A DNA stretch of 64,000 bases. Source: Capnocytophaga leadbetteri. GTDB lineage: Bacteria > Bacteroidota > Bacteroidia > Flavobacteriales > Flavobacteriaceae. The stretch is taken from positions 62,001 through 126,000 of the forward strand of contig NZ_QBKG01000006.1 in the NCBI RefSeq assembly GCF_003054025.1. Direction: 5' to 3'. Position 1 is the first letter of the stretch, and each line of letters starts with the position of its first letter. Below, one piece after another: positions 1 to 64,000 of the stretch. The position numbers and the translations under genes were made by a program. The notes beneath the pieces were generated by a model. The model had not been told where the DNA came from. It saw only the letters and a program-made list of their open reading frames with translations, and did no database searches.

Positions 1-1
1 A

Positions 2-886
2 AATGAACTTAAGCAACAGGTGCGTACCCTATACCAACAATTGCAGTACTTAGCCTTCAAGCAGCAGCAACTCTTACAGCTCGATAGTCTTTTCAATGAT
101 TTTATCCGTATTGCCCAGGTACGTTTTAAGGCAGGTGACACCAAGAAAATAGACATCAACACCGCACAGGTAAAAAAAGGAGAGATTACCCTCTTGCTAA
201 AGCAAAACCAAGCCTTGGCACAGACGGCTTATCGCAACCTGCATAGCCTTATGCAAACCGAAGCGGACTTTACCATCGCCACCTCCACTGCATACGAACC
301 TTTGTTGCTAAAAGAGACCTCTGCCCCCAGCCTCTCTCAGCACCCCTTAGTACAGCTAAGCTACCAAGAGGCTACCATCGCCCAGAATAATCAGCATTTG
401 GAGCGTGCCCAAGCCCTACCCGATCTTACTTTGGGCTATACCAATCAGTCCCTCATCGGAATGCAAACCATCGGTGGAGTAGAATCCTACGCCGATAGAA
501 GCCAGCGCTTTCACTTTGCCACCGTGGGGCTATCAATTCCGCTCTTTACCGCCACTCACACCAAAGTAAAAGCCTACGAATACCAAAGGCAAGCCGCCTT
601 AGAGCAAGCTAAGCAAACAGAAAAACAGCTCAACACCCGATGGATCAATCTGTGGGAGAGCTACCAACTGAATTTGCAAAAGTATCAGTTTTACAAAGAC
701 GAAGCCCTCCCTGAAGCACAGCGCATCGTAAAGGCCAACCAATTGGGCTACAGTGCCGGTGAAATAAGCTATGTAGAATACCTCTATACCCTACAGACAG
801 CTGTAGATACTCGCTTGGCATTCCTTGAAAGTATAGAGGCGCTCAATCAAAAAGTAATAGAACTCCAATCCCTTTTAAATCAGTAA
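2..886 (+). CDS. Outer membrane efflux protein, TolC-like domain (partial, 5' end outside window)
   Basis: The reading frame is open from the left edge, so the gene starts outside the window; the GTG at 20 is only an internal codon. The 295 visible residues are a helical, Gln/Ala-rich repeat typical of the TolC/CusC outer membrane factor family, which forms the exit duct of RND efflux pumps. It lies 5 bp before a CusB-like adaptor gene, which supports a heavy-metal-type RND system. In Bacteroidota the CzcA/CusA pump is often fused to a C-terminal TolC domain, so this could be the end of such a fusion or a separate CusC; the window cannot decide. The family call is firm and the substrate is unknown. 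Confidence 0.8.
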   Translation, partial: NELKQQVRTLYQQLQYLAFKQQQLLQLDSLFNDFIRIAQVRFKAGDTKKIDINTAQVKKGEITLLLKQNQALAQTAYRNLHSLMQTEADFTIATSTAYEPLLLKETSAPSLSQHPLVQLSYQEATIAQNNQHLERAQALPDLTLGYTNQSLIGMQTIGGVESYADRSQRFHFATVGLSIPLFTATHTKVKAYEYQRQAALEQAKQTEKQLNTRWINLWESYQLNLQKYQFYKDEALPEAQRIVKANQLGYSAGEISYVEYLYTLQTAVDTRLAFLESIEALNQKVIELQSLLNQ

Positions 887-891
887 CACAC

Positions 892-2073
892 ATGAAAAAA
901 TACAGTATAAAAATCGCTTTTATCCTTATCTCACTCTTCACTTTATCCGCTTGTAATAATAACACCTCTACCACTGACCACCAGGAAGCGGAAGAAGAAC
1001 ACCACTACGAAGGAGGAAATACGACCACCCTGACCCAAACGCAAATCAAAACGGTAGACATTCGCCTGGGGCATATAGAACAAAAAGCCCTTACCGCTAC
1101 CCTGAAAGCCAATGGAGTACTGAGTGTGCCTGCCGATTATCAGGCAAAGGTATCGACCATATATACAGGGATTATCCAAAGTGTAAAGGTAGAAATAGGC
1201 ACCTATGTCCACAAAGGGCAGGTAATTGCCACCATATCCAATCCCGATTTTCTACAACAGCAACAGCGCTTGCTCACCGTAAATAGCCAAATCGAACTTG
1301 CCCAGCAAGAGCTTGACCGCCAGCAGATCCTCTACGAAGGGAATGCTGGTACTGGTAAGAACCTACAAGCCGCTACTACTCAGCTACGCACTCTCCGTAC
1401 CGAAAAAGCTTCGCTTGAAGAACAAATACGCCTAATGGGCTTAAACCCTCAAACACTCACCGATAAGGGAATGCAATCTACTTTGGCGATAGTGGCTCCT
1501 ATTAGTGGGAATATCAGTGCGGTATATACTAACAAAGGGGCTTATATAGATGCCTCCACCCCTATTGTGGAAATCATCGACAACAGTTCGCTACACCTGC
1601 ACTTGCAAGTGTATGAGCGTGACTTGCCTTACATTAAGGTAGGACAACAAGTGCACTTCAACCCTACCAATAACACCTCTCGCGAATATGATGCCCAAGT
1701 GTATAACATTGCGGCTTCGTTTGAAAACGAAAGCAAAAGCATCATTGTACATTGCCACGTAGAGGGTGACAAACAAGGGCTCATCAATGGAATGAATGTA
1801 ACAGGGGTTATCAGTCTTGACAAACAAACGACCCCTGCTGTACCTAACGAGGCTATCGTAGAGGATGCTGGTAAATCCTACATTTTTCTGGTAACCCAAA
1901 CTTCGGATAAAGAAACCTCTTTTGAGAAAGTGGAGGTAGTAAAAGGAGCTTCCGAAAGTGGGTATACTGCCATTGCCCCAGTAAAACCGATCGCCCCCGA
2001 GCAAACAATCGCTACCAAAGGCGCCTTTTTTATCAATGCTACCTTGGTCAATAGCGACGAACACGAAGACTAA
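892..2073 (+). CDS. RND efflux periplasmic adaptor subunit (CusB/HlyD type) lipoprotein
   Basis: A 393-residue membrane fusion protein that would link an inner-membrane RND pump to the TolC-like channel encoded just upstream. The N-terminus is a lipoprotein signal with lipobox LSAC (Cys21), followed by a His/Glu-rich stretch (about residues 30-42) that could bind metal. A biotinyl-lipoyl-like hairpin follows (about 85-210, with the coiled-coil part around 125-175), then beta-barrel and membrane-proximal domains. The order TolC-adaptor and the acidic/His segment suggest cation export of the Cus/Czc type. No specific metal can be assigned. The next gene starts 4 bp after the stop but is an ABC importer, so co-transcription may be incidental. 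Confidence 0.85.
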   Translation: MKKYSIKIAFILISLFTLSACNNNTSTTDHQEAEEEHHYEGGNTTTLTQTQIKTVDIRLGHIEQKALTATLKANGVLSVPADYQAKVSTIYTGIIQSVKVEIGTYVHKGQVIATISNPDFLQQQQRLLTVNSQIELAQQELDRQQILYEGNAGTGKNLQAATTQLRTLRTEKASLEEQIRLMGLNPQTLTDKGMQSTLAIVAPISGNISAVYTNKGAYIDASTPIVEIIDNSSLHLHLQVYERDLPYIKVGQQVHFNPTNNTSREYDAQVYNIAASFENESKSIIVHCHVEGDKQGLINGMNVTGVISLDKQTTPAVPNEAIVEDAGKSYIFLVTQTSDKETSFEKVEVVKGASESGYTAIAPVKPIAPEQTIATKGAFFINATLVNSDEHED

Positions 2074-2077
2074 ACTA

Positions 2078-3628
2078 ATGAACATCTTGAGAGATCTTAT
2101 TTCTCTTCTGTGGAAGGATGCCCCTTTCTTCCTTCATCTCACCGCCGAGCATCTGCTCATCTCGCTCTCCGCCATAGCCATAGCTACCCTTATAGGGGTG
2201 CTATTGGGGATCTTTATCAGCGAGTACCGCAAGTATGCCGTTTGGCTCTTGGGGGCTGTGAATGTGCTCTATACTATCCCCTCTATCGCTTTATTGGGTT
2301 TCTTTATCACTATTACGGGGGTAGGGAACCTCACGGCTCTTATTGCTCTAATACTCTATGCTTTACTGCCTATTATCCGCAGTACTTATACGGGTATTAC
2401 CCAAATCAATCCGCTGATTGTAGAAGCTGCAGAGGCAATGGGTAGCACCCGCGGGCAACTACTTTGGAAAATCAAACTTCCTTTAGCCCTGCCTGTACTA
2501 ATGTCGGGCATTCGGAATATGGTAACGATGACCATTGCGCTGGCAGGTATTGCCTCGTTTGTAGGTGCTGGGGGCTTGGGGGTAGCTATCTACAGAGGTA
2601 TCACGACCAATAATAGTGCGATGACCCTCATAGGCAGTGTGCTGATTGCGCTCTTGGCTTTAGGTTTTGATTTTCTTTTGGCAAAAGTAGAGCAACGATT
2701 GGTACACCGTGAAGTTGCCTATAAACGCAATCCGCTAAAGCTGGTAGGGATAGGAATTTTGGCACTGCTCATCACTCTCTTCTTCGTGCTTTCGCCTAAG
2801 AAAACAAAGGATATACATATCGCTACCAAACCGATGACTGAGAGCTATTTGCTGGGGCAGATGCTTTCTTTGCTTATTGAACAAGACACGGGGCTTTCGG
2901 TGCGACTGACCAATGGCGTAGGGGGTGGCACCTCTAACATTCACCCTGCCATAGCGCGTGGAGAGTTTGATATGTACCCCGAGTATACCGGCACCGCGTG
3001 GGAAGCAGTTCTCAAACGCAAAGACCCTTACAACGAGAACAAGTTTGCTGACTTAGAAACTGCCTATAAAAAGCAATACGGATTGGAATGGGCTAACCTA
3101 TATGGCTTCAACAATACTTATAGCTTGGCAGTAAGCAAGGAAATGGCTCAAAAATACCAGCTCAAAACCTTTACCGATTTGGCTAAGGTGAGTGAGCGAC
3201 TTATCTTTGGGGCTGAATACGACTTCTTTGAGCGAGAAGATGGTTACAAAGCACTACAAGAGGTATATGGGATGCTCTTTAGAAAGGTACTCGATATGGA
3301 TATCGGACTGAAATACCAAGCGATGCGTGATAAAAAGATTGACGTTATGGTGGTTTTCACTACCGATGGACAGCTATCGGTAAGTGAGGTGGTGGTACTG
3401 CAAGACGACCGTAATATGTACCCCTCCTACAAGGCAGGCACAGTGGTACGCACCGAGCTACTGACCACCTACCCCACCCTGCGCACTACTTTGGCAAAGC
3501 TGAACCAGCTAATAGACGATAGCACGATGGCGCACCTCAACTTCTTAGTAGAAACTGAAAGAAAACGACCTGAAGAAGTTGCTAAGAACTTTCTGCTACA
3601 AAAAGGACTTTTAGACCCACAACGATGA
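2078..3628 (+). CDS. ABC transporter permease fused to substrate-binding domain (OpuC/EgtU-type)
   Basis: A 516-residue fusion. Residues about 1-210 form a multi-helix permease with a binding-protein-dependent transport motif (EAAEAMGSTRGQ region); after a transmembrane helix near 225-245 comes a periplasmic substrate-binding domain of the OpuAC/quaternary-amine type, with the family motif YPEYTGTAW. This arrangement is known for osmoprotectant (betaine/choline/carnitine) importers and for the ergothioneine importer EgtU, which cannot be told apart by eye. I chose ATG 2078, four bases after the adaptor stop; a longer frame from 2036 would overlap that gene and add no membrane signal. The stop overlaps the start of the ATPase gene by 4 bp, so they form a unit. 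Confidence 0.85.
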   Translation: MNILRDLISLLWKDAPFFLHLTAEHLLISLSAIAIATLIGVLLGIFISEYRKYAVWLLGAVNVLYTIPSIALLGFFITITGVGNLTALIALILYALLPIIRSTYTGITQINPLIVEAAEAMGSTRGQLLWKIKLPLALPVLMSGIRNMVTMTIALAGIASFVGAGGLGVAIYRGITTNNSAMTLIGSVLIALLALGFDFLLAKVEQRLVHREVAYKRNPLKLVGIGILALLITLFFVLSPKKTKDIHIATKPMTESYLLGQMLSLLIEQDTGLSVRLTNGVGGGTSNIHPAIARGEFDMYPEYTGTAWEAVLKRKDPYNENKFADLETAYKKQYGLEWANLYGFNNTYSLAVSKEMAQKYQLKTFTDLAKVSERLIFGAEYDFFEREDGYKALQEVYGMLFRKVLDMDIGLKYQAMRDKKIDVMVVFTTDGQLSVSEVVVLQDDRNMYPSYKAGTVVRTELLTTYPTLRTTLAKLNQLIDDSTMAHLNFLVETERKRPEEVAKNFLLQKGLLDPQR

Positions 3629-4335
3629 TTACTTTTTCTGATATACACAAAAATTATAATGGTAAGGAGATTATTGCTGACTTGAATCTGACCATTGAAA
3701 GCGGTACTTTCCTCACCATCATAGGCACTTCGGGCTCTGGTAAAACCACCGTGCTGAAGATGATTAACGGGCTGGTATTGCCTGACAAAGGGGAAATACG
3801 TATTGACGACAAGAATATTGCAGACGAAAACCTCATTGCCTTGCGCCGCAACATAGGTTATGTAATTCAAGGTAATATTCTCTTTCCGCACCTGAGCGTG
3901 GCAGAGAACATAGCCTATGTGCTTGTCCTAAAGAATTATCCTAAAAGCGACATCAGCCGTATTGTTGCTGAAAAACTACGGTTAGTAAACCTCGCTCCTG
4001 AACTGGCTAAGCGTTTTCCGCACGAGCTATCAGGAGGACAACAACAACGGGTGGGGATTGCAAGAGCCTTAGCTGCTAATCCTAACATCATACTAATGGA
4101 CGAGCCATTTGGAGCGTTAGACAGCATCACCCGCAAGCAGCTACAGTGCGAGCTAAAAGCATTGCATCAGCTTTCAGGGGCTACTATCGTATTTGTTACT
4201 CACGACATAACCGAAGCCTTAACACTGGGTACCAAAGTATTGGTGTTGGACAAGGGTGTTATTCAGCAATACGACACCCCCGAAATGATTAAAAGCAATC
4301 CTGCTAATGATTTTGTAAGACAATTGGTTCATTAA
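3625..4335 (+). CDS. ABC transporter ATP-binding protein, osmoprotectant (OpuCA/ProV) type, short form
   Basis: The ATPase partner of the upstream permease/binding fusion, with an ATGA overlap. Visible motifs: Walker A GTSGSGKTT (about residues 34-42), signature LSGGQQQRVGIARAL, Walker B IILMDEPFGALD and an H-loop in FVTHDITEAL. At 236 residues it stops after the nucleotide-binding domain. OpuCA and EgtV proteins normally carry C-terminal CBS domains that sense ionic strength or ligands; these are absent here, so osmotic gating by CBS is unlikely. The Ala-leucine pattern and cytoplasmic location are as expected. Substrate is unknown. Confidence 0.88.
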   Translation: MITFSDIHKNYNGKEIIADLNLTIESGTFLTIIGTSGSGKTTVLKMINGLVLPDKGEIRIDDKNIADENLIALRRNIGYVIQGNILFPHLSVAENIAYVLVLKNYPKSDISRIVAEKLRLVNLAPELAKRFPHELSGGQQQRVGIARALAANPNIILMDEPFGALDSITRKQLQCELKALHQLSGATIVFVTHDITEALTLGTKVLVLDKGVIQQYDTPEMIKSNPANDFVRQLVH

Positions 4336-4347
4336 TAATTTATAAAA

Positions 4348-5307
4348 ATGAAAGCTATCGTTATCCATCAAGCGGGCGATGCCCAGCAGTTACAAATAGA
4401 AGAACGTCCTATCCCAGCACTCAAAGAGGGTTGGACGTTAGTAAAAGTAAAAGGCTTCGGCATCAATCGTTCGGAGATATTCACGCGGCAAGGACACTCA
4501 CCTTCGGTTATTTTTCCGCGTATTTTAGGCATTGAGTGTGTAGGGGTAGTGGAAGCTACTACCAGTCCTACTTTGCAAAAAGGGCAGACTATTGTTTCGC
4601 TAATGGGTGAAATGGGCAGGGCTTTTGACGGTAGTTATGCCGAATATACCCTCTTGCCCAACGGACAAGTATACCCCATAACCACTACACTGAGTTGGGC
4701 GGAACTTGCTGCGATACCCGAAACCTACTATACTGCCTTTGGCTCTATGCAAAACTTGCAACTCAAACCTACTGATACCGTACTGGTGCGTGCTGCTGCC
4801 AGTGGGGTAGGCATTGCTTTTTTACGATTGGTAAAAGCTCAATATCCTACGCTGAGGGTAGTAGGTTCTATCAGAGGTAATAACACTGAGAAAGCAGCTG
4901 TACTCTTGGGGTTGGGTTACGATACTATTATCGCCGATAATGATAACGTTTTGGCTACCGATGAGTGTTTTGATAAAATATTAGAGTTGGTGGGACCTGC
5001 AAGTATTAAGGATTCATTTGCTCACATAAAAGAATATGGCATCATCTGTGCTACAGGACTTTTAGGCGGTAAGTGGTATTTAGAGGACTTTGACCCTACT
5101 CGCGACCTCCTACACAATGCCTATCTTACCATTTTCTATTCAGGTACTGTAAATGCCGAAAAGATTACCCAGTTATTTGCTTATATTGACGAACACGATG
5201 TACCCGTTGCTCCCGAAAAAGTATTTACCTTAGAAGAAATAGTTGCTGCTCATCAATATGTTGAAAGCAGTGCAGGTTATGGTAAGGTGGTGGTGTGCAT
5301 TAGCTAA
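4348..5307 (+). CDS. MDR/quinone oxidoreductase-like zinc-type alcohol dehydrogenase family protein
   Basis: A 319-residue medium-chain dehydrogenase/reductase. The N-terminal GroES-like domain (FGINRSE, then GHSPSVIFPRILGIE) is followed by a Rossmann domain with the NADPH-binding stretch VRAAASGVGIAFLRL (about residues 148-162). The Cys and His zinc ligands of true alcohol dehydrogenases are not evident, which fits the quinone-reductase branch that uses NADPH without zinc. It starts 12 bp after the ABC ATPase gene, so it may be read through from that unit. Physiological substrate cannot be inferred. Confidence 0.8.
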   Translation: MKAIVIHQAGDAQQLQIEERPIPALKEGWTLVKVKGFGINRSEIFTRQGHSPSVIFPRILGIECVGVVEATTSPTLQKGQTIVSLMGEMGRAFDGSYAEYTLLPNGQVYPITTTLSWAELAAIPETYYTAFGSMQNLQLKPTDTVLVRAAASGVGIAFLRLVKAQYPTLRVVGSIRGNNTEKAAVLLGLGYDTIIADNDNVLATDECFDKILELVGPASIKDSFAHIKEYGIICATGLLGGKWYLEDFDPTRDLLHNAYLTIFYSGTVNAEKITQLFAYIDEHDVPVAPEKVFTLEEIVAAHQYVESSAGYGKVVVCIS

Positions 5308-5428
5308 GAGGAAAACGCTTACAGATTTTGTTGAAGACTTTAAAAAACTTTCACTTTCTGAACTTTCTCCTATAATAAAGCTATTAGAGCAACTAGAAAT
5401 AGAGAAAATACATATAAATGGTGACTAA
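5243..5428 (+). other. Short open frame, possible gene remnant
   Basis: A 61-codon open frame whose first 22 codons lie inside the reductase gene. The part after 5308 encodes a plausible helical segment (TDFVEDFKKLSLSELSPI and on to a terminal NGD), richer in Lys, Glu and Leu than random frames here. No in-frame ATG, GTG or TTG lies between the reductase stop and that segment, so it is not a convincing gene by itself. It may be the tail of a decayed gene linked to the AT-rich gene that follows 9 bp later, or chance. Confidence 0.2.
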
Positions 5429-5437
5429 AATAAATAG

Positions 5438-6061
5438 ATGATGACAATTATTAATATAGAAAATCATTTAGATACTTATAAAGATGAATATTTCTTAGTG
5501 GAAGAATCTACAGGAAATATATATTATCAATATAAAGGGGAAAAGAAAGTATTTATAAACTCTGATAAGGATTCTTTTAACAAATGTTTGTTCGCATATA
5601 GTAACTTTGTGAAAAATAATAACTTTACTCTCGTTACTGCTGAAAATATTATAAATATCTGTAAGAAACATATTCAATATACTGATTTTATTATTCAAAA
5701 AGATTTTTTAGGAGCCAAATCTTTCTTTTGGCAAGAAAAATTATATGATATAGCCATACTTATAGAGGATAATTATTCGATTCTATCTCCTTATAAAGAC
5801 TTTTTTCTTTTTTATGAAACAAAAATGTATATCAATAGTAGTATTGCAGAAATCAATACCTATCAGGAATATCAAAATATAGACAAAGAGTCTGTTATTC
5901 GAACGATACAAACTATTTATACAAACCTTCCCATCGAAAATTTACACACTATACAATTAAAAGTAATGGAACTTGTCTTGGTTTCTGTCTACGGAAAAGC
6001 TCGTTTTGATGATTTTCTTCTCAGAAGAGAGAAAAGAATCAAAGAAATAATGGGTATTTAA
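5438..6061 (+). CDS. Hypothetical protein, AT-rich gene
   Basis: I do not recognise this 207-residue protein. It is soluble (no signal peptide or membrane segment), rich in Ile, Tyr, Phe, Asn and Lys, and starts with two Met codons (5438, 5441). The base composition is clearly more AT-rich than the genes on both sides, which suggests acquired DNA. Two aromatic segments (around residues 15-35 and 95-125) give the look of a small alpha/beta protein such as an immunity or antitoxin-like protein, but no family motif is visible. A strong hairpin terminator follows directly. Function unknown. Confidence 0.55.
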   Translation: MMTIINIENHLDTYKDEYFLVEESTGNIYYQYKGEKKVFINSDKDSFNKCLFAYSNFVKNNNFTLVTAENIINICKKHIQYTDFIIQKDFLGAKSFFWQEKLYDIAILIEDNYSILSPYKDFFLFYETKMYINSSIAEINTYQEYQNIDKESVIRTIQTIYTNLPIENLHTIQLKVMELVLVSVYGKARFDDFLLRREKRIKEIMGI

Positions 6062-6064
6062 AAT

Positions 6065-6108
6065 AAACCCTCCCCACTGGTAAAGAATACTATAAGCGGG
6101 GAGGGTTT
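6065..6108 (+). terminator. Intrinsic terminator after the AT-rich gene
   Basis: An 11-bp perfect stem, left arm 6065-6075 (AAACCCTCCCC) and right arm 6098-6108 (GGGGAGGGTTT), ending in a T tract to 6109. It lies 4 bp after the stop of the 207-residue gene. Confidence 0.85.
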
Positions 6109-6235
6109 TCATTCACTTCCTCAATTTATATACAAATTTCTTGTATTTGTATCATCCTATTTGCCAAAAACGCCGTACTTTTGCCCCGTAAAACAGAGGA
6201 ATATTACAAATGATGTATGGTTTAATTAGCAGCCT

Positions 6236-7195
6236 ATGAAACTTCTTCAATTTATAAAAAACTGGACGCTCCCTATCTCTATGGGTATAGGGGCAGTGGC
6301 GTATTTGGTATTTTACTATGTACCAGCTTTGGAAGGGGCTTCGCAGTGGTTTGCCCCTATATTCAACAGTATATTGCCGTTGTTTATGTTCCTCATTCTC
6401 TACGTAACTTTTTGCAAGGTCGATTTTAGGAAGATAGCCATCGTACCTTGGCATTGGTGGATGGTAGCAGTGCAATGCCTATTAATAGGCATAGGCGTGG
6501 GGGCTATTCTCCTCTTTGGTATAGTAGGTAAGGAGCTGATTCTTTTGGAAAGTATATTGGCTTGCATTATCAGTCCGTGTGCCGCAACGGCAGCCGTAGT
6601 AACCCTCAAACTCGGTGGTAATTTAGAGCAAATGACTACTTATACCTTTGTTTCTAATCTGCTCTGTGCCTTGCTTATTCCGCTATGCTTTCCGTTGATA
6701 GAACCCGCCTCGCAAATGACCTTCTGGAGTGCTTTTGTGCTAATAATGCAGAAAGTATGCTTAGTGCTGGTTGTACCAATGCTATTAGCCTTGCTCACCA
6801 AGAGCCTACCCCTACTCCATCGTTTTCACCAATGGCTCATACATATACCCGACCTTTCTTTTTATCTATGGGGTTGCTCGCTAATGATTGTAACAGGCAC
6901 TACCCTGAAAAATATCTTTCACGCGCAAACCTCTGTCAGCTTTTTGCTATTCATCGGTATTTCGGGCTTAGTAGTATGCCTATTGCAGTACGCCATAGGG
7001 CGACGTATAGGGAGCTTTTTTTGCTCTTCGATAGAAGCGGGACAAGCTTTAGGGCAAAAGAACACCGCCTTTGCTATCTGGATAGCCACAACCTACCTGC
7101 ACCCTCTTTCTACAGTAGGGCCTGGTTGCTATATTCTATGGCAGAATATTATCAATTCTATAGAAATCTGGAAACGAGGAAAGTATGAAGCGTAA
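6236..7195 (+). CDS. Bile acid:sodium symporter (BASS)-family membrane transporter
   Basis: A 319-residue integral membrane protein with about nine to ten hydrophobic helices. The pattern of paired helices, the segment IISPCAATAAVVTLKLGGN (about residues 111-129) and the C-terminal GQALGQKNTAFAIW motif are typical of the bile acid:sodium symporter / arsenical-type superfamily, whose conserved GN and xNxG-like turns contribute to ion binding. It would act in the inner membrane. A TACTTTTG -7 box lies at 6176-6183, about 53 bp before the start, though a well-spaced -33 box is not clear. It appears to be a single-gene unit. Substrate unknown. Confidence 0.7.
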   Translation: MKLLQFIKNWTLPISMGIGAVAYLVFYYVPALEGASQWFAPIFNSILPLFMFLILYVTFCKVDFRKIAIVPWHWWMVAVQCLLIGIGVGAILLFGIVGKELILLESILACIISPCAATAAVVTLKLGGNLEQMTTYTFVSNLLCALLIPLCFPLIEPASQMTFWSAFVLIMQKVCLVLVVPMLLALLTKSLPLLHRFHQWLIHIPDLSFYLWGCSLMIVTGTTLKNIFHAQTSVSFLLFIGISGLVVCLLQYAIGRRIGSFFCSSIEAGQALGQKNTAFAIWIATTYLHPLSTVGPGCYILWQNIINSIEIWKRGKYEA

Positions 7196-7296
7196 AAAAG
7201 GGTCTGTTAACATAGCAACTTACTGATTATTAACATCCCCCACCCCCTTTCGAAGGGGTAAATGTGATAGTCAGTATAACTACTGAAAGAAAACTA

Positions 7297-7320
7297 AATT
7301 TGCTAATTTGCTAATTATTT
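7297..7320 (+). repeat. Short 8-bp tandem repeat (AATTTGCT) x2-3
   Basis: Two exact AATTTGCT units at 7297-7312 and a degenerate third. It belongs to the 8-bp family also seen at 26983, 51246 and 59104. Its first TTTG serves as the -33 box of the following promoter. Confidence 0.6.
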
Positions 7321-7330
7321 TATACTTTTG
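7299..7330 (+). promoter_or_regulatory. Promoter for the DUF493-DUF4290-murA unit
   Basis: TTTG at 7299-7302, a 20-bp spacer, then TACTTTTG at 7323-7330, matching the Bacteroidota primary sigma consensus. It precedes the ATG at 7381 by about 50 bp. Confidence 0.7.
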
Positions 7331-7380
7331 CCGTCTAACTTATCTGCTATCTCACTTAATATAATAACAAAGAAAACACA

Positions 7381-7671
7381 ATGAAATCAGAACAAGAACT
7401 TGCTGAATTTTACGAACGACTTAAAAAAGAATTAGTAGAGACCTCTCTTTTCCCTACTAAATACCTATACAAATTCATAATTCCTGATGATGAAGCTAAA
7501 TTAGTGCAACTAAAAGACGTTTTTAAAGAAACAAGTGCTGAAATTAGTACGCGTCCGTCATCAAATGGCAAATATATAGGTGTTTCGGTAAGCCTAACCG
7601 TTAAAAACCCTGATGAAGTAATTAAATATTACAAAGAAGCTGGCAAAGTAGAAGGTATTTTATCATTATGA
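7381..7671 (+). CDS. DUF493 (YbeD-like) family protein
   Basis: A 96-residue protein matching the DUF493/YbeD family: an ACT-like alpha-beta fold of about 90 residues with the start FPTKYLYKFIIP and a C-terminal SVSLTVKNPDEVIKYY. The family is widespread and often thought regulatory because of its resemblance to ligand-binding ACT domains; no reaction is established. It is the first gene of a unit with 4-bp overlap to the DUF4290 gene, read from the promoter at 7299-7330. Confidence 0.82.
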   Translation: MKSEQELAEFYERLKKELVETSLFPTKYLYKFIIPDDEAKLVQLKDVFKETSAEISTRPSSNGKYIGVSVSLTVKNPDEVIKYYKEAGKVEGILSL

Positions 7672-8348
7672 CGACATTAGAATACAATACAGAGCGCCCT
7701 GCGCTACTCATACCTGAATATGGTAGGCACATACAGAAAATGATAGAGAAAGCGGTGCTCTTAGAAGACCGCAACGTGCGCAACCGCACTGCCCGTAGTA
7801 TCGTAGCGGTGATGGGGAACCTATTTCCGCACCTACGCGATGTGCCTGACTTTCAGCATAAACTATGGGATCAGCTGTTTATAATGTCTGATTTTAAGTT
7901 AGATGTAGATTCGCCATACGAAAAGCCTACCCGCTCGACCTTGTACAAGCGTCCTGACCGGTTGCAATATCCGCAGGCACACCCTAAATACCGTTTTTAT
8001 GGCAATGTGATTATCCGTATGATTGAGACCTGCTGTAAGTGGGAAAAAGGCGAACTGCGAGAGGCGCTAGAGTACTCGATAGCTAACCATATGAAAAAGA
8101 GTTTCTTAACGTGGAACAAAGAATCGGTAGATGATAGCGTAGTATTTGAACATTTGTACGAACTCAGTAGGGGTGAGATAGATTTGCGACGTCGCAAAGA
8201 AGACTTGACTGATAGCCAGTCGCTTATACGTACAAAAATGAATCTGACCAAGCGTACCCCTACTACTACCCCCCACTACGGACAAGGGCAACAAAAGAAA
8301 GGATTTACTAATTATAAAAAGAATAACAATGGGCGTTTTCAAAATTGA
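7668..8348 (+). CDS. DUF4290 domain-containing protein
   Basis: A 226-residue soluble protein of a family restricted to Bacteroidota (DUF4290), recognisable by the start LEYNTERPALLIPEYGRHIQKM and the pattern of short helices that follows. The last 30 residues are low-complexity (Thr, Gln, Gly, Lys, Asn) and probably disordered. It is sandwiched between DUF493 (4-bp overlap) and murA (20-bp overlap), an order suggesting coupled translation with the first peptidoglycan enzyme. Function unknown. Confidence 0.8.
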   Translation: MTTLEYNTERPALLIPEYGRHIQKMIEKAVLLEDRNVRNRTARSIVAVMGNLFPHLRDVPDFQHKLWDQLFIMSDFKLDVDSPYEKPTRSTLYKRPDRLQYPQAHPKYRFYGNVIIRMIETCCKWEKGELREALEYSIANHMKKSFLTWNKESVDDSVVFEHLYELSRGEIDLRRRKEDLTDSQSLIRTKMNLTKRTPTTTPHYGQGQQKKGFTNYKKNNNGRFQN

Positions 8349-9639
8349 AGGAGGGCATACTCTTAAGGGTGAAATCACTCCACAAGGAGCTAAAAATGAG
8401 GCTTTGCAGGTGCTTTGTGCTGTACTACTGACCGACCAGAAGGTTACCATTCACAATATTCCTGATATTTTAGATGTAAACAAGCTCATTTCGCTGCTCG
8501 AGAACTTAGGAGTGAAAATTCAAAAGCTCGGCAAGGGCTCTTATTCATTTCAGGCAGACGAGATAAACCTCAACTATCTGAAATCGGAGGCTTTTTATCA
8601 CGAAGGACAAGCCTTAAGAGGGTCGATACTAATAGTAGGTCCTCTCCTTACGCGCTTTGGAGTAGGCTATATGCCTAAACCAGGTGGCGATAAGATAGGT
8701 AGACGCCGCCTTGACACCCATTTTGATGGCTTTATAAAACTCGGAGCCCACTTTGAGTATGACGAAAGTAACTTCACTTATAGCGTGGTAGCTGAACGAC
8801 TAAAAGGTACTTATATGCTATTGGAAGAAGCATCGGTAACCGGTACCTCTAACGTTATTATGGCAGCTGTTTTGGCTGAAGGCAAGACCACAATCTACAA
8901 CGCTGCTTGTGAACCCTACGTACAACAGCTATGCCGTATGCTGAACGCTATGGGGGCTGATATTCAAGGTATTGGCTCTAACCTAATCACCATAAATGGC
9001 GTAACCCAATTGGAGGGCTGTAGCCATACTATTCTACCCGATATGATAGAAATAGGTAGCTGGATTGGCTTAGCGGCAATGACTCGAAGCGAGATAACTA
9101 TCAAGAATGTAGGTTGGGAGCATTTGGGCATTATACCTACGATATTTCGCAAGTTGGGTATTTCCTTTGAAAAAGTAAATGATGATATACACATACCTGC
9201 GCACACAAATGGTTATGAGATACAAAACTATATTGATGGTTCGATACTTACTGTAGCCGATGCTCCTTGGCCTGGCTTTACCCCTGACTTACTTAGTATT
9301 ATATTAGTGGTGGCTACCCAAGCGAGAGGTCAGGTGCTTATACATCAGAAAATGTTTGAAAGCCGCTTGTTTTTCATCGATAAACTGATAGATATGGGGG
9401 CTAAAATTATACTCTGTGACCCCCACCGTGCTACCGTGATAGGTAACGATTTCAGGTCGCCTCTACGTGCTACACTGATGACCTCACCCGACATCAGAGC
9501 TGGTATTGCACTACTAATAGCTGCTCTTTCAGCTAAAGGTACTTCTACCATTTACAATATCGAACAAATAGACCGAGGCTACGAAAATATAGACGAAAGA
9601 CTAAGAGCTCTTGGGGCTAATATAGTAAGGGTGAATTAA
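8329..9639 (+). CDS. murA: UDP-N-acetylglucosamine 1-carboxyvinyltransferase (Asp-type active site)
   Basis: MurA adds enolpyruvate from PEP to UDP-GlcNAc, the first committed step of peptidoglycan synthesis, in the cytoplasm. The 436-residue length, the substrate-binding Lys22-Asn23 in GAKNEAL, and GPLLTRFG (104-111) fit the family. The catalytic loop reads PKPGGDKIGRRR: position 121 (codon GAT at 8689-8691) is Asp where most MurA enzymes have the Cys (Cys115 in E. coli) that fosfomycin alkylates. Such Cys-to-Asp enzymes are known to be active and fosfomycin-insensitive. The start overlaps the DUF4290 gene by 20 bp. Essential gene by family knowledge. Confidence 0.95.
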   Translation: MGVFKIEGGHTLKGEITPQGAKNEALQVLCAVLLTDQKVTIHNIPDILDVNKLISLLENLGVKIQKLGKGSYSFQADEINLNYLKSEAFYHEGQALRGSILIVGPLLTRFGVGYMPKPGGDKIGRRRLDTHFDGFIKLGAHFEYDESNFTYSVVAERLKGTYMLLEEASVTGTSNVIMAAVLAEGKTTIYNAACEPYVQQLCRMLNAMGADIQGIGSNLITINGVTQLEGCSHTILPDMIEIGSWIGLAAMTRSEITIKNVGWEHLGIIPTIFRKLGISFEKVNDDIHIPAHTNGYEIQNYIDGSILTVADAPWPGFTPDLLSIILVVATQARGQVLIHQKMFESRLFFIDKLIDMGAKIILCDPHRATVIGNDFRSPLRATLMTSPDIRAGIALLIAALSAKGTSTIYNIEQIDRGYENIDERLRALGANIVRVN

Positions 9640-9658
9640 CTATTGACAATTAATAACT

Positions 9659-10819
9659 ATGTATAATTTTGACGAACTTATTTGTAGGAAAGACACCGAT
9701 GCTCTAAAGTTAGAGGCATTGGCACCACGATGGGGCAGAACCGACCTCCTACCTATGTGGGTAGCCGATATGGATTTCAAGACCCCAGACTTTATAGTAG
9801 AGGCAATGCGCAAACGTATGGAGTGCGAAATTTTCGGTTATACCTCAAAACCTGATAGCTGGTATGAGGCTATTATCAATTGGCAAGCACATCGCCACCA
9901 GTGGACGATTAGCAAAGAAATGATTTCGTTTGTACCAGGAGTAGTACCCGCCTTGGCAATGGCAGTGCAAGCCTTCACAGAGCGTGGCGAAAAGGTGATG
10001 ATTCAGCAGCCTGTATATAACCCTTTTGCTCAGGTAATACGCAACAATCATCGCGAGTTAGTAAACTGTCCTTTAATACTCAGAGATGGACAGTACCATA
10101 TTGATTTTGATGTTTTTGAAGAGAAAATTAAAGACTGTAAGTTGTTCTTATTCTGCCACCCTCACAACCCTGGTGGACGTGTTTGGACGCGTGAAGAACT
10201 CGAAAAAGTAGCTGCTATCTGCGCCGCCCATAAGGTAGTAGTAGTCGCTGATGAAATACACGCTGACCTGACTTTGGCACCATATAAGCACATACCTTTT
10301 GCAAGTATTAACGAGCAAGCTCGTGATATTTCGGTAGTATTTGCCTCTCCCAGCAAGGCGTTTAATATGGCAGGCTTAGCTACCTCATATGCTGTGATTG
10401 CTAATCCCACGTTACGCAAATGTTTTGAGAGCTATGTAGAAGGAAATGAGTTAGCAGCAGGTAATGTGTTTGCTTTCAATACGGTAGTAGCTGCCTATAC
10501 AAAAGGAGAAGAATGGCTACAGCAGATGCTAAGTTATGTGCAAGGCAATATTGATTATTTGGTAGATTATCTCCAACAACACTTACCACAACTGAAAGTG
10601 ATAGTGCCACAAGCCTCTTACTTAGTATTTATTGATTTTAACGCTTTAGGACTTAGCCAGAAAGAGTTGGTAGTCCTCTGTACTAACCAAGCACACTTAG
10701 CCCTTAATGACGGAGCTATTTACGGTAAAGAAGGCACGGGGTATATGCGTATCAACCTAGCTTGCCCCCGTAGTATAGTAGCACAAGCCTTAACCCAACT
10801 AAAAGAAGCTATAGGGTAA
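9659..10819 (+). CDS. MalY/PatB-type PLP-dependent C-S lyase (cystathionine beta-lyase-like)
   Basis: A 386-residue fold-type I PLP enzyme. The MalY/PatB signature is seen in PMWVADMDF (32-40), CHPHNPGGRVW (166-176), ADEIHADL (197-204) and the Schiff-base lysine Lys233 in SPSKAFNMAGL. Enzymes of this branch cleave the C-S bond of cystathionine or cysteine to give thiol or sulfide, pyruvate and ammonia; in oral bacteria they can release hydrogen sulfide. The gene begins 19 bp after murA and ends at a strong bidirectional terminator. A simple aminotransferase role is possible but less likely. Confidence 0.88.
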   Translation: MYNFDELICRKDTDALKLEALAPRWGRTDLLPMWVADMDFKTPDFIVEAMRKRMECEIFGYTSKPDSWYEAIINWQAHRHQWTISKEMISFVPGVVPALAMAVQAFTERGEKVMIQQPVYNPFAQVIRNNHRELVNCPLILRDGQYHIDFDVFEEKIKDCKLFLFCHPHNPGGRVWTREELEKVAAICAAHKVVVVADEIHADLTLAPYKHIPFASINEQARDISVVFASPSKAFNMAGLATSYAVIANPTLRKCFESYVEGNELAAGNVFAFNTVVAAYTKGEEWLQQMLSYVQGNIDYLVDYLQQHLPQLKVIVPQASYLVFIDFNALGLSQKELVVLCTNQAHLALNDGAIYGKEGTGYMRINLACPRSIVAQALTQLKEAIG

Positions 10820-10850
10820 AAGATTATAATTTCTACCTTACAAAATAAAA

Positions 10851-10887
10851 GCAGCCAAAAAAGTTTAGTTTAAACTTTTTTGGCTGC
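10851..10887. terminator. Bidirectional intrinsic terminator between convergent units
   Basis: A 17-bp perfect stem, arms 10851-10867 and 10871-10887, loop GTT, flanked by T tract on the + side and A-rich sequence on the other. It separates the MalY-type gene from the convergent six-gene minus-strand run. Confidence 0.9.
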
Positions 10888-10911
10888 CTTTTTTAATATC
10901 AGTAATACTTC

Positions 10912-11283
10912 TTACTCTATCTCTATTACTCCTTTAAAGTTCAGCCGATAAGGTTCATCTTTATAAATCGGGAAGCTCTCATCCTGAGTATTAGTTAGTC
11001 CAACTCCAGCATATAGTGTGCGAGCATTATGTTTTTCAGCGTGTTTGCGTACTATTTCCATAAACACCACATCGTATTGCTGAGGGTCTTCTCCGTAGGG
11101 CACGGCTCGTACTATCACAAAGTATTTCTGATTGTTTTTATCCACACACACAAACTGAGGGTCGCGCTTCAACTCACTATTTACCAACAGAAATTCCCAT
11201 TGTAGTTCATCGCGCAAAGCATTACCTACAATGTTCATTGCTAAATTATGGAGTTCTTGTCCTGTTAGAGGTGCTTTTTTCAT
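10912..11283 (-). CDS. Conserved small protein of flavobacteria, unknown function
   Basis: A 123-residue soluble protein with no signal or cysteine motifs. It resembles a family of about 120 residues in Flavobacteriaceae (start LTGQELHNLAMNIVG, then FVCVDKNNQKYFVIVRAV) that is often labelled 'Na+-translocating NADH-quinone reductase subunit F'. That label is not supported: there is no 2Fe-2S or FAD motif and the protein is far too short. The ATG overlaps the stop of the nucleoside phosphorylase gene by 4 bp, so it is the last member of the minus-strand run. Function unknown. Confidence 0.75.
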   Translation of the reverse strand: MKKAPLTGQELHNLAMNIVGNALRDELQWEFLLVNSELKRDPQFVCVDKNNQKYFVIVRAVPYGEDPQQYDVVFMEIVRKHAEKHNARTLYAGVGLTNTQDESFPIYKDEPYRLNFKGVIEIE

Positions 11284-12152
11284 TTCTTCGCCAATTGTTC
11301 CAAACCATACACTATCAGATTTTCTACTACTTTTTTAGTATCTTTAGTAAAAGTACCTGCTGCGCGATTAGCAATAATAGCATTGAGTGAAACCGCTTGA
11401 TGTCCCAAAAGTTTAGAAAGTCCATAAATGGCTGAAGTCTCCATTTCAAGGTTCGTCATTCGGTGTCCCTTATAATTGAAACTATGCAATTTATCATTCA
11501 GGGTAGGGTCTTGCACTGGCAGACGCAACATACGCCCCTGAGGACCATAAAACCCCGGTGCTGTACCCGTAATCCCTTCAAATACTTTATCTGTCAAGAG
11601 TCGTTGCTTTAAAGTCTCTCCACAACCGACGATATAAGGTCTTCCCTTGTCAGTATTCCACTGGGTATGAGCGATAAAAGCCTCTTCCATAGCTATTTCG
11701 CGTACGTTAGGAGCATCTTTATAAGCGTGCAGCATATTGTCCATTCCCAAACCGTGAGACGATAGTACAAAGCTATCTACTGGTATATCAGCTTGTAACG
11801 ATCCTGAAGTGCCAAAACGCACAATATTGAGCGAGGTAAGCTGCTCTTTAGGCTTACGAGTATGTAAGTCAATATTAAAGAGGGCATCAAGCTCATTGAT
11901 AACAATATCTATATTATCAGGCCCTATCCCTGTAGAAAGTGCAGTTAAGCGCTTACCTTTGTAAGTACCTGTATGGGTACAAAACTCTCGCTTCTGTGTC
12001 TTAAATTCTATAGTATCAAAATAAGCGCTGACACGGGGTACACGGTTAGGGTCTCCTACCAATATAATCGTATCTGCTACTTGTTCAGGTCGCAAATTGA
12101 TATGGTAAATACTACCATCGGGATTCAAAATAAGTTCTGATTCTTTTATCAT
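11280..12152 (-). CDS. Nucleoside phosphorylase (uridine phosphorylase-like)
   Basis: A 290-residue PNP/UDP family protein that should split a nucleoside with phosphate to base and ribose-1-phosphate for salvage. Visible family features: the phosphate-binding start VGDPNRVPRVSAYF (about residues 32-45), a glycine-rich LSTGIGPDN segment, and the base/ribose site NLEMETSAIYGLSKLLG (about 232-248). The length is slightly above the usual 250 residues of uridine phosphorylase, with extra residues in the middle. It lies between the hybrid kinase (7-bp gap) and the small conserved gene (4-bp overlap). Pyrimidine versus purine preference is not certain. Confidence 0.82.
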   Translation of the reverse strand: MIKESELILNPDGSIYHINLRPEQVADTIILVGDPNRVPRVSAYFDTIEFKTQKREFCTHTGTYKGKRLTALSTGIGPDNIDIVINELDALFNIDLHTRKPKEQLTSLNIVRFGTSGSLQADIPVDSFVLSSHGLGMDNMLHAYKDAPNVREIAMEEAFIAHTQWNTDKGRPYIVGCGETLKQRLLTDKVFEGITGTAPGFYGPQGRMLRLPVQDPTLNDKLHSFNYKGHRMTNLEMETSAIYGLSKLLGHQAVSLNAIIANRAAGTFTKDTKKVVENLIVYGLEQLAKK

Positions 12153-12159
12153 AATTCAA

Positions 12160-14637
12160 CTAATCATTATATCCTTCTGAAAAGGAATTCAAATAATTCT
12201 CTATAATAGGCCTGCAATCTTCTCTAAAGAACTGTGTCAAATTCTTTATATTTTCTTCTAAATCTTCAGGCACTTCTTTATCTATTCTATTCAATACTAC
12301 TAGTATCTCTGATTCTCGTTGAGCATTTATCTGCGCAAACATACTAGTCATCTTATGTGCTATTGACTTTATTGTTGCGTAGTCTTGTGCCTCAGCAGAG
12401 GTTTTAAGTTTCTGCAGATTTTCATCTGTTTCATTCAAAAAATGCTTATAAATACCTATAATGCCCTCTATGTCATCACCCATAAAACTCTCTAATACCT
12501 CAGGAGTATACCCTTTTGTATTATTATAAGGCATTACCATTATTGGTTTATGTTCTACTTCTGTGTCGAGATTAGGGAAGAATACTTTTAGCTTTTCATA
12601 AAATTTCTCTGGGGTAAAAGGCTTCGGTAAAATACCTGAAAAACCACTTTTTGTATAAAAACTTTCGGGTACATCACGCCTTCCTGTGATTGCTAATACA
12701 GGTAGCGGTGCTGCTGCGTATTTTTCGTTGAAAAGAGTTACAAAATGAAAACCATTCATCTCTGGCAACTGTATATCGGTAATAACTAAGTCAAACTGTA
12801 GTTTTTCCAATTCTGAAAGAGCTTCCTTACCATTCGTAAAAGTAATAGCTTCTATTTGCTTTTGCTTTAACAACTCTGTTATCAACGACAAGATGCTTTG
12901 GTCATCGTCTATCACCACTATACTAATGTTTTCTGCCAATTTATCTGAAGTGATTATAGGGGTAGTTCGCGTGCGTTCTACCACTTTTTCAGCTAAAAAA
13001 CGCAAGGTGAAAGTGCTCCCCTTACCTTCTTCACTTTTTAAATATATCTTACCATTCAGCAGATGCGCTAACTTTTGAGAGATGTGCAATCCTAAACCAA
13101 AACCTCCATAAAACTTCGATATTTCATCATTTGCTTGAGTGAACTCATTAAAAATATGCTTTTGCTGTTCTTTCTTAATGCCTATACCAGTATCGGTAAC
13201 TGCTACACCTATCTCATATATATCATCTTTATAAAGGCGAGCGTCAGCTTCTATGCGTACAGTACCTTGTTCTGTAAATTTAAATGCATTAGAAATCAGG
13301 TTATAAAGTATCTGCTTAACTCTATAAGCATCGGTCGAAAAGTTTAAGTTATTCACTATATCCGAGAAAGCAAATGAAAGGACTACCTGCTTATTTTTAT
13401 AAGCCGATTTCACATTACTTGCTACCTCATCTATCACCTCCGGAAGGTTAAAAGGTATCTTCTCAATCACTACTTTTCCAGATTCTATACGAGTGTAATC
13501 CAATAGTTCATCTACTAATTTAGAAATATATTCTGAAGAGAATTTTATATGCGAAAGATAGTTTTTACCTTTTTCAGTGATGTCTAACTTACCCAATAAT
13601 TCCGAGTAGCCTACTATCGAACTCAATGGCGTACGCAGGTCGTGACTCACCATAGAAATAAGCTGTTCTCTGTTTTTCAGTAGATTGTTCGATTTGCGAT
13701 TAGCAGCCTCTAATTTACGTCTGTAGCGTTGCGAGGTCACAAAATCATTGATAATAATAATACTCGAAATAGCAATGATGCCTAAAGCAATGAGAAACGA
13801 CAATATTAATAGATTTTTGCTATTCTCAAAGATAGTTTTTCGCTCCTGACTGAGTTTTTGCGAGTTTATCAACACCTCTTCTTCAAAATTATGCAGCAAA
13901 TCATCTAATTTTTTCGATACTTGCACATCATTTTGCCAAAGTTTATGCATTTTCTCATTTATAAGGCTCTTCGATTGCTGTGCTTCTTCATTTACTTTAT
14001 TCAGAAGCGACAGCGTTTCCATCACAACCTTATCTATCTTATTGCTTTTCTTTATTTTTTCAAAGGTAGCAGGCACCTTTACACCTTTGTATTTTTTTAA
14101 AATAGAAGCAATATCCGATGTAGAGGCATCGGATACTGCATTCTTCTTAGTATTTTCTTTTTTTGCAAAAAACTCATAGCCCAAATAAGGTTCTAAAGAC
14201 GAAAGTTTCCTAATAGCACTTCTAATAATGATAGAGGTACTATCGCTCTCCTGAAATGCCTTTAGCTCTTGCAGGTTGTTGCTCTTCAGATTCAATAACG
14301 AACTAATAGTATCTAAGGTCTGCAATTGTTTTTCAGAAGTAATATCTCGCCTAAATTTTAGCACTTCGTTTTGTAGGTAGACATTTTTCTCTAAAAATGT
14401 TTGCAATGCTTCCTTTTCATCACTTCTGATAGCTATACGTCCAGCGTTTTCAGTCTCATTTACCATTGATAGAATCTTGCCTATTTGCACTATTTTATTC
14501 CTATCTTCTTGGTTTATCTTCTCTTGGTTCGATAGCTTGTTTATTTCCTTAAATACTATATATCCTGCCACTACCGATACACAGATGAGCAGTATATAGC
14601 TTACTATTACTTTTACCGTTATCTTACTGAGCCTCAT
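12160..14637 (-). CDS. Hybrid sensor histidine kinase with receiver and Hpt domains
   Basis: An 825-residue phosphorelay protein. Domains in order: transmembrane helix 8-28; a helical extracytoplasmic region with coiled coil (30-270); transmembrane helix 275-297; HisKA with phosphoacceptor His332 (MVSHDLRTPLSS); HATPase with N-box NLISNAFKF (446-454), DTGIGI (482-487) and GGFGLGL (511-517); a receiver domain with DD at 577-579 and phospho-Asp621; and an Hpt domain with His761 (IAHKMTSMF). All three relay stations are therefore in one chain. The partner response regulator is not adjacent. The gene sits in a tight run with serC 6 bp upstream and the nucleoside phosphorylase 7 bp downstream. Confidence 0.92.
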   Translation of the reverse strand: MRLSKITVKVIVSYILLICVSVVAGYIVFKEINKLSNQEKINQEDRNKIVQIGKILSMVNETENAGRIAIRSDEKEALQTFLEKNVYLQNEVLKFRRDITSEKQLQTLDTISSLLNLKSNNLQELKAFQESDSTSIIIRSAIRKLSSLEPYLGYEFFAKKENTKKNAVSDASTSDIASILKKYKGVKVPATFEKIKKSNKIDKVVMETLSLLNKVNEEAQQSKSLINEKMHKLWQNDVQVSKKLDDLLHNFEEEVLINSQKLSQERKTIFENSKNLLILSFLIALGIIAISSIIIINDFVTSQRYRRKLEAANRKSNNLLKNREQLISMVSHDLRTPLSSIVGYSELLGKLDITEKGKNYLSHIKFSSEYISKLVDELLDYTRIESGKVVIEKIPFNLPEVIDEVASNVKSAYKNKQVVLSFAFSDIVNNLNFSTDAYRVKQILYNLISNAFKFTEQGTVRIEADARLYKDDIYEIGVAVTDTGIGIKKEQQKHIFNEFTQANDEISKFYGGFGLGLHISQKLAHLLNGKIYLKSEEGKGSTFTLRFLAEKVVERTRTTPIITSDKLAENISIVVIDDDQSILSLITELLKQKQIEAITFTNGKEALSELEKLQFDLVITDIQLPEMNGFHFVTLFNEKYAAAPLPVLAITGRRDVPESFYTKSGFSGILPKPFTPEKFYEKLKVFFPNLDTEVEHKPIMVMPYNNTKGYTPEVLESFMGDDIEGIIGIYKHFLNETDENLQKLKTSAEAQDYATIKSIAHKMTSMFAQINAQRESEILVVLNRIDKEVPEDLEENIKNLTQFFREDCRPIIENYLNSFSEGYND

Positions 14638-14643
14638 TCTATT

Positions 14644-15705
14644 CTAAGCAGTTCGTTCAAACTCTTTTAGCACTTCTACTAGTACCTGCACACTCTCTAT
14701 TGGCATCGCATTATAGATAGATGCACGATACCCACCCACACTCCGATGACCTTTTACACCACTGATGTTAGCCTCTTTGCAAAGGCTATCAAGGCGCACC
14801 TGAGTACTCTCATCTGTCAGGTTGAATACCACATTCATCAGAGAGCGGTCTTCCTTCTCAGCATAGCCCTTTAGCAACGGATTGCGGTCTATCTCAGCGT
14901 ATAGTAGGTCAGCTTTAGCTCGGTTGCGAACTTCCATAGCCTTAAGCCCTCCTTGAGCTTGTAGCCATTCCAATACCAATAGATTTACATATACGGCAAA
15001 AGTAGAAGGCGTATTATACATACTATCATTTTTGATATGCAACTGATAGTCCATCATCGAAGGGAGTTTTCGGCTCACTTTGCCTAATATATCTTTTTTT
15101 ATTAGTACTAAAGTCGAACCCGAAGCGCCTAAATTCTTCTGCGAACCCGCATATATAAGGTCAAACTTGCTATAGTCCATCGGGCGCGAAAAAATATCCG
15201 AACTCATATCAGCTACCAAAGGCACTTTCGTATCCGGAATAGAATGATATTCCGTACCATAGATAGTGTTATTAGTGGTGATATGTAGATAATCTACCTC
15301 TGTAGGTACATTTATTTCTTTCGGAATATATTTATATCCCTCTGCCTTCGAGCTTGCCACTACGATAGCCTCGCCAAAGAGAGTCGCCTCTTTGTGAGCC
15401 TTATTTGCCCAAGTACCCGTATCTACATAGGCAGCCTTGCGTTCTAATAGGTTATAAGGCACCATCAGAAACTGCATACTCGCTCCTCCTTGTAAGAAAA
15501 GTGCTGTATATGTATCGTCTAAACCGGCTATTTCCAAAGCCAAAGAGCGAGCGCGCTCTATTACGCGTACAAATTCTGCACTGCGATGCGATATTTCAGC
15601 TACCGATAAGCCAGTTCCTTCGAAGTCTAACAATGCTCTCGAAGCTTTCTCAAATACTTCAGGAGCTAATATTGAAGGCCCCGCGCTAAAGTTGTGTTTT
15701 TTCAT
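14644..15705 (-). CDS. serC: Phosphoserine aminotransferase
   Basis: SerC converts 3-phosphohydroxypyruvate with glutamate to phosphoserine (serine biosynthesis; also used in the PLP pathway). The 353-residue protein starts HNFSAGPSILAPEVF, the family's N-terminal hallmark, and has the PLP lysine in YAGSQKNLGASG. I chose the ATG at 15705, whose A overlaps the TAA stop of the upstream dehydrogenase gene; the longer frame from 15771 only adds a tail inside that gene. The C-terminal VKGHRSVGGYRASIYNAMP substrate motif is intact. Coupling to the dehydrogenase makes a serine-synthesis pair. Confidence 0.95.
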   Translation of the reverse strand: MKKHNFSAGPSILAPEVFEKASRALLDFEGTGLSVAEISHRSAEFVRVIERARSLALEIAGLDDTYTALFLQGGASMQFLMVPYNLLERKAAYVDTGTWANKAHKEATLFGEAIVVASSKAEGYKYIPKEINVPTEVDYLHITTNNTIYGTEYHSIPDTKVPLVADMSSDIFSRPMDYSKFDLIYAGSQKNLGASGSTLVLIKKDILGKVSRKLPSMMDYQLHIKNDSMYNTPSTFAVYVNLLVLEWLQAQGGLKAMEVRNRAKADLLYAEIDRNPLLKGYAEKEDRSLMNVVFNLTDESTQVRLDSLCKEANISGVKGHRSVGGYRASIYNAMPIESVQVLVEVLKEFERTA

Positions 15706-16658
15706 TATTCCTTGTGTTCTGCTTTGTATTTTACTATAAATTCTTCTACTTGTTGTTTGAGTATGCGCCATAGCTTATCCTGTGCGTGCTCACTTGCCCA
15801 AGCGATGTGAGGGGTATAAATCACACGAGGGTGATTAGCTATTTTTAGCAGAGGGTCGTCAGCTGCTGGAGGTTCTTTCTCAAATACATCAGCCGCAAAG
15901 CCCATTATTCTATTGCTCTCTATAGCTTCATAAACCGCTTGCGGGTCTACTACTGCCCCACGCGATATGTTTATTAACAACGGTTTCTTTCGCAATTTAG
16001 AAATAAACTCTTCATTCACTAAGTGTTTTGTTTCTGGGGTTAGAGGGCAGGTTACCGCTATTATATCACTCTGCGACAACACTTTGCCAAAGTCTGTATA
16101 TTCTTCATTACGAGGGGCTACATTTTGTCTCTCTGCCCATAACACACGCATACCAAAGGCTCTTGCTACTTTTGTTATCGATTTGCCTATGTTGCCTACT
16201 CCTATGATACCCAAGGTTTTACCGTGCAATTCCAATACAGCAGGCTCTGTCAAACAGAAACGCCCATCTTTTTGCCAAGTACCATCAGCTACACTCTCGT
16301 GGTAAGTTTTCAAGGCACGCATAGCCGATAACAGCAACATAAAGAAGTGCTCTGTCACACTTTCTGTCGAGTAGCCCGCTACGTTCTTCACCTCAATTCC
16401 TAAGGCTTTCGCAGCCTCCCTATCGATATTATCCATACCTGTAGCAGTTAGGTGGATAAGTTTCAAATTAGGCAATTGTCTAAGGATAGCCTCATCTATT
16501 TTCACCTTATTTACAATAGCAATGTCTGCCGGCTTCAGGCGCTGTACTATTTCATCAGGGGCAGTCTTCTGAAAAGCCACCCATTGGTTTACTCCCTTAG
16601 GAATATCAACATCTATACGCTCTGAGAGCGTGTTACGGTCTAAAAATACTGCTTTCAT
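15705..16658 (-). CDS. D-2-hydroxyacid dehydrogenase, probable 3-phosphoglycerate dehydrogenase role
   Basis: A 317-residue NAD-dependent D-isomer 2-hydroxyacid dehydrogenase. It has the Rossmann motif GIIGVGNIGKSI (about 149-160) and the catalytic set Arg (NISRGAVVD), Glu (FEKEPPAADDPLL) and His (TPHIAWAS). No C-terminal ACT domain is present, so it resembles hydroxypyruvate/glycerate dehydrogenases in length. Its overlap with serC suggests that it makes 3-phosphohydroxypyruvate for serine synthesis; that is inference, and a glycerate dehydrogenase role is the alternative. Confidence 0.85.
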   Translation of the reverse strand: MKAVFLDRNTLSERIDVDIPKGVNQWVAFQKTAPDEIVQRLKPADIAIVNKVKIDEAILRQLPNLKLIHLTATGMDNIDREAAKALGIEVKNVAGYSTESVTEHFFMLLLSAMRALKTYHESVADGTWQKDGRFCLTEPAVLELHGKTLGIIGVGNIGKSITKVARAFGMRVLWAERQNVAPRNEEYTDFGKVLSQSDIIAVTCPLTPETKHLVNEEFISKLRKKPLLINISRGAVVDPQAVYEAIESNRIMGFAADVFEKEPPAADDPLLKIANHPRVIYTPHIAWASEHAQDKLWRILKQQVEEFIVKYKAEHKE

Positions 16659-16679
16659 ATAAATTTATTTTATATATTA

Positions 16680-16961
16680 TCAAATTCTGATGCCAGCCGA
16701 TAGTATCTCTTTGTACTCTTTGTTGCGTTTAAAAAAAGCAATAGCTGCCGGACATACCGGTACCACCTTATACTTTTTCTGCGATACAAGAGCCAGAACC
16801 CCTTTGAAAAATTCATCTACAAAGGCTTCATCAGCCGATTCGGGAAGTAAGGTCTTTGTAAAAAATATTTTACGCTCTTGAATTGAGTACTCTACAAAGG
16901 CGAGTTCCCCATTTTGCTTAGCCTGATATTGACGCGAAAATTCACTATCTGTTACTTCCAT
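16680..16961 (-). CDS. Small GNAT-family N-acetyltransferase (YjdJ/NATD1 type)
   Basis: A 93-residue protein of the short GNAT_acetyltr_2-like group: the strand FVEYSIQERKIFFTKTLLP, then a helix with a VVPVCPAAIAFFKRN segment matching the shortened acetyl-CoA fold. Targets are unknown. It is the first gene of the minus-strand run and has its own upstream promoter at 17124-17153, with the 11-bp repeat array lying in its predicted leader. It ends 22 bp before the dehydrogenase start. Confidence 0.75.
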   Translation of the reverse strand: MEVTDSEFSRQYQAKQNGELAFVEYSIQERKIFFTKTLLPESADEAFVDEFFKGVLALVSQKKYKVVPVCPAAIAFFKRNKEYKEILSAGIRI

Positions 16962-17034
16962 AGCAATATGTTTTTAGTTTTTTAATTAGTAATATGTATT
17001 ATTCAAAAAATATCGTAACTTTGCCAAGCATTAG

Positions 17035-17100
17035 TTTTCACCGAACGATGAGCGAACGATCACCAAAGGATGAGCGAACGATGAGCGAACAATCATCGAA
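17035..17100. repeat. 11-bp tandem repeat array, six degenerate units
   Basis: Six consecutive 11-bp units, each ending in CGAA or CAAA on the + strand (for example CGATGAGCGAA at 17046-17056 and 17079-17089). Read on the minus strand the consensus is TTCGCTCATCS. Same family as at 38548 and 54533. It lies between two divergent genes, inside both predicted leaders. Confidence 0.8.
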
Positions 17101-17123
17101 GGATACTAATACTTAATCCGGTG

Positions 17124-17153
17124 CAAAGTTACTAATTTTTCGTAAAAAAGCAA
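17124..17153 (-). promoter_or_regulatory. Promoter for the GNAT-serC-kinase run
   Basis: On the minus strand: TTG (17153-17151), a 19-bp spacer, TAACTTTG (17131-17124). It would start about 155 bp before the GNAT start, giving a leader that includes the 11-bp array. A TAACTTTG box on the + strand at 17016-17023 may serve the hydrolase gene, but has no clear -33 box. Confidence 0.55.
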
Positions 17154-17159
17154 TAAGAA

Positions 17160-17822
17160 ATGAATATAAAAGATAAGCCTACAATTTATTTAATGCCGGG
17201 AATGGCGGCAAGCCCTAAGATTTTCGAGCGGCTGCACTTCCCTAATACCTATGACATTCACCTCCTCGACTGGATTATGCCTGAAGAAGATGAGTCATTA
17301 GCGCATTATGCCAGTCGTTTAGCAAGTACGATTACGGCTCCTAATCCTATTCTTTTGGGCGTATCTTTTGGCGGAATTATAATGCAAGAAGTAGCTAAGC
17401 AAATAGATTATAAAAAAGTAGTGATTATATCGAGTGTGAAAACGCAATACGAACTCCCTAAGAAGATGCTATTAGCTCGTTATACGTACTTACATAAGTT
17501 ATTACCTGTGAGAGCTATTAGCCATTTAGAGTTCTGGAAACGTTTTTCTTTTTCTGAAACGATGAACAAACGCTTGACATTATACGAAAAATATATCGGT
17601 TTACGTTCTCCCTCCTACCTCGATTGGTCTATCGACCGCATTGTCAATTGGCAACAAAAAGAGCCTTTACCCCGTACAATTCATATTCACGGCGATAAAG
17701 ACCCTGTTTTTCCTATTCAGTACATAAAAAATGCCACCGTTATCCACGGTGGCACACATATTATGATTATCAATCGTTATAAATGGTTCAACGAACACCT
17801 TATCAATATGATTAAGGAGTAA
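17160..17822 (+). CDS. Alpha/beta hydrolase
   Basis: A 220-residue soluble alpha/beta hydrolase. The nucleophile elbow GVSFGG (about residues 67-72) carries Ser; the acid is probably Asp in HGDKDPVFP and the base His in GGTHIMI near the C-terminus, giving a full triad. A small cap is formed by the helices around 100-150. No signal peptide, so cytoplasmic. The stop directly abuts the convergent mraY stop with no spacer. Substrate unknown; esterase or thioesterase are equally possible. Confidence 0.8.
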   Translation: MNIKDKPTIYLMPGMAASPKIFERLHFPNTYDIHLLDWIMPEEDESLAHYASRLASTITAPNPILLGVSFGGIIMQEVAKQIDYKKVVIISSVKTQYELPKKMLLARYTYLHKLLPVRAISHLEFWKRFSFSETMNKRLTLYEKYIGLRSPSYLDWSIDRIVNWQQKEPLPRTIHIHGDKDPVFPIQYIKNATVIHGGTHIMIINRYKWFNEHLINMIKE

Positions 17823-19076
17823 TTATCTAATTTTCAGTGTAACTATTGATATTACAGCTAAGAAAATCCCTACTATCAGAAAACGCATTACTATTTTACT
17901 TTCGTGATAGCCTCGTTTCTGATAGTGGTGGTGCAAAGGCGACATTAAGAATATTCTTCTTCCTTCTCCATATTTCTTTTTAGTGTATTTGAAATAAGCG
18001 ACTTGCAGTATTACTGACAAGTTCTCGACCAAGAAAATACCACAAAGCACTGGTATTAACAGCTCTTTGCGCACTGCAATAGCGATTACCGCTATAATAC
18101 CACCTATAGTCAAACTACCCGTATCGCCCATAAATACTTGAGCAGGATAGGTATTATACCACAGAAAACCGACCAAAGCACCTGCAAATGCTGCTATAAA
18201 TACGGTCATCTCACCCACTCTGGGGATATACATTATATTCAGATATTCCGAGAAAATGATATTCCCCGACACCCAAGCAAAAATCCCCAGTGTCAACACT
18301 ATAATAGCTGAACTACCCGCCGCTAATCCATCAATACCATCTGTTAAGTTCGCTCCATTTGAGACTGCTGTTACTATCAAAATAACCAACGGAATAAACA
18401 CTAACCACACATATTGATGATAATTTCCGCCCGTCCAGGCTATTAGGTCTGCATAGTCAAACTCATTGTTTTTTACAAAAGGAATAGTCGTCTTAGTCGA
18501 TTTTATTTCTGGCACTACTACTTCATTAGCACTATCCGCTATCTCATTATTAGTAGTTGTTACCAATTCTGTACGCGTACGCCCTATTCCTGTTTTTTCA
18601 CTTTTTATAGTTACGGCATCATTAAAATAAAGGGTTGCTCCTACTATTATACCGAGCCCGACTTGTCCTAATACTTTGAAACGCCCTTTGAGTCCCTCTT
18701 TATTTTTCCTAAATGTCTTGATATAATCATCTATAAAACCAATAGTTCCCATCCATACTGTAGTAATAAGTAGCAAAATAGTATAGACATTGTTTAGTTT
18801 AGCCAACAAAAGGACTGGTATAAGTGTAGCGAGAATAATAATAATCCCCCCCATAGTAGGCGTACCTGCTTTTTCATTTTGTCCACTAAGCCCTAAGTCA
18901 CGCACTGTTTCACCTATCTGCTTACGTTGCAAAAAGCTAATAATACGCTTACCGTAAATAGTAGAAATCAAGAGCGAAATCAGCAGAGCCATTCCCGCCC
19001 TAAACGAAAGGTATTTATATAATCCCGAACCTGGGAAATCGTAATTTTCTAAGTTTTCTAATAGATGATATAGCAT
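17823..19076 (-). CDS. mraY: Phospho-N-acetylmuramoyl-pentapeptide-transferase
   Basis: MraY moves phospho-MurNAc-pentapeptide from UDP to undecaprenyl phosphate, making lipid I at the inner membrane. Family motifs are clear: KAGTPTMGG near residue 71, the catalytic GFIDDYIK (about 131-138), [14 protein letters not shown] (about 239-252), and the terminal [12 protein letters not shown]. At 417 residues it is longer than the usual 360 because of an insert at about 165-220 of hydrophilic residues, as known for Bacteroidota. It is isolated from the rsmH-ftsI-murE cluster, where mraY normally follows murE. Confidence 0.95.
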
Positions 19077-19196
19077 TATTTATGTCTTTTATTTTTATTT
19101 TAAATGGCTGCAAAGATACAAAACTATTATTAATTTAATAGGTAGTTTTACTTTATTTATTAATTTTGCTGCTTAATTAGTATCTAGTTATCTAAT

Positions 19197-19640
19197 ATGC
19201 GAAAAGATTCTTATACACCTACAGCCCTTACTGCCTCTGTCATTATTAGGGTACGTTTTAGCGAAACAGACCCCTTAGGTATTGTCTGGCACGGCAATTA
19301 TATCAAATATTTTGAAGAAGGAAGAGAGGCTTTCGGTCGAAAATACGGACTTTCATACCTTGATGTACAACGTGAAGGCTACGCTACCCCTATCGTAAAA
19401 TCTCTCTGCGAACATAAGAAAATGGTACAATACGGAGAGCAACTACGTGTAGAAACACACTATATGCTTACTTCTGTAGCCAAATTGGTATTCCGATACT
19501 TCCTTTATAACAAAGCTGACGAATTAGTATGTACAGGCGAAACTGTACAAGTATTTACCTCGCTAGCTGATAATTCTCTCGCTCTTTACCCACCTCCTTT
19601 CTACGAGAAGTGGAAAAACAAAATGAAAGAACTTTTTTAA
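19197..19640 (+). CDS. Acyl-CoA thioesterase, 4HBT/YbgC type
   Basis: A 147-residue hotdog-fold protein. The 4-hydroxybenzoyl-CoA thioesterase/YbgC motif VRFSETDPLGIVWHGNYIKY (about residues 21-40) contains the catalytic Asp and the HGNY turn. YbgC-type enzymes hydrolyse acyl-CoA in the cytoplasm and in some bacteria work beside the Tol-Pal system, which is not present here. A PaaK-like ligase gene lies convergently 1 bp after its stop, an arrangement that may be functional (acyl-CoA making and breaking) or accidental. A TAATTTTG box is at 19161-19168. Confidence 0.82.
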   Translation: MRKDSYTPTALTASVIIRVRFSETDPLGIVWHGNYIKYFEEGREAFGRKYGLSYLDVQREGYATPIVKSLCEHKKMVQYGEQLRVETHYMLTSVAKLVFRYFLYNKADELVCTGETVQVFTSLADNSLALYPPPFYEKWKNKMKELF

Positions 19641-19641
19641 A

Positions 19642-20946
19642 CTAACCTTTTCGTTTATCTACAAATTTCATTGGTTTTCTACTGCCCAATGGGTACAACT
19701 CTCGCTCTAACTCAGCAATATCGCAATACTCTATCTTAGGCACGACTCTTATTTTAGCTCTAAAATGATTGCTAATACGCTCTTTTAGAGCTTCTGTTGG
19801 GGTGCGTGTACCTATCCTGATAAGTATTTCATCAGTGAGTATGCTATTTGTACTTATTTCTATGATGTAATTCTCTATTTCTTCAAAATTAGTGAGCAAA
19901 TCCATTAATACTGGTAGGTATAAAGTCGTTCCCTTATACTTTATCATCTGTTGTTTGCGCCCTAATACCGGACTTACCCGAGCTGTATTGCGCCCACAAG
20001 CACAAGTTCTTGTATGCATCGTCACTATATCGCCAGTTCTAAAACGTACCAAAGGCATTGCTTCTACCCCCAATGTGGTGATAGTCAACTCTCCACTTTC
20101 GTTCTCTCCTACTCTATTGCCTGCATCATCTAATACTTCAGTGATGATAAGCTCAGGATGATGATGCCCCCCTTGCTGATATTCGCATTCGGTAAAAGTA
20201 GTGCTCATTTCTGTAGAAGCATAAGTAGAATAAAGTTTTATCCCTTTCCATTTCTCGGCTATTTTTTCAGCGAGAAGAGTATTACTAAAATCCTGATTTC
20301 TAAGAGACTCTCCTATACATACTACTCCTTTTACTGATGAGGCTTCATAGTCTATCCCATTTTTTTCGGCATAAGCTATCATTTTCAGCAAAAAAGATGG
20401 CACAGCTATCAAATAGGTAGGTTCGTATAGCCTAATACTATCCCACTGTAGCTCTGGTATCCCTGCCCCTACCCTTACGATGCTTGCTCCTAATTGGCGT
20501 ACCCCTAAAAAGTAAGCTAACCCTGCCATAAAACGCCTATCAATAGTAGTCATTAGCTGCACTACATCTCCCTTTTTTATTCCTGCACAAGCCAATGAGA
20601 TAGCCTCATTATAGGCAAGACGATTCAAATCATTATCCGTCAAACCAAAAGTAACAGGCGTACCAAGTGTACCCGAAGTAGAAGCGTAATCTACAATAGC
20701 TGATTTAGGTACACATCTGAAAGCATCGTTATCACGTTGCAAATCATCTTTGCAGGTAGTAGGGAGCTTAGTCAGGTCAGAAAGTGTTTTAATAGCCGAA
20801 ACATTGATATTATACTCCTTGAAAAGTCGCTTATAGAATGCCGAATGCTCATTTACATACGCTAACACCTCTTGCAACTTTTTCTCCTGCAAAGCTACTA
20901 TATCAGCCTGCGATTGCTTCTCTATTTCTGGTACCCAATCTTTCAT
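19642..20946 (-). CDS. Phenylacetate-CoA ligase (PaaK)-like adenylate-forming enzyme
   Basis: A 434-residue ANL-superfamily protein related to PaaK: N-terminal helices VNEHSAFYKRLF, the ATP loop DYASTSGTLGTPVTFG (about 86-101), a STYASTEMSTTF motif (about 240-251) and the FRTGDI segment (about 304-309). A CACGR sequence gives the Cys pair seen in the family's small zinc-like loop. The reaction is activation of an acid to the acyl-AMP and CoA ester; the acid is unknown. It follows the DUF3857 gene by 7 bp on the same strand. Confidence 0.8.
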   Translation of the reverse strand: MKDWVPEIEKQSQADIVALQEKKLQEVLAYVNEHSAFYKRLFKEYNINVSAIKTLSDLTKLPTTCKDDLQRDNDAFRCVPKSAIVDYASTSGTLGTPVTFGLTDNDLNRLAYNEAISLACAGIKKGDVVQLMTTIDRRFMAGLAYFLGVRQLGASIVRVGAGIPELQWDSIRLYEPTYLIAVPSFLLKMIAYAEKNGIDYEASSVKGVVCIGESLRNQDFSNTLLAEKIAEKWKGIKLYSTYASTEMSTTFTECEYQQGGHHHPELIITEVLDDAGNRVGENESGELTITTLGVEAMPLVRFRTGDIVTMHTRTCACGRNTARVSPVLGRKQQMIKYKGTTLYLPVLMDLLTNFEEIENYIIEISTNSILTDEILIRIGTRTPTEALKERISNHFRAKIRVVPKIEYCDIAELERELYPLGSRKPMKFVDKRKG

Positions 20947-20953
20947 TTAAACT

Positions 20954-22957
20954 TTATTTAAAAAGTCTTTTAAGCGAGTTTAAAAATCCTTTCTCTACTA
21001 CATCTATCCCAATACCAAAGTTGCTATCAGCCATTGTATGGTAGTCTTCGCGTACTGGCTCTAATTTGTCTAACGGAATCTCTATATTCATCAGCGGATT
21101 GTACTCTACTATCACTTTGCCCGAGTTTTTAGTAATAAACTTTTGGGTTTTATGAGTAAAATACTTGTTCTGTATGTCGCACTCTTGTATAGTGTATTTC
21201 TCTTTAGTATCAATATTTTCATCGGTTTGTAGGTAGATTTCATAGCGTTCGCTATCAAAATTATGCCAGAAACTCACATCGCTGTGTTGGTGCTCTCTTA
21301 TGCTATTTTTCAGCACACTACCGTCAAAATACATAAGGAAACGTTTCCCTTGCGGGTCTACAAAATAAGGATTTTCTATAGTAGCCTCATATTTCACCGT
21401 CAATTCGTTTTCTACCTTATCGTCTTTCACTATTTGTAGGGTAGCATCTTTAAATATATCGCGAAAATCCTTGCCTTTACGGTCATTTGCGTAATTAAGA
21501 GCATAAAATAATGAGTTGTTCCAACTATCTAAACGCTCGTTTTTATTACTTGATTTAAAATAGCCTCGCATTGTATTAGCGCGGTTGTAGCGGTAGGTAG
21601 TCAGTAGCTCTATTTTACCTTTATTTTCTTTCACCACCAAACTAATCTTCTCGTCTATGCAATAATCAGCAAAACGAATAGGTTTGCGTACTTGCAATTC
21701 TTGGTCAGGCAAAATTTCCATATAGAAACAGAAAGAGATAACAGCGCGTTTCTCTAATCGGCCAAACTCATTACGAGCAGTAGCATCTATAAAATACTCT
21801 TGCCCTTGATGGTTAATTTTCACCACTACATGATTGAATGACAACAATGAAGGTAAGTAGTATTTTAGATAAAAATCTACATTGTAATTCACCAATACTA
21901 CTGATGAATCTACCCCCAAGTAGTTAAGTACGCACTTCAGCAATACGCATTTTGCCTTGCAGTCTCCTTGCTTATTTTGGTAAGTGAGAGCAGGCTCTTG
22001 TGGCTTATGTCCGTTCATCTCATCGGCATTGTACACATAGTAGATGTTATTTTGCACAAATTCTATAGCGTACTGCAGTTTTTCATCAAGGGTAGGCATA
22101 GCGTCTAATTTAGCTACCAAATCTGGAGCAAAATCAGTAAGTTGAGCATTGAATACCCCTTCATACAAAGGATAAATATAGTTAGAGAGGTCTTTCCAAT
22201 TGCTATCGGTAGCAAAATCTATAAAAGGGAATATCTCGCGATTAGGGTCTACAGGATTGATATAATCATTTTCAATGATTTCAAAAGTTTCTCCTTGTGC
22301 TAAGTACTTCACCTCACTAGGTAGCACATTTCTTTCTTCATCGCGGAAAAATACATTTTTATAAGCTACTCGTTTATCTCTGTTATTGATAAGTTTAAAG
22401 TGGTATCTACCATAAGCCCAATAAGTATCAGGGGTTACATAGATATACTTCATAAAGTCGCGACGCAAAAACTCTTTTTCAGTAAACACTTTTTCTTTAG
22501 TGTCTTCCAAAATGAGAATATCATCTAAATGAAGGTCTTTGATTGAAAAATTTAGCTTTTTAGAACTACTAATAACACCTCTATTGCTTTGGTTTTCGTT
22601 GTCGAGTACTTTTATGGTAGTATCAGGAGTTTTATCTATAAGCTCTCCATTGCGGTACACACTGATACGGTGAATATTAAAAAATTCATTCTCTTCTAAT
22701 ATCATATCATACATCGAGGCACGCTCTAAGTTCTCTGGTTGCGTGAGCGTATAAGCCATAAAGGTATAATCGGAGGTACTATCAGTGTCTATTTTACTGT
22801 ATTTATGCAAGAAATAGCAGTAGTCGCGCCCCTCATCGGTTTGCTCTCGAGAGAAGTCGGTATCTACTAATAAAGCTATTATTTCAGTATCTGATAGGGT
22901 ATTTGCCCAATCGGGAGCTTGTATAAAGCGGTAAAGTTCTTTTTCTTCTGTTTGCAC
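20954..22957 (-). CDS. DUF3857/transglutaminase-like protein
   Basis: A 667-residue protein with an N-terminal DUF3857-like beta region and a transglutaminase-like core. The putative triad is visible: Cys in QGDCKAKCVLLKCVL (about 333-348), His in FNHVVVKI (about 375-382) and Asp in FIDATARNEFG (about 388-398). A C-terminal DUF2569-like membrane part is absent. The frame begins with GTG at 22957 directly after an in-frame stop and shows no signal peptide, unusual because relatives are usually exported. It precedes the PaaK-like gene by 7 bp. Function unknown. Confidence 0.75.
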   Translation of the reverse strand: MQTEEKELYRFIQAPDWANTLSDTEIIALLVDTDFSREQTDEGRDYCYFLHKYSKIDTDSTSDYTFMAYTLTQPENLERASMYDMILEENEFFNIHRISVYRNGELIDKTPDTTIKVLDNENQSNRGVISSSKKLNFSIKDLHLDDILILEDTKEKVFTEKEFLRRDFMKYIYVTPDTYWAYGRYHFKLINNRDKRVAYKNVFFRDEERNVLPSEVKYLAQGETFEIIENDYINPVDPNREIFPFIDFATDSNWKDLSNYIYPLYEGVFNAQLTDFAPDLVAKLDAMPTLDEKLQYAIEFVQNNIYYVYNADEMNGHKPQEPALTYQNKQGDCKAKCVLLKCVLNYLGVDSSVVLVNYNVDFYLKYYLPSLLSFNHVVVKINHQGQEYFIDATARNEFGRLEKRAVISFCFYMEILPDQELQVRKPIRFADYCIDEKISLVVKENKGKIELLTTYRYNRANTMRGYFKSSNKNERLDSWNNSLFYALNYANDRKGKDFRDIFKDATLQIVKDDKVENELTVKYEATIENPYFVDPQGKRFLMYFDGSVLKNSIREHQHSDVSFWHNFDSERYEIYLQTDENIDTKEKYTIQECDIQNKYFTHKTQKFITKNSGKVIVEYNPLMNIEIPLDKLEPVREDYHTMADSNFGIGIDVVEKGFLNSLKRLFK

Positions 22958-22982
22958 GTTCTTATTATATTTTTATAAAAAT

Positions 22983-23013
22983 AGCCACTTATAGTTACAA
23001 ACTACAAGTGGCT
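22983..23013 (-). terminator. Hairpin after the vWA gene
   Basis: Inverted arms AGCCACTT (22983-22990) and AAGTGGCT (23006-23013) with an inner TAGTT/AACTA stem, followed on the minus strand by a T tract. A TACCTTTG box at 23015-23022 lies just before it, so it could instead act in the leader of the DUF3857 gene. Confidence 0.55.
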
Positions 23014-23034
23014 GCAAAGGTAATACTTTTTATT

Positions 23035-24699
23035 TTATTTCGGCAACATTTTTACACTTTTAACTAATCTGACAAACTCTTTTCGGTAGCCCTCTGGGTC
23101 TTTGCCTATCGCCCCTTCTGCCAATTCTATTACTTGGTCGTAAGTGGCGTTAGCTTTGTTGCTATTGTCTCTTAGCAAAATACCAAATTCGGCTACACTG
23201 GCAGCAAATCTATAGTCAGTACTAGTCTCTTTCAAGGCTTTTTTGTTAAATACTAAAGGTTCAGTTATTTCTACACTCTTAGCATCTTTTACTTTAGGGT
23301 CTTTGTAGCGTATTTTAAGGAATCCTAACTCATTGCCTTTGCCTTTTTCGTTTAACTCTTGCGACTGATAGCGAAGACTTTGTGCTACTTTCCCGTCTGA
23401 AGGTACTAACTCATAAAGTGCAGTAACCGTATGCCCTGCCCCTATCTCGCCAGCATCTTTTTTATCGTTAGTAAAATCTTCATTGGCGAGCATTCTGTTT
23501 TCATAACCTATGAGCTTGTATTCTTTTACGTATTTAGGATTGAATTCTAACTGTAGTTTTACATCTTTAGCTACTGCGAAAAGAGTCCCGCTCAACTCAT
23601 TTATCAACACTTTCTTAGCTTCGGTGATATTGTCTATATAGGCGTAGTTACCATTGCCTTTATCGGCTATGGTTTCTGCCATATCATCGCGGTAATTACC
23701 CATTCCAAAGCCCAAAACCGACATATAAATACCACTTTCTCGTTGTTTTTCGATGAACTTTTCTAAATCTGTCGTATTGTTTATTCCTATATTGAAGTCG
23801 CCATCAGTAGCTAAAATAATACGGTTATTACCGTTCTTTATAAACGATTTTTGAGCTTGTTCGTAGGCTAACTGTATGCCTCTGCCACCTGAAGTACCTC
23901 CACTAGCGTAAAGATTATCAAGCACTTTTATTATTTTTTCTTTGTCTTTTACACGGGTAGATGGAAGGGCTACTTTAGTTCCATTAGCATAGGTTACTAT
24001 CGCTACTTTGTCATCTGGTCTGAGTTGCCCCAATAGCATTTTGAAAGAAGATTGTAATAAGGGCAATTTATTTTCTTCATCCATCGAGCCTGATACGTCT
24101 ATGAGGAATACAATATTAGAAGGGGGAGCTTTTGCAAGGTCTATCTTCTTAGTTTGCAAGCCAATACGCAGTAGTAAGTGATTAGGATTCCAAGGAGCAG
24201 GTGCTAATTCGGGTGATACGCGTAGCGGACTTACACTTCCTTCTTCGGGAGCAGGATAGTCATAATCAAAATAGTTTACCATTTCCTCTATGCGTACCGC
24301 ATCTTTGGGGGGTATTTGTCCGTAGCCTATTATGCGGCGTACATTGGCGTAAGCAGCTCTATCTACATCTGCCGAAAAGGTAGTTACAGGTTGTTGAGCT
24401 ACTGCTACAAATGAATTTTCTTTTATCTCTTTGTAGGTTTCAGCATTGCGCTGTTGGGGTGGAGACGAGAGAATCATCTTAGATGTTGCATTTGCAGAAG
24501 GCTCCATTAGGGCAGCTTCATTCGACGTTATCTCTACATCTTCTTCTATTACCTCATTTGGTATTGGATTGATTACACTTATCATTTCACCGCTGTTATG
24601 CCGGTGAGAGGGGTCGCCACAAGCCGCTACCATTAGGGCAGCTGCTATACATAAGGATACATTTGTTTTCATAAGGATATTTTTATTAGAGTTTTTCAC
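23035..24699 (-). CDS. von Willebrand factor type A domain lipoprotein (YfbK-like)
   Basis: A 554-residue surface or periplasmic protein. The N-terminus has a lipoprotein signal with VAAC (Cys27); ATG at codon 10 is an alternative start. Order: vWF_A N-terminal domain (about 95-170, AYANVRRIIGYGQIPP), a vWA domain with an intact MIDAS motif DVSGSMDE (about 201-208) and a later TDGD, and a C-terminal DUF3520. The arrangement equals the YfbK family, whose role is unknown but may be metal-dependent adhesion or complex assembly. It is last in a minus-strand group with ferredoxin and SanA-like genes. Confidence 0.88.
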   Translation of the reverse strand: MKNSNKNILMKTNVSLCIAAALMVAACGDPSHRHNSGEMISVINPIPNEVIEEDVEITSNEAALMEPSANATSKMILSSPPQQRNAETYKEIKENSFVAVAQQPVTTFSADVDRAAYANVRRIIGYGQIPPKDAVRIEEMVNYFDYDYPAPEEGSVSPLRVSPELAPAPWNPNHLLLRIGLQTKKIDLAKAPPSNIVFLIDVSGSMDEENKLPLLQSSFKMLLGQLRPDDKVAIVTYANGTKVALPSTRVKDKEKIIKVLDNLYASGGTSGGRGIQLAYEQAQKSFIKNGNNRIILATDGDFNIGINNTTDLEKFIEKQRESGIYMSVLGFGMGNYRDDMAETIADKGNGNYAYIDNITEAKKVLINELSGTLFAVAKDVKLQLEFNPKYVKEYKLIGYENRMLANEDFTNDKKDAGEIGAGHTVTALYELVPSDGKVAQSLRYQSQELNEKGKGNELGFLKIRYKDPKVKDAKSVEITEPLVFNKKALKETSTDYRFAASVAEFGILLRDNSNKANATYDQVIELAEGAIGKDPEGYRKEFVRLVKSVKMLPK

Positions 24700-24745
24700 C
24701 CTTATAAAAACAAATGATGTGCCAAACTAATCAATAAATTAAACT

Positions 24746-25099
24746 TTATTCCTCATTATGAATAAAGCGCTTTTTAGCGTAAAGTTCCTCTTCTGTTTCT
24801 TGGTGATTACCATCAGGTACGCAGCAATCTACCGGACATACTGCTGCACATTGAGGCGTATCGTGAAAGCCTATGCACTCAGTGCATTTATCAACTACTA
24901 TAAAATAATAGTCATCACTAACAGCCTGTATCATCTCATCGGCATCTACTTCAGCTCCACTTGGCAACACAACTCTTCCTCTTAGTGCTGTCCCTTCAGC
25001 ATAGCTCCATTCTTGCGCTCCCTCATAAATAGCATTATTTGGGCATTCTGGTTCACAAGCCCCACAATTGATACAATTATCCGTTATTATTATAGCCAT
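24746..25099 (-). CDS. 2[4Fe-4S] ferredoxin
   Basis: A 117-residue electron carrier with two cluster motifs: CINCGACEPECP (about 9-20) and CTECIGFHDTPQCAAVCP (about 74-91). The second has the extended Cys-x8-Cys spacing of the Chromatium/Allochromatium type. The electron partner (for example 2-oxoacid oxidoreductase) is not in this window. It is cytoplasmic and has a highly acidic interior with a GNHQETEEELY tail. It lies 24 bp after the SanA-like gene. Confidence 0.92.
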   Translation of the reverse strand: MAIIITDNCINCGACEPECPNNAIYEGAQEWSYAEGTALRGRVVLPSGAEVDADEMIQAVSDDYYFIVVDKCTECIGFHDTPQCAAVCPVDCCVPDGNHQETEEELYAKKRFIHNEE

Positions 25100-25123
25100 T
25101 TTTTTATCGTCAATTATTTTTTA

Positions 25124-25762
25124 TTAAATAAATTTGGGTGTTACTTCAAACCACAAATCTATAAAAAGTTTAAATCGTGCCAGATATTCGCGCACACGTG
25201 TTTTCAGTCCGTAGTAAGCTGTCACATCTTGAGCATTAAAAGCTAGTGCCTCTATATGGTGATGTTGGGCTAAATACAGCGCCCGCTGGTTATGAAATCG
25301 CTGCGATATAATCAGGAAACGCTCTTTACCAAATACCTTTTTAGCACGTACTACCGAATCTAATGTCCTAAAACCTGCATAGTCTAATATGATGTTTGCT
25401 TCGGGTACTCCTCTCTGCATCAAGGCTTTTTTCATTTCTTCAGGTTCGTTATAATCGTTTCGGTGATTGTCACCACTCACCAATATGTATTGTATTTTCT
25501 TTGCTTCGTACAGTTGTACAGCCGCCTCTATTCTATAAAGAAAATACTTATTAGGCTGCCCATTTTTCAGATAAGGATTAGTACCCAATAACAAACCTAC
25601 CTCGCAAGTAGGCACGGTATTTACATCGCTGTATAAGGCATTGGCCGTTTTTCTATCTACCTGCACATTGCAAGCGATAATCACCAAGAACAACCACAGC
25701 GATAGCAAAATTGTTCCCCTCCAGAAATATTTATTCCTTAAAAGTTTAAAAAAAAGTTTCAT
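25124..25762 (-). CDS. SanA-like DUF218 membrane protein
   Basis: A 212-residue protein with one N-terminal transmembrane helix (about 15-31) and a periplasmic DUF218/ElyC-SanA-YdcF fold (GLLLGTNP, VSGDNHRNDYNEPEEM, FLIISQRFHNQRAL). E. coli SanA affects envelope barrier function (vancomycin exclusion at high temperature); the biochemical role is not established. It lies 42 bp after the sigma-54 regulator gene and 24 bp before ferredoxin, all on the same strand, so co-transcription is likely. Confidence 0.85.
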   Translation of the reverse strand: MKLFFKLLRNKYFWRGTILLSLWLFLVIIACNVQVDRKTANALYSDVNTVPTCEVGLLLGTNPYLKNGQPNKYFLYRIEAAVQLYEAKKIQYILVSGDNHRNDYNEPEEMKKALMQRGVPEANIILDYAGFRTLDSVVRAKKVFGKERFLIISQRFHNQRALYLAQHHHIEALAFNAQDVTAYYGLKTRVREYLARFKLFIDLWFEVTPKFI

Positions 25763-25804
25763 TCTTTATTATTTGTTTTTCAAAGTATCGCCTCATCAGC
25801 AAAT

Positions 25805-26968
25805 TTATTTTCCTGCAAAGGCTTTAACATCGTCTTCAGAAATTTCTTTACCTCCTAAGATAAAAAGACGCTCTACCACATTGCGAAGTTCTCTGATATT
25901 CCCTGTCCAATCTTGCTTTTGCAATAGTTCTATAGCTTTTTTGCTAAATTTCTTCGGACTTATCCCTTGTTCTTCTGCTATTTTGTCAGAAAAATGAGAG
26001 ATAAGTAGCGGAATATCATCGCGACGTTCGTTTAATGAAGGTACTCTGATAAGTATTACTGCTAAGCGGTGGTACAAATCCTCACGAAAACGCCCCTCAG
26101 CTATCTCTTTTTTCAAATCTTTATTAGTAGCCGCTATCACACGCACATCTACACTGATGTCCTTATCACTCCCCACACGGGTAATTTTGTTTTCTTGCAA
26201 AGCTCGTAGTACTTTCGCTTGGGCTGACAAACTCATATCACCTATCTCATCTAAGAAAATAGTACCATTATTAGCCGCTTCAAACTTACCTGCACGGTCT
26301 TTTACAGCTGAGGTAAATGCCCCTTTTATATGTCCGAACAACTCACTTTCTATCAATTCTGAAGGGATAGCCGCACAGTTTACCTCTATCATTGGGGCTT
26401 CAGCACGCTCACTCTGGCAGTGAATAGCGTGAGCTACCAACTCTTTGCCCGTACCATTAGAACCTGTGATAAGCACACGAGCTTCAGTGGGAGCTACCTT
26501 TTCAATCATCTGTCGTATCTGTTGTAGTGGGGCACTCTCGCCTATCATCTCATAGCGCTTGCTCACTTTTTTCTTCAGATGTTTGTTCTCTACCACCAAC
26601 TTTTGTTTGTCAAGGGCATTGCGCACTGTGTTGAGCAGACGATTTAGATCGGGCGGCTTCGAAATATAATCATAAGCCCCAAGACGCATAGCATTTACGG
26701 CGGTTTCTAAGTCGCCGTGCCCCGAAATCATCACAAAAGGAACTTCTGGTTTTATCTTTTTAGCCTCGGTGAGCACCTCTAATCCGTCCATTTTAGGCAT
26801 TTTGATGTCGCACAACACCAAGTCGTAATCGTCTTTTTTTAGTTTTTCTAAACCTTCTATACCATCTGAAGCCTCAAAGACCTCGTATTCTTTACTTTCT
26901 TCTTGCAATATCTTAGAAAGTACCCGCCGTATAGCCGATTCATCTTCTATAATAAGTATTTTTGTCAT
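25805..26968 (-). CDS. Sigma-54-dependent response regulator lacking a DNA-binding HTH
   Basis: A 387-residue NtrC-type protein. Receiver domain 1-120 with phospho-Asp in LVLCDIKMPKMDG (about residue 53); AAA+ domain about 140-370 with Walker A GSNGTGKE, Walker B TIFLDEIGDM and the sigma-54 contact loop GAFTSA instead of the usual GAFTGA. The chain ends at GNIRELRNVVERLFILGGKEISEDDVKAFAGK with no Fis-type helix-turn-helix, so it may act without a specific enhancer site or with a partner. An 8-bp repeat array (26983-27022) lies directly upstream. No kinase is adjacent. Confidence 0.92.
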   Translation of the reverse strand: MTKILIIEDESAIRRVLSKILQEESKEYEVFEASDGIEGLEKLKKDDYDLVLCDIKMPKMDGLEVLTEAKKIKPEVPFVMISGHGDLETAVNAMRLGAYDYISKPPDLNRLLNTVRNALDKQKLVVENKHLKKKVSKRYEMIGESAPLQQIRQMIEKVAPTEARVLITGSNGTGKELVAHAIHCQSERAEAPMIEVNCAAIPSELIESELFGHIKGAFTSAVKDRAGKFEAANNGTIFLDEIGDMSLSAQAKVLRALQENKITRVGSDKDISVDVRVIAATNKDLKKEIAEGRFREDLYHRLAVILIRVPSLNERRDDIPLLISHFSDKIAEEQGISPKKFSKKAIELLQKQDWTGNIRELRNVVERLFILGGKEISEDDVKAFAGK

Positions 26969-26982
26969 ATTGTTGATGTATC

Positions 26983-27022
26983 AGTTTGTTGATTTGTCAA
27001 TTTGCCAATTGGCTAATCAGCT
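26983..27022. repeat. 8-bp tandem repeat array, five degenerate units
   Basis: Units of the RATTTGYC family at 8-bp spacing from 26983 (AGTTTGTT, GATTTGTC, AATTTGCC, AATTGGCT, AATCAGCT). It sits upstream of the sigma-54 regulator gene. Confidence 0.65.
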
Positions 27023-27043
27023 TGCAAAAATAATAAAAAAATA

Positions 27044-27074
27044 AAAAACTCCTGACATTGTGTCAAGAGTTTTT
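27044..27074 (-). terminator. Intrinsic terminator after the thioredoxin gene
   Basis: Arms AAAAAACTCCTGACA and TGTCAAGAGTTTTT (one mismatch, loop TTG) with a T tract on the minus strand, 40 bp after the stop at 27114. Confidence 0.75.
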
Positions 27075-27113
27075 CTTTTTAATTATGAAAAAGTGATTTT
27101 AAAATGGACGCTA

Positions 27114-27668
27114 TTAGTTAGCTTTAAAAGTACTTTTAAAGTTGTTTTGATAGTTTTGAAACTCTTGCTGGGTAGTGATTTTCTTATAGTCATTAGTAGC
27201 AAATAGTTTCAAATACACTTCTAACTGCGAAGGTGTCATATAGCTAGCTATGCTGGTTATTAGGTCAGCATTTTCATCTAAGAATAGCATAGTAGGGTAA
27301 GCCTGCACCTGTAGGTAGTTAGTAAAAGGGTGAATTGAGTTTCTACGGTCTGCCAAAGCTGGGTCATAACCTTTGTTTTCAAAACGTTGGCCTTTGTAGT
27401 TTACCACTTCATTACCTTCGCCGTTAAATTTCACCGCATAGTAATTGTCGTTTACGTATTTTGCTAAATCTTTGTTAGCAAAAGTGTTGCTAGACAACAT
27501 CTTACAAGGGCCACACCAGCTGGTGTATACATCTATAAATATTTTTTTAGGTTTCTTCTTTTGGGCTGCAATAGCTTGGTCAAAAGTCATCCATTTAATT
27601 TCTTGAGCTTCAAGAGTGATAGTGGCTGCAAACAAAAGCACCACCATAGCGATAAGTTTTTTTGTCAT
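27114..27668 (-). CDS. Periplasmic thioredoxin-fold protein
   Basis: A 184-residue exported thioredoxin-like protein: cleavable signal (AATITLEAQ), then the active-site motif WCGPCK (about 50-55) and a cis-Pro segment VQAYPTMLFLDEN (about 120-132). The fold resembles DsbD-gamma/thioredoxin_7 proteins that reduce or form disulfides in the periplasm. It is last in the ferritin-epimerase-lpxK-thioredoxin run and ends at the terminator at 27044-27074. Confidence 0.88.
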   Translation of the reverse strand: MTKKLIAMVVLLFAATITLEAQEIKWMTFDQAIAAQKKKPKKIFIDVYTSWCGPCKMLSSNTFANKDLAKYVNDNYYAVKFNGEGNEVVNYKGQRFENKGYDPALADRRNSIHPFTNYLQVQAYPTMLFLDENADLITSIASYMTPSQLEVYLKLFATNDYKKITTQQEFQNYQNNFKSTFKAN

Positions 27669-27690
27669 AAGGTACTTGTATTAATAACAT

Positions 27691-28704
27691 TTATTCTTGC
27701 ATAAACGCACCAAAAACTGTGCCAAATTTTACTGCGTCTTCTTTAGTACTGAACTGCATCTCGATGGGCAGATAGTGTAAACCCTCCCAGCTTTGCTCAA
27801 ACCGCACATAATCTTTCTCAGTAGTCAGTACACGCAAGCCTTGCAGTTGTTGCAGTTCTTTATCAGTAAAATGATGATGATCAGGAAAGGCTATATGCTG
27901 AAAGTCAGCACCTTTTCTCTTTAGAAAATCTAATAACGGTCGCGGATTGGCTATGCCGGTTACTAAGGTAAAAGGTTGTTGTATAAACGATTCTAAGGGA
28001 CTTTCTCCTGCTGCCGAATACACTTGTTCACTATAGGCTATAGTAGCAAAAACAATAGGAGTTTGCGGGCGGGTCTTTTTCTGCAACTGTGCCACAATAC
28101 GTTCGCGTTCAACAACAGATAGGTCGGGCGGACATTTAGTTACTACCACTATATCGGCTTGCTGCACACGGCTCACTACATCGCGGAGTCGCCCCACAGG
28201 TAGTAGCCAATCGTCAGTAAATAGCTGCCCATAAGCCGTTAGCACCACATTTTTAGTCGCTTTTACAGGACGATGCTGAAAAGCATCATCTAAGATAACT
28301 ACTGTAGGCGGGGTTGGCAATTGCAACAGCTGTCGCATCCCCTCTACCCTATCTCCACAAACGGCTAAAATAATATCTTTATGAAATTTTCGCCAGAACT
28401 GGAAAGGCTCATCGCCTAAATCGGCTACAGTAGCCTGTGCATCAGCTAACACAAAGCCTTTCGTCTTGCGCTTATACCCCCTACTGAGTACTGCCACACG
28501 GCACTTAGAGTGCAACTGCCTAATCAAGTATTCCACCATCGGACTCTTGCCGGTACCCCCTACCGCTACATTACCTACACAGATAGTTGGCACTGTAAAA
28601 GTATGCTCTTTAAAAATCCCCGTATTATAGCACCAATGCCGCAAGCGCACTATCGCCCCATAAAGAAGCGCAAAAGGGAAAAGTAAAAACGATAAGTATC
28701 GCAT
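27691..28704 (-). CDS. lpxK: Tetraacyldisaccharide 4'-kinase
   Basis: LpxK phosphorylates the 4' position of the lipid A disaccharide at the inner membrane. The 337-residue protein has the N-terminal membrane-associated helix and the P-loop CVGNVAVGGTGKSP (about 42-55), followed by the family stretch SRGYKRKTKGF and the DDAFQHRPV motif (about 140-148), where the Asp residues are catalytic. The gene follows the epimerase by 2 bp. Its presence shows that the organism makes lipid A. Confidence 0.95.
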   Translation of the reverse strand: MRYLSFLLFPFALLYGAIVRLRHWCYNTGIFKEHTFTVPTICVGNVAVGGTGKSPMVEYLIRQLHSKCRVAVLSRGYKRKTKGFVLADAQATVADLGDEPFQFWRKFHKDIILAVCGDRVEGMRQLLQLPTPPTVVILDDAFQHRPVKATKNVVLTAYGQLFTDDWLLPVGRLRDVVSRVQQADIVVVTKCPPDLSVVERERIVAQLQKKTRPQTPIVFATIAYSEQVYSAAGESPLESFIQQPFTLVTGIANPRPLLDFLKRKGADFQHIAFPDHHHFTDKELQQLQGLRVLTTEKDYVRFEQSWEGLHYLPIEMQFSTKEDAVKFGTVFGAFMQE

Positions 28705-28706
28705 TG

Positions 28707-29663
28707 TTATTCGTAGTTAAAATCGATATACTTCTTTATCTTCTCGCCATTATAAGTAGTTACCGTGCCCAGCGCATCGGCAGAGGCAAGAGTAAGGGTA
28801 CGCTTCTTAAGGTGTAAAAAGCTCAATACCCCATCGAGGCGTGCCAAGAAGCGCAACATCTGATGCGACACTCGCTTAGTAGGAGCTTTTACCCCTAATT
28901 GTTTAGCAATACGCTCTAAAACAGCTTTATAAGTCAGATTTTCAGCATTTAGCACAAAGCGCTCGCCCTCTACCTCAGAGAATTGTAGCTGCACCATAGC
29001 GCGCACTACATCATCTACCCCTACAAAACCTGTAGCACCAGCCGGATAATAGCGCAACCCGTCGGCTACTTTTTTGTACAACAAGCCTGAGCCTCTGTCA
29101 GCAAAATTGCCCCCCAACACTACTGAAGGGTTTACTATTACTACCGGCAAGCCTTCTTGCGAACCGCGCCATACCTCCATCTCTGCTCCGTGTTTACTGA
29201 TAGCGTAATCGGTATTGTTATCTTCATTATTCCAATCGTTTTCCTCGTCTATAGGAGTATGAGGCAGGGTTGAAAGAGTCGCTACTGAACTTACATAACA
29301 GAGTTTTTTCACCCCAAAGTCGATACTTAGATTTACTATATTGGCAGTGCCCTGTACGTTCACCTCTATAAGCTTATCAAAATCTTGGGGCTGAAATGAG
29401 ATTAAACCAGCACAATGAAAAACGAAAGTAACACCCTCGAACGCTTTTTCAAGTGCGGGGATGTTACTTAAGTCTGCTTGTATCCATTCGATAGTGTCAA
29501 ACTGAGCGGTGCCACTATCGCTGTGTTTTACAAATAATTGTCTGATTTTCTCAAGCGATTGGGTATTGCGGTAGATAGCCCTTACTTTATACGCCTTATT
29601 TTTGGTAAGATTCAAAAGCAAGCGGCTGCCTATTTGCCCCGTTCCGCCAGTTACTAAAATCAT
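28707..29663 (-). CDS. NAD(P)-dependent epimerase/dehydratase family (extended SDR)
   Basis: A 318-residue extended short-chain dehydrogenase/reductase. It has the N-terminal dinucleotide motif TGGTGQIGSRL (5-15), a Ser followed by YAISKHGAE (Tyr-x3-Lys catalytic pair) and a YYPAGATGFVGVDDV segment. Extended SDRs of this group act on nucleotide sugars, dihydroflavonols or polyketide-like substrates; the exact substrate is unknown. The start shares a base with the ferritin stop (TAATG). Promoter sits upstream of ferritin. Confidence 0.82.
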   Translation of the reverse strand: MILVTGGTGQIGSRLLLNLTKNKAYKVRAIYRNTQSLEKIRQLFVKHSDSGTAQFDTIEWIQADLSNIPALEKAFEGVTFVFHCAGLISFQPQDFDKLIEVNVQGTANIVNLSIDFGVKKLCYVSSVATLSTLPHTPIDEENDWNNEDNNTDYAISKHGAEMEVWRGSQEGLPVVIVNPSVVLGGNFADRGSGLLYKKVADGLRYYPAGATGFVGVDDVVRAMVQLQFSEVEGERFVLNAENLTYKAVLERIAKQLGVKAPTKRVSHQMLRFLARLDGVLSFLHLKKRTLTLASADALGTVTTYNGEKIKKYIDFNYE

Positions 29664-30193
29664 TATTCTTGTTCTAATGGTATACGTTCATCGATAAGTT
29701 TGAGCGCGATAGGCGAGTCGTTATCATTGTAAAACTCAAATAGGTCTAAGATAGAGTGTACTAAGCGTTCTTCTTCTAATTGCTCTTGTACAAACCATTG
29801 CAAGAAGTTTTCTGAAGCATAGTCGTCTGACTGACGCGCTTTCTTGAAAATAGCAAAAATAGACTGAGTTACTTTTATTTCGTGCTCTAAAGTTTTTTCG
29901 TATACTTCTTTTAGTGAACCGAATTCTTGTTGTACTTCTCCTACTTTAGGAGCGAAAGCACGAGCACCGTTTTCGTTAAGGAAACGGAAGATTTTCATCA
30001 TATGGTCTCTCTCTTCTACAGCGTGGTTATAGAAAAACTCAGCACTGCGTGAGTAACCATTGTATTCTGTCCAAGAAGCCATTGCTAAATAAAGCGAACT
30101 TGCTTCTGCTTCTTTACTTACTTGTTCGTTAAGAAGGTCGATAATTTCAGGGTGCAAACTAGTTTGCGTTCTGGTGTACTTTGTTTTTGACAT
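29663..30193 (-). CDS. Ferritin (FtnA-like)
   Basis: A 176-residue four-helix-bundle ferritin. It starts with LHPEIIDLLNEQVSKEAEASSLYLAMASW, and contains the ferroxidase Glu/His pattern NHAVEERDHMMKIF and QEQLEEERLV typical of bacterial non-haem ferritins, which oxidise and store iron. It is the first gene of a four-gene minus-strand run; its promoter is at 30228-30257. Iron storage fits an organism exposed to changing oxygen and host iron. Confidence 0.93.
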   Translation of the reverse strand: MSKTKYTRTQTSLHPEIIDLLNEQVSKEAEASSLYLAMASWTEYNGYSRSAEFFYNHAVEERDHMMKIFRFLNENGARAFAPKVGEVQQEFGSLKEVYEKTLEHEIKVTQSIFAIFKKARQSDDYASENFLQWFVQEQLEEERLVHSILDLFEFYNDNDSPIALKLIDERIPLEQE

Positions 30194-30227
30194 ATGTTAT
30201 AATTATTATTAAGTTTTTTTAGTGCGG

Positions 30228-30257
30228 CAAAGGTACTAATTTTTCGCCAATTAGCAA
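30228..30257 (-). promoter_or_regulatory. Promoter upstream of ferritin
   Basis: Minus strand: TTG (30257-30255), a 19-bp spacer, TACCTTTG (30235-30228), 35 bp before the ferritin ATG. Confidence 0.65.
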
Positions 30258-30314
30258 CTAAAAAAGATATTTATATACCAAATTTTAATTAAATCTATTT
30301 TTTACCATTTATCA

Positions 30315-31283
30315 TTATTCCGCTCCTGCCTTCCACTGGTGCAGTACCCTAGAATAGAAATATATAAACACGAAAGTAGCTGCTAATACTACATAATTAG
30401 TAGGCAAACCACTTGGCAACAGTCGACCCTCTATAAGCAATAGGGTGCTGTAGCAAGCGGGTACAAATACAATAAGCGAAAAGTTGATGAGGATAGCCGA
30501 ATGCAGCTTGCTGATATGCCCTAATAGGTATACTGAGGCAAATATCATCAGATAAGCGGTTAGTATGTACAACCACGCTACCGAATCGCCACCTAAAGCA
30601 AAGACTGTTATTATTGACAGGATAGCCAAAAGCAGTGCCAGCACGTGCGAAAAGACAATACCAAAAAGAAATGAACGCACATTAGTGACCCTCACACAAA
30701 ATACTATCAGCGAAAAGAAGAGGGCTATCATCATAAAAATATCAAGATAGCCTAATATCTTTACTACTCCTATTTTATTTTCAGCATTTGTAATAACGTA
30801 ATACGCCTCTTGTAGCTGAGGGTCATCATAGTCCATTTTGTTTTCTATTGTAGGGTATTGTAGCTTAAGTGACGCTACATACGAAGACGAGTAATGACAC
30901 CTAAAACGTACATCTTCGCCCATCACAAACGATATAAAAAACGTAATAGAGGCAAAAACTATCAGAAAATACTGTACGAACTGCCCGAAGAGTTTGAGCG
31001 CATTACTGGGGTAAAAATGCTTAAAGGCGTTGTTTTTGCTCATCTGCACTAACCAGCCTACCAACAGCAAAGTAGAAATGACAAAATTGAGCAAAAAGGC
31101 TATCGGAAAGAATTTTTCTATTGTACCAAAATATTTTGTACTAAAGTCTTCTTCATTTACCGAAAAGAAGCCAAACAGAAAGAAAAACAAGTGCGCACAG
31201 AAGGCTATGCCCAATAGCCACACTATTTTGGTATTCCACAGAGAAGGATAACGCTCTAATAAATATTGTTCTATTTTCTTCAT
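30315..31283 (-). CDS. Multi-pass membrane protein, ABC exporter partner (paralogue A)
   Basis: A 322-residue integral membrane protein with about eight hydrophobic helices. It starts with the motif QYLLERYPSLWNTKIVW, also found in the neighbour 31299-32390, and shares further blocks (NNAFKHFYP..LFGQF, and a VRSFLFGIVFSHVLALL region). The two proteins and the adjacent ATPase are consistent with a heteromeric ABC transporter with permeases that are not of a family I recognise. It is the last gene of the trio. Function unknown; export is inference. Confidence 0.7.
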   Translation of the reverse strand: MKKIEQYLLERYPSLWNTKIVWLLGIAFCAHLFFFLFGFFSVNEEDFSTKYFGTIEKFFPIAFLLNFVISTLLLVGWLVQMSKNNAFKHFYPSNALKLFGQFVQYFLIVFASITFFISFVMGEDVRFRCHYSSSYVASLKLQYPTIENKMDYDDPQLQEAYYVITNAENKIGVVKILGYLDIFMMIALFFSLIVFCVRVTNVRSFLFGIVFSHVLALLLAILSIITVFALGGDSVAWLYILTAYLMIFASVYLLGHISKLHSAILINFSLIVFVPACYSTLLLIEGRLLPSGLPTNYVVLAATFVFIYFYSRVLHQWKAGAE

Positions 31284-31298
31284 TTGCTTAATAATTTG

Positions 31299-32390
31299 TT
31301 ATTCAGGCAATGCCTTCCAACGCAGCACTGCCTTAGTGTATAGGGCGGTAAAAGCCATTACCACCAACACAAATATCCCTTGCATCAGGTAGTACCCAAA
31401 ATAAGAGCCAGCAAAAAAATCCATGCAATCTGATAATGCATTGAGTGCCTCATAATCGTAGTAGTTTTCCGATGTATTAGCTAAATAGAGACAATGATAG
31501 ATAAGTTTTATCAATAGATACCCTAAAAAGAAAAATGCTAAGCCGAAAAATGTTATTGACACATTTAACAGCACCCCACTGAAGAGCTTGCGTATCTTGC
31601 CCTGCAGCTTGAGTGAAAGCACTAACACAACTACATAGGTAAGCAGAAAGAGCCCCATTGCGCATTCTTCATCGTAATAAGAGGTAAACTCGGTTAGCGG
31701 AATAAAGAGTATTGCCAGCATCGTGACTAACAGACTCAGTACACCCGAAAAGACTACCGAAAACAAAAAAGTGCGGAGCCCCGTAGCACGTATGCAGAAA
31801 AGCACCATCGCCATAAAAAACGACAATATTACAAACACTTGTAATGGCTCATATACACAATATTTAAAATCTCTTTCTTTAAGCCGTTGGGCATTTTGGG
31901 CTATGTAATACTCTTCTACCTGCTCTTGCGGATAATAGTCGGTATAGTCGTACATCTGGTAATCCTCTGGATAGTACTGTAGCACTTCGTCTATATAGCT
32001 ATCGGTATACCGCCAGTGTGCCTTTGCTTTCTGACCTGCAAAAAACGGTACTGCCAACGAAATTGATAGCAGTATAGTCAGAAAAAAACATACGAACTGC
32101 CCAAAGAGTTGTCGTGCCTTTAACGGATAAAAATGCTGCAAGGCATTATTTCGGAACAGATAGATAAGCCAACCTACTAACAGCAGCACACTGACAATTA
32201 GATTTAGTATTAAGGGTATCCCCTCGTAGCTGCTGTAGATACTGTAGTAGTTATCTTTGAGCATATCGTCATTTATAAGACAAAAACCGCCTATAAAAAA
32301 CAACACCTGCGCCAAGAGTGCTAAGGGCAGTACCCACACGATGTGCGTATTCCAAATAGTAGGATAACGCTCTAACAAATACTTATTCAT
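31299..32390 (-). CDS. Multi-pass membrane protein, ABC exporter partner (paralogue B)
   Basis: A 363-residue integral membrane protein paralogous to the gene that follows. Both begin KYLLERYPTIWNTHIVW/QYLLERYPSLWNTKIVW and share NNALQHFYP..LFGQF and RTFLFSVVFSGVLSLL blocks. I chose ATG 32390 (codon 5 of the longer frame from 32402) because it aligns with the start of the paralogue and follows a purine-rich GAGGGGAG. A Tyr/Asp-rich insert (about 140-175) makes it longer. The gene follows the ATPase by 14 bp. Role inferred from the operon only. Confidence 0.7.
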   Translation of the reverse strand: MNKYLLERYPTIWNTHIVWVLPLALLAQVLFFIGGFCLINDDMLKDNYYSIYSSYEGIPLILNLIVSVLLLVGWLIYLFRNNALQHFYPLKARQLFGQFVCFFLTILLSISLAVPFFAGQKAKAHWRYTDSYIDEVLQYYPEDYQMYDYTDYYPQEQVEEYYIAQNAQRLKERDFKYCVYEPLQVFVILSFFMAMVLFCIRATGLRTFLFSVVFSGVLSLLVTMLAILFIPLTEFTSYYDEECAMGLFLLTYVVVLVLSLKLQGKIRKLFSGVLLNVSITFFGLAFFFLGYLLIKLIYHCLYLANTSENYYDYEALNALSDCMDFFAGSYFGYYLMQGIFVLVVMAFTALYTKAVLRWKALPE

Positions 32391-32404
32391 AACTCCCCTC
32401 ATAT

Positions 32405-33559
32405 TTAACTTACAAAAAACCTACGTGTAGAAGCCGATATATTGCGAATGTAGGTCAGGTCTATCTTTGCCTTACCCAAAGCCTCTAATACAGCCGAATA
32501 CTCGGTATTAGGACGGAAATACGCTACATATACGCCTCCGTTATAGTTGAGTTTCTCAAGCGCAAATGCTTTGAATACTGCCATCAATTCTTCGCGGGTG
32601 TTAGTAGTATCTATCTCTACTATCAGCGGCATAGCCTCTTCTGTAGTAGTTGCCTCGGCATTATCTGTATACTGACCGTTGCGCAAGAATATTACCTTAT
32701 CTGAAATTTTCTCTACCTCAAAAAGTTGCTGCGAACTAAGGATAAGGGCAATAGGGTGATTTACCGAGTTAGCTATCATCTTCAGGTCTTCTAAGATAAC
32801 CTGTTGTGCCAATACGTCTAAGTTGCCCAAAGGCTCATCGAGTAGGAGAATTTCGGGCTGGCGCAAAAGGGTACGCGCTAACTCAAAGCGCATTTTATAA
32901 CCTGACGAAAGGGCATTCCAGTCTAAGTGTTGGTACTGCCAAAGCCCTAAGCGGGCAATCATAAGCAGGGTGCGCAGCTCGTTTTCTTCAGCCGGAATAC
33001 CATAGCTTGAAAGGGTAAATTTCAGATTGTCTTTCAGGCTGCCATACCACTTTTCGGTGCGCTGGGGTATGTAGATAAGCTTAGTACGCAGGTCATAGTC
33101 GTTCTTAGGTCGCTCGGTAAAGTAGTATTTCACTACTCCCGAATCGTATGACAGATCGCGTGCTAAAATGCGCAATAGGGTAGTTTTACCATTGCCGTTC
33201 TCGCCTACCAAACCATATACTTGTCCTTTTTTGATAGAAAGCGAGATAGGCCCTAACTGAAAGCGCCCTAAAGCATAGTGCTTGCGCACCTCTTCAGCTA
33301 CTAATACAGCCGTTTCTGTAGGGAGTTCCGTTACCTTGCAATCGGCTATCTCTCTGAGTAGCACTGTAGTTTTTTCGATAAGAGTTTCTACCTCAGCAGG
33401 GTGTTTTTCTTTCCAATCAGTTAGTGCGATGGCTTTCTCATAAATAGACATCTGCTGCGTATCGGCAGCACAATCTAACAATTTTCTGAAAGCCAAACCT
33501 ATATCTTTCTGTGTAAAATATTGCAGTGTTTCTTGCACACGTAGCTGGTGTTTATTCAT
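32405..33559 (-). CDS. ABC transporter ATP-binding protein with N-terminal extension
   Basis: A 384-residue ATPase. A helical N-terminal extension of about 110 residues precedes the nucleotide-binding domain with Walker A GENGNGKTT (about 138-146), a divergent signature SSGYKMRFELARTLL (about 234-248) and Walker B ILLLDEPLGNLD (about 254-265). A short 60-residue C-terminal part follows. The signature LSSGY, not LSGGQ, and the extension distinguish it from common families. With the two paralogous membrane genes downstream it makes a three-gene exporter-like unit. Substrate unknown. Confidence 0.82.
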   Translation of the reverse strand: MNKHQLRVQETLQYFTQKDIGLAFRKLLDCAADTQQMSIYEKAIALTDWKEKHPAEVETLIEKTTVLLREIADCKVTELPTETAVLVAEEVRKHYALGRFQLGPISLSIKKGQVYGLVGENGNGKTTLLRILARDLSYDSGVVKYYFTERPKNDYDLRTKLIYIPQRTEKWYGSLKDNLKFTLSSYGIPAEENELRTLLMIARLGLWQYQHLDWNALSSGYKMRFELARTLLRQPEILLLDEPLGNLDVLAQQVILEDLKMIANSVNHPIALILSSQQLFEVEKISDKVIFLRNGQYTDNAEATTTEEAMPLIVEIDTTNTREELMAVFKAFALEKLNYNGGVYVAYFRPNTEYSAVLEALGKAKIDLTYIRNISASTRRFFVS

Positions 33560-33625
33560 AACAAAACATTTATGGCGACAAAGATACTAAATAAAGACGA
33601 AATACGAAAGACTAAACACAAAAAA

Positions 33626-33656
33626 GTTACCCGAAGAAAATACTCCTTCGGGCAAC
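33626..33656 (-). terminator. Intrinsic terminator after susD
   Basis: Arms CCCGAAG (33630-33636) and CTTCGGG (33646-33652) extended by GTT/AAC pairs, with six T on the minus strand (33620-33625). Confidence 0.8.
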
Positions 33657-33699
33657 TCCGTCTATTTAGGTTCTTGTTTAGTCTGTTGTAGGTTGTCTT

Positions 33700-35166
33700 T
33701 TACTCGTTTTGTACCATTTTAGCGTTCGATTCTATTTCAGCCTGTGGTATTTGGTATACCCAACGTTTATCGCCCGCAGGTACTACTACGTTAAACGTAT
33801 GATTGCTACCCGCCTCAGAGCGGTCTACCCCTAAATGCCAACGTTTGAAATCGAAGAAAGCAGTACCTTCGCCCCAAAGCTCTATACGGCGTTGCGTGCG
33901 CACTTCTTCGCGCATAGCCGCTTGGGTAGTTGCGGTGAGTGTATAAGAGGGGTCGCGATAGTTCTGCATAAAATCTTCGAGGGTAGTTTTGGCAGTAGTC
34001 AAATCGTTTTGCTCTACCAAAGCCTCTACGTACAAAAAGAAAGGATCTTCGATGCGTATGAAGCAGTAATCGCTTAAGAAACGCTGGTCGGTAGCGTACT
34101 TTACATTAGCATAATCAGGCAAATTATAGCGGTCAGCTATTGCAGGAAAAAGCGTACTATTGATGTACAACTTCTTGCGCACATCGGTATCGGCTATTTT
34201 AGCGTAGAGGTTGCTATACATATTCTTATAAGCCCCAGCACCCCCTGCATACCCTTGTGTTATGGTATTGTCGATATGTGAGTAGAAAGAGCCCCAAGAG
34301 GTGGTAGTTTGCTGGGTGATGTCGTAGCCCCAGAGCCAAGAGGTGTTGCTAATATCCCACTTAGCCCCTTGCACTTCAGCCATAGAAGTATAGTTGAAAG
34401 CACCTGCATTAAGCACTATTTGGGCATATTGGGCTACCTTTGCCCACTCTTCTTTATGCGCATACACTTTAGCCAAATAAGCAGCTGCTACCGCTTTATC
34501 GACATCTTCTTTGCTTTCGGTGATGGTGAAGCGAGCATCATCTACTACCGATAAATCTTCTATCATTTGGGCATATACCTCTGCCACTGTAGCTCGTGCT
34601 AACTTGGCATCAGTAGGCTTCAGCATTAACGGCACCCCTAATTTTGTTTCGTTGCCCTTATAAGATTGCTGATACAAATTCACCAAATAGTAGTAATAAA
34701 GAGCCCTTAACGACTTCAGCTCAGCATATTTCTGGTAAAGCACTTGCTCGGTAGGGACTTCAGCAAAATAATCGGCTAAAATGGTGTTGATAGCACTGAT
34801 TTGTCGGTAGAGGAAATTCCACATAAAGCTGGTGCGGGAATAATTAGCATTGCGCATATCAAAATAATAGTCGAAACTATACCAGTGATACGAAGCCTGC
34901 ACCATATCCTGCCCTGTAAGGTCTGACGATAGATGGATAGATTTGAGTCCGAATGAATCTTCATAACTATCTTGTTCGGCTACATTGTTATTGTAAATAC
35001 CGTTGAGCTCTACTTGTAGCAAGCTGGCTTTAGTATTCACATCGGCTTTGAGCTCCTCTTTGCGCTGGTCGGTGAGGTATTCATCTACCTTAGGGTCGAA
35101 ATCACTCTTAGAACAAGCGGTAATAAGTAGTGATAAAAAAGCGGTGGAAAGTATATATTTTTTCAT
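33700..35166 (-). CDS. SusD/RagB-family outer membrane lipoprotein
   Basis: A 488-residue surface lipoprotein that captures glycans or peptides for its SusC partner. Lipobox ITAC gives Cys18; the N-terminal SusD-like tetratricopeptide helices (about 25-230, LRALYYYYLVNLYQQSY) and C-terminal RagB region with TQRRIELWGEGTAFFDFKRW (about 427-446) are clear. It is 13 bp downstream of the susC gene on the same strand and ends at a terminator. No glycoside hydrolase or peptidase gene is attached, so the nutrient is unknown. Confidence 0.93.
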   Translation of the reverse strand: MKKYILSTAFLSLLITACSKSDFDPKVDEYLTDQRKEELKADVNTKASLLQVELNGIYNNNVAEQDSYEDSFGLKSIHLSSDLTGQDMVQASYHWYSFDYYFDMRNANYSRTSFMWNFLYRQISAINTILADYFAEVPTEQVLYQKYAELKSLRALYYYYLVNLYQQSYKGNETKLGVPLMLKPTDAKLARATVAEVYAQMIEDLSVVDDARFTITESKEDVDKAVAAAYLAKVYAHKEEWAKVAQYAQIVLNAGAFNYTSMAEVQGAKWDISNTSWLWGYDITQQTTTSWGSFYSHIDNTITQGYAGGAGAYKNMYSNLYAKIADTDVRKKLYINSTLFPAIADRYNLPDYANVKYATDQRFLSDYCFIRIEDPFFLYVEALVEQNDLTTAKTTLEDFMQNYRDPSYTLTATTQAAMREEVRTQRRIELWGEGTAFFDFKRWHLGVDRSEAGSNHTFNVVVPAGDKRWVYQIPQAEIESNAKMVQNE

Positions 35167-35179
35167 AGCTTTTGCAATT

Positions 35180-38100
35180 TTAAAAAGTGAGTGTTAATCC
35201 CATTGAAACGGTACGAATAGGGCTATATACGGCAGCCGTATTACTGCCCGACAAGCTGGTACGAGGGTCTAAGCCCTTGCGGTAGCTCCACAAATACACA
35301 TTATCAGCCGTGAGGTAGTAGCGCAACTTAGTAAGCCCTAATTTTTCTACCATTTGGCGCGTGAAAGTATAGCCCACACTTATGTTGCGCAGCGATAGAT
35401 AGTCTGACGATATCATAAAGCGGTCAGAAAGGCTGAGCAACTTCTGGTTAGCAAACTCAAGGCGGGGAATATCTGAGGTAGTATTATCGGGCGTCCAACG
35501 GTTGCGAATGTCAGCGTGCCAAGTTCTACCCAAGTCGCCTGAGTGCATCAGTCCGGCGTATTGATAGTCGTAGAATTTACCCCCTAACTGGTAAGAAAAC
35601 TGTACGGCAAGGTCGAAATTATAAGCGCTAAGGGTAGTGCCAAAACCTCCTTGTAGGTCGGGTATAGAGGAGCCTACATACTGCTTGCTGTCGCTGCTAT
35701 AGTTTTCACTGCCTTTTAGCTCGTACTCACCCGTAGTAGCATTTTTGATATAGAACTGCGCATCGCCATTGGTAGGATTTACGCCTCCCCATTTCACCAT
35801 ATAGAAGTCGTAGATGCTACCGCCTTCCTTCAGTGTTTGATAGCCACGTGTCAATCCTTTTTCGCGCAATTCCTCAGGTAGGCGAGTTATTTCATTCTTA
35901 TAGTGCAAGCCGTTTACTGATACCGTCCACTGCACTTTATCGGTACGTACAGGGGTTACCGCTAACGAAAACTCTACCCCTTTGTTTAGCATATCAGCTA
36001 CGTTGCGCGGCTCGGAAGTAAAACCGGTAGAAGCAGGTAGTGGCATATTAAACAGCAGGTCGTTGGTTTTCTTCACGAAGTAATCGGCCTCTAAAGTAAG
36101 TCGGTTTCTGAAGAAAGCCAATTCTATACCTGCATTAAGGTTGCCACTCTCTTCCCAAGTGATATTGCGATTGCCTTTATAGCTGGCTACAAGCCCTGGG
36201 GTATTGCCATTAGTACTCACACTGTAGAGCGTCATATAAGGCACGTATGAGCGCCCTCCGCCAGGTAAATAAAGCTCGTCATTCCCCTGCACTCCATAGC
36301 TTAATTTGAGCTTCACTAAATCTACAAAATCTACTTTTTCTAATAACTTCTCTTCGCTTAGCAACCACGAGGCTCCCACCGACCAGAAAGTACCCCAACG
36401 ATTTTCGGGTGCAAATACTGACGAGCCATCACGGCGCAAACTAGCCGATAGGTAATATTTCTGGTTATAGTTAGCATTTAGCTGACCGAAGTAGCCTTCT
36501 ACAAAGTAACGACGAGTGTATGAGGTGAGCGAACTGAGCACCGCAGCGTTATTGAACTCGCTATTGCGAGGGTCTACAAAGTTCTTCTTACTACCTTCTA
36601 TAGTGCCAAAATGCTTCTGATAGCTTTCGTGCCCAAAAAGAGTTTCTATACCATAATTATCCCAATTTTTGCTATAACGCAACAGCTGGTTGAAGGTCAG
36701 CACTATATTATCAGATTTATACTTACTTGATGCCCCCCCATAGTTCTTACCTGCACCACCTAAGGGAGTGGTGAAGTAATTCACATCATAGAAGTTAGCA
36801 TAGAAATTGCCATTTACTGAAAAAGTGAGATTCTTATGTAGTTGTGCCTCTAACGAAAGCGCCTGATTGAAATAATAATCGCGACTGTAGTTTAGATTTT
36901 CGCGTTGTGTAGCCACAGGGTTGGTATTATCATTAAACTTCCGGGTAGCCCCATAGTCGTAAGTATTTAAGCGGTTGCCATTGGCATCGTGCTCGTAGAT
37001 AGGATAAATAGGCGCTATGGTACGCGTCCACGCAAAAGGGTTATCATAGCCGCTATCCTCAGTACTGCCTTGTTTTTCGGTGTAAGTAATCATTGAAGAA
37101 GCATTGGCCTTTAGCCAAGAAGTAATGTCACCCTTGTAAGCAAAACGAGTAGAATAGCGGTTAAAATAACTATTCATATTATAGCCCTCATCGCCCAAAT
37201 AGCCAAAAGAGAAATAGAAGCTATTGTGCTCTGTGCCTTTGGTCATACTCAGGTTATGCTCTTTGCGCACACGGGTATTGAAAAGAGCCTTTTCCCATTG
37301 GTTGAAAGTAGCCGCATCAGAATATTTGATAGTAGCGGCAGGGTTAAGTTTACCGGTAGGCAATACCACCTCATTATCAGCTACGTTATAGATATTATAG
37401 CCTGCCCCCACATTATTGATAAGCGATTGGCTGGCATTGCTGCGCGCCAAGGCATCAGCTTGTCTTTGAGCGTACAAATTCTGGTTGTAAAGCGCCGCCC
37501 AAAGCGTTTCGTAGTATTCGCCAGGGCTGCTGATAATATCATACTCAGGGATACCGCGGTAGTTGAAGCCCAACTTACTATCTACCGAGATAGATAGGCG
37601 CCCTTTAGAACCACTTTTGGTAGTGATAAGCACTACCCCATTAGCACCACGTGCGCCGTAGAGTGCGGAAGACGAAGCGTCTTTTAGCACGTTCACACTC
37701 TCTATATCGCTGTTGTTGATAGCGTTGAGTGTCCCCTCAAAAGGCACTCCATCTAAGATAATAAGCGGAGCACTTGAAGCGTTGATAGAGCCAATACCCC
37801 TAATGCGGATAGCTGAACTACTACCAGGTTGCCCTGATGAAGTAGAGATTTGCACCCCTGCGACAGCCCCTTCTAAGGTTTTGGCCACATCGGTAGTCTG
37901 TTTGGCCTGAATAGCGTCGGCCTTGATAGTAGCCATAGAGCCCGTAAACGATTTTTTGTCGGTAGTGCCATAGGCTACCGCTACTACCTCAGTACCTTCG
38001 AGCTGTTGCACATCAGCAGAGAGAACGATATGCAGCGTGCGCTCCTTGCCCACCTTTACCTCTTTAGGAGCATAGCCGATAGTCGAAAAGACCAAGATAT

Positions 38101-38305
38101 CACCCTGATGAGCTTTCATCTCGAAGTTACCATTCCAATCGGTAGCCATACCCTTAGCAGTACCTTTGATGACGATAGCCGCCCCTGGCAGCTCGAGTCC
38201 GTCTTCATCTTTTACAGTACCTTTGATAGTTACTTCCTGAGCTATCAGCCAAAAGGGGAAAAGCCAACAGAAAATAAACAAAGCGATTTTGTGTGTGTTA
38301 TCCAT
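35180..38305 (-). CDS. SusC/RagA-family TonB-linked outer membrane transporter
   Basis: A 1041-residue TonB-dependent transporter that would move a ligand bound by the SusD protein across the outer membrane. A signal peptide ends near IAQE; then a carboxypeptidase-D regulatory-like domain (about 24-100), plug (about 110-230, with RIRGIGSINASSAPLIILDGVP typical of SusC), and a large beta-barrel ending in LTLTF with a terminal Phe. The promoter at 38328-38358 is divergent from the WYL regulator gene. No hydrolases are linked, so this is an orphan SusCD pair. Confidence 0.95.
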   Translation of the reverse strand: MDNTHKIALFIFCWLFPFWLIAQEVTIKGTVKDEDGLELPGAAIVIKGTAKGMATDWNGNFEMKAHQGDILVFSTIGYAPKEVKVGKERTLHIVLSADVQQLEGTEVVAVAYGTTDKKSFTGSMATIKADAIQAKQTTDVAKTLEGAVAGVQISTSSGQPGSSSAIRIRGIGSINASSAPLIILDGVPFEGTLNAINNSDIESVNVLKDASSSALYGARGANGVVLITTKSGSKGRLSISVDSKLGFNYRGIPEYDIISSPGEYYETLWAALYNQNLYAQRQADALARSNASQSLINNVGAGYNIYNVADNEVVLPTGKLNPAATIKYSDAATFNQWEKALFNTRVRKEHNLSMTKGTEHNSFYFSFGYLGDEGYNMNSYFNRYSTRFAYKGDITSWLKANASSMITYTEKQGSTEDSGYDNPFAWTRTIAPIYPIYEHDANGNRLNTYDYGATRKFNDNTNPVATQRENLNYSRDYYFNQALSLEAQLHKNLTFSVNGNFYANFYDVNYFTTPLGGAGKNYGGASSKYKSDNIVLTFNQLLRYSKNWDNYGIETLFGHESYQKHFGTIEGSKKNFVDPRNSEFNNAAVLSSLTSYTRRYFVEGYFGQLNANYNQKYYLSASLRRDGSSVFAPENRWGTFWSVGASWLLSEEKLLEKVDFVDLVKLKLSYGVQGNDELYLPGGGRSYVPYMTLYSVSTNGNTPGLVASYKGNRNITWEESGNLNAGIELAFFRNRLTLEADYFVKKTNDLLFNMPLPASTGFTSEPRNVADMLNKGVEFSLAVTPVRTDKVQWTVSVNGLHYKNEITRLPEELREKGLTRGYQTLKEGGSIYDFYMVKWGGVNPTNGDAQFYIKNATTGEYELKGSENYSSDSKQYVGSSIPDLQGGFGTTLSAYNFDLAVQFSYQLGGKFYDYQYAGLMHSGDLGRTWHADIRNRWTPDNTTSDIPRLEFANQKLLSLSDRFMISSDYLSLRNISVGYTFTRQMVEKLGLTKLRYYLTADNVYLWSYRKGLDPRTSLSGSNTAAVYSPIRTVSMGLTLTF

Positions 38306-38327
38306 ACATTTATACGTTTTAATGCGC

Positions 38328-38358
38328 CAAAAGTATCATTATCTTTCGTAACTACCAA
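38328..38358 (-). promoter_or_regulatory. Promoter for susC-susD
   Basis: Minus strand: TTG (38358-38356), 20-bp spacer, TACTTTTG (38335-38328), 23 bp from the susC start. Confidence 0.7.
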
Positions 38359-38547
38359 GAAAAAAGCTAAAATTTAACAAACCTTAACAATTTAGCGTTA
38401 TTTTGTAATATTCAGTATTTTGCAAGAAACGCAAAAGAGAAGCAACCAAAAGGTCTTTTATTGAAAGATTATCAGTTTTAGAGGCTTTCTGCTGCAAAAA
38501 ATGCAAAATTTTAACAAAGAGGAAGAAGAGAGAAAAGTTGGTGGTTG

Positions 38548-38602
38548 TTCGCTCATCCTTCGCTCATCCTTCGCTCATCCTTCGCTGATCGTTCGCTCAA
38601 GG
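38548..38602. repeat. 11-bp tandem repeat array, five units
   Basis: Three identical TTCGCTCATCC units (38548-38580) followed by TTCGCTGATCG and TTCGCTCAAGG, all in exact 11-bp register. Same family as at 17035 and 54533. Upstream of the WYL promoter. Confidence 0.9.
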
Positions 38603-38652
38603 TTTGTGTATGGGAGGGTTGGGAAGGCTGGGAAGGCTGGGAGAAACAATAA

Positions 38653-38683
38653 TTGTCAAATTAATAATTATTTAGTACATTTG
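38653..38683 (+). promoter_or_regulatory. Promoter for the WYL regulator gene
   Basis: TTG (38653-38655), 20-bp spacer, TACATTTG (38676-38683), 24 bp before ATG 38708. Confidence 0.7.
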
Positions 38684-38707
38684 CCCCATAAACCAAAAAA
38701 CAAAAAA

Positions 38708-39601
38708 ATGGATAAATTACTACGTATCATACACCTATTGCGATTTATACGCGATTGTAATAGAAAAGGAATCTACCCTAACTACCAACAAATCCACAAA
38801 GAAATGGATAGTTATTTAGGTGAAAAAGGGTATAACCGACAATTGTTTGAGCGCGACAAAGAGACAATACGCGATGAATGGCACTATGATTTGAGATATG
38901 AGGATGAAACTTATGCGTTATACGAAGATGAAAATCAGCTGATAGTAGATGACCTATTGGCAGCTTACATCTTGTTTACCGTACAAAACCAAGACGGTAA
39001 ACTACCTGAATGTGTGATTGCCGAAAGTCGTCAGCATACGGGTACAAACCATATTGCTGACTGTATAGAGGCTATAGAAGCCCATAAGGAACTGCACATC
39101 ACTTACTACGACTACCGCGATGAGCAAACCAAAGCCTATACGCTACAACCTTACAAACTAAAACATAAAGACTATAAGTGGTATGTACTGGCAGTTGATA
39201 AACAAGACAGCAGTGTGCCTTTTAAAGCCTTTGCCTTAGAGCGCGTGCGTTCGTTAGAAATTGGAGCTACTTTCCGACCCAATAAGGAATTAGACTTCTA
39301 TAGCCCATATTACAATGCTTTTGGTATGTTCACCGATGCCAAAGCCGAAAAGGTAGTACTACAGTTTGACCACCGCGATGGCAACTACCTTAAAGCCTCG
39401 CCTATTCACCATTCGCAGCGGGTTATAGCTGAAACCGCAACGCATATTACCTTTGAACTCTATGTAAAGCCCACTCTTGACTTTATTATGGAATTGATGA
39501 AACGCAGTTGGTCGCTTACTATATTAGAACCCACCTCTTTGCGTGAAAGGTTTGTAGAGTATTGGCAAGAAGCTGTAAAGAGAAATTTGGAAGTGCATTA
39601 A
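38708..39601 (+). CDS. WYL-domain transcriptional regulator
   Basis: A 297-residue protein starting MDKLLRIIHLLRFI at ATG 38708; the longer frame from 38501 lies in repeats and is not convincing. The N-terminal region about 1-60 looks like a winged-helix DNA-binding part, followed by the WYL domain (about 135-300) with the motif YKLKHKDYKWYVLAVD and LERVRSLEI, and a WCX C-terminal part. WYL proteins sense ligands, often nucleic-acid related, and regulate defence or stress genes. It is divergent from susC and may regulate it or itself. Confidence 0.85.
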   Translation: MDKLLRIIHLLRFIRDCNRKGIYPNYQQIHKEMDSYLGEKGYNRQLFERDKETIRDEWHYDLRYEDETYALYEDENQLIVDDLLAAYILFTVQNQDGKLPECVIAESRQHTGTNHIADCIEAIEAHKELHITYYDYRDEQTKAYTLQPYKLKHKDYKWYVLAVDKQDSSVPFKAFALERVRSLEIGATFRPNKELDFYSPYYNAFGMFTDAKAEKVVLQFDHRDGNYLKASPIHHSQRVIAETATHITFELYVKPTLDFIMELMKRSWSLTILEPTSLRERFVEYWQEAVKRNLEVH

Positions 39602-39619
39602 TTTGCTGATTTATAAATC

Positions 39620-39657
39620 AAAAAAGAGTGCCAGAGTAATTTCTGGCACTCTTTTTT
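39620..39657. terminator. Bidirectional intrinsic terminator
   Basis: A 16-bp stem, arms 39620-39635 and 39642-39657 (GAGTGCCAGA/TCTGGCACTC core), with A tract on one flank and T tract on the other. It separates the WYL gene from the convergent frameshifted gene. Confidence 0.9.
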
Positions 39658-39673
39658 GATTGTGGCATATTCA

Positions 39674-40989
39674 CTACTTAACCTTATTGCGTTTGTCGCT
39701 ATTATGCTTTTTGTGCATTAACTGCAACTGCATTCTATTTACAATATCTTCAAACTCTCTCTTAAGTTCACCTTTGTCAATACTATTAATAAAGTCACTG
39801 TTAGAAAGTTTAGTGCCTCTTGCTGCTAATTTTGTATAAGTTCTACTATGTAGTCCTTTATTTAAAGCTGCAGTAATTTTCTCTAACTCACAGTAATCAG
39901 CTTTCTTTAGCTCGCTAAGAATAGTATCCATAGGCTTTATATGATCAATAGCTATATCAGAAAGTTTTGTAACTTCAAAAGGTACATAAGTACTATTGTT
40001 TTTAAAATCTTCTGAAAAAACTACTTTATCATTGATGAGTAACTTGCCATCTTCAGAAATTTTAAGTTCTTTTAAATGCTTAAACTCATCTGAATTTTTG
40101 TCATAAAAGAAGCGAATACCATCAATTTGCTTATTGATAATATTATTAAAATATTCTTTATCGTTGGTTTTATAAAAATACTGTTGGATAAAACGAATAG
40201 GGAAGTAAAAATCACTCTTCTGGTTAAAACGATTCTGACTAATCAATCTAAAAAAGAAGTTTTTGCGAATATCTTCGTGACTGTAACTGTCTTTTATTTC
40301 AGTAGTAACCTCATCAATTTCTTCATCAACAAGGTCATTGACTATTTTATCAATAGTATCAGGTGCAGCTTCTGCAACATCAGCTATACTATCCTCTATA
40401 AAATAGAGATACTTTTTAAAGCCAGACCTATAATCCTTCAAGTTTTTTAATCCTTTAAAAGTTTCGGCTAAATAATCATCTCCTTGTTCTCTCAATCTAT
40501 TAAGAGCCTCAAAGTTTTGAGATTCATAGATTTCCTTAATAATAGGGAATAGTTTATATTCGAATAAACGGTCTACATTTTTTATGTAGTTTAGATAATT
40601 ACTAACACTTTTTTCCACTCCATTTTTAGGTAAGTAGGCTTTAAAAGCTTCTTCCATAAAAATGTTACCAAATGTTTCTTTCTCTTTAAACTCTTCAGCC
40701 AAAAAAGCAAAATAGAGTTTTATAGCATATTTATAGGTATGAGTACCTGTGTAAGGATTTCCATTGATAGGTATGTTATGTAATGGTTTTAACCCATTAT
40801 CCATATCCTTAGTAGTATAGGTAAAAAGCCTATAAATTTCTTGGGTATTCCCCTTAGTAAAATACTCGTACAAGTCGTACTTTTCATTTACCTTTTTGCA
40901 ATTGTAATGCGGCTGTCTATCGTTCTATCATCATAAGGATTTTCTTTTAGCCACTGTTTGAACTCTTGTTCTTTTTCTAGATTTCTCAT
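39674..40989 (-). pseudogene. Unknown gene broken by a single-base frameshift
   Basis: I do not recognise this protein. The downstream frame (from 40873) encodes 399 residues; a 33-codon open frame starts with ATG at 40989 and stops at 40888. Adding one A to the five-A run (T5 at 40893-40897 on the + strand) joins them into an exact 438-codon gene: the reading goes from ITIAKK directly to VNEKYDLYEYF. The protein has two similar helical segments (about 45-125 and 130-200, both ending in Y-x-K-Y-x-F-like motifs) and IAIDHIKPMDTIL (about 352-364 of the joined protein), which resembles part of an HNH motif, but a full nuclease is not evident. Promoter at 41020-41050. Confidence 0.75.
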
Positions 40990-41019
40990 TTTTTTTATAT
41001 GGTTACTAATTTAACGCCT

Positions 41020-41050
41020 CAAAAGTATAACTTTTTCAGCATTCATACAA
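41020..41050 (-). promoter_or_regulatory. Promoter for the frameshifted gene
   Basis: Minus strand: TTG (41050-41048), 20-bp spacer, TACTTTTG (41027-41020), about 30 bp before ATG 40989. It supports the longer 438-codon gene model. Confidence 0.7.
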
Positions 41051-41105
41051 TTTTTTTTGTTAAATATTTATATAACTATGTTATTAAGAGTTTAAAAACT
41101 CTCTT

Positions 41106-42845
41106 CTAACTATTTAGTGCTGGCTGTTGGCGAATTTTGATAAACTTCTTATTAATTACTTCAAAATCAATACCTAACAGTAGTATTTCTATTTCGGATA
41201 GCAATGCTATAGGTGAAAGCTGACAAGTGAAAATTGAATTGTTAAAAAGCTTGTGTACTAACAGTGCTTTCTCTTCTAAATTAGAAGGTATTGGCTCAAC
41301 TTCTCGTAACTTCTTTACAATAAGGCTCAACTGTGGATAAGTAGCATTAGGTAAAGTGTCTAACAATGGGCATACCACTTTCTCAGGAGTAACAGCTATT
41401 GGGTTGAGTATATCATAGTCATCTTCTACAATAAAAGGCGCTAAACTATCTCCTATAGAGTGAGTGTGTAAGGGTTCACCATCAATAAGTATCTGTTTGC
41501 TTTCTTTAAGTATTTCAAAATGAGTTATACTACCTAACTTCTTAGGTGTTTCTCCTGCAAAATAGGTAATATTATCCATAACTCTGCCAAGCATTTCATT
41601 AAATAGTTTCGTTTGTAATAGCCGAGAAAAATACCCCCTAATTACATTTAGTGGAAGGACTATCGCTCCATCTGTACTACACAGCTGGGTTCTCATTACC
41701 AAGGGGGTATGCAAAGACTTTTTAAGGTCTTTTAAAGTCTTTCGTTCTAAAAGAATATTACTCCTATTTTCTAACATCTGTGCTATTTGTTTTTGTAGGG
41801 TTTCAGCTCTCTCTGAAAGCAACTCTTCTGGTGGTACTTTTATTTTTCCTTCTCTAAATTGTATGATCTTGTCAAAAACCTCTTCTTCAAAAAAGGGTAA
41901 CAGAAGTGAGGTACGCTCATAGCCTACAGCTCCTTCTTCGTGAACCCAAAGCAAATTATTAAACAGCAAACGATAATCAAGTAGTTGTTTTACGGTTATG
42001 CTTTTCCTCTCAAATACCTCTGAAATACCCACAAGGAAAATACCCTGTGCTTGGCTATCTTTCAAAGTATTCAAAAGTAGAAAATGTTTCTCAAAAAGTG
42101 TATCAGCCTCATTGATAAAGACTACTATATAAGGTGACGTAAGTGCCTTCTCAGTGCGTTTTTGGTTTTCATCTACTAAGGATTGTAAAATTTCTTCAGT
42201 ATCAGTAGCTGTGCTGAACGCATAAGGTGCTATTACTTGCAACATCGCAGGGGAACAATCGTCTTCTTTTCCTATCCACACTATTTTAAGCGTTTCAGGA
42301 GTATGTTTGTAGAGCAAGGATAGCAATACAAGCTGTTGTAATTTGCGCCGATAGGTAGGATCATCAGCTTGAATAGCCAAATGTGCTTCGGTTGCCAAAT
42401 CAATAAGATGAAGATCTTCATCATTCATTCCTAAGGCAATAGGTAAAGACATTGCAGAGTGTTTGAAGTGCTTAGAAGCAAATATTTCACTAAGACATAC
42501 AAAATGTGTAGTTTGGTTAGGAATAGCTATCCACACAAAACGAGAGGTTACCTCTTCAGCTACAAAATTAGAATGGAGCTGCACATAACCTTTAGGAAAA
42601 GCTTTTTGTACTTTTTCAAAATCCTCATCACTGAAATAGGGCTTCATTTTTATCGAAAAGACAGTTTCCTTTCTATCTATCTTCGGGTGTAGTGTACCTT
42701 TAAAAGGTATCTCAATAGCTTTGAGAGTCTCTTTGATATAACTCTCTTGTTGCGCTACTTCACGCTCTAAAAGCGCACGCATCGTTACTTTAGACTTACT
42801 GAGCAGCGCTATAGGCAACTGTAATGATAGTGTATCTTTATTCAT
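41106..42845 (-). CDS. Degenerate FtsK/SpoIIIE-like protein without ATPase motifs
   Basis: A 579-residue soluble protein. Residues about 30-300 follow the FtsK/SpoIIIE translocase order: an alpha-like part (about 30-125), then PIALGMNDEDLHLIDLATEAHLAI (134-158, matching the stretch that leads into the FtsK P-loop), VLLSLLYKHTPETLKIVWI (173-191) and SPYIVVFINEADTLF (237-251). The Walker A site expected at 158-167 reads QADDPTYRR, with no GxxGxGKS, and the Walker B Asp is Asn245. A 270-residue C-terminal extension is unknown. It should therefore not hydrolyse ATP; a structural or regulatory role is inferred. An inverted repeat lies at the upstream side. Confidence 0.65.
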   Translation of the reverse strand: MNKDTLSLQLPIALLSKSKVTMRALLEREVAQQESYIKETLKAIEIPFKGTLHPKIDRKETVFSIKMKPYFSDEDFEKVQKAFPKGYVQLHSNFVAEEVTSRFVWIAIPNQTTHFVCLSEIFASKHFKHSAMSLPIALGMNDEDLHLIDLATEAHLAIQADDPTYRRKLQQLVLLSLLYKHTPETLKIVWIGKEDDCSPAMLQVIAPYAFSTATDTEEILQSLVDENQKRTEKALTSPYIVVFINEADTLFEKHFLLLNTLKDSQAQGIFLVGISEVFERKSITVKQLLDYRLLFNNLLWVHEEGAVGYERTSLLLPFFEEEVFDKIIQFREGKIKVPPEELLSERAETLQKQIAQMLENRSNILLERKTLKDLKKSLHTPLVMRTQLCSTDGAIVLPLNVIRGYFSRLLQTKLFNEMLGRVMDNITYFAGETPKKLGSITHFEILKESKQILIDGEPLHTHSIGDSLAPFIVEDDYDILNPIAVTPEKVVCPLLDTLPNATYPQLSLIVKKLREVEPIPSNLEEKALLVHKLFNNSIFTCQLSPIALLSEIEILLLGIDFEVINKKFIKIRQQPALNS

Positions 42846-42890
42846 TTGTTAGAAACTTTTAGTTTGATGCGGCAAAGGTAAAGGGGGAGG

Positions 42891-42909
42891 TGTATCATTT
42901 CGTGATACA
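42891..42909. promoter_or_regulatory. Operator-like inverted repeat TGTATCA-N5-TGATACA
   Basis: A perfect 7-bp inverted repeat with a 5-bp spacer, 11 bp upstream of the TACCTTTG box (42873-42880) of the FtsK-like gene. Placement between the -33 and -7 positions fits a repressor site. Confidence 0.4.
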
Positions 42910-42919
42910 GTACAAAAAA

Positions 42920-42953
42920 ACTTTGCTAAGAGCCCTAAAACTCTTAGCAAAGT
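42920..42953 (-). terminator. Intrinsic terminator after murE
   Basis: A 13-bp stem, arms ACTTTGCTAAGAG (42920-42932) and CTCTTAGCAAAGT (42941-42953), followed on the minus strand by seven T. It closes the rsmH-ftsL-ftsI-murE cluster. Confidence 0.9.
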
Positions 42954-42982
42954 CTATTTTTTAAATTATATTTTCTACGCTT

Positions 42983-44446
42983 CTATTTCTTGTATAATTC
43001 TAAAAATTCGCGGACGATTTCAAAGTCGTCAAAATGGTGTCTCACGCCTTTGATTTCTTGGTAAGTTTCGTGTCCCTTACCTGCGATGAGGATAATGTCT
43101 CCTTTTTGGGCGTTCTTACAAACGGATTGTATCGCCTGACGACGGTCGGTGATAGTTTGTACTTTATGGAAGTGCTGCGCTTGTACCCCTTGTTCCATCT
43201 CTGATAAGATAGCTTCAGGCTCTTCATTACGAGGATTATCAGATGTAAGAATTACATTATCGCTGAGGGTTGTGGCTATATCGGCCATTATAGGGCGCTT
43301 GCCTTTATCGCGATTTCCTCCACAGCCCACTACAGTAGTGAGGGTCTCGTTGTGGGTGCGTATATCGTTAATCGTTTTGAGTACGTTTTCGAGTGCATCG
43401 GGGGTATGGGCATAATCGACTATGGTAATGACGCCCGTAGCTGAAACGGCATACTGAAAACGCCCTGCGACAGGCTCTATCGCACTGATAAGAGTGAGCG
43501 CCTCAAGCTCATCTACCCCTAAAAGAGTAGCTGCCCCAAAGACTGCCAAAAGATTATAAGCATTGAACTCGCCTATGAGCTTCGTCCAAACCTCGTGCTG
43601 ATTGATACGCAATAGCAATCCGTCAAACCTACTCTCTATAATATGCGCTTTATAGTCGGCGTGTGTTTTGAGGGCGTATGTTTTCTTTTGAGCCTTGGTA
43701 TTCTGCAACATAAAAGCGCCATTCTTATCGTCTATATTCACCAAAGCAAAAGCGGTAGAAGGTAGCGCATCAAAGAAGCGTTTCTTTACATCGCGGTAGG
43801 CTGCAAAAGTTTTGTGATAGTCGAGGTGGTCGCGAGTGAGGTTAGTGAAAATACCCCCTGCAAAGTGTAATCCTTCAGTACGGTGCTGGTCGATACCGTG
43901 CGAACTCACCTCCATAAAGCAGTATTTCACCCCCTGTTGTACCATTAAATGCAAATAATGATGTAACTGAAGAGGGTCAGGGGTAGTATGGGTAGCCTCG
44001 AAACGCTGATCATCTACATACACTGCCACCGTAGAGAGCAAGCCTACCTTTTGTCCCGCCTTTCTAAATAATTGGTATAACAAGGTTGCAATGGTAGTCT
44101 TGCCATTAGTGCCTGTTACGCCTACTAGGGTAAGCTTTTCAGATGGATTTCCATAGAAATTAGCTGCCATAAGGGCTAAAGCACTATGGCTGTTGGGTAC
44201 TACTATATAGCTAACATCGGGAAAGAGCAGTTGCGGTAGTTGCTCGCATACTATTGCTGTAGCTCCACTGCGTGTAGCTTGGTCTATATATTCGTGTCCG
44301 TTGGATTGCGTACCTGCTATGGCAACAAACATACTTCCTTTTTCTACCTTGCGAGAGTCAAAACAAACGGAAGTAATAGGTTTATCTTCTACATAAAGAG
44401 AAGCTTTTATAGTGAGGTTGTTTAATAAAGATGTTAAATTAGTCAT
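42983..44446 (-). CDS. murE: UDP-MurNAc-L-Ala-D-Glu:meso-diaminopimelate ligase
   Basis: MurE adds meso-diaminopimelate to the peptidoglycan precursor in the cytoplasm. The 487-residue Mur ligase has GVTGTNGKTT (109-118) as its P-loop, a central HTTPDPLQLHHYLH and the C-terminal SDNPRNEEPE motif, in which DNPR selects meso-diaminopimelate over lysine. It follows ftsI by 18 bp and ends at the terminator 42920-42953. The expected next gene, mraY, is elsewhere (17823-19076). Confidence 0.95.
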   Translation of the reverse strand: MTNLTSLLNNLTIKASLYVEDKPITSVCFDSRKVEKGSMFVAIAGTQSNGHEYIDQATRSGATAIVCEQLPQLLFPDVSYIVVPNSHSALALMAANFYGNPSEKLTLVGVTGTNGKTTIATLLYQLFRKAGQKVGLLSTVAVYVDDQRFEATHTTPDPLQLHHYLHLMVQQGVKYCFMEVSSHGIDQHRTEGLHFAGGIFTNLTRDHLDYHKTFAAYRDVKKRFFDALPSTAFALVNIDDKNGAFMLQNTKAQKKTYALKTHADYKAHIIESRFDGLLLRINQHEVWTKLIGEFNAYNLLAVFGAATLLGVDELEALTLISAIEPVAGRFQYAVSATGVITIVDYAHTPDALENVLKTINDIRTHNETLTTVVGCGGNRDKGKRPIMADIATTLSDNVILTSDNPRNEEPEAILSEMEQGVQAQHFHKVQTITDRRQAIQSVCKNAQKGDIILIAGKGHETYQEIKGVRHHFDDFEIVREFLELYKK

Positions 44447-44464
44447 TCGTTATTAGTTGTTAGT

Positions 44465-46480
44465 TCAATTTGCTAATTCACCACACTGCAATACTACTAC
44501 AGTATTTCGTGTTATACGCGTGCCTTTCAGTACTGATTGCTCTACTACTTTGCCTTGCCCTAATACTCTGACGCGCAAGCCCATATTCTCTAATAAGGCT
44601 ATAGCATCCATAGCATTTACCCCTTTGAGGTCGGGCATAACCGTCTTATACTTAGCGGCTTTGGCGTAATAATCTTCGTAGTTATGAGTGGTGGTTTCTG
44701 ATACTCTATCCACATCTTCGACTGTGTCTATCAGCAAAGAGTTGGTGTATATCTTATGAGCGATACTCTTAAATACAGGGCCTGATACATCTGCCCCATA
44801 GATACCCAAACTGCGGTCTGGTTCGTGAATAACTACTATACAAGAGTATTTAGGATTTTCTACCGGAAAAAAGCCAGCAAAAGACGATATATAGCTCAGC
44901 TTGGTATCGGTTCGGGCGTAATCTTTACGAGCGGTACCGGTCTTGCCTGCCATTGAAAAATCGGGTGAATAGAGTCTGTGCGCACTACCATACGAACGCC
45001 TTACCACATCGGCTAACATTCCTTTAGCACGGTCGGCTGTTTGCTTGCTGCACACCTTTGCATTAATAATCTCTACATTGAATTTCTCAATGGTTTTATT
45101 CCACTCTTTTACTTCTTTTATCAATCGAGGTTTTACCATTACGCCCCCATTAGCAATGGCGTTGTAGAAGGTTAAACTCTGTAAAGGGGTAATTTTCACG
45201 GCATAGCCTATGGACATTGATTTCAGCGTTATCCCGCTCCATATCTTATCGCGTGGGGTAGGTATAAAAGGCTGTCCCTCGCCCGCTATAGGCAAATCTA
45301 ACTTCTGATTGAGGTTCATATCCAACAATTTATTAGTAAAATCGGATTCGCTTTTGGTATAAAGATGGTCTACCAACTCGGTCATCCCTACGTTAGATGA
45401 TACCGAAAAAGCCTTGTTGATACTAATACGCCCTGTGAACTTGTGTTGTGAGTCTTCAAAAGTCTTGTCGTAGTACTGCATCTTGCGGTCTTTGATGTCT
45501 ACTACATAGGTAGTATCGATATTACGAGTTTCCATAGCTGCCACTACGGTCATCAGTTTGAAGATAGAACCAGGCTCGTGTGCCTCGCCTATGGCAAAGT
45601 TATACCGCTCAGCATAAGTATTGTTTTTAGGGTTAAGCTCAAGGTTTGAAATAGCTTTTATCTCGCCTGTATTCACCTCCATTACTATTACACAACCGTG
45701 CTGTGCCTTGTATTTCTTTAGCTGGGTTAGTAGGGCGTGGTGGGCTATATCCTGAATGTTAATATTGATAGTAGAAACCACATCATAGCCGTCTTTGGGT
45801 TCTATGATGTTAAAACCGCTCGCCAATCGCCATTGGTTATTGGCTATTTTCTGCTCCATACGTCGCCCTTTAGTGCCGAGTAGGTAGCCCGAATAAGCCC
45901 CCTCGAGCCCCACACGAGTAGTAAAGCCCGTTTCATCGGTACGCGCATAGCCTATACTTCGGTGAGCAATCCCTCCTAAAGGATACTCGCGTTTAACCTT
46001 TTTCTCTACTATGAAGCCTCCTGAATTAGCTCCTTTTGAGAACATTGGGAACTTTCTAATACGCGTGTATTCGCTATAGCCTATATTGCTGACTACCAAC
46101 ATATAGCGATTATTATTAGCGCGTTCTTTAGTAAATATATTCTGATAGTAGCTGCTTGAGCGTCCAAACATTTTGGAAAGCGAATCGCTCAGCGGTTTTA
46201 TATTTTCTTTGAAGAGCTTTTTGCTTGGAGCTTTTGAGTCCCACCTGATGTCATAGCGCGTTACCGAGGTAGCCAAAAGGCTGCCATCGTCAGAGTACAA
46301 GTTGCCTTGTGTAGGGGTAATTTCTGCTTCGCGCAACGTTTTCTCGTCTACTTTAGCACGATATGTATCCCCTTCTATTTGTATGGTGACTAACTTAACG
46401 GCAATAACAATCAGCATTAGTATCATAGCCAACGCTATGAAATAGGTGCGATAGGTTATTTTTTTATCATTTTTTTCCAT
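44465..46480 (-). CDS. ftsI: Penicillin-binding protein, FtsI-type transpeptidase with PASTA domain
   Basis: The division-specific transpeptidase (class B PBP). One N-terminal membrane helix (about 12-30), a dimerisation domain (about 55-225) and a transpeptidase domain with the active Ser305 in SIFK (305-308), SSN (361-363) and KTGT (513-516). A C-terminal PASTA-like domain covers about 605-671 (MPDLKGVNAMDAIALLENMGL). Length 671 and position between ftsL and murE fit FtsI. It acts at the septum in the inner membrane. Confidence 0.93.
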   Translation of the reverse strand: MEKNDKKITYRTYFIALAMILMLIVIAVKLVTIQIEGDTYRAKVDEKTLREAEITPTQGNLYSDDGSLLATSVTRYDIRWDSKAPSKKLFKENIKPLSDSLSKMFGRSSSYYQNIFTKERANNNRYMLVVSNIGYSEYTRIRKFPMFSKGANSGGFIVEKKVKREYPLGGIAHRSIGYARTDETGFTTRVGLEGAYSGYLLGTKGRRMEQKIANNQWRLASGFNIIEPKDGYDVVSTININIQDIAHHALLTQLKKYKAQHGCVIVMEVNTGEIKAISNLELNPKNNTYAERYNFAIGEAHEPGSIFKLMTVVAAMETRNIDTTYVVDIKDRKMQYYDKTFEDSQHKFTGRISINKAFSVSSNVGMTELVDHLYTKSESDFTNKLLDMNLNQKLDLPIAGEGQPFIPTPRDKIWSGITLKSMSIGYAVKITPLQSLTFYNAIANGGVMVKPRLIKEVKEWNKTIEKFNVEIINAKVCSKQTADRAKGMLADVVRRSYGSAHRLYSPDFSMAGKTGTARKDYARTDTKLSYISSFAGFFPVENPKYSCIVVIHEPDRSLGIYGADVSGPVFKSIAHKIYTNSLLIDTVEDVDRVSETTTHNYEDYYAKAAKYKTVMPDLKGVNAMDAIALLENMGLRVRVLGQGKVVEQSVLKGTRITRNTVVVLQCGELAN

Positions 46481-46497
46481 CTGATGAGGGGGAATAT

Positions 46498-46827
46498 TTA
46501 TTCTTCTATAATTACTTTTATTTTTTGAGGAGGTTTCTCAGGCTGTTTTAGTCCTTTTGATTCTAACTGCTCTAATAATGAGGATTCTAAGCGAACCCGC
46601 TGCAAACGCGAACGCACATCGACAAACTCACTTTTTAGCTCGTTCACCTCTTCATTGAGTTTGGCTATCTGGTGCACTTTCTTGTCTACTATGTGCGAAC
46701 TAGCAATCACTATCAGAGCTAAGGCAAAAAGAAAACAGATAAAAAGCCAATTGCGATTGGCTTCTTTGCCTTCTACCAAGAATTTACCTCTGAGAATATT
46801 CTTTATTTCATTAGTAGCTGTTCCCAT
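46498..46827 (-). CDS. ftsL: FtsL-like division protein
   Basis: A 109-residue bitopic protein: a short cytoplasmic N-terminus, one transmembrane helix (about 27-46, FICFLFALALIVIASSHIV) and a periplasmic leucine-zipper-like coiled coil (about 50-95). The FtsL identity comes from topology and from the position between rsmH and ftsI. Such genes in Bacteroidota are sometimes labelled S-adenosyl-methyltransferase by mistake; no methyltransferase motif is present. It is 10 bp after rsmH on the same strand. Confidence 0.85.
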   Translation of the reverse strand: MGTATNEIKNILRGKFLVEGKEANRNWLFICFLFALALIVIASSHIVDKKVHQIAKLNEEVNELKSEFVDVRSRLQRVRLESSLLEQLESKGLKQPEKPPQKIKVIIEE

Positions 46828-46837
46828 TTTATCAAAA

Positions 46838-47752
46838 TTAATCGTTTATACGTTCAGCTATGCGAAGTTTAGCACTTCTCGCCCTGTTATTAGTGGCTAT
46901 CTCAGCTTCGTCAGGGAGGATAAGTCCACCTACTTTTTTGAAAGGTACTGATACATTGCCATACCAATCTTTTTCTGGAGCACCCTCCATTTGTCCATCG
47001 CGGATAAAGCGTTTTACACAACGGTCTTCTAACGAATGATAGCTGATAAGACTAATGCGCCCTCCTACCTTTACTACGGCAGGCAGCTGTAGCAAAAATG
47101 ATTCCAAAACCTCCATTTCGGCATTTACCTCTATGCGTATAGATTGGTAAATCTGAGCTAAAACCTTATTCTCCTTGAATTTTGGTAAAAAAGCGCGGAC
47201 AGCCTCTTGTAGGGTACTACCTAAACGAATGGGCGTATGCTGCCTAAAGGCAATAATAGCGCGAGCTATAGCGCGGGCATTCTTTAGTTCGCCATAAAGA
47301 GAGAAAATGCGAGTAAGAGCTGCCTCGTCATACTCATTGACCACCTGCTGAGCGGTAAGCTCTGACTGCTGATTCATACGCATATCTAATGCCCCCTCGA
47401 AGCGAGTTGAAAATCCACGTTCGGCCACATCAAACTGGTGTGAAGAGACTCCGAAATCGCCTAATACACCATCTACCTCAGAAACGCCATAGAAGCGCAA
47501 GTACTGCTTTAGGTACTTAAAATTTTGATGAATAAGGGTAAAACGCGGGTCGTCGATAGTATTATTTAGCGCATCGGCATCTTGGTCGAAAGCGTAGAGC
47601 CTACCGTTTTCGCCTAACCTATTGAGTATTTCGCGCGAGTGACCACCGCCACCAAAAGTGACATCGACATAGGTGCCATCAGGCTTAATAGCCAGACCGT
47701 CAATACTCTGCTTTAGCAATACGGGAATGTGATATGATATAGAATCGCTCAT
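46838..47752 (-). CDS. rsmH: 16S rRNA m4C1402 methyltransferase
   Basis: RsmH (MraW) methylates N4 of C1402 of 16S rRNA. The 304-residue protein has the SAM-binding motif VDVTFGGGGHSREIL, then DGVLGDFGVSSHQFDVAERGFSTR and the C-terminal ISYHSLEDRCVKRF, all typical. It is the first gene of the division cluster; mraZ, which is usually upstream, is replaced by a tRNA gene. Promoter at 47781-47810. Confidence 0.95.
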   Translation of the reverse strand: MSDSISYHIPVLLKQSIDGLAIKPDGTYVDVTFGGGGHSREILNRLGENGRLYAFDQDADALNNTIDDPRFTLIHQNFKYLKQYLRFYGVSEVDGVLGDFGVSSHQFDVAERGFSTRFEGALDMRMNQQSELTAQQVVNEYDEAALTRIFSLYGELKNARAIARAIIAFRQHTPIRLGSTLQEAVRAFLPKFKENKVLAQIYQSIRIEVNAEMEVLESFLLQLPAVVKVGGRISLISYHSLEDRCVKRFIRDGQMEGAPEKDWYGNVSVPFKKVGGLILPDEAEIATNNRARSAKLRIAERIND

Positions 47753-47780
47753 TAAAAAAAGAGGGTTAAAAATCGTGAGG

Positions 47781-47810
47781 CAAAAGTACGAAATAAATAA
47801 TTAATACAAA
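47781..47810 (-). promoter_or_regulatory. Promoter for rsmH cluster, overlapping the tRNA terminator tract
   Basis: Minus strand: TTTG (47810-47807), 18-bp spacer, TACTTTTG (47788-47781), 29 bp before rsmH. The TTTG is the end of the T tract of the tRNA-Arg terminator. Confidence 0.75.
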
Positions 47811-47814
47811 AAAA

Positions 47815-47842
47815 TAACGCACTAACTTTCATTAGTGCGTTA
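47815..47842 (-). terminator. Intrinsic terminator of the tRNA-Arg gene
   Basis: An 11-bp stem TAACGCACTAA/TTAGTGCGTTA (47815-47825, 47832-47842) followed on the minus strand by a seven-T tract (47814-47808). Confidence 0.85.
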
Positions 47843-47852
47843 CATTTTTCAG

Positions 47853-47926
47853 TGACCTCGACAGGATTCAAACCTGTAACCTTCTGAGCCGTAATCAGAT
47901 GCGCTATTCAGTTGCGCCACGAGGCC
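47853..47926 (-). tRNA. tRNA-Arg (ACG)
   Basis: A 74-nt cloverleaf on the minus strand. Acceptor GGCCTCG pairs with CGAGGTC (one G-U pair), anticodon stem TCTGA/TCAGA with loop TTACGGC, giving anticodon ACG (positions 34-36), T arm ACAGG-TTTGAATC-CTGT. Discriminator A; CCA is not encoded. It decodes CGU-type codons after deamination. Confidence 0.95.
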
Positions 47927-47950
47927 AATGTTGTTTTTGTTTTACGGGTG

Positions 47951-47980
47951 CAAAGGTACAACCTTTTTTTAAACTACCAA
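47951..47980 (-). promoter_or_regulatory. Promoter for tRNA-Arg
   Basis: Minus strand: TTG (47980-47978), 19-bp spacer, TACCTTTG (47958-47951), 25 bp before the tRNA 5' end. Confidence 0.7.
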
Positions 47981-48014
47981 ATTTTTTGGCAACTTTTTTT
48001 CAAAATATTTTTTC

Positions 48015-49067
48015 TTACTTCACTTGAACTCTCCATCCAAATGGGTCTTCTGACCTGTTATACTGTATGTTAAGTATCGTTTCTTTTATTTTATCAGTAT
48101 ACAATTCTGCTGGTCTGTTTATCTCATAATCCTTGCCTTTGTAGCCAAAAGCTGATATAGGACTAATCACCGCAGCTGTACCACAACCAAACGCTTCTTT
48201 GAGAGTGCCATTCTCTGCTGCCTCTATTAACTCTGTTACTTTAACAAGACGTATCTCGGTTTTAATACCTAACTTTTCAGCAACCGCTATGATACTCTTA
48301 CGTGTTACCCCATCGAGGATACGCTCGCTAGTAGGACAAGTTACTAAGGTGTCGCCTAATCTAAACCATAGGTTCATAGTACCTGCTTCTTCTAAGTATT
48401 GGTGAGTAGCATCGTCTGTCCACATCACTTGTTGGTAGCCCTCAGCAGCTGCTTGTTGGGTAGGATAGAACTGACCTGCGTAGTTGCCCGCTGCCTTAGC
48501 AAAACCAAAACCACCATTAGCCGCACGGCTGTAATAGTCGGCTATTTTTACGCGTACATCGCCTGAGTAGTAAGATTGTACTGGAGCTGTAATAATAATA
48601 AACAAATAGTCTTTAGCAGGTGAGGCTTGTACCCCTGGAGTGGTAGCAATTACAAACGGACGCAAGTAAAGCGCATTGCCAAAGCCTGGTTTTATCCACT
48701 CGCTATCTATATCGACAAGGGTACGAAGGGCTTTGTCAAACCATTCTTCAGGGAAAGCAGGCATCGCTAAACGCTCGCAAGATTTGTTGATACGTTTGTA
48801 GTTTTCTTGCGGACGGAACAAAAATACATGTCCGTTATCGTCTTTATACGCTTTCATACCTTCAAAAACTGCTTGCCCATAGTGGAAGACGCTAGCTGAA
48901 GGCTCTAAAGAAAGAGCTCCGTAAGGTTTGATGGTAGGGTTTTGCCACTTACCGTCCTTATATTCGCAAATAAACATATGGTCGGCAAAGGTACGCCCAA
49001 AACTCAATTTAGAAAAGTCTACTTCTTTAATACGACTTTCTTTTACTTTTTCAATTTTTAAATCCAT
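48015..49067 (-). CDS. ilvE: Branched-chain amino acid aminotransferase
   Basis: A 350-residue fold-type IV PLP enzyme that interconverts Leu, Ile and Val with their 2-oxo acids. The long type I form is seen; the Schiff-base lysine is in GGFGFAKAAGNYAGQF (Lys near residue 196), and the EAGTMNLWF and TRKSIIAVAEKLGI segments match the family. It is a single-gene unit between the tRNA gene and the toxin/antitoxin remnant. Confidence 0.93.
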   Translation of the reverse strand: MDLKIEKVKESRIKEVDFSKLSFGRTFADHMFICEYKDGKWQNPTIKPYGALSLEPSASVFHYGQAVFEGMKAYKDDNGHVFLFRPQENYKRINKSCERLAMPAFPEEWFDKALRTLVDIDSEWIKPGFGNALYLRPFVIATTPGVQASPAKDYLFIIITAPVQSYYSGDVRVKIADYYSRAANGGFGFAKAAGNYAGQFYPTQQAAAEGYQQVMWTDDATHQYLEEAGTMNLWFRLGDTLVTCPTSERILDGVTRKSIIAVAEKLGIKTEIRLVKVTELIEAAENGTLKEAFGCGTAAVISPISAFGYKGKDYEINRPAELYTDKIKETILNIQYNRSEDPFGWRVQVK

Positions 49068-49099
49068 ATTGTTTTAGTTTTTTTATTTCTTTTTACAAA

Positions 49100-49219
49100 T
49101 TACTTATCTTTATAATGACCTAACAATTGAAGTACTATTATCGTTTTTATACTTTCATACACTTGATAAACTACCCTATCTTTCTTAGTAAGTTCTATTG
49201 TATAGGTAGGCTCTCCCAT
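49100..49219 (-). pseudogene. Remnant of a Txe/YoeB-family toxin (C-terminal 39 residues)
   Basis: A 39-codon frame, MGEPTYTIELTKKDRVVY to a final QLLGHYKDK, that matches the C-terminal half of Bacteroidota Txe/YoeB ribosome-dependent RNases (GExPTYSRxIxxKxRLVY and GHYxDK). An in-frame TAA lies six bases before the ATG, so the N-terminal half is gone. The frame overlaps the end of the antitoxin-like gene by 25 bp on the same strand. The remnant should be inactive. Confidence 0.65.
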
Positions 49220-49464
49220 ATATTAAAAGGATTTATTTTGGTGGTTTTATGTTCTATAAACTCAGTACGCCCTTTTTCTATAAGGGCATCTAAATATTCA
49301 TTTTCTCGCCTTTTAGCATACTGCTTAGCTTGCCATTCATCAATTATTGCATCTACACTTTTTTCTTTTGGTTGCAACAACGCTTCAGAAAGCTCTCCCT
49401 CCTGTACATAGCCTGTGGCTGATAGTACCTCTGGCTCATATTTATTAGTAAGTGTTGTCTTCAT
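49195..49464 (-). CDS. Antitoxin-like small protein next to a toxin remnant
   Basis: An 89-residue acidic, helical protein (KSVDAIIDEWQAKQYAKRRENEYLDALIEKGR). I do not recognise a specific family; the Phd/YefM fold is possible because the next frame is a YoeB-type toxin remnant, and in such pairs the antitoxin gene comes first. The C-terminal residues (INPFNIWESLPIQ) overlap the toxin remnant in another frame. A TACCTTTG box lies at 49495-49502, with no clear -33 box. Confidence 0.55.
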   Translation of the reverse strand: MKTTLTNKYEPEVLSATGYVQEGELSEALLQPKEKSVDAIIDEWQAKQYAKRRENEYLDALIEKGRTEFIEHKTTKINPFNIWESLPIQ

Positions 49465-49594
49465 TTCGTTTTTTATTATACTTCAAAATTTCGTCAAAGG
49501 TACAAATTATTTTTTAACTTTGTGCCCTAAAACTCAAAAAACTTTATATTTATTTCACAATCTATTAACTATTAAACAATTACACCTAATACCT

Positions 49595-50257
49595 ATGAAA
49601 CACGAACTTATACAAACTTCTGATGGCTCTACAAGTCTGTACATAGCAGACCTGCAAGAAACATACCATTCTAAACACGGAGCCCTACAAGAAACCCTGC
49701 ACGTGTTTATACAAAACGGATTGCAACTGTTTCGGCAACAAGCGGTCAGCATACTGGAAATAGGGTTTGGCACAGGACTTAACGCCCTTGTTACCTACTT
49801 AAAACACACTGATTTAAACCTCAGCATACGCTACGAAACTGTAGAAGCCTATCCCCTATCGTGGGAAGAGGCTTCACTGATGAATTTCCCTTCTATACTC
49901 AACACTCCTGCCCTATCGCCTATCTTTGAGCAGATGCACACTTGTGCGTGGGACGAACCTATTGCGCTCTCTCCTACTTTCAGCTTCAAAAAACGTTTGC
50001 AACGCTTTGAAGAGATTGACGACCCTGCTTCTTTCGACCTTATTTACTTCGATGCTTTTGGCGCACAAGTACAACCTGAACTCTGGGAGGTTTCTATCTT
50101 CCAAAAGATGTACAATGCCCTAAAACCCAATGGTTATTTAGTGACCTATGCTGCTAAGGGCAGTGTGCGGCGCGCTATGCAGGCTTGTGGCTTCGGCGTA
50201 GAACGATTGCCAGGCCCACCTATGAAAAGGGAAATGCTACGGGCTCGGAAGGGTTAA
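49595..50257 (+). CDS. mnmD: tRNA (5-methylaminomethyl-2-thiouridine)(34)-methyltransferase MnmD
   Basis: A 220-residue single-domain SAM methyltransferase. It corresponds to the MTase half of MnmC (ILEIGFGTGLNAL, about 52-64, and DLIYFDAFGAQVQPELW, about 144-160), which makes the last methylation of mnm5s2U34. I chose ATG 49595 because the residues before it (from 49415) are not conserved in look. A TAACTTTG box is at 49515-49522. Its 3' end overlaps the convergent menC by 38 bp; no MnmC2 oxidase domain is present. Confidence 0.88.
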   Translation: MKHELIQTSDGSTSLYIADLQETYHSKHGALQETLHVFIQNGLQLFRQQAVSILEIGFGTGLNALVTYLKHTDLNLSIRYETVEAYPLSWEEASLMNFPSILNTPALSPIFEQMHTCAWDEPIALSPTFSFKKRLQRFEEIDDPASFDLIYFDAFGAQVQPELWEVSIFQKMYNALKPNGYLVTYAAKGSVRRAMQACGFGVERLPGPPMKREMLRARKG

Positions 50258-51245
50258 ACCTCAGCTGTCCGCCCTCTACAGACAAAGGAAAAGGCAAATT
50301 GTTAGTGTACAAAGCCCCTGTGCCTAAGCCTTGCGGCATAGTGCTGTGCAAGGTGTACGTCCATTGGGCAATAGCGTTTAGCCCTATGTTGCTCTCTAAA
50401 GCAGACGTTACCCACCAGCCTATTTGGTGCGCTTCGGCTAGAGTTATCCACTCTTCACTACCTTTGTATCCACCTATAAGAGAGGGTTTTAAGATAATAT
50501 ATTGCGGCTGTATCTCATTGATAAGTCGCTTTTTTTGTGCGGAATCGAAAACACCTATCAGCTCCTCGTCTAAGGCAATGGGTAGCGGTGAAGTGCGGCA
50601 GAGTTGCGCCATAGCCTCCCACTGTCCTGCCTTGATAGGTTGCTCAATAGAATGCAATTGCAGTTCGGCTAAACGCGCGAGCACCTCAGGGGCTTCCGAA
50701 GGCGTAAAAGCGCCATTGGCATCGACCCTTATCTCTACTTCTTCTGCTGAAAACTCTTTGCGCAACGCCTTGAGAATACGATACTCCTCTTCAAAAGCTA
50801 TCGCCCCTATCTTCATCTTAATACACCTAAAACCCTGCGCGAGTTTCTCTCTTATCTGCGTCTTCATATAATCGGGGGTACCCATCCAGATAAGTCCGTT
50901 GATGGCGATAGCGTCTTTGCCCACCGTAAAATCAGAGGGAAAAAGCTCATACCACTGAGCCGCTGCCACCGACCTGAAGGCTTGTTCTACCCCAAACTGT
51001 ATAGACGGAAAGGTTGTAAGCTGAGTGAGCAATGCCTCCTCGCCCAAGTGCATATTTGCCTGCACCCACTGCAAGGTAGCCTCGTAGTCAGGTACATCAT
51101 CGGCACTTAAGCCCCGAAAGAGATTGCACTCGCCTATGCCCCTCTTGCCATCGCGTTCTATCACTAAGAAATACGTGTCTTTAGAGGTCAGCACTCCGCG
51201 TGAAGTGCCTGCTGGACGTTTAAAATGAAGCGTATATTTGTACAT
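50220..51245 (-). CDS. menC: o-Succinylbenzoate synthase-like enolase superfamily protein
   Basis: A 341-residue enolase-superfamily enzyme with the MenC pattern: KMKIG (catalytic Lys pair region, about 160-164), RVDANG metal Asp, HSIEQP metal Glu, ALDEEL metal Asp and LKPSLIGG base Lys. MenC makes o-succinylbenzoate for menaquinone synthesis. I chose ATG 51245; the longer start at 51287 lies in the 8-bp repeat array and adds only repeat-derived residues. The 3' end overlaps mnmD by 38 bp on the other strand. A dipeptide epimerase role is the alternative. Confidence 0.85.
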   Translation of the reverse strand: MYKYTLHFKRPAGTSRGVLTSKDTYFLVIERDGKRGIGECNLFRGLSADDVPDYEATLQWVQANMHLGEEALLTQLTTFPSIQFGVEQAFRSVAAAQWYELFPSDFTVGKDAIAINGLIWMGTPDYMKTQIREKLAQGFRCIKMKIGAIAFEEEYRILKALRKEFSAEEVEIRVDANGAFTPSEAPEVLARLAELQLHSIEQPIKAGQWEAMAQLCRTSPLPIALDEELIGVFDSAQKKRLINEIQPQYIILKPSLIGGYKGSEEWITLAEAHQIGWWVTSALESNIGLNAIAQWTYTLHSTMPQGLGTGALYTNNLPFPLSVEGGQLRFNPSEPVAFPFS

Positions 51246-51325
51246 AATTTGTCGATTTGTCGATTTGTCAATTTGTCGATTTAACAATTTGTCGATTTGC
51301 TGATTTGTCGATTTGGCAATTAGCT
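51246..51325. repeat. 8-bp tandem repeat array, ten units (RATTTGTC)
   Basis: Ten consecutive 8-bp units (AATTTGTC, GATTTGTC and variants) from 51246 to 51325, directly upstream of menC and covering the last codons of tsaE. Same family as at 59104, 26983 and 7297. Confidence 0.9.
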
Positions 51326-51727
51326 AATTATCAGTTTTCTGTGGTTTTTGTCGATTTGTATCAGCTCTATTACACTGTACTGCTCTGGTAGGTATTTTTC
51401 AACTCGTTCAGCCCACTCTATAAAGCACCAATCACCTGAAAATAGGTATTCTTCAAAACCTATATCAAAGGCTTCTTCGGGAGTTTTAAGTCGGTAGAAA
51501 TCGAAGTGATAAATTCTGCTATCTGTACCTTCATAAGGATTTACTAAGCTAAAGGTAGGACTTGACACATTGTCGGTACTGCCTAAGGCTTTGACTAATG
51601 CCTTGATAAGGGTGGTCTTGCCAAAGCCCATAGCCCCTTTGAAAATAACTACTTTGTGCTTGAGCAGCGGTAAGACCTTTTCGGCTACCGCCTCAATATC
51701 GGCTAATGTATAAGTGATTTGCGTCAT
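51320..51727 (-). CDS. tsaE: tRNA threonylcarbamoyladenosine biosynthesis ATPase TsaE
   Basis: TsaE is the ATPase of the complex that forms t6A37 in tRNA. The 135-residue protein has Walker A GAMGFGKTTL (31-40), the VSSPTFSLVNPYEG segment and the YHFDFYRL and FIEWAERV motifs of the family. The gene precedes menC; its last codons lie within the 8-bp repeat array. Two promoters are seen upstream: 51745-51773 near the start, and 51849-51878 followed by a hairpin terminator. Stop is at 51320. Confidence 0.92.
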   Translation of the reverse strand: MTQITYTLADIEAVAEKVLPLLKHKVVIFKGAMGFGKTTLIKALVKALGSTDNVSSPTFSLVNPYEGTDSRIYHFDFYRLKTPEEAFDIGFEEYLFSGDWCFIEWAERVEKYLPEQYSVIELIQIDKNHRKLIIS

Positions 51728-51744
51728 AATCTTATTATTTTGGG

Positions 51745-51773
51745 CAAAGTTATAAAAAAAATGCTCAGGGCAA
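51745..51773 (-). promoter_or_regulatory. Promoter for tsaE, -33 box inside a terminator loop
   Basis: Minus strand: TTG (51773-51771), 18-bp spacer, TAACTTTG (51752-51745), 18 bp before the tsaE ATG. The -33 TTG lies in the loop of the hairpin at 51760-51784. Confidence 0.6.
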
Positions 51774-51842
51774 GCCTGAGCATTGAATTATTGTTATTTT
51801 AGAGTGCATAACCAATGCTGAGAGAGGTGAGGCACTATTTTT
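51752..51842 (-). ncRNA. Candidate small RNA or attenuator leader
   Basis: A unit of about 90 nt on the minus strand bounded by its own promoter (51849-51878) and an intrinsic hairpin (51760-51784). It has no convincing open frame. A 5-bp stem AGTGC/GCACT (51803-51807, 51832-51836) and a 7-bp segment (51813-51819) complementary to 51779-51785 would compete with the terminator arm, so alternative folds are possible. It could be an independent small RNA or a tsaE leader. Confidence 0.3.
51760..51784 (-). terminator. Intrinsic terminator upstream of tsaE
   Basis: A 10-bp perfect stem AATGCTCAGG/CCTGAGCATT (51760-51769, 51775-51784), loop GCAAG, with a T tract on the minus strand. It would end transcription from the Abi locus or from the promoter at 51849-51878. 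Confidence 0.85.
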
Positions 51843-51848
51843 CTACCG

Positions 51849-51878
51849 CAAAAGTACAATATTTTTCTTAATCAGCAA
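51849..51878 (-). promoter_or_regulatory. Promoter for the candidate small RNA
   Basis: Minus strand: TTG (51878-51876), 19-bp spacer, TACTTTTG (51856-51849). It lies downstream of the Abi stop and 122 bp before the tsaE start. Confidence 0.6.
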
Positions 51879-51881
51879 AAA

Positions 51882-52589
51882 TTACAACTCAAAAATTTTC
51901 ATTTTATTTTGTATAATACTATTAATCACCTGATTTTCATTATGTTTATGCAATGTACTCCGAATGCTATCTAACATCTCTTTCTCTCTTGAAGGTGATA
52001 TTTTTCTGAGTATATAAGCAATTACTTTTATACAAGCCAATAAAGAATGGTTATCTCTTTCAAAAGAAACTTCTGGAATAGACAAAATGCCTTTTGGAGT
52101 ATTAAAATCAAACAAAACAGCAGAATGAGCACAAGTATTCGTCACTAATACAATAGTTTCCATAAAACTGATAAACTTTTTAGGCTTCTTTATATCGTAA
52201 AGATTAGAAATCTCTTCTTTTATATCATCTTCAATAAGATTTTTATAAATCTTCAATATCATTCCAAAAGAGAAAAACTCTAATGTCTTCCAAGCAGGAG
52301 CGTATATATCATTGGGATATTTAGCGTGATGCCTCTTTATAAGAGCATTATTCCTTATAAAATCTTGATTGTAGAACTTATTTATATTGTTTATGAAATT
52401 TTGCGAAATTACCGCTGAATCTGCAAACCAAGCAGGAAAAGACTTATACTTGTTTGAAACATAATAGATGAGCTTAGTCCTAAAATTTATCTCAATTCTA
52501 TTAATATATCTCATCAGAATATTTCGCAAATCTACATCTAAATAATACAATGCGACTACATCTGAAAATTTTGTTTCTAACCTAAAATT
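51882..52589 (-). pseudogene. Abi_2 family protein, C-terminal part of a split gene
   Basis: The frame is open from 52589 and includes FRLETKFSDVVALYYLDVDL followed by NILMRYINRIEINFRTKLIYY, the mid-part of Abi_2 (AbiD/AbiF-type) abortive-infection proteins. The first possible start is TTG at 52550, so a shortened 222-residue protein could be made. The N-terminal part lies at 53499-53663 on the same strand, and a 915-bp insert between them is bordered by TAAAATTA repeats. Joining the two gives a 288-residue protein in frame. Function of the family is phage abortive infection in some members. Confidence 0.7.
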
Positions 52590-52590
52590 A
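52583..52590. repeat. 8-bp direct repeat TAAAATTA (copy 1)
   Basis: Right border of the Abi_2 interruption; the same 8 bp occur at 53498-53505. AT-rich sequence, so chance is possible, but the position is exactly at the homology break. Confidence 0.55.
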
Positions 52591-52613
52591 CATTTTTTCG
52601 TATTTTATGCAAA

Positions 52614-53042
52614 TCAAATATAAGCGACCCACATATTTGTCCTTCCTCCTTTCCTATCAAAAGCGGCTCCCACCTCTCCCCAGACAAACTCCCACTCTTC
52701 CCCTATGTGTGCTGCAAGCCATTTTTTATATAGTTTTTCGGTTTGTAGTTCATATTCCTCTGTCCAGTTTTCCCAAGGTGTATATCTTTCTTTCATAGAA
52801 AAAAATATCGTTTCGAGTTTTTCTCCTTCAAAACAAATAGAAATATCAAACTCTTTTCCCTCAAAAGGACATTTTTCAAAATAAATCCAATAAAACCCTG
52901 TCCCCACATCCCAGATATCATTATCAGGAAACAGCTCTCTGAGCGAGGAAAAAGTAGTTTTAGAAGAAATCACTACACCGTTTATAAGAAAAAAATCTCC
53001 ATTTTCAGTATCTAAAAATAATATAGATTTTGTGCTGTTCAT
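52614..53042 (-). CDS. Hypothetical protein, immunity-like
   Basis: I do not recognise this 142-residue protein. It is soluble, acidic and rich in Phe, Trp and Tyr (GTGFYWIYF, EEWEFVWGE), with alternating strands and two helices. Such single-domain proteins often are immunity proteins of polymorphic toxins, but no family motif is identified, so this is only a suggestion. It lies inside the 915-bp insert in the Abi_2 gene, 49 bp after a truncated gene of the same strand. Confidence 0.5.
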   Translation of the reverse strand: MNSTKSILFLDTENGDFFLINGVVISSKTTFSSLRELFPDNDIWDVGTGFYWIYFEKCPFEGKEFDISICFEGEKLETIFFSMKERYTPWENWTEEYELQTEKLYKKWLAAHIGEEWEFVWGEVGAAFDRKGGRTNMWVAYI

Positions 53043-53091
53043 TTTTTATTCTATTAAAATATTTTTAATTTTATGGCTGCTTGCTCAAATC

Positions 53092-53502
53092 TTACATTTC
53101 CTCTCCTATGTCTTTTAAAAAATCATCCATCGCCTCAAAGGAACTTTCTGATGAAGATGCATACACCAGCTGCTCACCTCCATCTAAAACCACTATGCTG
53201 TCAGTAGCCCCGCCATAGAACTCCGCCCCTTGTAACCAATGGCGTATAGCGAAAGGCTTTTTGGGAAAATGGGCTTTTATAGCATCCAAATCTTCGGAAG
53301 TAATGAATTTAAATCCTTCATAAGTATAAGGCAAAGCAAATACCGCCTGCAAGTGAGCCATAGCCAACAAAAATTCAGATAATGTATCGCATTCCACCTG
53401 CCATTCTTTTTGGTTATAGCTAACATATACCTTAGGGTTTTCTTCGCCTAAATCTCCCTTTGCGATTGCCCATAAACAACAATTTTGATTTTTCTTATAA
53501 AA
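53092..53502 (-). pseudogene. C-terminal fragment of an immunity-like protein
   Basis: An open frame that starts at the insert border; the only candidate starts are GTG 53397 (101 residues) or none. The upstream frame encodes WAIAKGDLGEENPKVYVSYNQ, which looks like the middle of a SUKH/SMI1-type or related immunity protein, so the gene appears cut at the border and lacks its 5' end. The C-terminal part (LSEFLLAMAHLQAVF, then FEAMDDFLKDIGEEM) is well formed. Family is not certain. Confidence 0.45.
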
Positions 53503-53505
53503 TTA
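53498..53505. repeat. 8-bp direct repeat TAAAATTA (copy 2)
   Basis: Left border of the insert, inside the Abi_2 N-terminal fragment, identical to 52583-52590. Confidence 0.55.
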
Positions 53506-53663
53506 TGATTTTTATCAGTAAACGGACACCAATAAAAACCTAATCTATAATATCCTATATCTAAAAGATGTTCTTTTATCTTATCTTCTTTTAAATCAAA
53601 TTTCATTCCCCTTGATGCTAATTTTTCTATCTGTTGAGCAAAATCTGTAGCTATATTTCCCAT
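53499..53663 (-). pseudogene. Abi_2 family protein, N-terminal part of a split gene
   Basis: The first 55 codons of an Abi_2 gene, MGNIATDFAQQIEKLASRGM to FTDKNHNF, matching the family's start (QIxxLxxRGx and IGYYRLxxYWxPF). After residue 55 the frame runs into the insert and stops at 53448. The reading frame continues in phase at 52589. The 55-residue stump alone should not be functional. Confidence 0.7.
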
Positions 53664-53834
53664 AAAAAATCTTTTAAATTAATGCAAAAATATGTTATTT
53701 TTTCAGATTAACAAGTGTAATAACAAAAGTTTATTTCTACATAGCACTAACATTAGGTTAGTAATCTATGAGAATATTTGTTACTTTAAGTAATAATATA
53801 TACATTTGCGGAGTAATTAATAAAAAATAAGCAT

Positions 53835-54440
53835 ATGAAACTGATGAAGTATTTTATTTGTACCCTATTGTGTGTTTGCAGTTGGGGGTTATCGGCTCAA
53901 GAAGACAATACTTTCCTATCTAAATGGGGAATAGAATTTGGTGCAAGCGTAGGGCGCGCTCAGCTTACAGGTAATGAGTTGGCACTGAACGGAATGACCT
54001 CTAATGGTAATTGGTTAGTGAGCTATTACGCCACCGAAAGGGTGCGCTTTCAAACAGGTATAACTATGTCGCTATTTAGCAACGGAAGCCTTACCGCTGA
54101 TAACTACTACAATACCAATGCTACCTTTATAGGTATTCCTGTTAAAATAGTCTTTTCGAAAATCGAAATTGCTCCTAAAAAAGCGGCTATAGTACTCGGT
54201 ATAGGGGTGCAAGCTAACAAGGCTATAAACTACCAGCTGGAAACAAAGGATTTTAGCAAAAGTACAAGCAGCGGGAGTGTATTTTTAGGAGTACCTATGA
54301 GTCTAGGGGTAGAAAGTAAGTTATCCGATAATTATACTTTAGGCTTTTACCTCTCAACCCAAGTGGTAACCAAAAGCTATAAAAACTACCGCCTACAAAA
54401 TAATGGTTTGTTAAGAGTTGCGGTATCTTATCGTCTTTAA
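53835..54440 (+). CDS. Outer membrane beta-barrel protein
   Basis: A 201-residue exported protein: signal peptide ending near SAQE, then alternating strands that end in LRVAVSYRL with a terminal Leu, as in small eight-to-ten-stranded outer membrane barrels (PorT/OmpX-like). A TACATTTG box at 53811-53818 lies close to the start, but no well-spaced -33 box is seen. It ends before a terminator at 54451. Function unknown. Confidence 0.75.
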   Translation: MKLMKYFICTLLCVCSWGLSAQEDNTFLSKWGIEFGASVGRAQLTGNELALNGMTSNGNWLVSYYATERVRFQTGITMSLFSNGSLTADNYYNTNATFIGIPVKIVFSKIEIAPKKAAIVLGIGVQANKAINYQLETKDFSKSTSSGSVFLGVPMSLGVESKLSDNYTLGFYLSTQVVTKSYKNYRLQNNGLLRVAVSYRL

Positions 54441-54450
54441 AAGGTCTTAC

Positions 54451-54485
54451 AAAAATCAAACAATCAATGAGATTGTTTGATTTTT
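54451..54485 (+). terminator. Intrinsic terminator after the outer membrane protein gene
   Basis: A 15-bp stem, arms AAAAATCAAACAATC (54451-54465) and GATTGTTTGATTTTT (54471-54485), loop AATGA, followed by T. Confidence 0.88.
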
Positions 54486-54532
54486 TTATAGTATTTCTTT
54501 CTATTTTTTAGACAATTATTAGACACTTACTC

Positions 54533-54565
54533 TTCGCTCTTTTTTCGCTTATCCTTCGCTCTTCC
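54533..54565. repeat. 11-bp tandem repeat array, three units
   Basis: Three units in 11-bp register: TTCGCTCTTTT, TTCGCTTATCC, TTCGCTCTTCC. It lies upstream of the aroB promoter and belongs to the same family as 17035 and 38548. Confidence 0.75.
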
Positions 54566-54619
54566 TGTATGGTTTGTATATCGTTTGTATAGGGTAGGTG
54601 GCTTTAGAAAATTTTTCTG

Positions 54620-54651
54620 TTTGCTCATCTGCTGATTGTTTATTATTTTTG
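54620..54651 (+). promoter_or_regulatory. Promoter for aroB
   Basis: TTTG (54620-54623), 20-bp spacer, TATTTTTG (54644-54651), 22 bp before the aroB ATG. Confidence 0.7.
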
Positions 54652-54673
54652 CAGCATTAAATTTGATTAAGAT

Positions 54674-55747
54674 ATGTACCCAGATAGTATTCAAGCACAA
54701 CACTACCAAGTATATTTTAACGATGAAGGCTTTGATTTCCTCAATCGTTTTGTGGCTGAACAACGCCCCTCTAAAATATTCCTTTTAGCCGATAAGCATA
54801 CTAACGAATGTTGTACCCCTATAGTGCTATCGGTTTTGGCTACTGATATTCCCTTGGAAATCATAGAAATAGAAGCTGGAGAACCCCATAAACACATCGA
54901 TACTTGTACCCAAGTGTGGTACGCCCTCTCTGAACTGGGAGCTGACCGCAAAAGTCTGCTTATCAATATAGGGGGCGGGGTCGTTACTGACTTAGGTGGT
55001 TTTGTCGCCTCTACTTATATGCGCGGTATCCCTTTCATCAATATACCGACCAGCTTGCTGGCGATGGTTGATGCTTCAGTAGGCGGTAAAACAGGTGTTG
55101 ATTTGGGTGCTCTTAAGAACCTTGTGGGGGTGATTAACAATCCGAAGGGGGTGCTTATCTACCCTGATTTTCTCGCTACTCTGCCCACTGAAGAACTGCG
55201 CAGTGGTATGGCGGAAATGTTTAAACACGGACTGATAAGCGATGAGGGCTATTGGCATAAGATGTGTAACCTAAGCGAACTGACTGAGGCTCACCTCGGT
55301 AGCCTTATCTATGAGTCGGTAGTTATCAAAAACGAAGTAGTAACCCAAGACCCTACCGAAAAAGGATTGCGCAAGACGCTGAACTACGGGCATACGCTGG
55401 GGCACGCTATAGAGTCGTATTGCCTACAAAACCCTAACCGCGAACGACTGCTACACGGCGAGGCTATCGCTATAGGTATGGTACTGGCGACTTACCTATC
55501 GGTGAAAGAATTAGGCTTTTCAATGGACAAATGCGACCAAGTGAAAGCTGTTTTGGGTGAATATTTCAAAAAACAAGATTTTACCTATGAAGAAATCACC
55601 GATATTTGTCAGTTGATGCGTTTTGACAAGAAAAATGTAGGTGGAAATGTACATTTTGTACTTTTAGAGGCTATAGGAAAGCCCAAAATAGACTGTATAG
55701 TGCCTTACGAAGAGATTTATAAGGCATTTGAATATTATTTGAATTAG
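54674..55747 (+). CDS. aroB: 3-Dehydroquinate synthase
   Basis: AroB converts DAHP to 3-dehydroquinate in the shikimate pathway, using NAD and a metal. The 357-residue protein has the [19 protein letters not shown]-binding segment (about 96-111), [19 protein letters not shown] (about 119-137), the metal-binding [13 protein letters not shown] and the [11 protein letters not shown] motif. Start at ATG 54674, 22 bp after the promoter. The metalloprotease gene begins 14 bp after the stop. Confidence 0.95.
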
Positions 55748-55761
55748 AAGAAGGACACCTA

Positions 55762-58146
55762 ATGAAGTATTTTTATAAAAATATCAGTTTGCTATGGTTG
55801 CTGTTATTAGCGAGCCTCTCGGCACAAGGTCAGCAGAGCTATTGGCATAAAGTTGAGTTTGACAGCCAACGCAGTGCTACTAATTTATCGGCTGTGGCAC
55901 AGTATTTTACCTTAGACAAAGACGCTTTTGGCAGAGTGCTGCGCGGGGCTACTACGGCTCGTGGGGCTACAATAGTAGAGATACCCAACGCTGATGGGCA
56001 GCTTATCAGTTACCGCATCAACCCTACGCAGGTACTCTCTGACGAATTAGCACAAAAATATCCGTCCATACTCACTTTTGAAGGGGTAGGCGTAGATGAT
56101 GATTCGCAGCGCATACGCTTCACTTTCAGCGACTTTGGCTTAGATGCTATTATGCAGCAAAACCTACATTACGCCTTTGTGGAAGCTGAAGAGCACGGAG
56201 GCAGGCTTTACCGCGTTTACTACTACAGCGATGCCGAAAAAATACCGTTGCAGTGCGAAACACTTGCTGCCCAACTGCCACAGCCGTCTCCTACCCAACG
56301 CCCTACCTATCAGACAAAAGCTGTACAGCGCACTTTTCGCATCGCGATAGCTTGTACCCCCCAATACACAGAGTATTTCTGGGGGAAAGATGACGCTTTT
56401 GCGCAAGTAGTCAATACTTTAAACCGAGTGAATGCTGTGTATGGACAGCAGTTATCGGTGGCTTTTCAGTTAGTTTCTGACAAAAATATAATCTTTGATG
56501 ATAAAACTAATGACCCTTTTTCGAGTATCAACTACAACGATTGGGACTATAGCTCTGGTGTGCTACAACAATTATTAGACGAGAAAGTAGGTAATGCCAA
56601 TTATGATATTGGGCACCTATTCCACAACGGCAACAACGGAGGCAATGCGGGTTGTATAGGCTGCGTATGTAGTCCCGACCGCAAAGGACAAGGCTTTTCT
56701 TCTTATCCTTTTGCGAGAATGGGACGCTTCCGCAGTGCTTTTGATATAGATGTTGTAGCCCACGAAATTGGTCATCAGATGGGCGCAACCCATACGTTTT
56801 CTTACAGACGCGAGTATGGTTCTGATTCGCAAATGGAACCCGGTAGTGGCAGTACGATTATGAGCTATGCAGGGGTGAGTGGTAGCTACGACCTACAAGC
56901 GCATAACGACCCTTATTTTCACCACCGCAGCGTGTATGACATCAGTACCTTTATAGAGATTACCTCTTGTGCTACCGAGCAACCCACCCATAACACTCCG
57001 CCTGACATACCAGACCTGCCGAGCTATACCATACCCAAAGGTACCGCCTATCTGTTAGAGGGTAAGGCTACAGATGCTGATGGCGATGCGCTGCTGTACA
57101 CGTGGGAACAGGCTGATAATCGGACTAATGGGGGAGGTTATTATTACTTTTCGCCGTTGCTCAACAATGGCGCTACGGCACGCTCGCTGCCCCCCTCTAC
57201 TCTACCCTATCGCTATATACCCCGCTTGTCGCGCATAGTGGCGGGGACTCTCACCCAAGAAAACCCTAAAAGGAATGATGTGTGGGAAACGGTATTGAAC
57301 AAAGGGCGTACCCTACATTGGTCGTTTGTGGTGATAGACCGCCCTAATGCTGCTAACCAGATGGGTAATACTGCCTATAAAACCATAGAAGTAGTGGTAA
57401 ATGATGATGCAGGCCCTTTTGTTATCACTTCGCAAAGCCAGCCTACTACGTGGATAATGGGAGAGAAAGTAACTATAAACTGGAATGTTGCTGGCACTGA
57501 CCAAGCCCCTATAAGCGCCAAGAAAATGAAGCTGCTCTTATCTACCGATGGTGGAGAAACTTTTTCGGTAACTCTCACGACGGCTTTGCCTAATACTGGA
57601 AAGGCTGAAATAGAAATACCTACAGGAACTAAAACTACTAAGGGTAGACTGATGCTAAAAGCTGAAGATAATATATTTTTAGCCGTAAATACTGCTACTA
57701 TCACCATAAAAGAAGATACTGATGACGATGGTGATGGGGTATACTCGTTGCACGACAACTGTCCGCACACCTATAATCCAGACCAGACTGATACTGATGG
57801 TGATGGCATAGGCGATGCTTGTGATGACGATATAGACGGCGATGGTATTCCTAACGAGCAAGACAACGAAATAGACCAAGTGCTTATCCCTAATGCTTTT
57901 ACCCCTAATGGCGATGGCATTAACGACTTTTACACTATTATCCGTGCTGAACGCTACCCCCATAACACGCTATACATCTACGATACATTAGGAAATGAAG
58001 TGTATCGTGCCAAAGGTTATAAAAACCAATGGAATGGTTACCACACTAACGGCAAACGCTTGCCGCAAGGGGTATATCAGTACCTTTTTAGTACAGACGG
58101 CAGTAAGCAGCAAGAAAAGCGCGGCTGGCTGTACCTCAATTATTAA
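55762..58146 (+). CDS. Secreted reprolysin-like metalloprotease with T9SS type B C-terminal domain
   Basis: A 794-residue secreted zinc protease. Signal peptide ending near SAQG; a propeptide-like region; a reprolysin-type catalytic domain with [11 protein letters not shown] (334-344) followed by a Met turn in MSYAG; a fibronectin/cadherin-like linker; thrombospondin type 3 Ca-binding repeats ([14 protein letters not shown] near 673-700); and a gliding-motility-associated C-terminal domain (last about 85 residues, [16 protein letters not shown]). That domain is the type B sorting signal of the type IX secretion system. A PorP/SprF partner follows 19 bp later. Confidence 0.92.
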
Positions 58147-58165
58147 ATAAAAAGATTAATATATA

Positions 58166-59098
58166 ATGAAGAAACTCTTATTGAGCCTTACGTTGCTCGC
58201 TCTTGGCCTTGCTAAAGCCCAATCTATAGACCCGTCTTACATTTTCTATCACCAGCATCAGAACTTAGTAAATCCTGCGGCTGTAGGCTTAGAGGTTGGG
58301 CATACTGTGTCGGTAGATATTCGCAACCAATTTCGCGATATGATAGAAGCGCCTCTTACGCAGACTTTTTTTACTACACATCGCCTTTCTGAGCGGGTAG
58401 GAATGGGCTTTTCGATAGCTAATAACAAGGTTTTTATACAAAAACAAGCGGCTCTGTATCTTGATTTATCTTATAGTATCCCTATTAGCTATAACTCTAA
58501 TCTGATAGCGGGAGTGAAGTTTGGAGGGGACTTTTTTAATATTGACGGAGGAGAAATACGCAACTATAACTACCTATACAACAATTTTTACCCTAATGGT
58601 AGCCGTATGCACCCTACTTATTATTACGATTCGTATCTAAGCAGTATTTCGGGTAAGTTTCAGACGAACTTTGGAACGGGCTTATACTATGACCACCCTG
58701 ATTTTTATATAGGTTTTTCGATGCCTAATATGCTGGCTTCTGATAGGGTACGCCTCGATAATGATGTGATGACCTCAATAGCTGAGAATATGTATTACTA
58801 TATATTAGCGGGCTATCATTGGCGCATAGATAGTGATGTAACTATCAAGCCCCGCCTGCAATGGCGTTTGGCTAAAGGGAATACCCCCTCTGCTGACCTT
58901 ACTGTAGCGGGGAACTTTGCCCACCGTGCTGAATTGGGCATTACCTATCGCACTGAGAAAGCGGCAAGTGCCTATGTGCTTTTCGATATACCCAACTACT
59001 ACGTAGCTATAGGTTATGGTTTTGAGAGTTACTTTCAGAGCCACCTCAACCTGCAATCGCGCAACTCTCACGAGTTTTTGGTGCAGTTTAAGTGGTGA
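58166..59098 (+). CDS. PorP/SprF-family type IX secretion outer membrane protein
   Basis: A 310-residue outer membrane beta-barrel of the PorP/SprF family. Signal peptide ending at AKAQS, then the family start FYHQHQNLVNPAAVGLEVG and repeating aromatic strands to the terminal FKW. SprF-type proteins are needed to send type B CTD proteins such as the upstream protease across the outer membrane or to anchor them. The pairing with the protease gene strongly supports that partnership. It ends just before the 8-bp array. Confidence 0.9.
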   Translation: MKKLLLSLTLLALGLAKAQSIDPSYIFYHQHQNLVNPAAVGLEVGHTVSVDIRNQFRDMIEAPLTQTFFTTHRLSERVGMGFSIANNKVFIQKQAALYLDLSYSIPISYNSNLIAGVKFGGDFFNIDGGEIRNYNYLYNNFYPNGSRMHPTYYYDSYLSSISGKFQTNFGTGLYYDHPDFYIGFSMPNMLASDRVRLDNDVMTSIAENMYYYILAGYHWRIDSDVTIKPRLQWRLAKGNTPSADLTVAGNFAHRAELGITYRTEKAASAYVLFDIPNYYVAIGYGFESYFQSHLNLQSRNSHEFLVQFKW

Positions 59099-59103
59099 TT
59101 ATC

Positions 59104-59167
59104 AATTTGCTGATTTGTCGATTTGTCGATTTGTCAATTTGTCAATTTGTCGATTGGCTAATTTGCT
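59104..59167. repeat. 8-bp tandem repeat array, eight units
   Basis: Eight units of the RATTTGYC family (AATTTGCT, GATTTGTC x3, AATTTGTC x2, GATTGGCT, AATTTGCT) between the convergent sprF-like and DUF4249 genes, reaching the latter's stop codon. Confidence 0.88.
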
Positions 59168-60038
59168 ACTTAACTGTGTATTGGAGTGTGGTATATTGTG
59201 ATATGCGGAAAGCTCCGAGAGGGTTTTCGCGTTTGTTAGTGGTATTGACAATATTGCCTATAGGACGGGCTGGAATAGCAAATGGGCTTTGTCTTCCTGA
59301 CTGTTGGATAATCGTCTGTAGGAAGTTTTTATATTCAGGTTGAATGCGGTAGAGAAGAACATTCACTACATCGTCTTTCTTGAGCTTTTCATCATTATCA
59401 ACCCCCGTCATTACGAAGAAAAAGCGGTTATTGGCTATATAGTTATCATCTAAAACACCATAGGTAGTTTTTGAACTATTATTCTGAGCCAATTTAACCA
59501 AATAAGCATTGGCTACTCCATCATTAACTCCCTCAAAATAAAAACGCAACTCTTTACGGTCGCCTAAAAAGCCTCCATTTTCTTTTTGTACAATTCTGTT
59601 AGAAGCTATTACGGGGGCTTCAAGCATCTTATCCTTAGCAGTATATGTTTGTCCGTTGAGCTGTATTATCAGTTCGTAGTTTTTGCCTAACTGAGGCGCA
59701 ATACCTGCAGGAAACACATAACGACTACCCCCCTTTAACGGAGTTAGATTATCAGAGGTTATAGTAGAAGTGCCGTCCCAAAGAGTAAGGTTATAGGTTT
59801 GGCTATCTGAAATAATCTTCACCACAGCATTATTTACTGCAGGGGAGTGTGTTTCAGCAAAATAAGGTTCGGTATAGCTAATATCTACTATAGGATAGGC
59901 TTTTGCTTCACCTTTCTTCCAGTCGAGAGCCGCATCAATCACTAATTTTTGAGGGGCTGTATCTAATTTTAAGTCGATGACCTCTTCGCAAGAAGTCAAA
60001 GCTAAGGCACTGAGGAGTATAATATAAAGATTTTTCAT
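59166..60038 (-). CDS. DUF4249 domain lipoprotein
   Basis: A 290-residue outer-membrane-associated lipoprotein of the Bacteroidota DUF4249 family. Lipobox ALTSC gives Cys17, followed by VIDLKLDTAPQKLVIDAAL, a beta-sandwich region and a C-terminal RENPLGAFRISQYTTLQY segment. DUF4249 genes usually follow TonB receptors and are thought to be their surface partner. It lies 23 bp after the receptor stop. The ligand is unknown. Confidence 0.87.
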   Translation of the reverse strand: MKNLYIILLSALALTSCEEVIDLKLDTAPQKLVIDAALDWKKGEAKAYPIVDISYTEPYFAETHSPAVNNAVVKIISDSQTYNLTLWDGTSTITSDNLTPLKGGSRYVFPAGIAPQLGKNYELIIQLNGQTYTAKDKMLEAPVIASNRIVQKENGGFLGDRKELRFYFEGVNDGVANAYLVKLAQNNSSKTTYGVLDDNYIANNRFFFVMTGVDNDEKLKKDDVVNVLLYRIQPEYKNFLQTIIQQSGRQSPFAIPARPIGNIVNTTNKRENPLGAFRISQYTTLQYTVK

Positions 60039-60061
60039 TCTGTTTGTAATTATTTATAGGA

Positions 60062-62431
60062 TTAGAAACTAAAGTTATACGTTACACTAGGTATAATACC
60101 AAAGATAGAAAGTTTTACGGCCTCATTGCGTTTGGTATCTTCGTTTTCGCGGAAAGAGACGCTCACAGCATTCTTGCGGTTATACACGTTGTACACCCCA
60201 AATACCCACTCGCCTTTCCAACGCTTATTAGTGCGCTCGGGAGTATAGGTAGCCGAAAGGTCTAAACGGTGATAAGTAGGCAGGCGGTATTCGTTGCGCT
60301 TGCTATAAACGGGAAGAGTTTTGCCTAAGTAGCTATAACGCCCTACAGGGTAGTTAGTAGGTAAGCCTGACTGTAGGTTGAACACTGCCCCAAACGTCCA
60401 TTTAGGAGAGGCTTCGTAAGTAGCCGTGATAGAAAGGTCGTGAGGCTTATCGTAAGCTGCACTATACCAATCGCCGTAGTTGATACCTATTTCTTCAGGA
60501 GTACGTCCTTTGGTTTGCATTTCTGATTTAGAGAGGGTGTAGGCTATCCAGCCTGTTAGTTTACCTGTGTTTTTGCGCAATAGCACTTCTAAACCATAAG
60601 CTCTATTTTCTCCTGAAAGTAGCACACGCTCAATAGCCTCATTAGCAACAAGGTTGGCACCATCGATATAATCTAAACGGTTTTGTACTTTTTTATAATA
60701 AGTCTCTACCTCTACGCTGTATTTATCTTCAAAAACATTAGACGCATAGCCCAATGCTACTTGGTCAGCAATTTGTGGTTTGATAAACTCATCACTCGGT
60801 GCCCAGACATTCAAAGGAGAAGGTGATGCTGTGTTAGAAATCAGATGTACATACTGAGCTGTACGTGCATAGCTCGCTTTCACTGACCTAGTATCGCTAA
60901 AAGCATAACTCATTGTAAAGCGAGGTTCAAAATTAGCATACAAGTCGATAATGCGATTGCTACCATAGTATTTAGTGCCTATAGCAGAACCTTGGTAATA
61001 CACTTGTCGGTTGGCATTATACCCTACTGGATTATTGTTAGCATATACATTTACGGTACGTTTCCCTAAACTATAAAAATTACTGAAACGCAATCCGTAC
61101 GACAGCGTAAGGGCTTCTCCTAATTTCTGCTCGGCATCGGCATAAAAGCCCATTTCGGCAGCATATTTATGCTCAAGTATGCGCTCTTGTATAGTAGAGG
61201 CAGAGGTTTTAGGTACTATTTTACCAGGTTTAAACACATAGTATAAGCCTTGAAATCCATAAGTGAGTTTGAATTTTTCGGAAATATAGTTTTTGAAGTC
61301 GTATTTCAGGTTGAAATTCTCAATTCCTGATGTCCATTTCATATCAATAAAGCTAAAATCGAACTTATAGTCGTAATTGCTGTAAATGGCTGAAAGGTTA
61401 GAGAAGAGTTTATCAGTAAAAAGATGATTCCAACGCAAATTTATCAAGGCATTGCCGTAAGTATTGGTAAGGTTTTCGCTAAGTATAAAACTATCGCGAC
61501 CAAAATAGCCAGAAAGATATAAAGCGTTATTAGGATTTAGCTGATAAGAGAGCTTTGTATTGAGGTCATAGAAATAAGCTGAGTTTTTGTTATCACTCAA
61601 CTTCAAGAAAAGATGTGCATACGAAGCACGCCCCCCAATAAGAAAAGAGGCTTTGTCTTTTACAATAGGTCCTTCGGCTAGTAAGCGAGAAGAGAGTGCC
61701 CCTATACCGCCTGTAGCAGCAAACTTATTTTTATTACCTTCTTTTTGATAAATATCTAAAACAGAAGCGATACGCCCCCCGTAACGCGCCGGTATTCCGC
61801 CTTTGTAGAGCTTCATATCGCGTACGGCATCAGCATTGAAGACGCTTAGAAAGCCGAAAAGATGAGAAGCATTGAAGATAGTAGCCTCATCGAGAAGCAC
61901 CAAGTTTTGGTCGGCAGCCCCTCCACGCACATTGAAGCCTGATGATGCCTCGCCTGCATTGCTAACTCCAGGCATCTGCATTAGGGTTTTAATAATATCT
62001 ACTTCGCCTACTAATACTGGAAGCTTTTTCACTGTAGTAATAGGAATAGTAGCTACACTCATTTCGGGTTTGCGTACCTCTGTTTTCTGCACCGTATTAT
62101 GGGCAGTAATCTCTACCCCTGTCAGTGCAATTTCTTCAGGTATTAGCTTGTAGTCTTTGCGAATATTTTTATTGAGGACTATTGTTTCTTCGCGAGTGCC
62201 ATAGCCTATATATTCTATTGATAGGGTGTATTTTCCCTCTGGAAGGGTAATAGAATAAAAACCATACTCGTTAGTAGAAGTGCCGGTGTGCAGTTCTTTG
62301 ATAACGAAGTTTACCCCTAATAGCTTTTCGCCATTAGAAGCATCGGATATCGAACCACTAAGCGTATATTTATGTTGAGCAAAAATAGCAGTTGTTATTA
62401 CTAAAAAAAATAGTAGTAAGCACTTTTTCAT
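60062..62431 (-). CDS. TonB-dependent outer membrane receptor with carboxypeptidase-like N-terminal domain
   Basis: A 789-residue TonB-dependent receptor. I chose ATG 62431, which gives a clear signal peptide (KKCLLLFFLVITTAIFA); the longer frame from 62482 does not. A carboxypeptidase-D regulatory-like domain (about 22-105) precedes the plug (about 125-235, including GEASSGFNVRGGAADQNLVLLDE) and a beta-barrel ending in SVTYNFSF. It is paired with a DUF4249 lipoprotein, a common Bacteroidota arrangement. The promoter at 62463-62494 overlaps the upstream terminator tract. Confidence 0.93.
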   Translation of the reverse strand: MKKCLLLFFLVITTAIFAQHKYTLSGSISDASNGEKLLGVNFVIKELHTGTSTNEYGFYSITLPEGKYTLSIEYIGYGTREETIVLNKNIRKDYKLIPEEIALTGVEITAHNTVQKTEVRKPEMSVATIPITTVKKLPVLVGEVDIIKTLMQMPGVSNAGEASSGFNVRGGAADQNLVLLDEATIFNASHLFGFLSVFNADAVRDMKLYKGGIPARYGGRIASVLDIYQKEGNKNKFAATGGIGALSSRLLAEGPIVKDKASFLIGGRASYAHLFLKLSDNKNSAYFYDLNTKLSYQLNPNNALYLSGYFGRDSFILSENLTNTYGNALINLRWNHLFTDKLFSNLSAIYSNYDYKFDFSFIDMKWTSGIENFNLKYDFKNYISEKFKLTYGFQGLYYVFKPGKIVPKTSASTIQERILEHKYAAEMGFYADAEQKLGEALTLSYGLRFSNFYSLGKRTVNVYANNNPVGYNANRQVYYQGSAIGTKYYGSNRIIDLYANFEPRFTMSYAFSDTRSVKASYARTAQYVHLISNTASPSPLNVWAPSDEFIKPQIADQVALGYASNVFEDKYSVEVETYYKKVQNRLDYIDGANLVANEAIERVLLSGENRAYGLEVLLRKNTGKLTGWIAYTLSKSEMQTKGRTPEEIGINYGDWYSAAYDKPHDLSITATYEASPKWTFGAVFNLQSGLPTNYPVGRYSYLGKTLPVYSKRNEYRLPTYHRLDLSATYTPERTNKRWKGEWVFGVYNVYNRKNAVSVSFRENEDTKRNEAVKLSIFGIIPSVTYNFSF

Positions 62432-62462
62432 AAATAATCTATTATTTTGTATTATTTGGGTG

Positions 62463-62494
62463 CAAAGGTACGAATAAAACATTTCGTGTACAAA
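62463..62494 (-). promoter_or_regulatory. Promoter for the TonB receptor-DUF4249 pair
   Basis: Minus strand: TTTG (62494-62491), 20-bp spacer, TACCTTTG (62470-62463), 32 bp before the start. The TTTG ends the T tract of the OmpA terminator. Confidence 0.75.
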
Positions 62495-62532
62495 AAAGTC
62501 AGCTATTAGCTTTACACTAATAGCTGACTTTT
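62494..62532 (-). terminator. Intrinsic terminator after the OmpA-like gene
   Basis: A 16-bp stem, arms 62494-62509 and 62517-62532 (core AGTCAGCTATTAG), with a T tract on the minus strand. Confidence 0.88.
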
Positions 62533-62563
62533 AATATTATTTGCTAATTATCAAATTTATTAA

Positions 62564-63436
62564 TTATTTCCCTTTTCCTCCGATAGCAGGATCTTTCATA
62601 CCCTCTTCTATCATAGTGTAGAACTGGTCGAGCTTAGGTAATACTACTATGCGAGTACGGCGATTTTGAGCACGACCTTCGGCAGTAGTGTTAGAAGCTA
62701 CAGGCACATAGTAGCTGCGCCCAGCAGCGGTCATACGCTCAGGTGCAATACCAAAATCATTTTGTAGCACTCGTACTATTTCGGTAGCACGCATTACGCT
62801 TAAATCCCAGTTATCGCGTATACAGTCTTTCTTAATTCTCACATCATCAGTGTGTCCTTCTACCATAAACTCGAAGTCTGGCTTGTTTTTCACTACCTTA
62901 GCTACTTTTTCAAGTACACTTTTGGCATTTTTAGAGATAGTATAGCTGCCGCTGCTAAACAACATCTTGTCTGATATATTGATAAATACTACCCCTTTTT
63001 CTACTTTTATATCTACATCTTGGTCGTCAAGATTGCCTAATACCCCTTTTAGACTTTGTACTAAAGCTAGGTTTACAGAGTCGCGACGAGTAACAGCATC
63101 GCGTAGGTTTTTGATAGTAAGGTCTTTCTCGCGTAGGCTTTCTAATGATTTTTCAAGGTTTTCAGCTCCTTTTTGGGTCAGGGTAGTAAGATTGCCCATA
63201 TTGTGTATGAGCTGCTGATTGTTCTCTTTTAGTAGCTCATTTTGATTTTTTAGACTTTCTGCTTTGTAAGTCAGTTTGTTCTTTTCATCTAAACACATAT
63301 TCAACTTCACAGTTGCACTGTTTAGCAAATCTTCTGTTTGTTTGTTTCTCGCCTCCAACTCAGCATATTTTTTCTTAGACACACATCCTGTGGTCAGTAG
63401 TGCCAATCCTGCAATGGCAATAAATAATTTCTTCAT
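62564..63436 (-). CDS. OmpA-family lipoprotein
   Basis: A 290-residue cell-envelope lipoprotein. Lipobox LTTGC gives Cys18; a long coiled coil (about 20-120) follows; the C-terminal OmpA-like peptidoglycan-binding domain (about 150-275) has FMVEGHTDDVRIKK and NWDLSVMRATEIVRVL, with the Asp and Arg that bind diaminopimelate. It is likely to anchor the outer membrane to the cell wall. It ends at a strong terminator. Confidence 0.92.
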   Translation of the reverse strand: MKKLFIAIAGLALLTTGCVSKKKYAELEARNKQTEDLLNSATVKLNMCLDEKNKLTYKAESLKNQNELLKENNQQLIHNMGNLTTLTQKGAENLEKSLESLREKDLTIKNLRDAVTRRDSVNLALVQSLKGVLGNLDDQDVDIKVEKGVVFINISDKMLFSSGSYTISKNAKSVLEKVAKVVKNKPDFEFMVEGHTDDVRIKKDCIRDNWDLSVMRATEIVRVLQNDFGIAPERMTAAGRSYYVPVASNTTAEGRAQNRRTRIVVLPKLDQFYTMIEEGMKDPAIGGKGK

Positions 63437-63498
63437 ATTGTTCTGTTTTTTTATATATTCTCGTTAGTTAAGTGTTGCAATAAAAATGCCAACCTTGT

Positions 63499-64000
63499 CT
63501 ATTTTTCTTTTTTAAGGGAGTTTTGGACTGGTAGCGACTCAGTCTTCTGAGTACTTTTGCTTAGGGCATTTTCTGCTTCATCTATCTCCTCAGGTGTCTT
63601 CATTCCCTTTATTTCTTTAGGTTTTAGCTGTTTTTCCTCTTCACTAAAAATAGCCTCTTTAGTAGGGATACGCTCGTCGCCACGCCATACAAACTCTTTA
63701 AACTTACGATCATTGATATGCAACTTATCTTCTGGATACAAATTGCCCGAAGGCTGTGTAATGAACACGGTTTGCAGTATCTGTTGGTCTTTATCTAAAT
63801 ACAACTTAATATGGCTGCAACTCAGTTTGTTGATTCCGATGAGCTCTTTGGTGTCGTTATACACATAATAGATAGACTCAGTATTCTGTAGGAAATCAAT
63901 CTGGCGCAGAGCATTGTTTTTAAACTTGCCATATAAAAACTTGCCTTTCACTTGGTTATAACCTGTGCCTAAGGTATCTTTCTCTATTACTAAAGCATTC
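63499..64000 (-). CDS. OstA-like organic solvent tolerance/LPS-export protein (partial, 5' end outside window)
   Basis: The frame is open to the right edge, so only the C-terminal 166 residues or so are visible. They show beta-rich repeats (GKFKNNALRQIDFLQNTESIYYVY, CSHIKLYLDKDQQILQTVF) and a basic Lys/Glu tail, as in the Bacteroidota OstA/LptD-related proteins involved in lipopolysaccharide transport. The GTG at 63951 is an internal codon. The family assignment is tentative because the diagnostic N-terminus is missing. Confidence 0.6.
   Translation of the reverse strand, partial: NALVIEKDTLGTGYNQVKGKFLYGKFKNNALRQIDFLQNTESIYYVYNDTKELIGINKLSCSHIKLYLDKDQQILQTVFITQPSGNLYPEDKLHINDRKFKEFVWRGDERIPTKEAIFSEEEKQLKPKEIKGMKTPEEIDEAENALSKSTQKTESLPVQNSLKKEK

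Follow-up and report, generated by a model that had tools for sequence, protein, structure and literature searches.

A Capnocytophaga FtsK-like protein without Walker motifs, fused to a degenerate HNH-type domain in a possible defence-type module

In the HerA/FtsK capture defence systems (DndH and related), FtsK domains, cellular ones included, are drawn into conflict operons (PMC10853773; PMC12839542); the first of these accounts describes inactive domains as common and HerA/FtsK as an ATPase that possibly pumps DNA (PMC10853773). In Hachiman, a helicase restrains a nuclease (PMC12278908), and FtsK-type domains with lost activity are known from the type VII secretion proteins EssC/YueA (PMC3482391). 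The WYL regulator BrxR, which belongs to a phage-defence island, binds inverted repeats of 11 bp separated by a 5-bp spacer (PMC9122601). HerA/FtsK capture is the closest concept in print to the locus described here; in the open-licence literature, no description was found of this module, nor of an FtsK motor kept by selection without ATP motifs beside exchangeable nucleases.

The locus lies in a stretch of 64,000 nt (hereafter the window, to which all positions refer) from Capnocytophaga leadbetteri, which lives in the human mouth (contig NZ_QBKG01000006.1, positions 62,001-126,000 of the forward strand). P0001, a 579-aa protein, is encoded on the minus strand by a frame running from ATG to TAG (41106..42845, read from 42845 to 41106); the plus-strand reading of the same interval contains many stops. 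A murE-like gene (42983-44446, minus strand) adjoins it on one side, and on the other lies the gene for P0002 (39674..40873, minus strand), an HNH-type nuclease-like protein of 399 aa, so that all three are on the same strand. The names murE, mraY, ileS, ilvE and hsdM were assigned by eye from translations. A gene for a WYL+WCX transcriptional regulator (38708..39601, plus strand; frame open from 38501) is convergent to P0001 and P0002, and a hairpin with A and T tails, read by eye between the convergent P0002 and WYL genes (39620..39657, no strand), is likely a bidirectional terminator. Farther along the window, an ORF at 51882-52550 (minus strand) matched Pfam Abi_2 (E 1.2e-25, profile positions 37-184) and would encode a protein of abortive-infection type.

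As in HerA/FtsK capture, an FtsK-type motor domain stands beside an HNH-type gene, in what would be a conflict operon; unlike in that case, P0001 lacks both Walker motifs and its motor is fused to an apparently dead HNH-type domain, and the partners named for those systems (Orc/Cdc6, D5 helicase, REase) were not noticed by eye among the module ORFs, ten of which were scanned. The motor resembles FtsK/SpoIIIE translocases in segment order, profile and fold, but P0001 is without the P-loop, the Walker B Asp, the N-terminal membrane part and the gamma domain. A WYL+WCX gene beside a defence-type locus is shared with BrxR and CapW (PMC9122601; PMC9122588), and the promoter palindrome found here, a candidate operator, has the 5-bp spacer reported for BrxR (PMC9122601). 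The regulator gene here is convergent, however, the palindrome lies at the partner gene and not at the regulator, and the arms of the candidate site measure 7 bp as against 11 bp for BrxR (PMC9122601). Two-gene ATPase-nuclease complexes (PMC11291478), Hachiman among them (PMC12278908), likewise pair a motor-type protein with a nuclease, but their motors are enzymes, whereas P0001 lacks the usual ATP-binding motifs. EssC/YueA also contain dead FtsK domains; EssC D3 is a weak fold match to the P0001 model (Foldseek rank 19), and T7SS EssC, not FtsK, is the sole NCBIfam hit of one P0001 relative (G012, 2.8e-5). Architecture and partners differ, and the other relatives match FtsK, which is the sole NCBIfam hit of the C. 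periodontitidis protein (8.1e-5).

Twenty Capnocytophaga genomes (species) were compared, that of the window (G000) included. The original prediction had proposed a search of this genus for the same architecture, and full or near-full relatives of P0001 were indeed found in four other species, giving 5/20 genomes: C. sputigena (91% identity; G018, locus L023), C. periodontitidis (43%; G010, locus L024), C. gingivalis (40%) and sp. oral taxon 863 (36%; locus L026), the latter two being the carriers labelled G007 and G012. The other 15 rows of the genus search consisted of two P0002-type neighbours and 13 frames of 797-833 residues, which matched within the first 224 residues of P0001 and were taken as FtsK itself. 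A wide distribution was rejected: a family search (E <= 1e-10) matched only the genome of origin among 299, and a pattern search of the species collection returned 66 stretches with four relatives of P0001, all from Capnocytophaga. A search across the order (E <= 1e-8) matched 206/296 genomes; among the matches listed only the protein's own was full length, and the others were short and mostly lay in frames of FtsK length. A phage or plasmid gene was also rejected, since neither P0001 nor P0002 had a match in the plasmid and phage collections at the E-values used, and a pattern search of IMG/VR gave no relative of either.

The frame of 579 codons, previously described as intact and kept by selection, was open in all five loci, although the N-terminus of the G012 relative is shortened. 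For the closest pair, P0001 and the C. sputigena copy, dN/dS was 0.14 (bootstrap 0.10-0.19), dS being saturated or nearly so in the remaining pairs; a simple pseudogene was rejected on this value, and P0001 is evidently maintained by selection. The pseudo-FtsK genes occupy two chromosomal places, beside murE or ileS, and directly follow murE in three genomes; other genes occupied the place after murE in 12 further regions examined. A gene that we take to resemble mraY was seen by eye within 6 kb after murE in nine of 12 other regions (L092-L103), and not within that distance in G009, G001, G013 or the window (42983-47752).

The order of FtsK motor segments claimed for P0001 was recovered in each comparison. 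Aligned by MAFFT with eight FtsKs of the genus, the segments lined up in order through both Walker positions. By hhalign, residues 20-340 of the five relatives matched the eight Capnocytophaga FtsKs with 95.8% probability (E 7.5e-9) over residues about 95-275, and a five-member pseudo-FtsK profile matched solved FtsK motors in the PDB (E 7e-8); Pfam FtsK_SpoIIIE was sub-threshold on P0001 itself (E 0.0014, 18.6 bits, cut-off 24). The proposed comparison of a predicted fold with the FtsK motor gave the same answer. All 15 Foldseek hits of the AF2 model at E <= 0.001, ranks 1-15, were FtsK motor chains (best E 4e-7). The mean pLDDT of this model was 62.6, and its global TM-scores to the matches were low (0.17-0.21), which is ascribed to uncertain domain packing in the model. 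For residues 20-112 as an FtsK alpha subdomain, the sequence signal was no higher than that of shuffles; the Foldseek alignments would take this subdomain in, as they span 338-387 columns against FtsK chains 390-408 residues long. The N-terminal membrane part of FtsK had no counterpart in P0001 in the alignment with the eight FtsKs, and the C-terminal half of P0001 did not match FtsK (hhalign 0.1%), and therefore no gamma domain is present.

Both Walker motifs had been reported as lost, and both losses were confirmed and extended to all five relatives, all from Capnocytophaga. The FtsK P-loop GATGQGKS aligns with A160-R167 of P0001 (codons 160-167, 42345..42368, minus strand), which reads ADDPTYRR. 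The lysine position is occupied by R/Q/N/L/R in the five proteins and all three P-loop glycines are lost, while D161 and P163 of the former P-loop are invariant in 5/5. In the Walker B strand (codons 239-246, 42108..42131, minus strand), the Asp is replaced by Asn245; the five proteins have N, N, S, N and S at this position, each followed by Glu or Asp. An intact P-loop was seen, in aligned sequences, in seven of the 13 FtsK frames and in the FtsK of C. leadbetteri itself. With the Walker motifs gone in 5/5, an active translocase was ruled out, and, judged from sequence, P0001 is an FtsK-derived protein without motifs for ATP binding and hydrolysis.

The C-terminal extension of P0001 had been considered to be of unknown type, and this view did not stand. 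The half was matched by hhalign to the C-terminal part of P0002 (98.9%, E 1.4e-17) and was found by the P0002-family profile (E 1.3e-15); it was thus identified as a degenerate version of the HNH-type region at the C-terminus of P0002 (codons 369-567, 41145..41741, minus strand). The DH pair and the final Asn are kept in 5/5 P0002-type partner proteins, including that of G838, and are absent at the aligned positions in the C-terminal halves of 5/5 pseudo-FtsK proteins (in G007 and G012 these halves do contain a DH dipeptide, but elsewhere, at a position that does not align). Of the partners, 2/5 have the middle Asn of the HNH motif. Because these residues are lost together with the Walker residues, both enzyme-like halves of P0001 look catalytically dead, and P0002 would be an apparently working nuclease-like partner in which key catalytic residues are kept. 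The HNH assignment of P0002 rests on motif and context, since Pfam HNH hits on the P0002-type C-terminal parts were at chance level (E 0.15 in one of four members, E 1 in G838) and the AF2 model of P0002 was poor (pLDDT 50.7); in the PDB, the P0002-family profile had no match below E 0.05.

A P0002 relative from another family of the class (G838) is encoded between hsdS and hsdR in a Type I restriction operon (L138, 1480-13651) that has an Abi_2 gene nearby, and a plasmid search with this relative gave no useful matches. The N-terminal domain of P0002 recurs in G190 and G004, fused to NucS/YhcG-type PD-(D/E)XK nucleases. The 5' part of the P0002 gene in the window (40874..40989, minus strand) lies in a different frame, as read from a three-frame translation and a comparison by eye with an intact 442-aa relative from oral taxon 863 (L026). 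The frame changes within about 40884-40908, and the copy in the window therefore has either a real break near its N-terminus or an assembly error.

An HNH-type gene lies directly downstream of the pseudo-FtsK gene in 5/5 loci and belongs to one of two families without detectable mutual similarity: the P0002 family in four loci, and in C. sputigena an HNH protein of another kind, which matched PHROG endonuclease VII (E 2.2e-13) and, below threshold, Pfam HNH_4, and which has no detectable similarity to P0002. A search for this protein in relatives gave 2/198 matches, itself and a partial one. Because it is unlike the pseudo-HNH half of its neighbour, pairing of two HNH-type domains is not a general rule. 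The C. sputigena HNH gene, an extra gene for a 359-aa protein in the same locus and the C. periodontitidis HNH gene have in common a leader of about 100 bp (77-107 bp, 95-96% identity) that carries another promoter-like sequence, and also a hairpin terminator. The 359-aa protein, which may be a further HNH-type variant, had no useful relatives in plasmid and phage searches. In C. sputigena (L023, 4487-6081 and 6614-6884), the extra 359-aa gene stands in an apparent array with a broken fragment of a second pseudo-FtsK gene and with an orphan palindrome. The fragment (128 aa) keeps one loop glycine and has R at the lysine position, and it matched the pseudo-FtsK profile at 94.4% versus 74.6% for the FtsK profile.

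A WYL regulator gene (in the window, Pfam WYL 5.5e-13 and WCX 6.6e-8) is convergent in 5/5 loci and broken in one; the WYL gene of C. periodontitidis (L024, 6706-7416) contains two TGA stops, and the pseudo-FtsK and nuclease frames of that locus are open. A close orthologue (>= 57% identity) was found in all five pseudo-FtsK genomes and in 0/15 others. For independent genomes such a split would have a probability of 6e-5, but these genomes are not independent, and the counts ignore phylogeny. More distant WYL paralogues, with identities of 32% or less, were found in 13/20 genomes. An operator-like palindrome with 7-bp arms and a 5-bp spacer lies 5' of P0001 (42891..42909, minus strand), before a Bacteroidetes-type -7 promoter element, TACCTTTG (42873..42880, minus strand), which we assigned by the consensus TAnnTTTG. 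In the window and in C. sputigena, the palindrome precedes this promoter element of the pseudo-FtsK gene; its arms are shorter in G012, one arm is degraded in G007, and it is missing before the C. periodontitidis pseudo-FtsK gene. Its 15-base core, TATCACNAAATGATA, gave six matches in 4/20 genomes, all inside these loci (chance expectation from base composition about 0.07 per genome); because these loci were the source of the pattern, its absence elsewhere is the only informative part. Two of the copies (one in C. sputigena, one in C. periodontitidis) follow the terminator of a nuclease gene and are not followed by a pseudo-FtsK frame. The pattern read backwards, as a control, gave one match in the 20 genomes, and with up to two mismatches the palindrome gave two matches in the window versus 0.93 expected. 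As the rest of the genome gave no match to the core, it does not stand in front of the WYL regulator.

Scans with Pfam, NCBIfam and PADLOC named no family for the whole architecture of P0001, in agreement with the original prediction, and no defence system for P0001 or P0002; PADLOC 2.0.0 at E up to 1 named no family for either. Among ten related proteins scanned with PADLOC, the regulator matched WYL and Cas3c models, and weak PtuB (0.006) and DrmC (0.0039) matches were obtained. Beyond what had been predicted, the analysis thus added the downstream HNH-type genes, the convergent WYL gene, the operator-like palindrome and an exchange of alleles between species.

The reading that we prefer, at a probability of roughly 45%, is that the locus is a small three-gene defence-type module under WYL control, in which interchangeable nucleases have P0001 as their non-catalytic partner. 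P0001 would join a captured, dead FtsK motor to a nuclease-like domain without catalytic residues, P0002 the nuclease-like partner with key residues kept, and the WYL regulator would probably act at the palindrome in front of P0001. Through its pseudo-HNH half, P0001 could pair, or may once have paired, with the nuclease; through its FtsK-like half it could bind DNA or enter hexamers that pump DNA, and it would in this way position and restrain nuclease cutting (targeting and/or restraint). We infer the defence role, the part of P0001 as a nuclease partner and the action of the regulator at the palindrome from the homology of both halves, the lost active-site residues, purifying selection and the constant HNH-type neighbour, and further from the co-occurrence of WYL gene and palindrome, the exchange of alleles and nucleases, the P0002 homologue in a restriction operon, the recurrence of the P0002 N-terminal domain in fusions with other nucleases, and the binding of inverted repeats with a 5-bp spacer by BrxR, itself a defence-island WYL regulator. 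Against this reading stand the lack of a named defence family in the scans, the EssC hit of G012, the chance-level Pfam HNH scores, the poor P0002 model, the middle Asn in only 2/5 partners and the non-aligned DH of G007 and G012. The broken P0002 of the window, the stops in the C. periodontitidis WYL gene, the absent or degenerate palindromes of C. periodontitidis and G007, and the lack of similarity between the C. sputigena nuclease and the pseudo-HNH half also argue against it.

Among the alternatives, an unlikely but serious one is that P0001 is an inhibitor, immunity- or antitoxin-like, which would neutralise the neighbouring nuclease by forming dead heterodimers, the locus being a nuclease/antidote array of toxin-immunity type. 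The homology of the pseudo-HNH half to P0002 would suit such a role, as would a promoter-like sequence of P0001 separate from that of the nuclease gene, and the C. sputigena array with its common leader and terminator, broken second pseudo-FtsK fragment and orphan palindrome. Poly-immunity loci are reported from a group including C. gingivalis (PMC3482391). Cognate pairs should travel together, however, and the trees conflict: the nuclease tree has the pairs G000/G012 and G007/G010, the pseudo-FtsK tree the pairs G000/G010 and G007/G012, and each rejects both alternatives (lnL differences 130 and 76; AU p 3e-8 or less). These tests used four loci, C. sputigena being left out because it has no P0002-type gene; in alignment A1 the G007 row begins a few codons before its ATG, and A3 contains the whole G007 ORF. 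The WYL genes, compared by identity, agree with the pseudo-FtsK tree. Between C. sputigena and C. periodontitidis, the flanks are 94.8% (murE side) and 96.4% (WYL side) identical in DNA, and despite these alike flanks (~95%) the pseudo-FtsK proteins are 42% identical. Between the window and C. sputigena, dS is 1.3 at murE versus 0.08 at pseudo-FtsK codons 341-545, and this stretch was therefore probably exchanged recently. The pseudo-HNH half of C. sputigena is thus almost unchanged beside a nuclease without detectable similarity. Exchange of the nuclease argues against a strictly cognate inhibitor, though inhibition as such could still occur, and for inhibition an FtsK motor would be superfluous.

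That P0001 is a decaying relic of a once-catalytic defence locus would account for the broken members (the P0002 frame of the window, the C. periodontitidis WYL gene, the second C. sputigena pseudo-FtsK) and for the shortened G012 N-terminus, but the frames open in 5/5 loci, the low dN/dS of 0.14 (0.10-0.19) and the invariance of D161 and P163 make it improbable. We give equally little credence to P0001 as a passenger of a selfish, recombining cassette locus without a defence role. Cassette-like exchange and the common leader and terminator sequences speak for it. Against it, inspection by eye of the ORFs that separate the WYL gene from murE or ileS showed no integrase or transposase, and the phage and plasmid collections gave no relatives of P0001 or P0002 at the E-values used. 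A dominant-negative partner of the cell's own FtsK, joining its hexamers and regulating chromosome translocation or division, would fit the FtsK-like motor region and the place directly after murE in three genomes, but is the least credible, given its presence in only 5/20 Capnocytophaga species at two chromosomal sites, the lack of anything aligned with the N-terminal part of FtsK, the adjoining HNH-type and WYL genes in 5/5 loci and the other genes found after murE in 12 regions.

The preferred reading, a defence-type module with P0001 as non-catalytic nuclease partner, would carry a wider suggestion, which is put forward tentatively and is in our estimate rather doubtful: a new class of defence modules in which a catalytically dead FtsK motor, joined to a dead nuclease domain, would be the shared non-catalytic scaffold for nucleases that can be swapped, with a WYL regulator and an operator of its own as the switch. 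The control of active enzymes by pseudo-enzymes is a theme met repeatedly. If the reading is true, the ability of a dead DNA pump to target or restrain a nuclease would become testable, and a predicted regulator-operator pair would be at hand.
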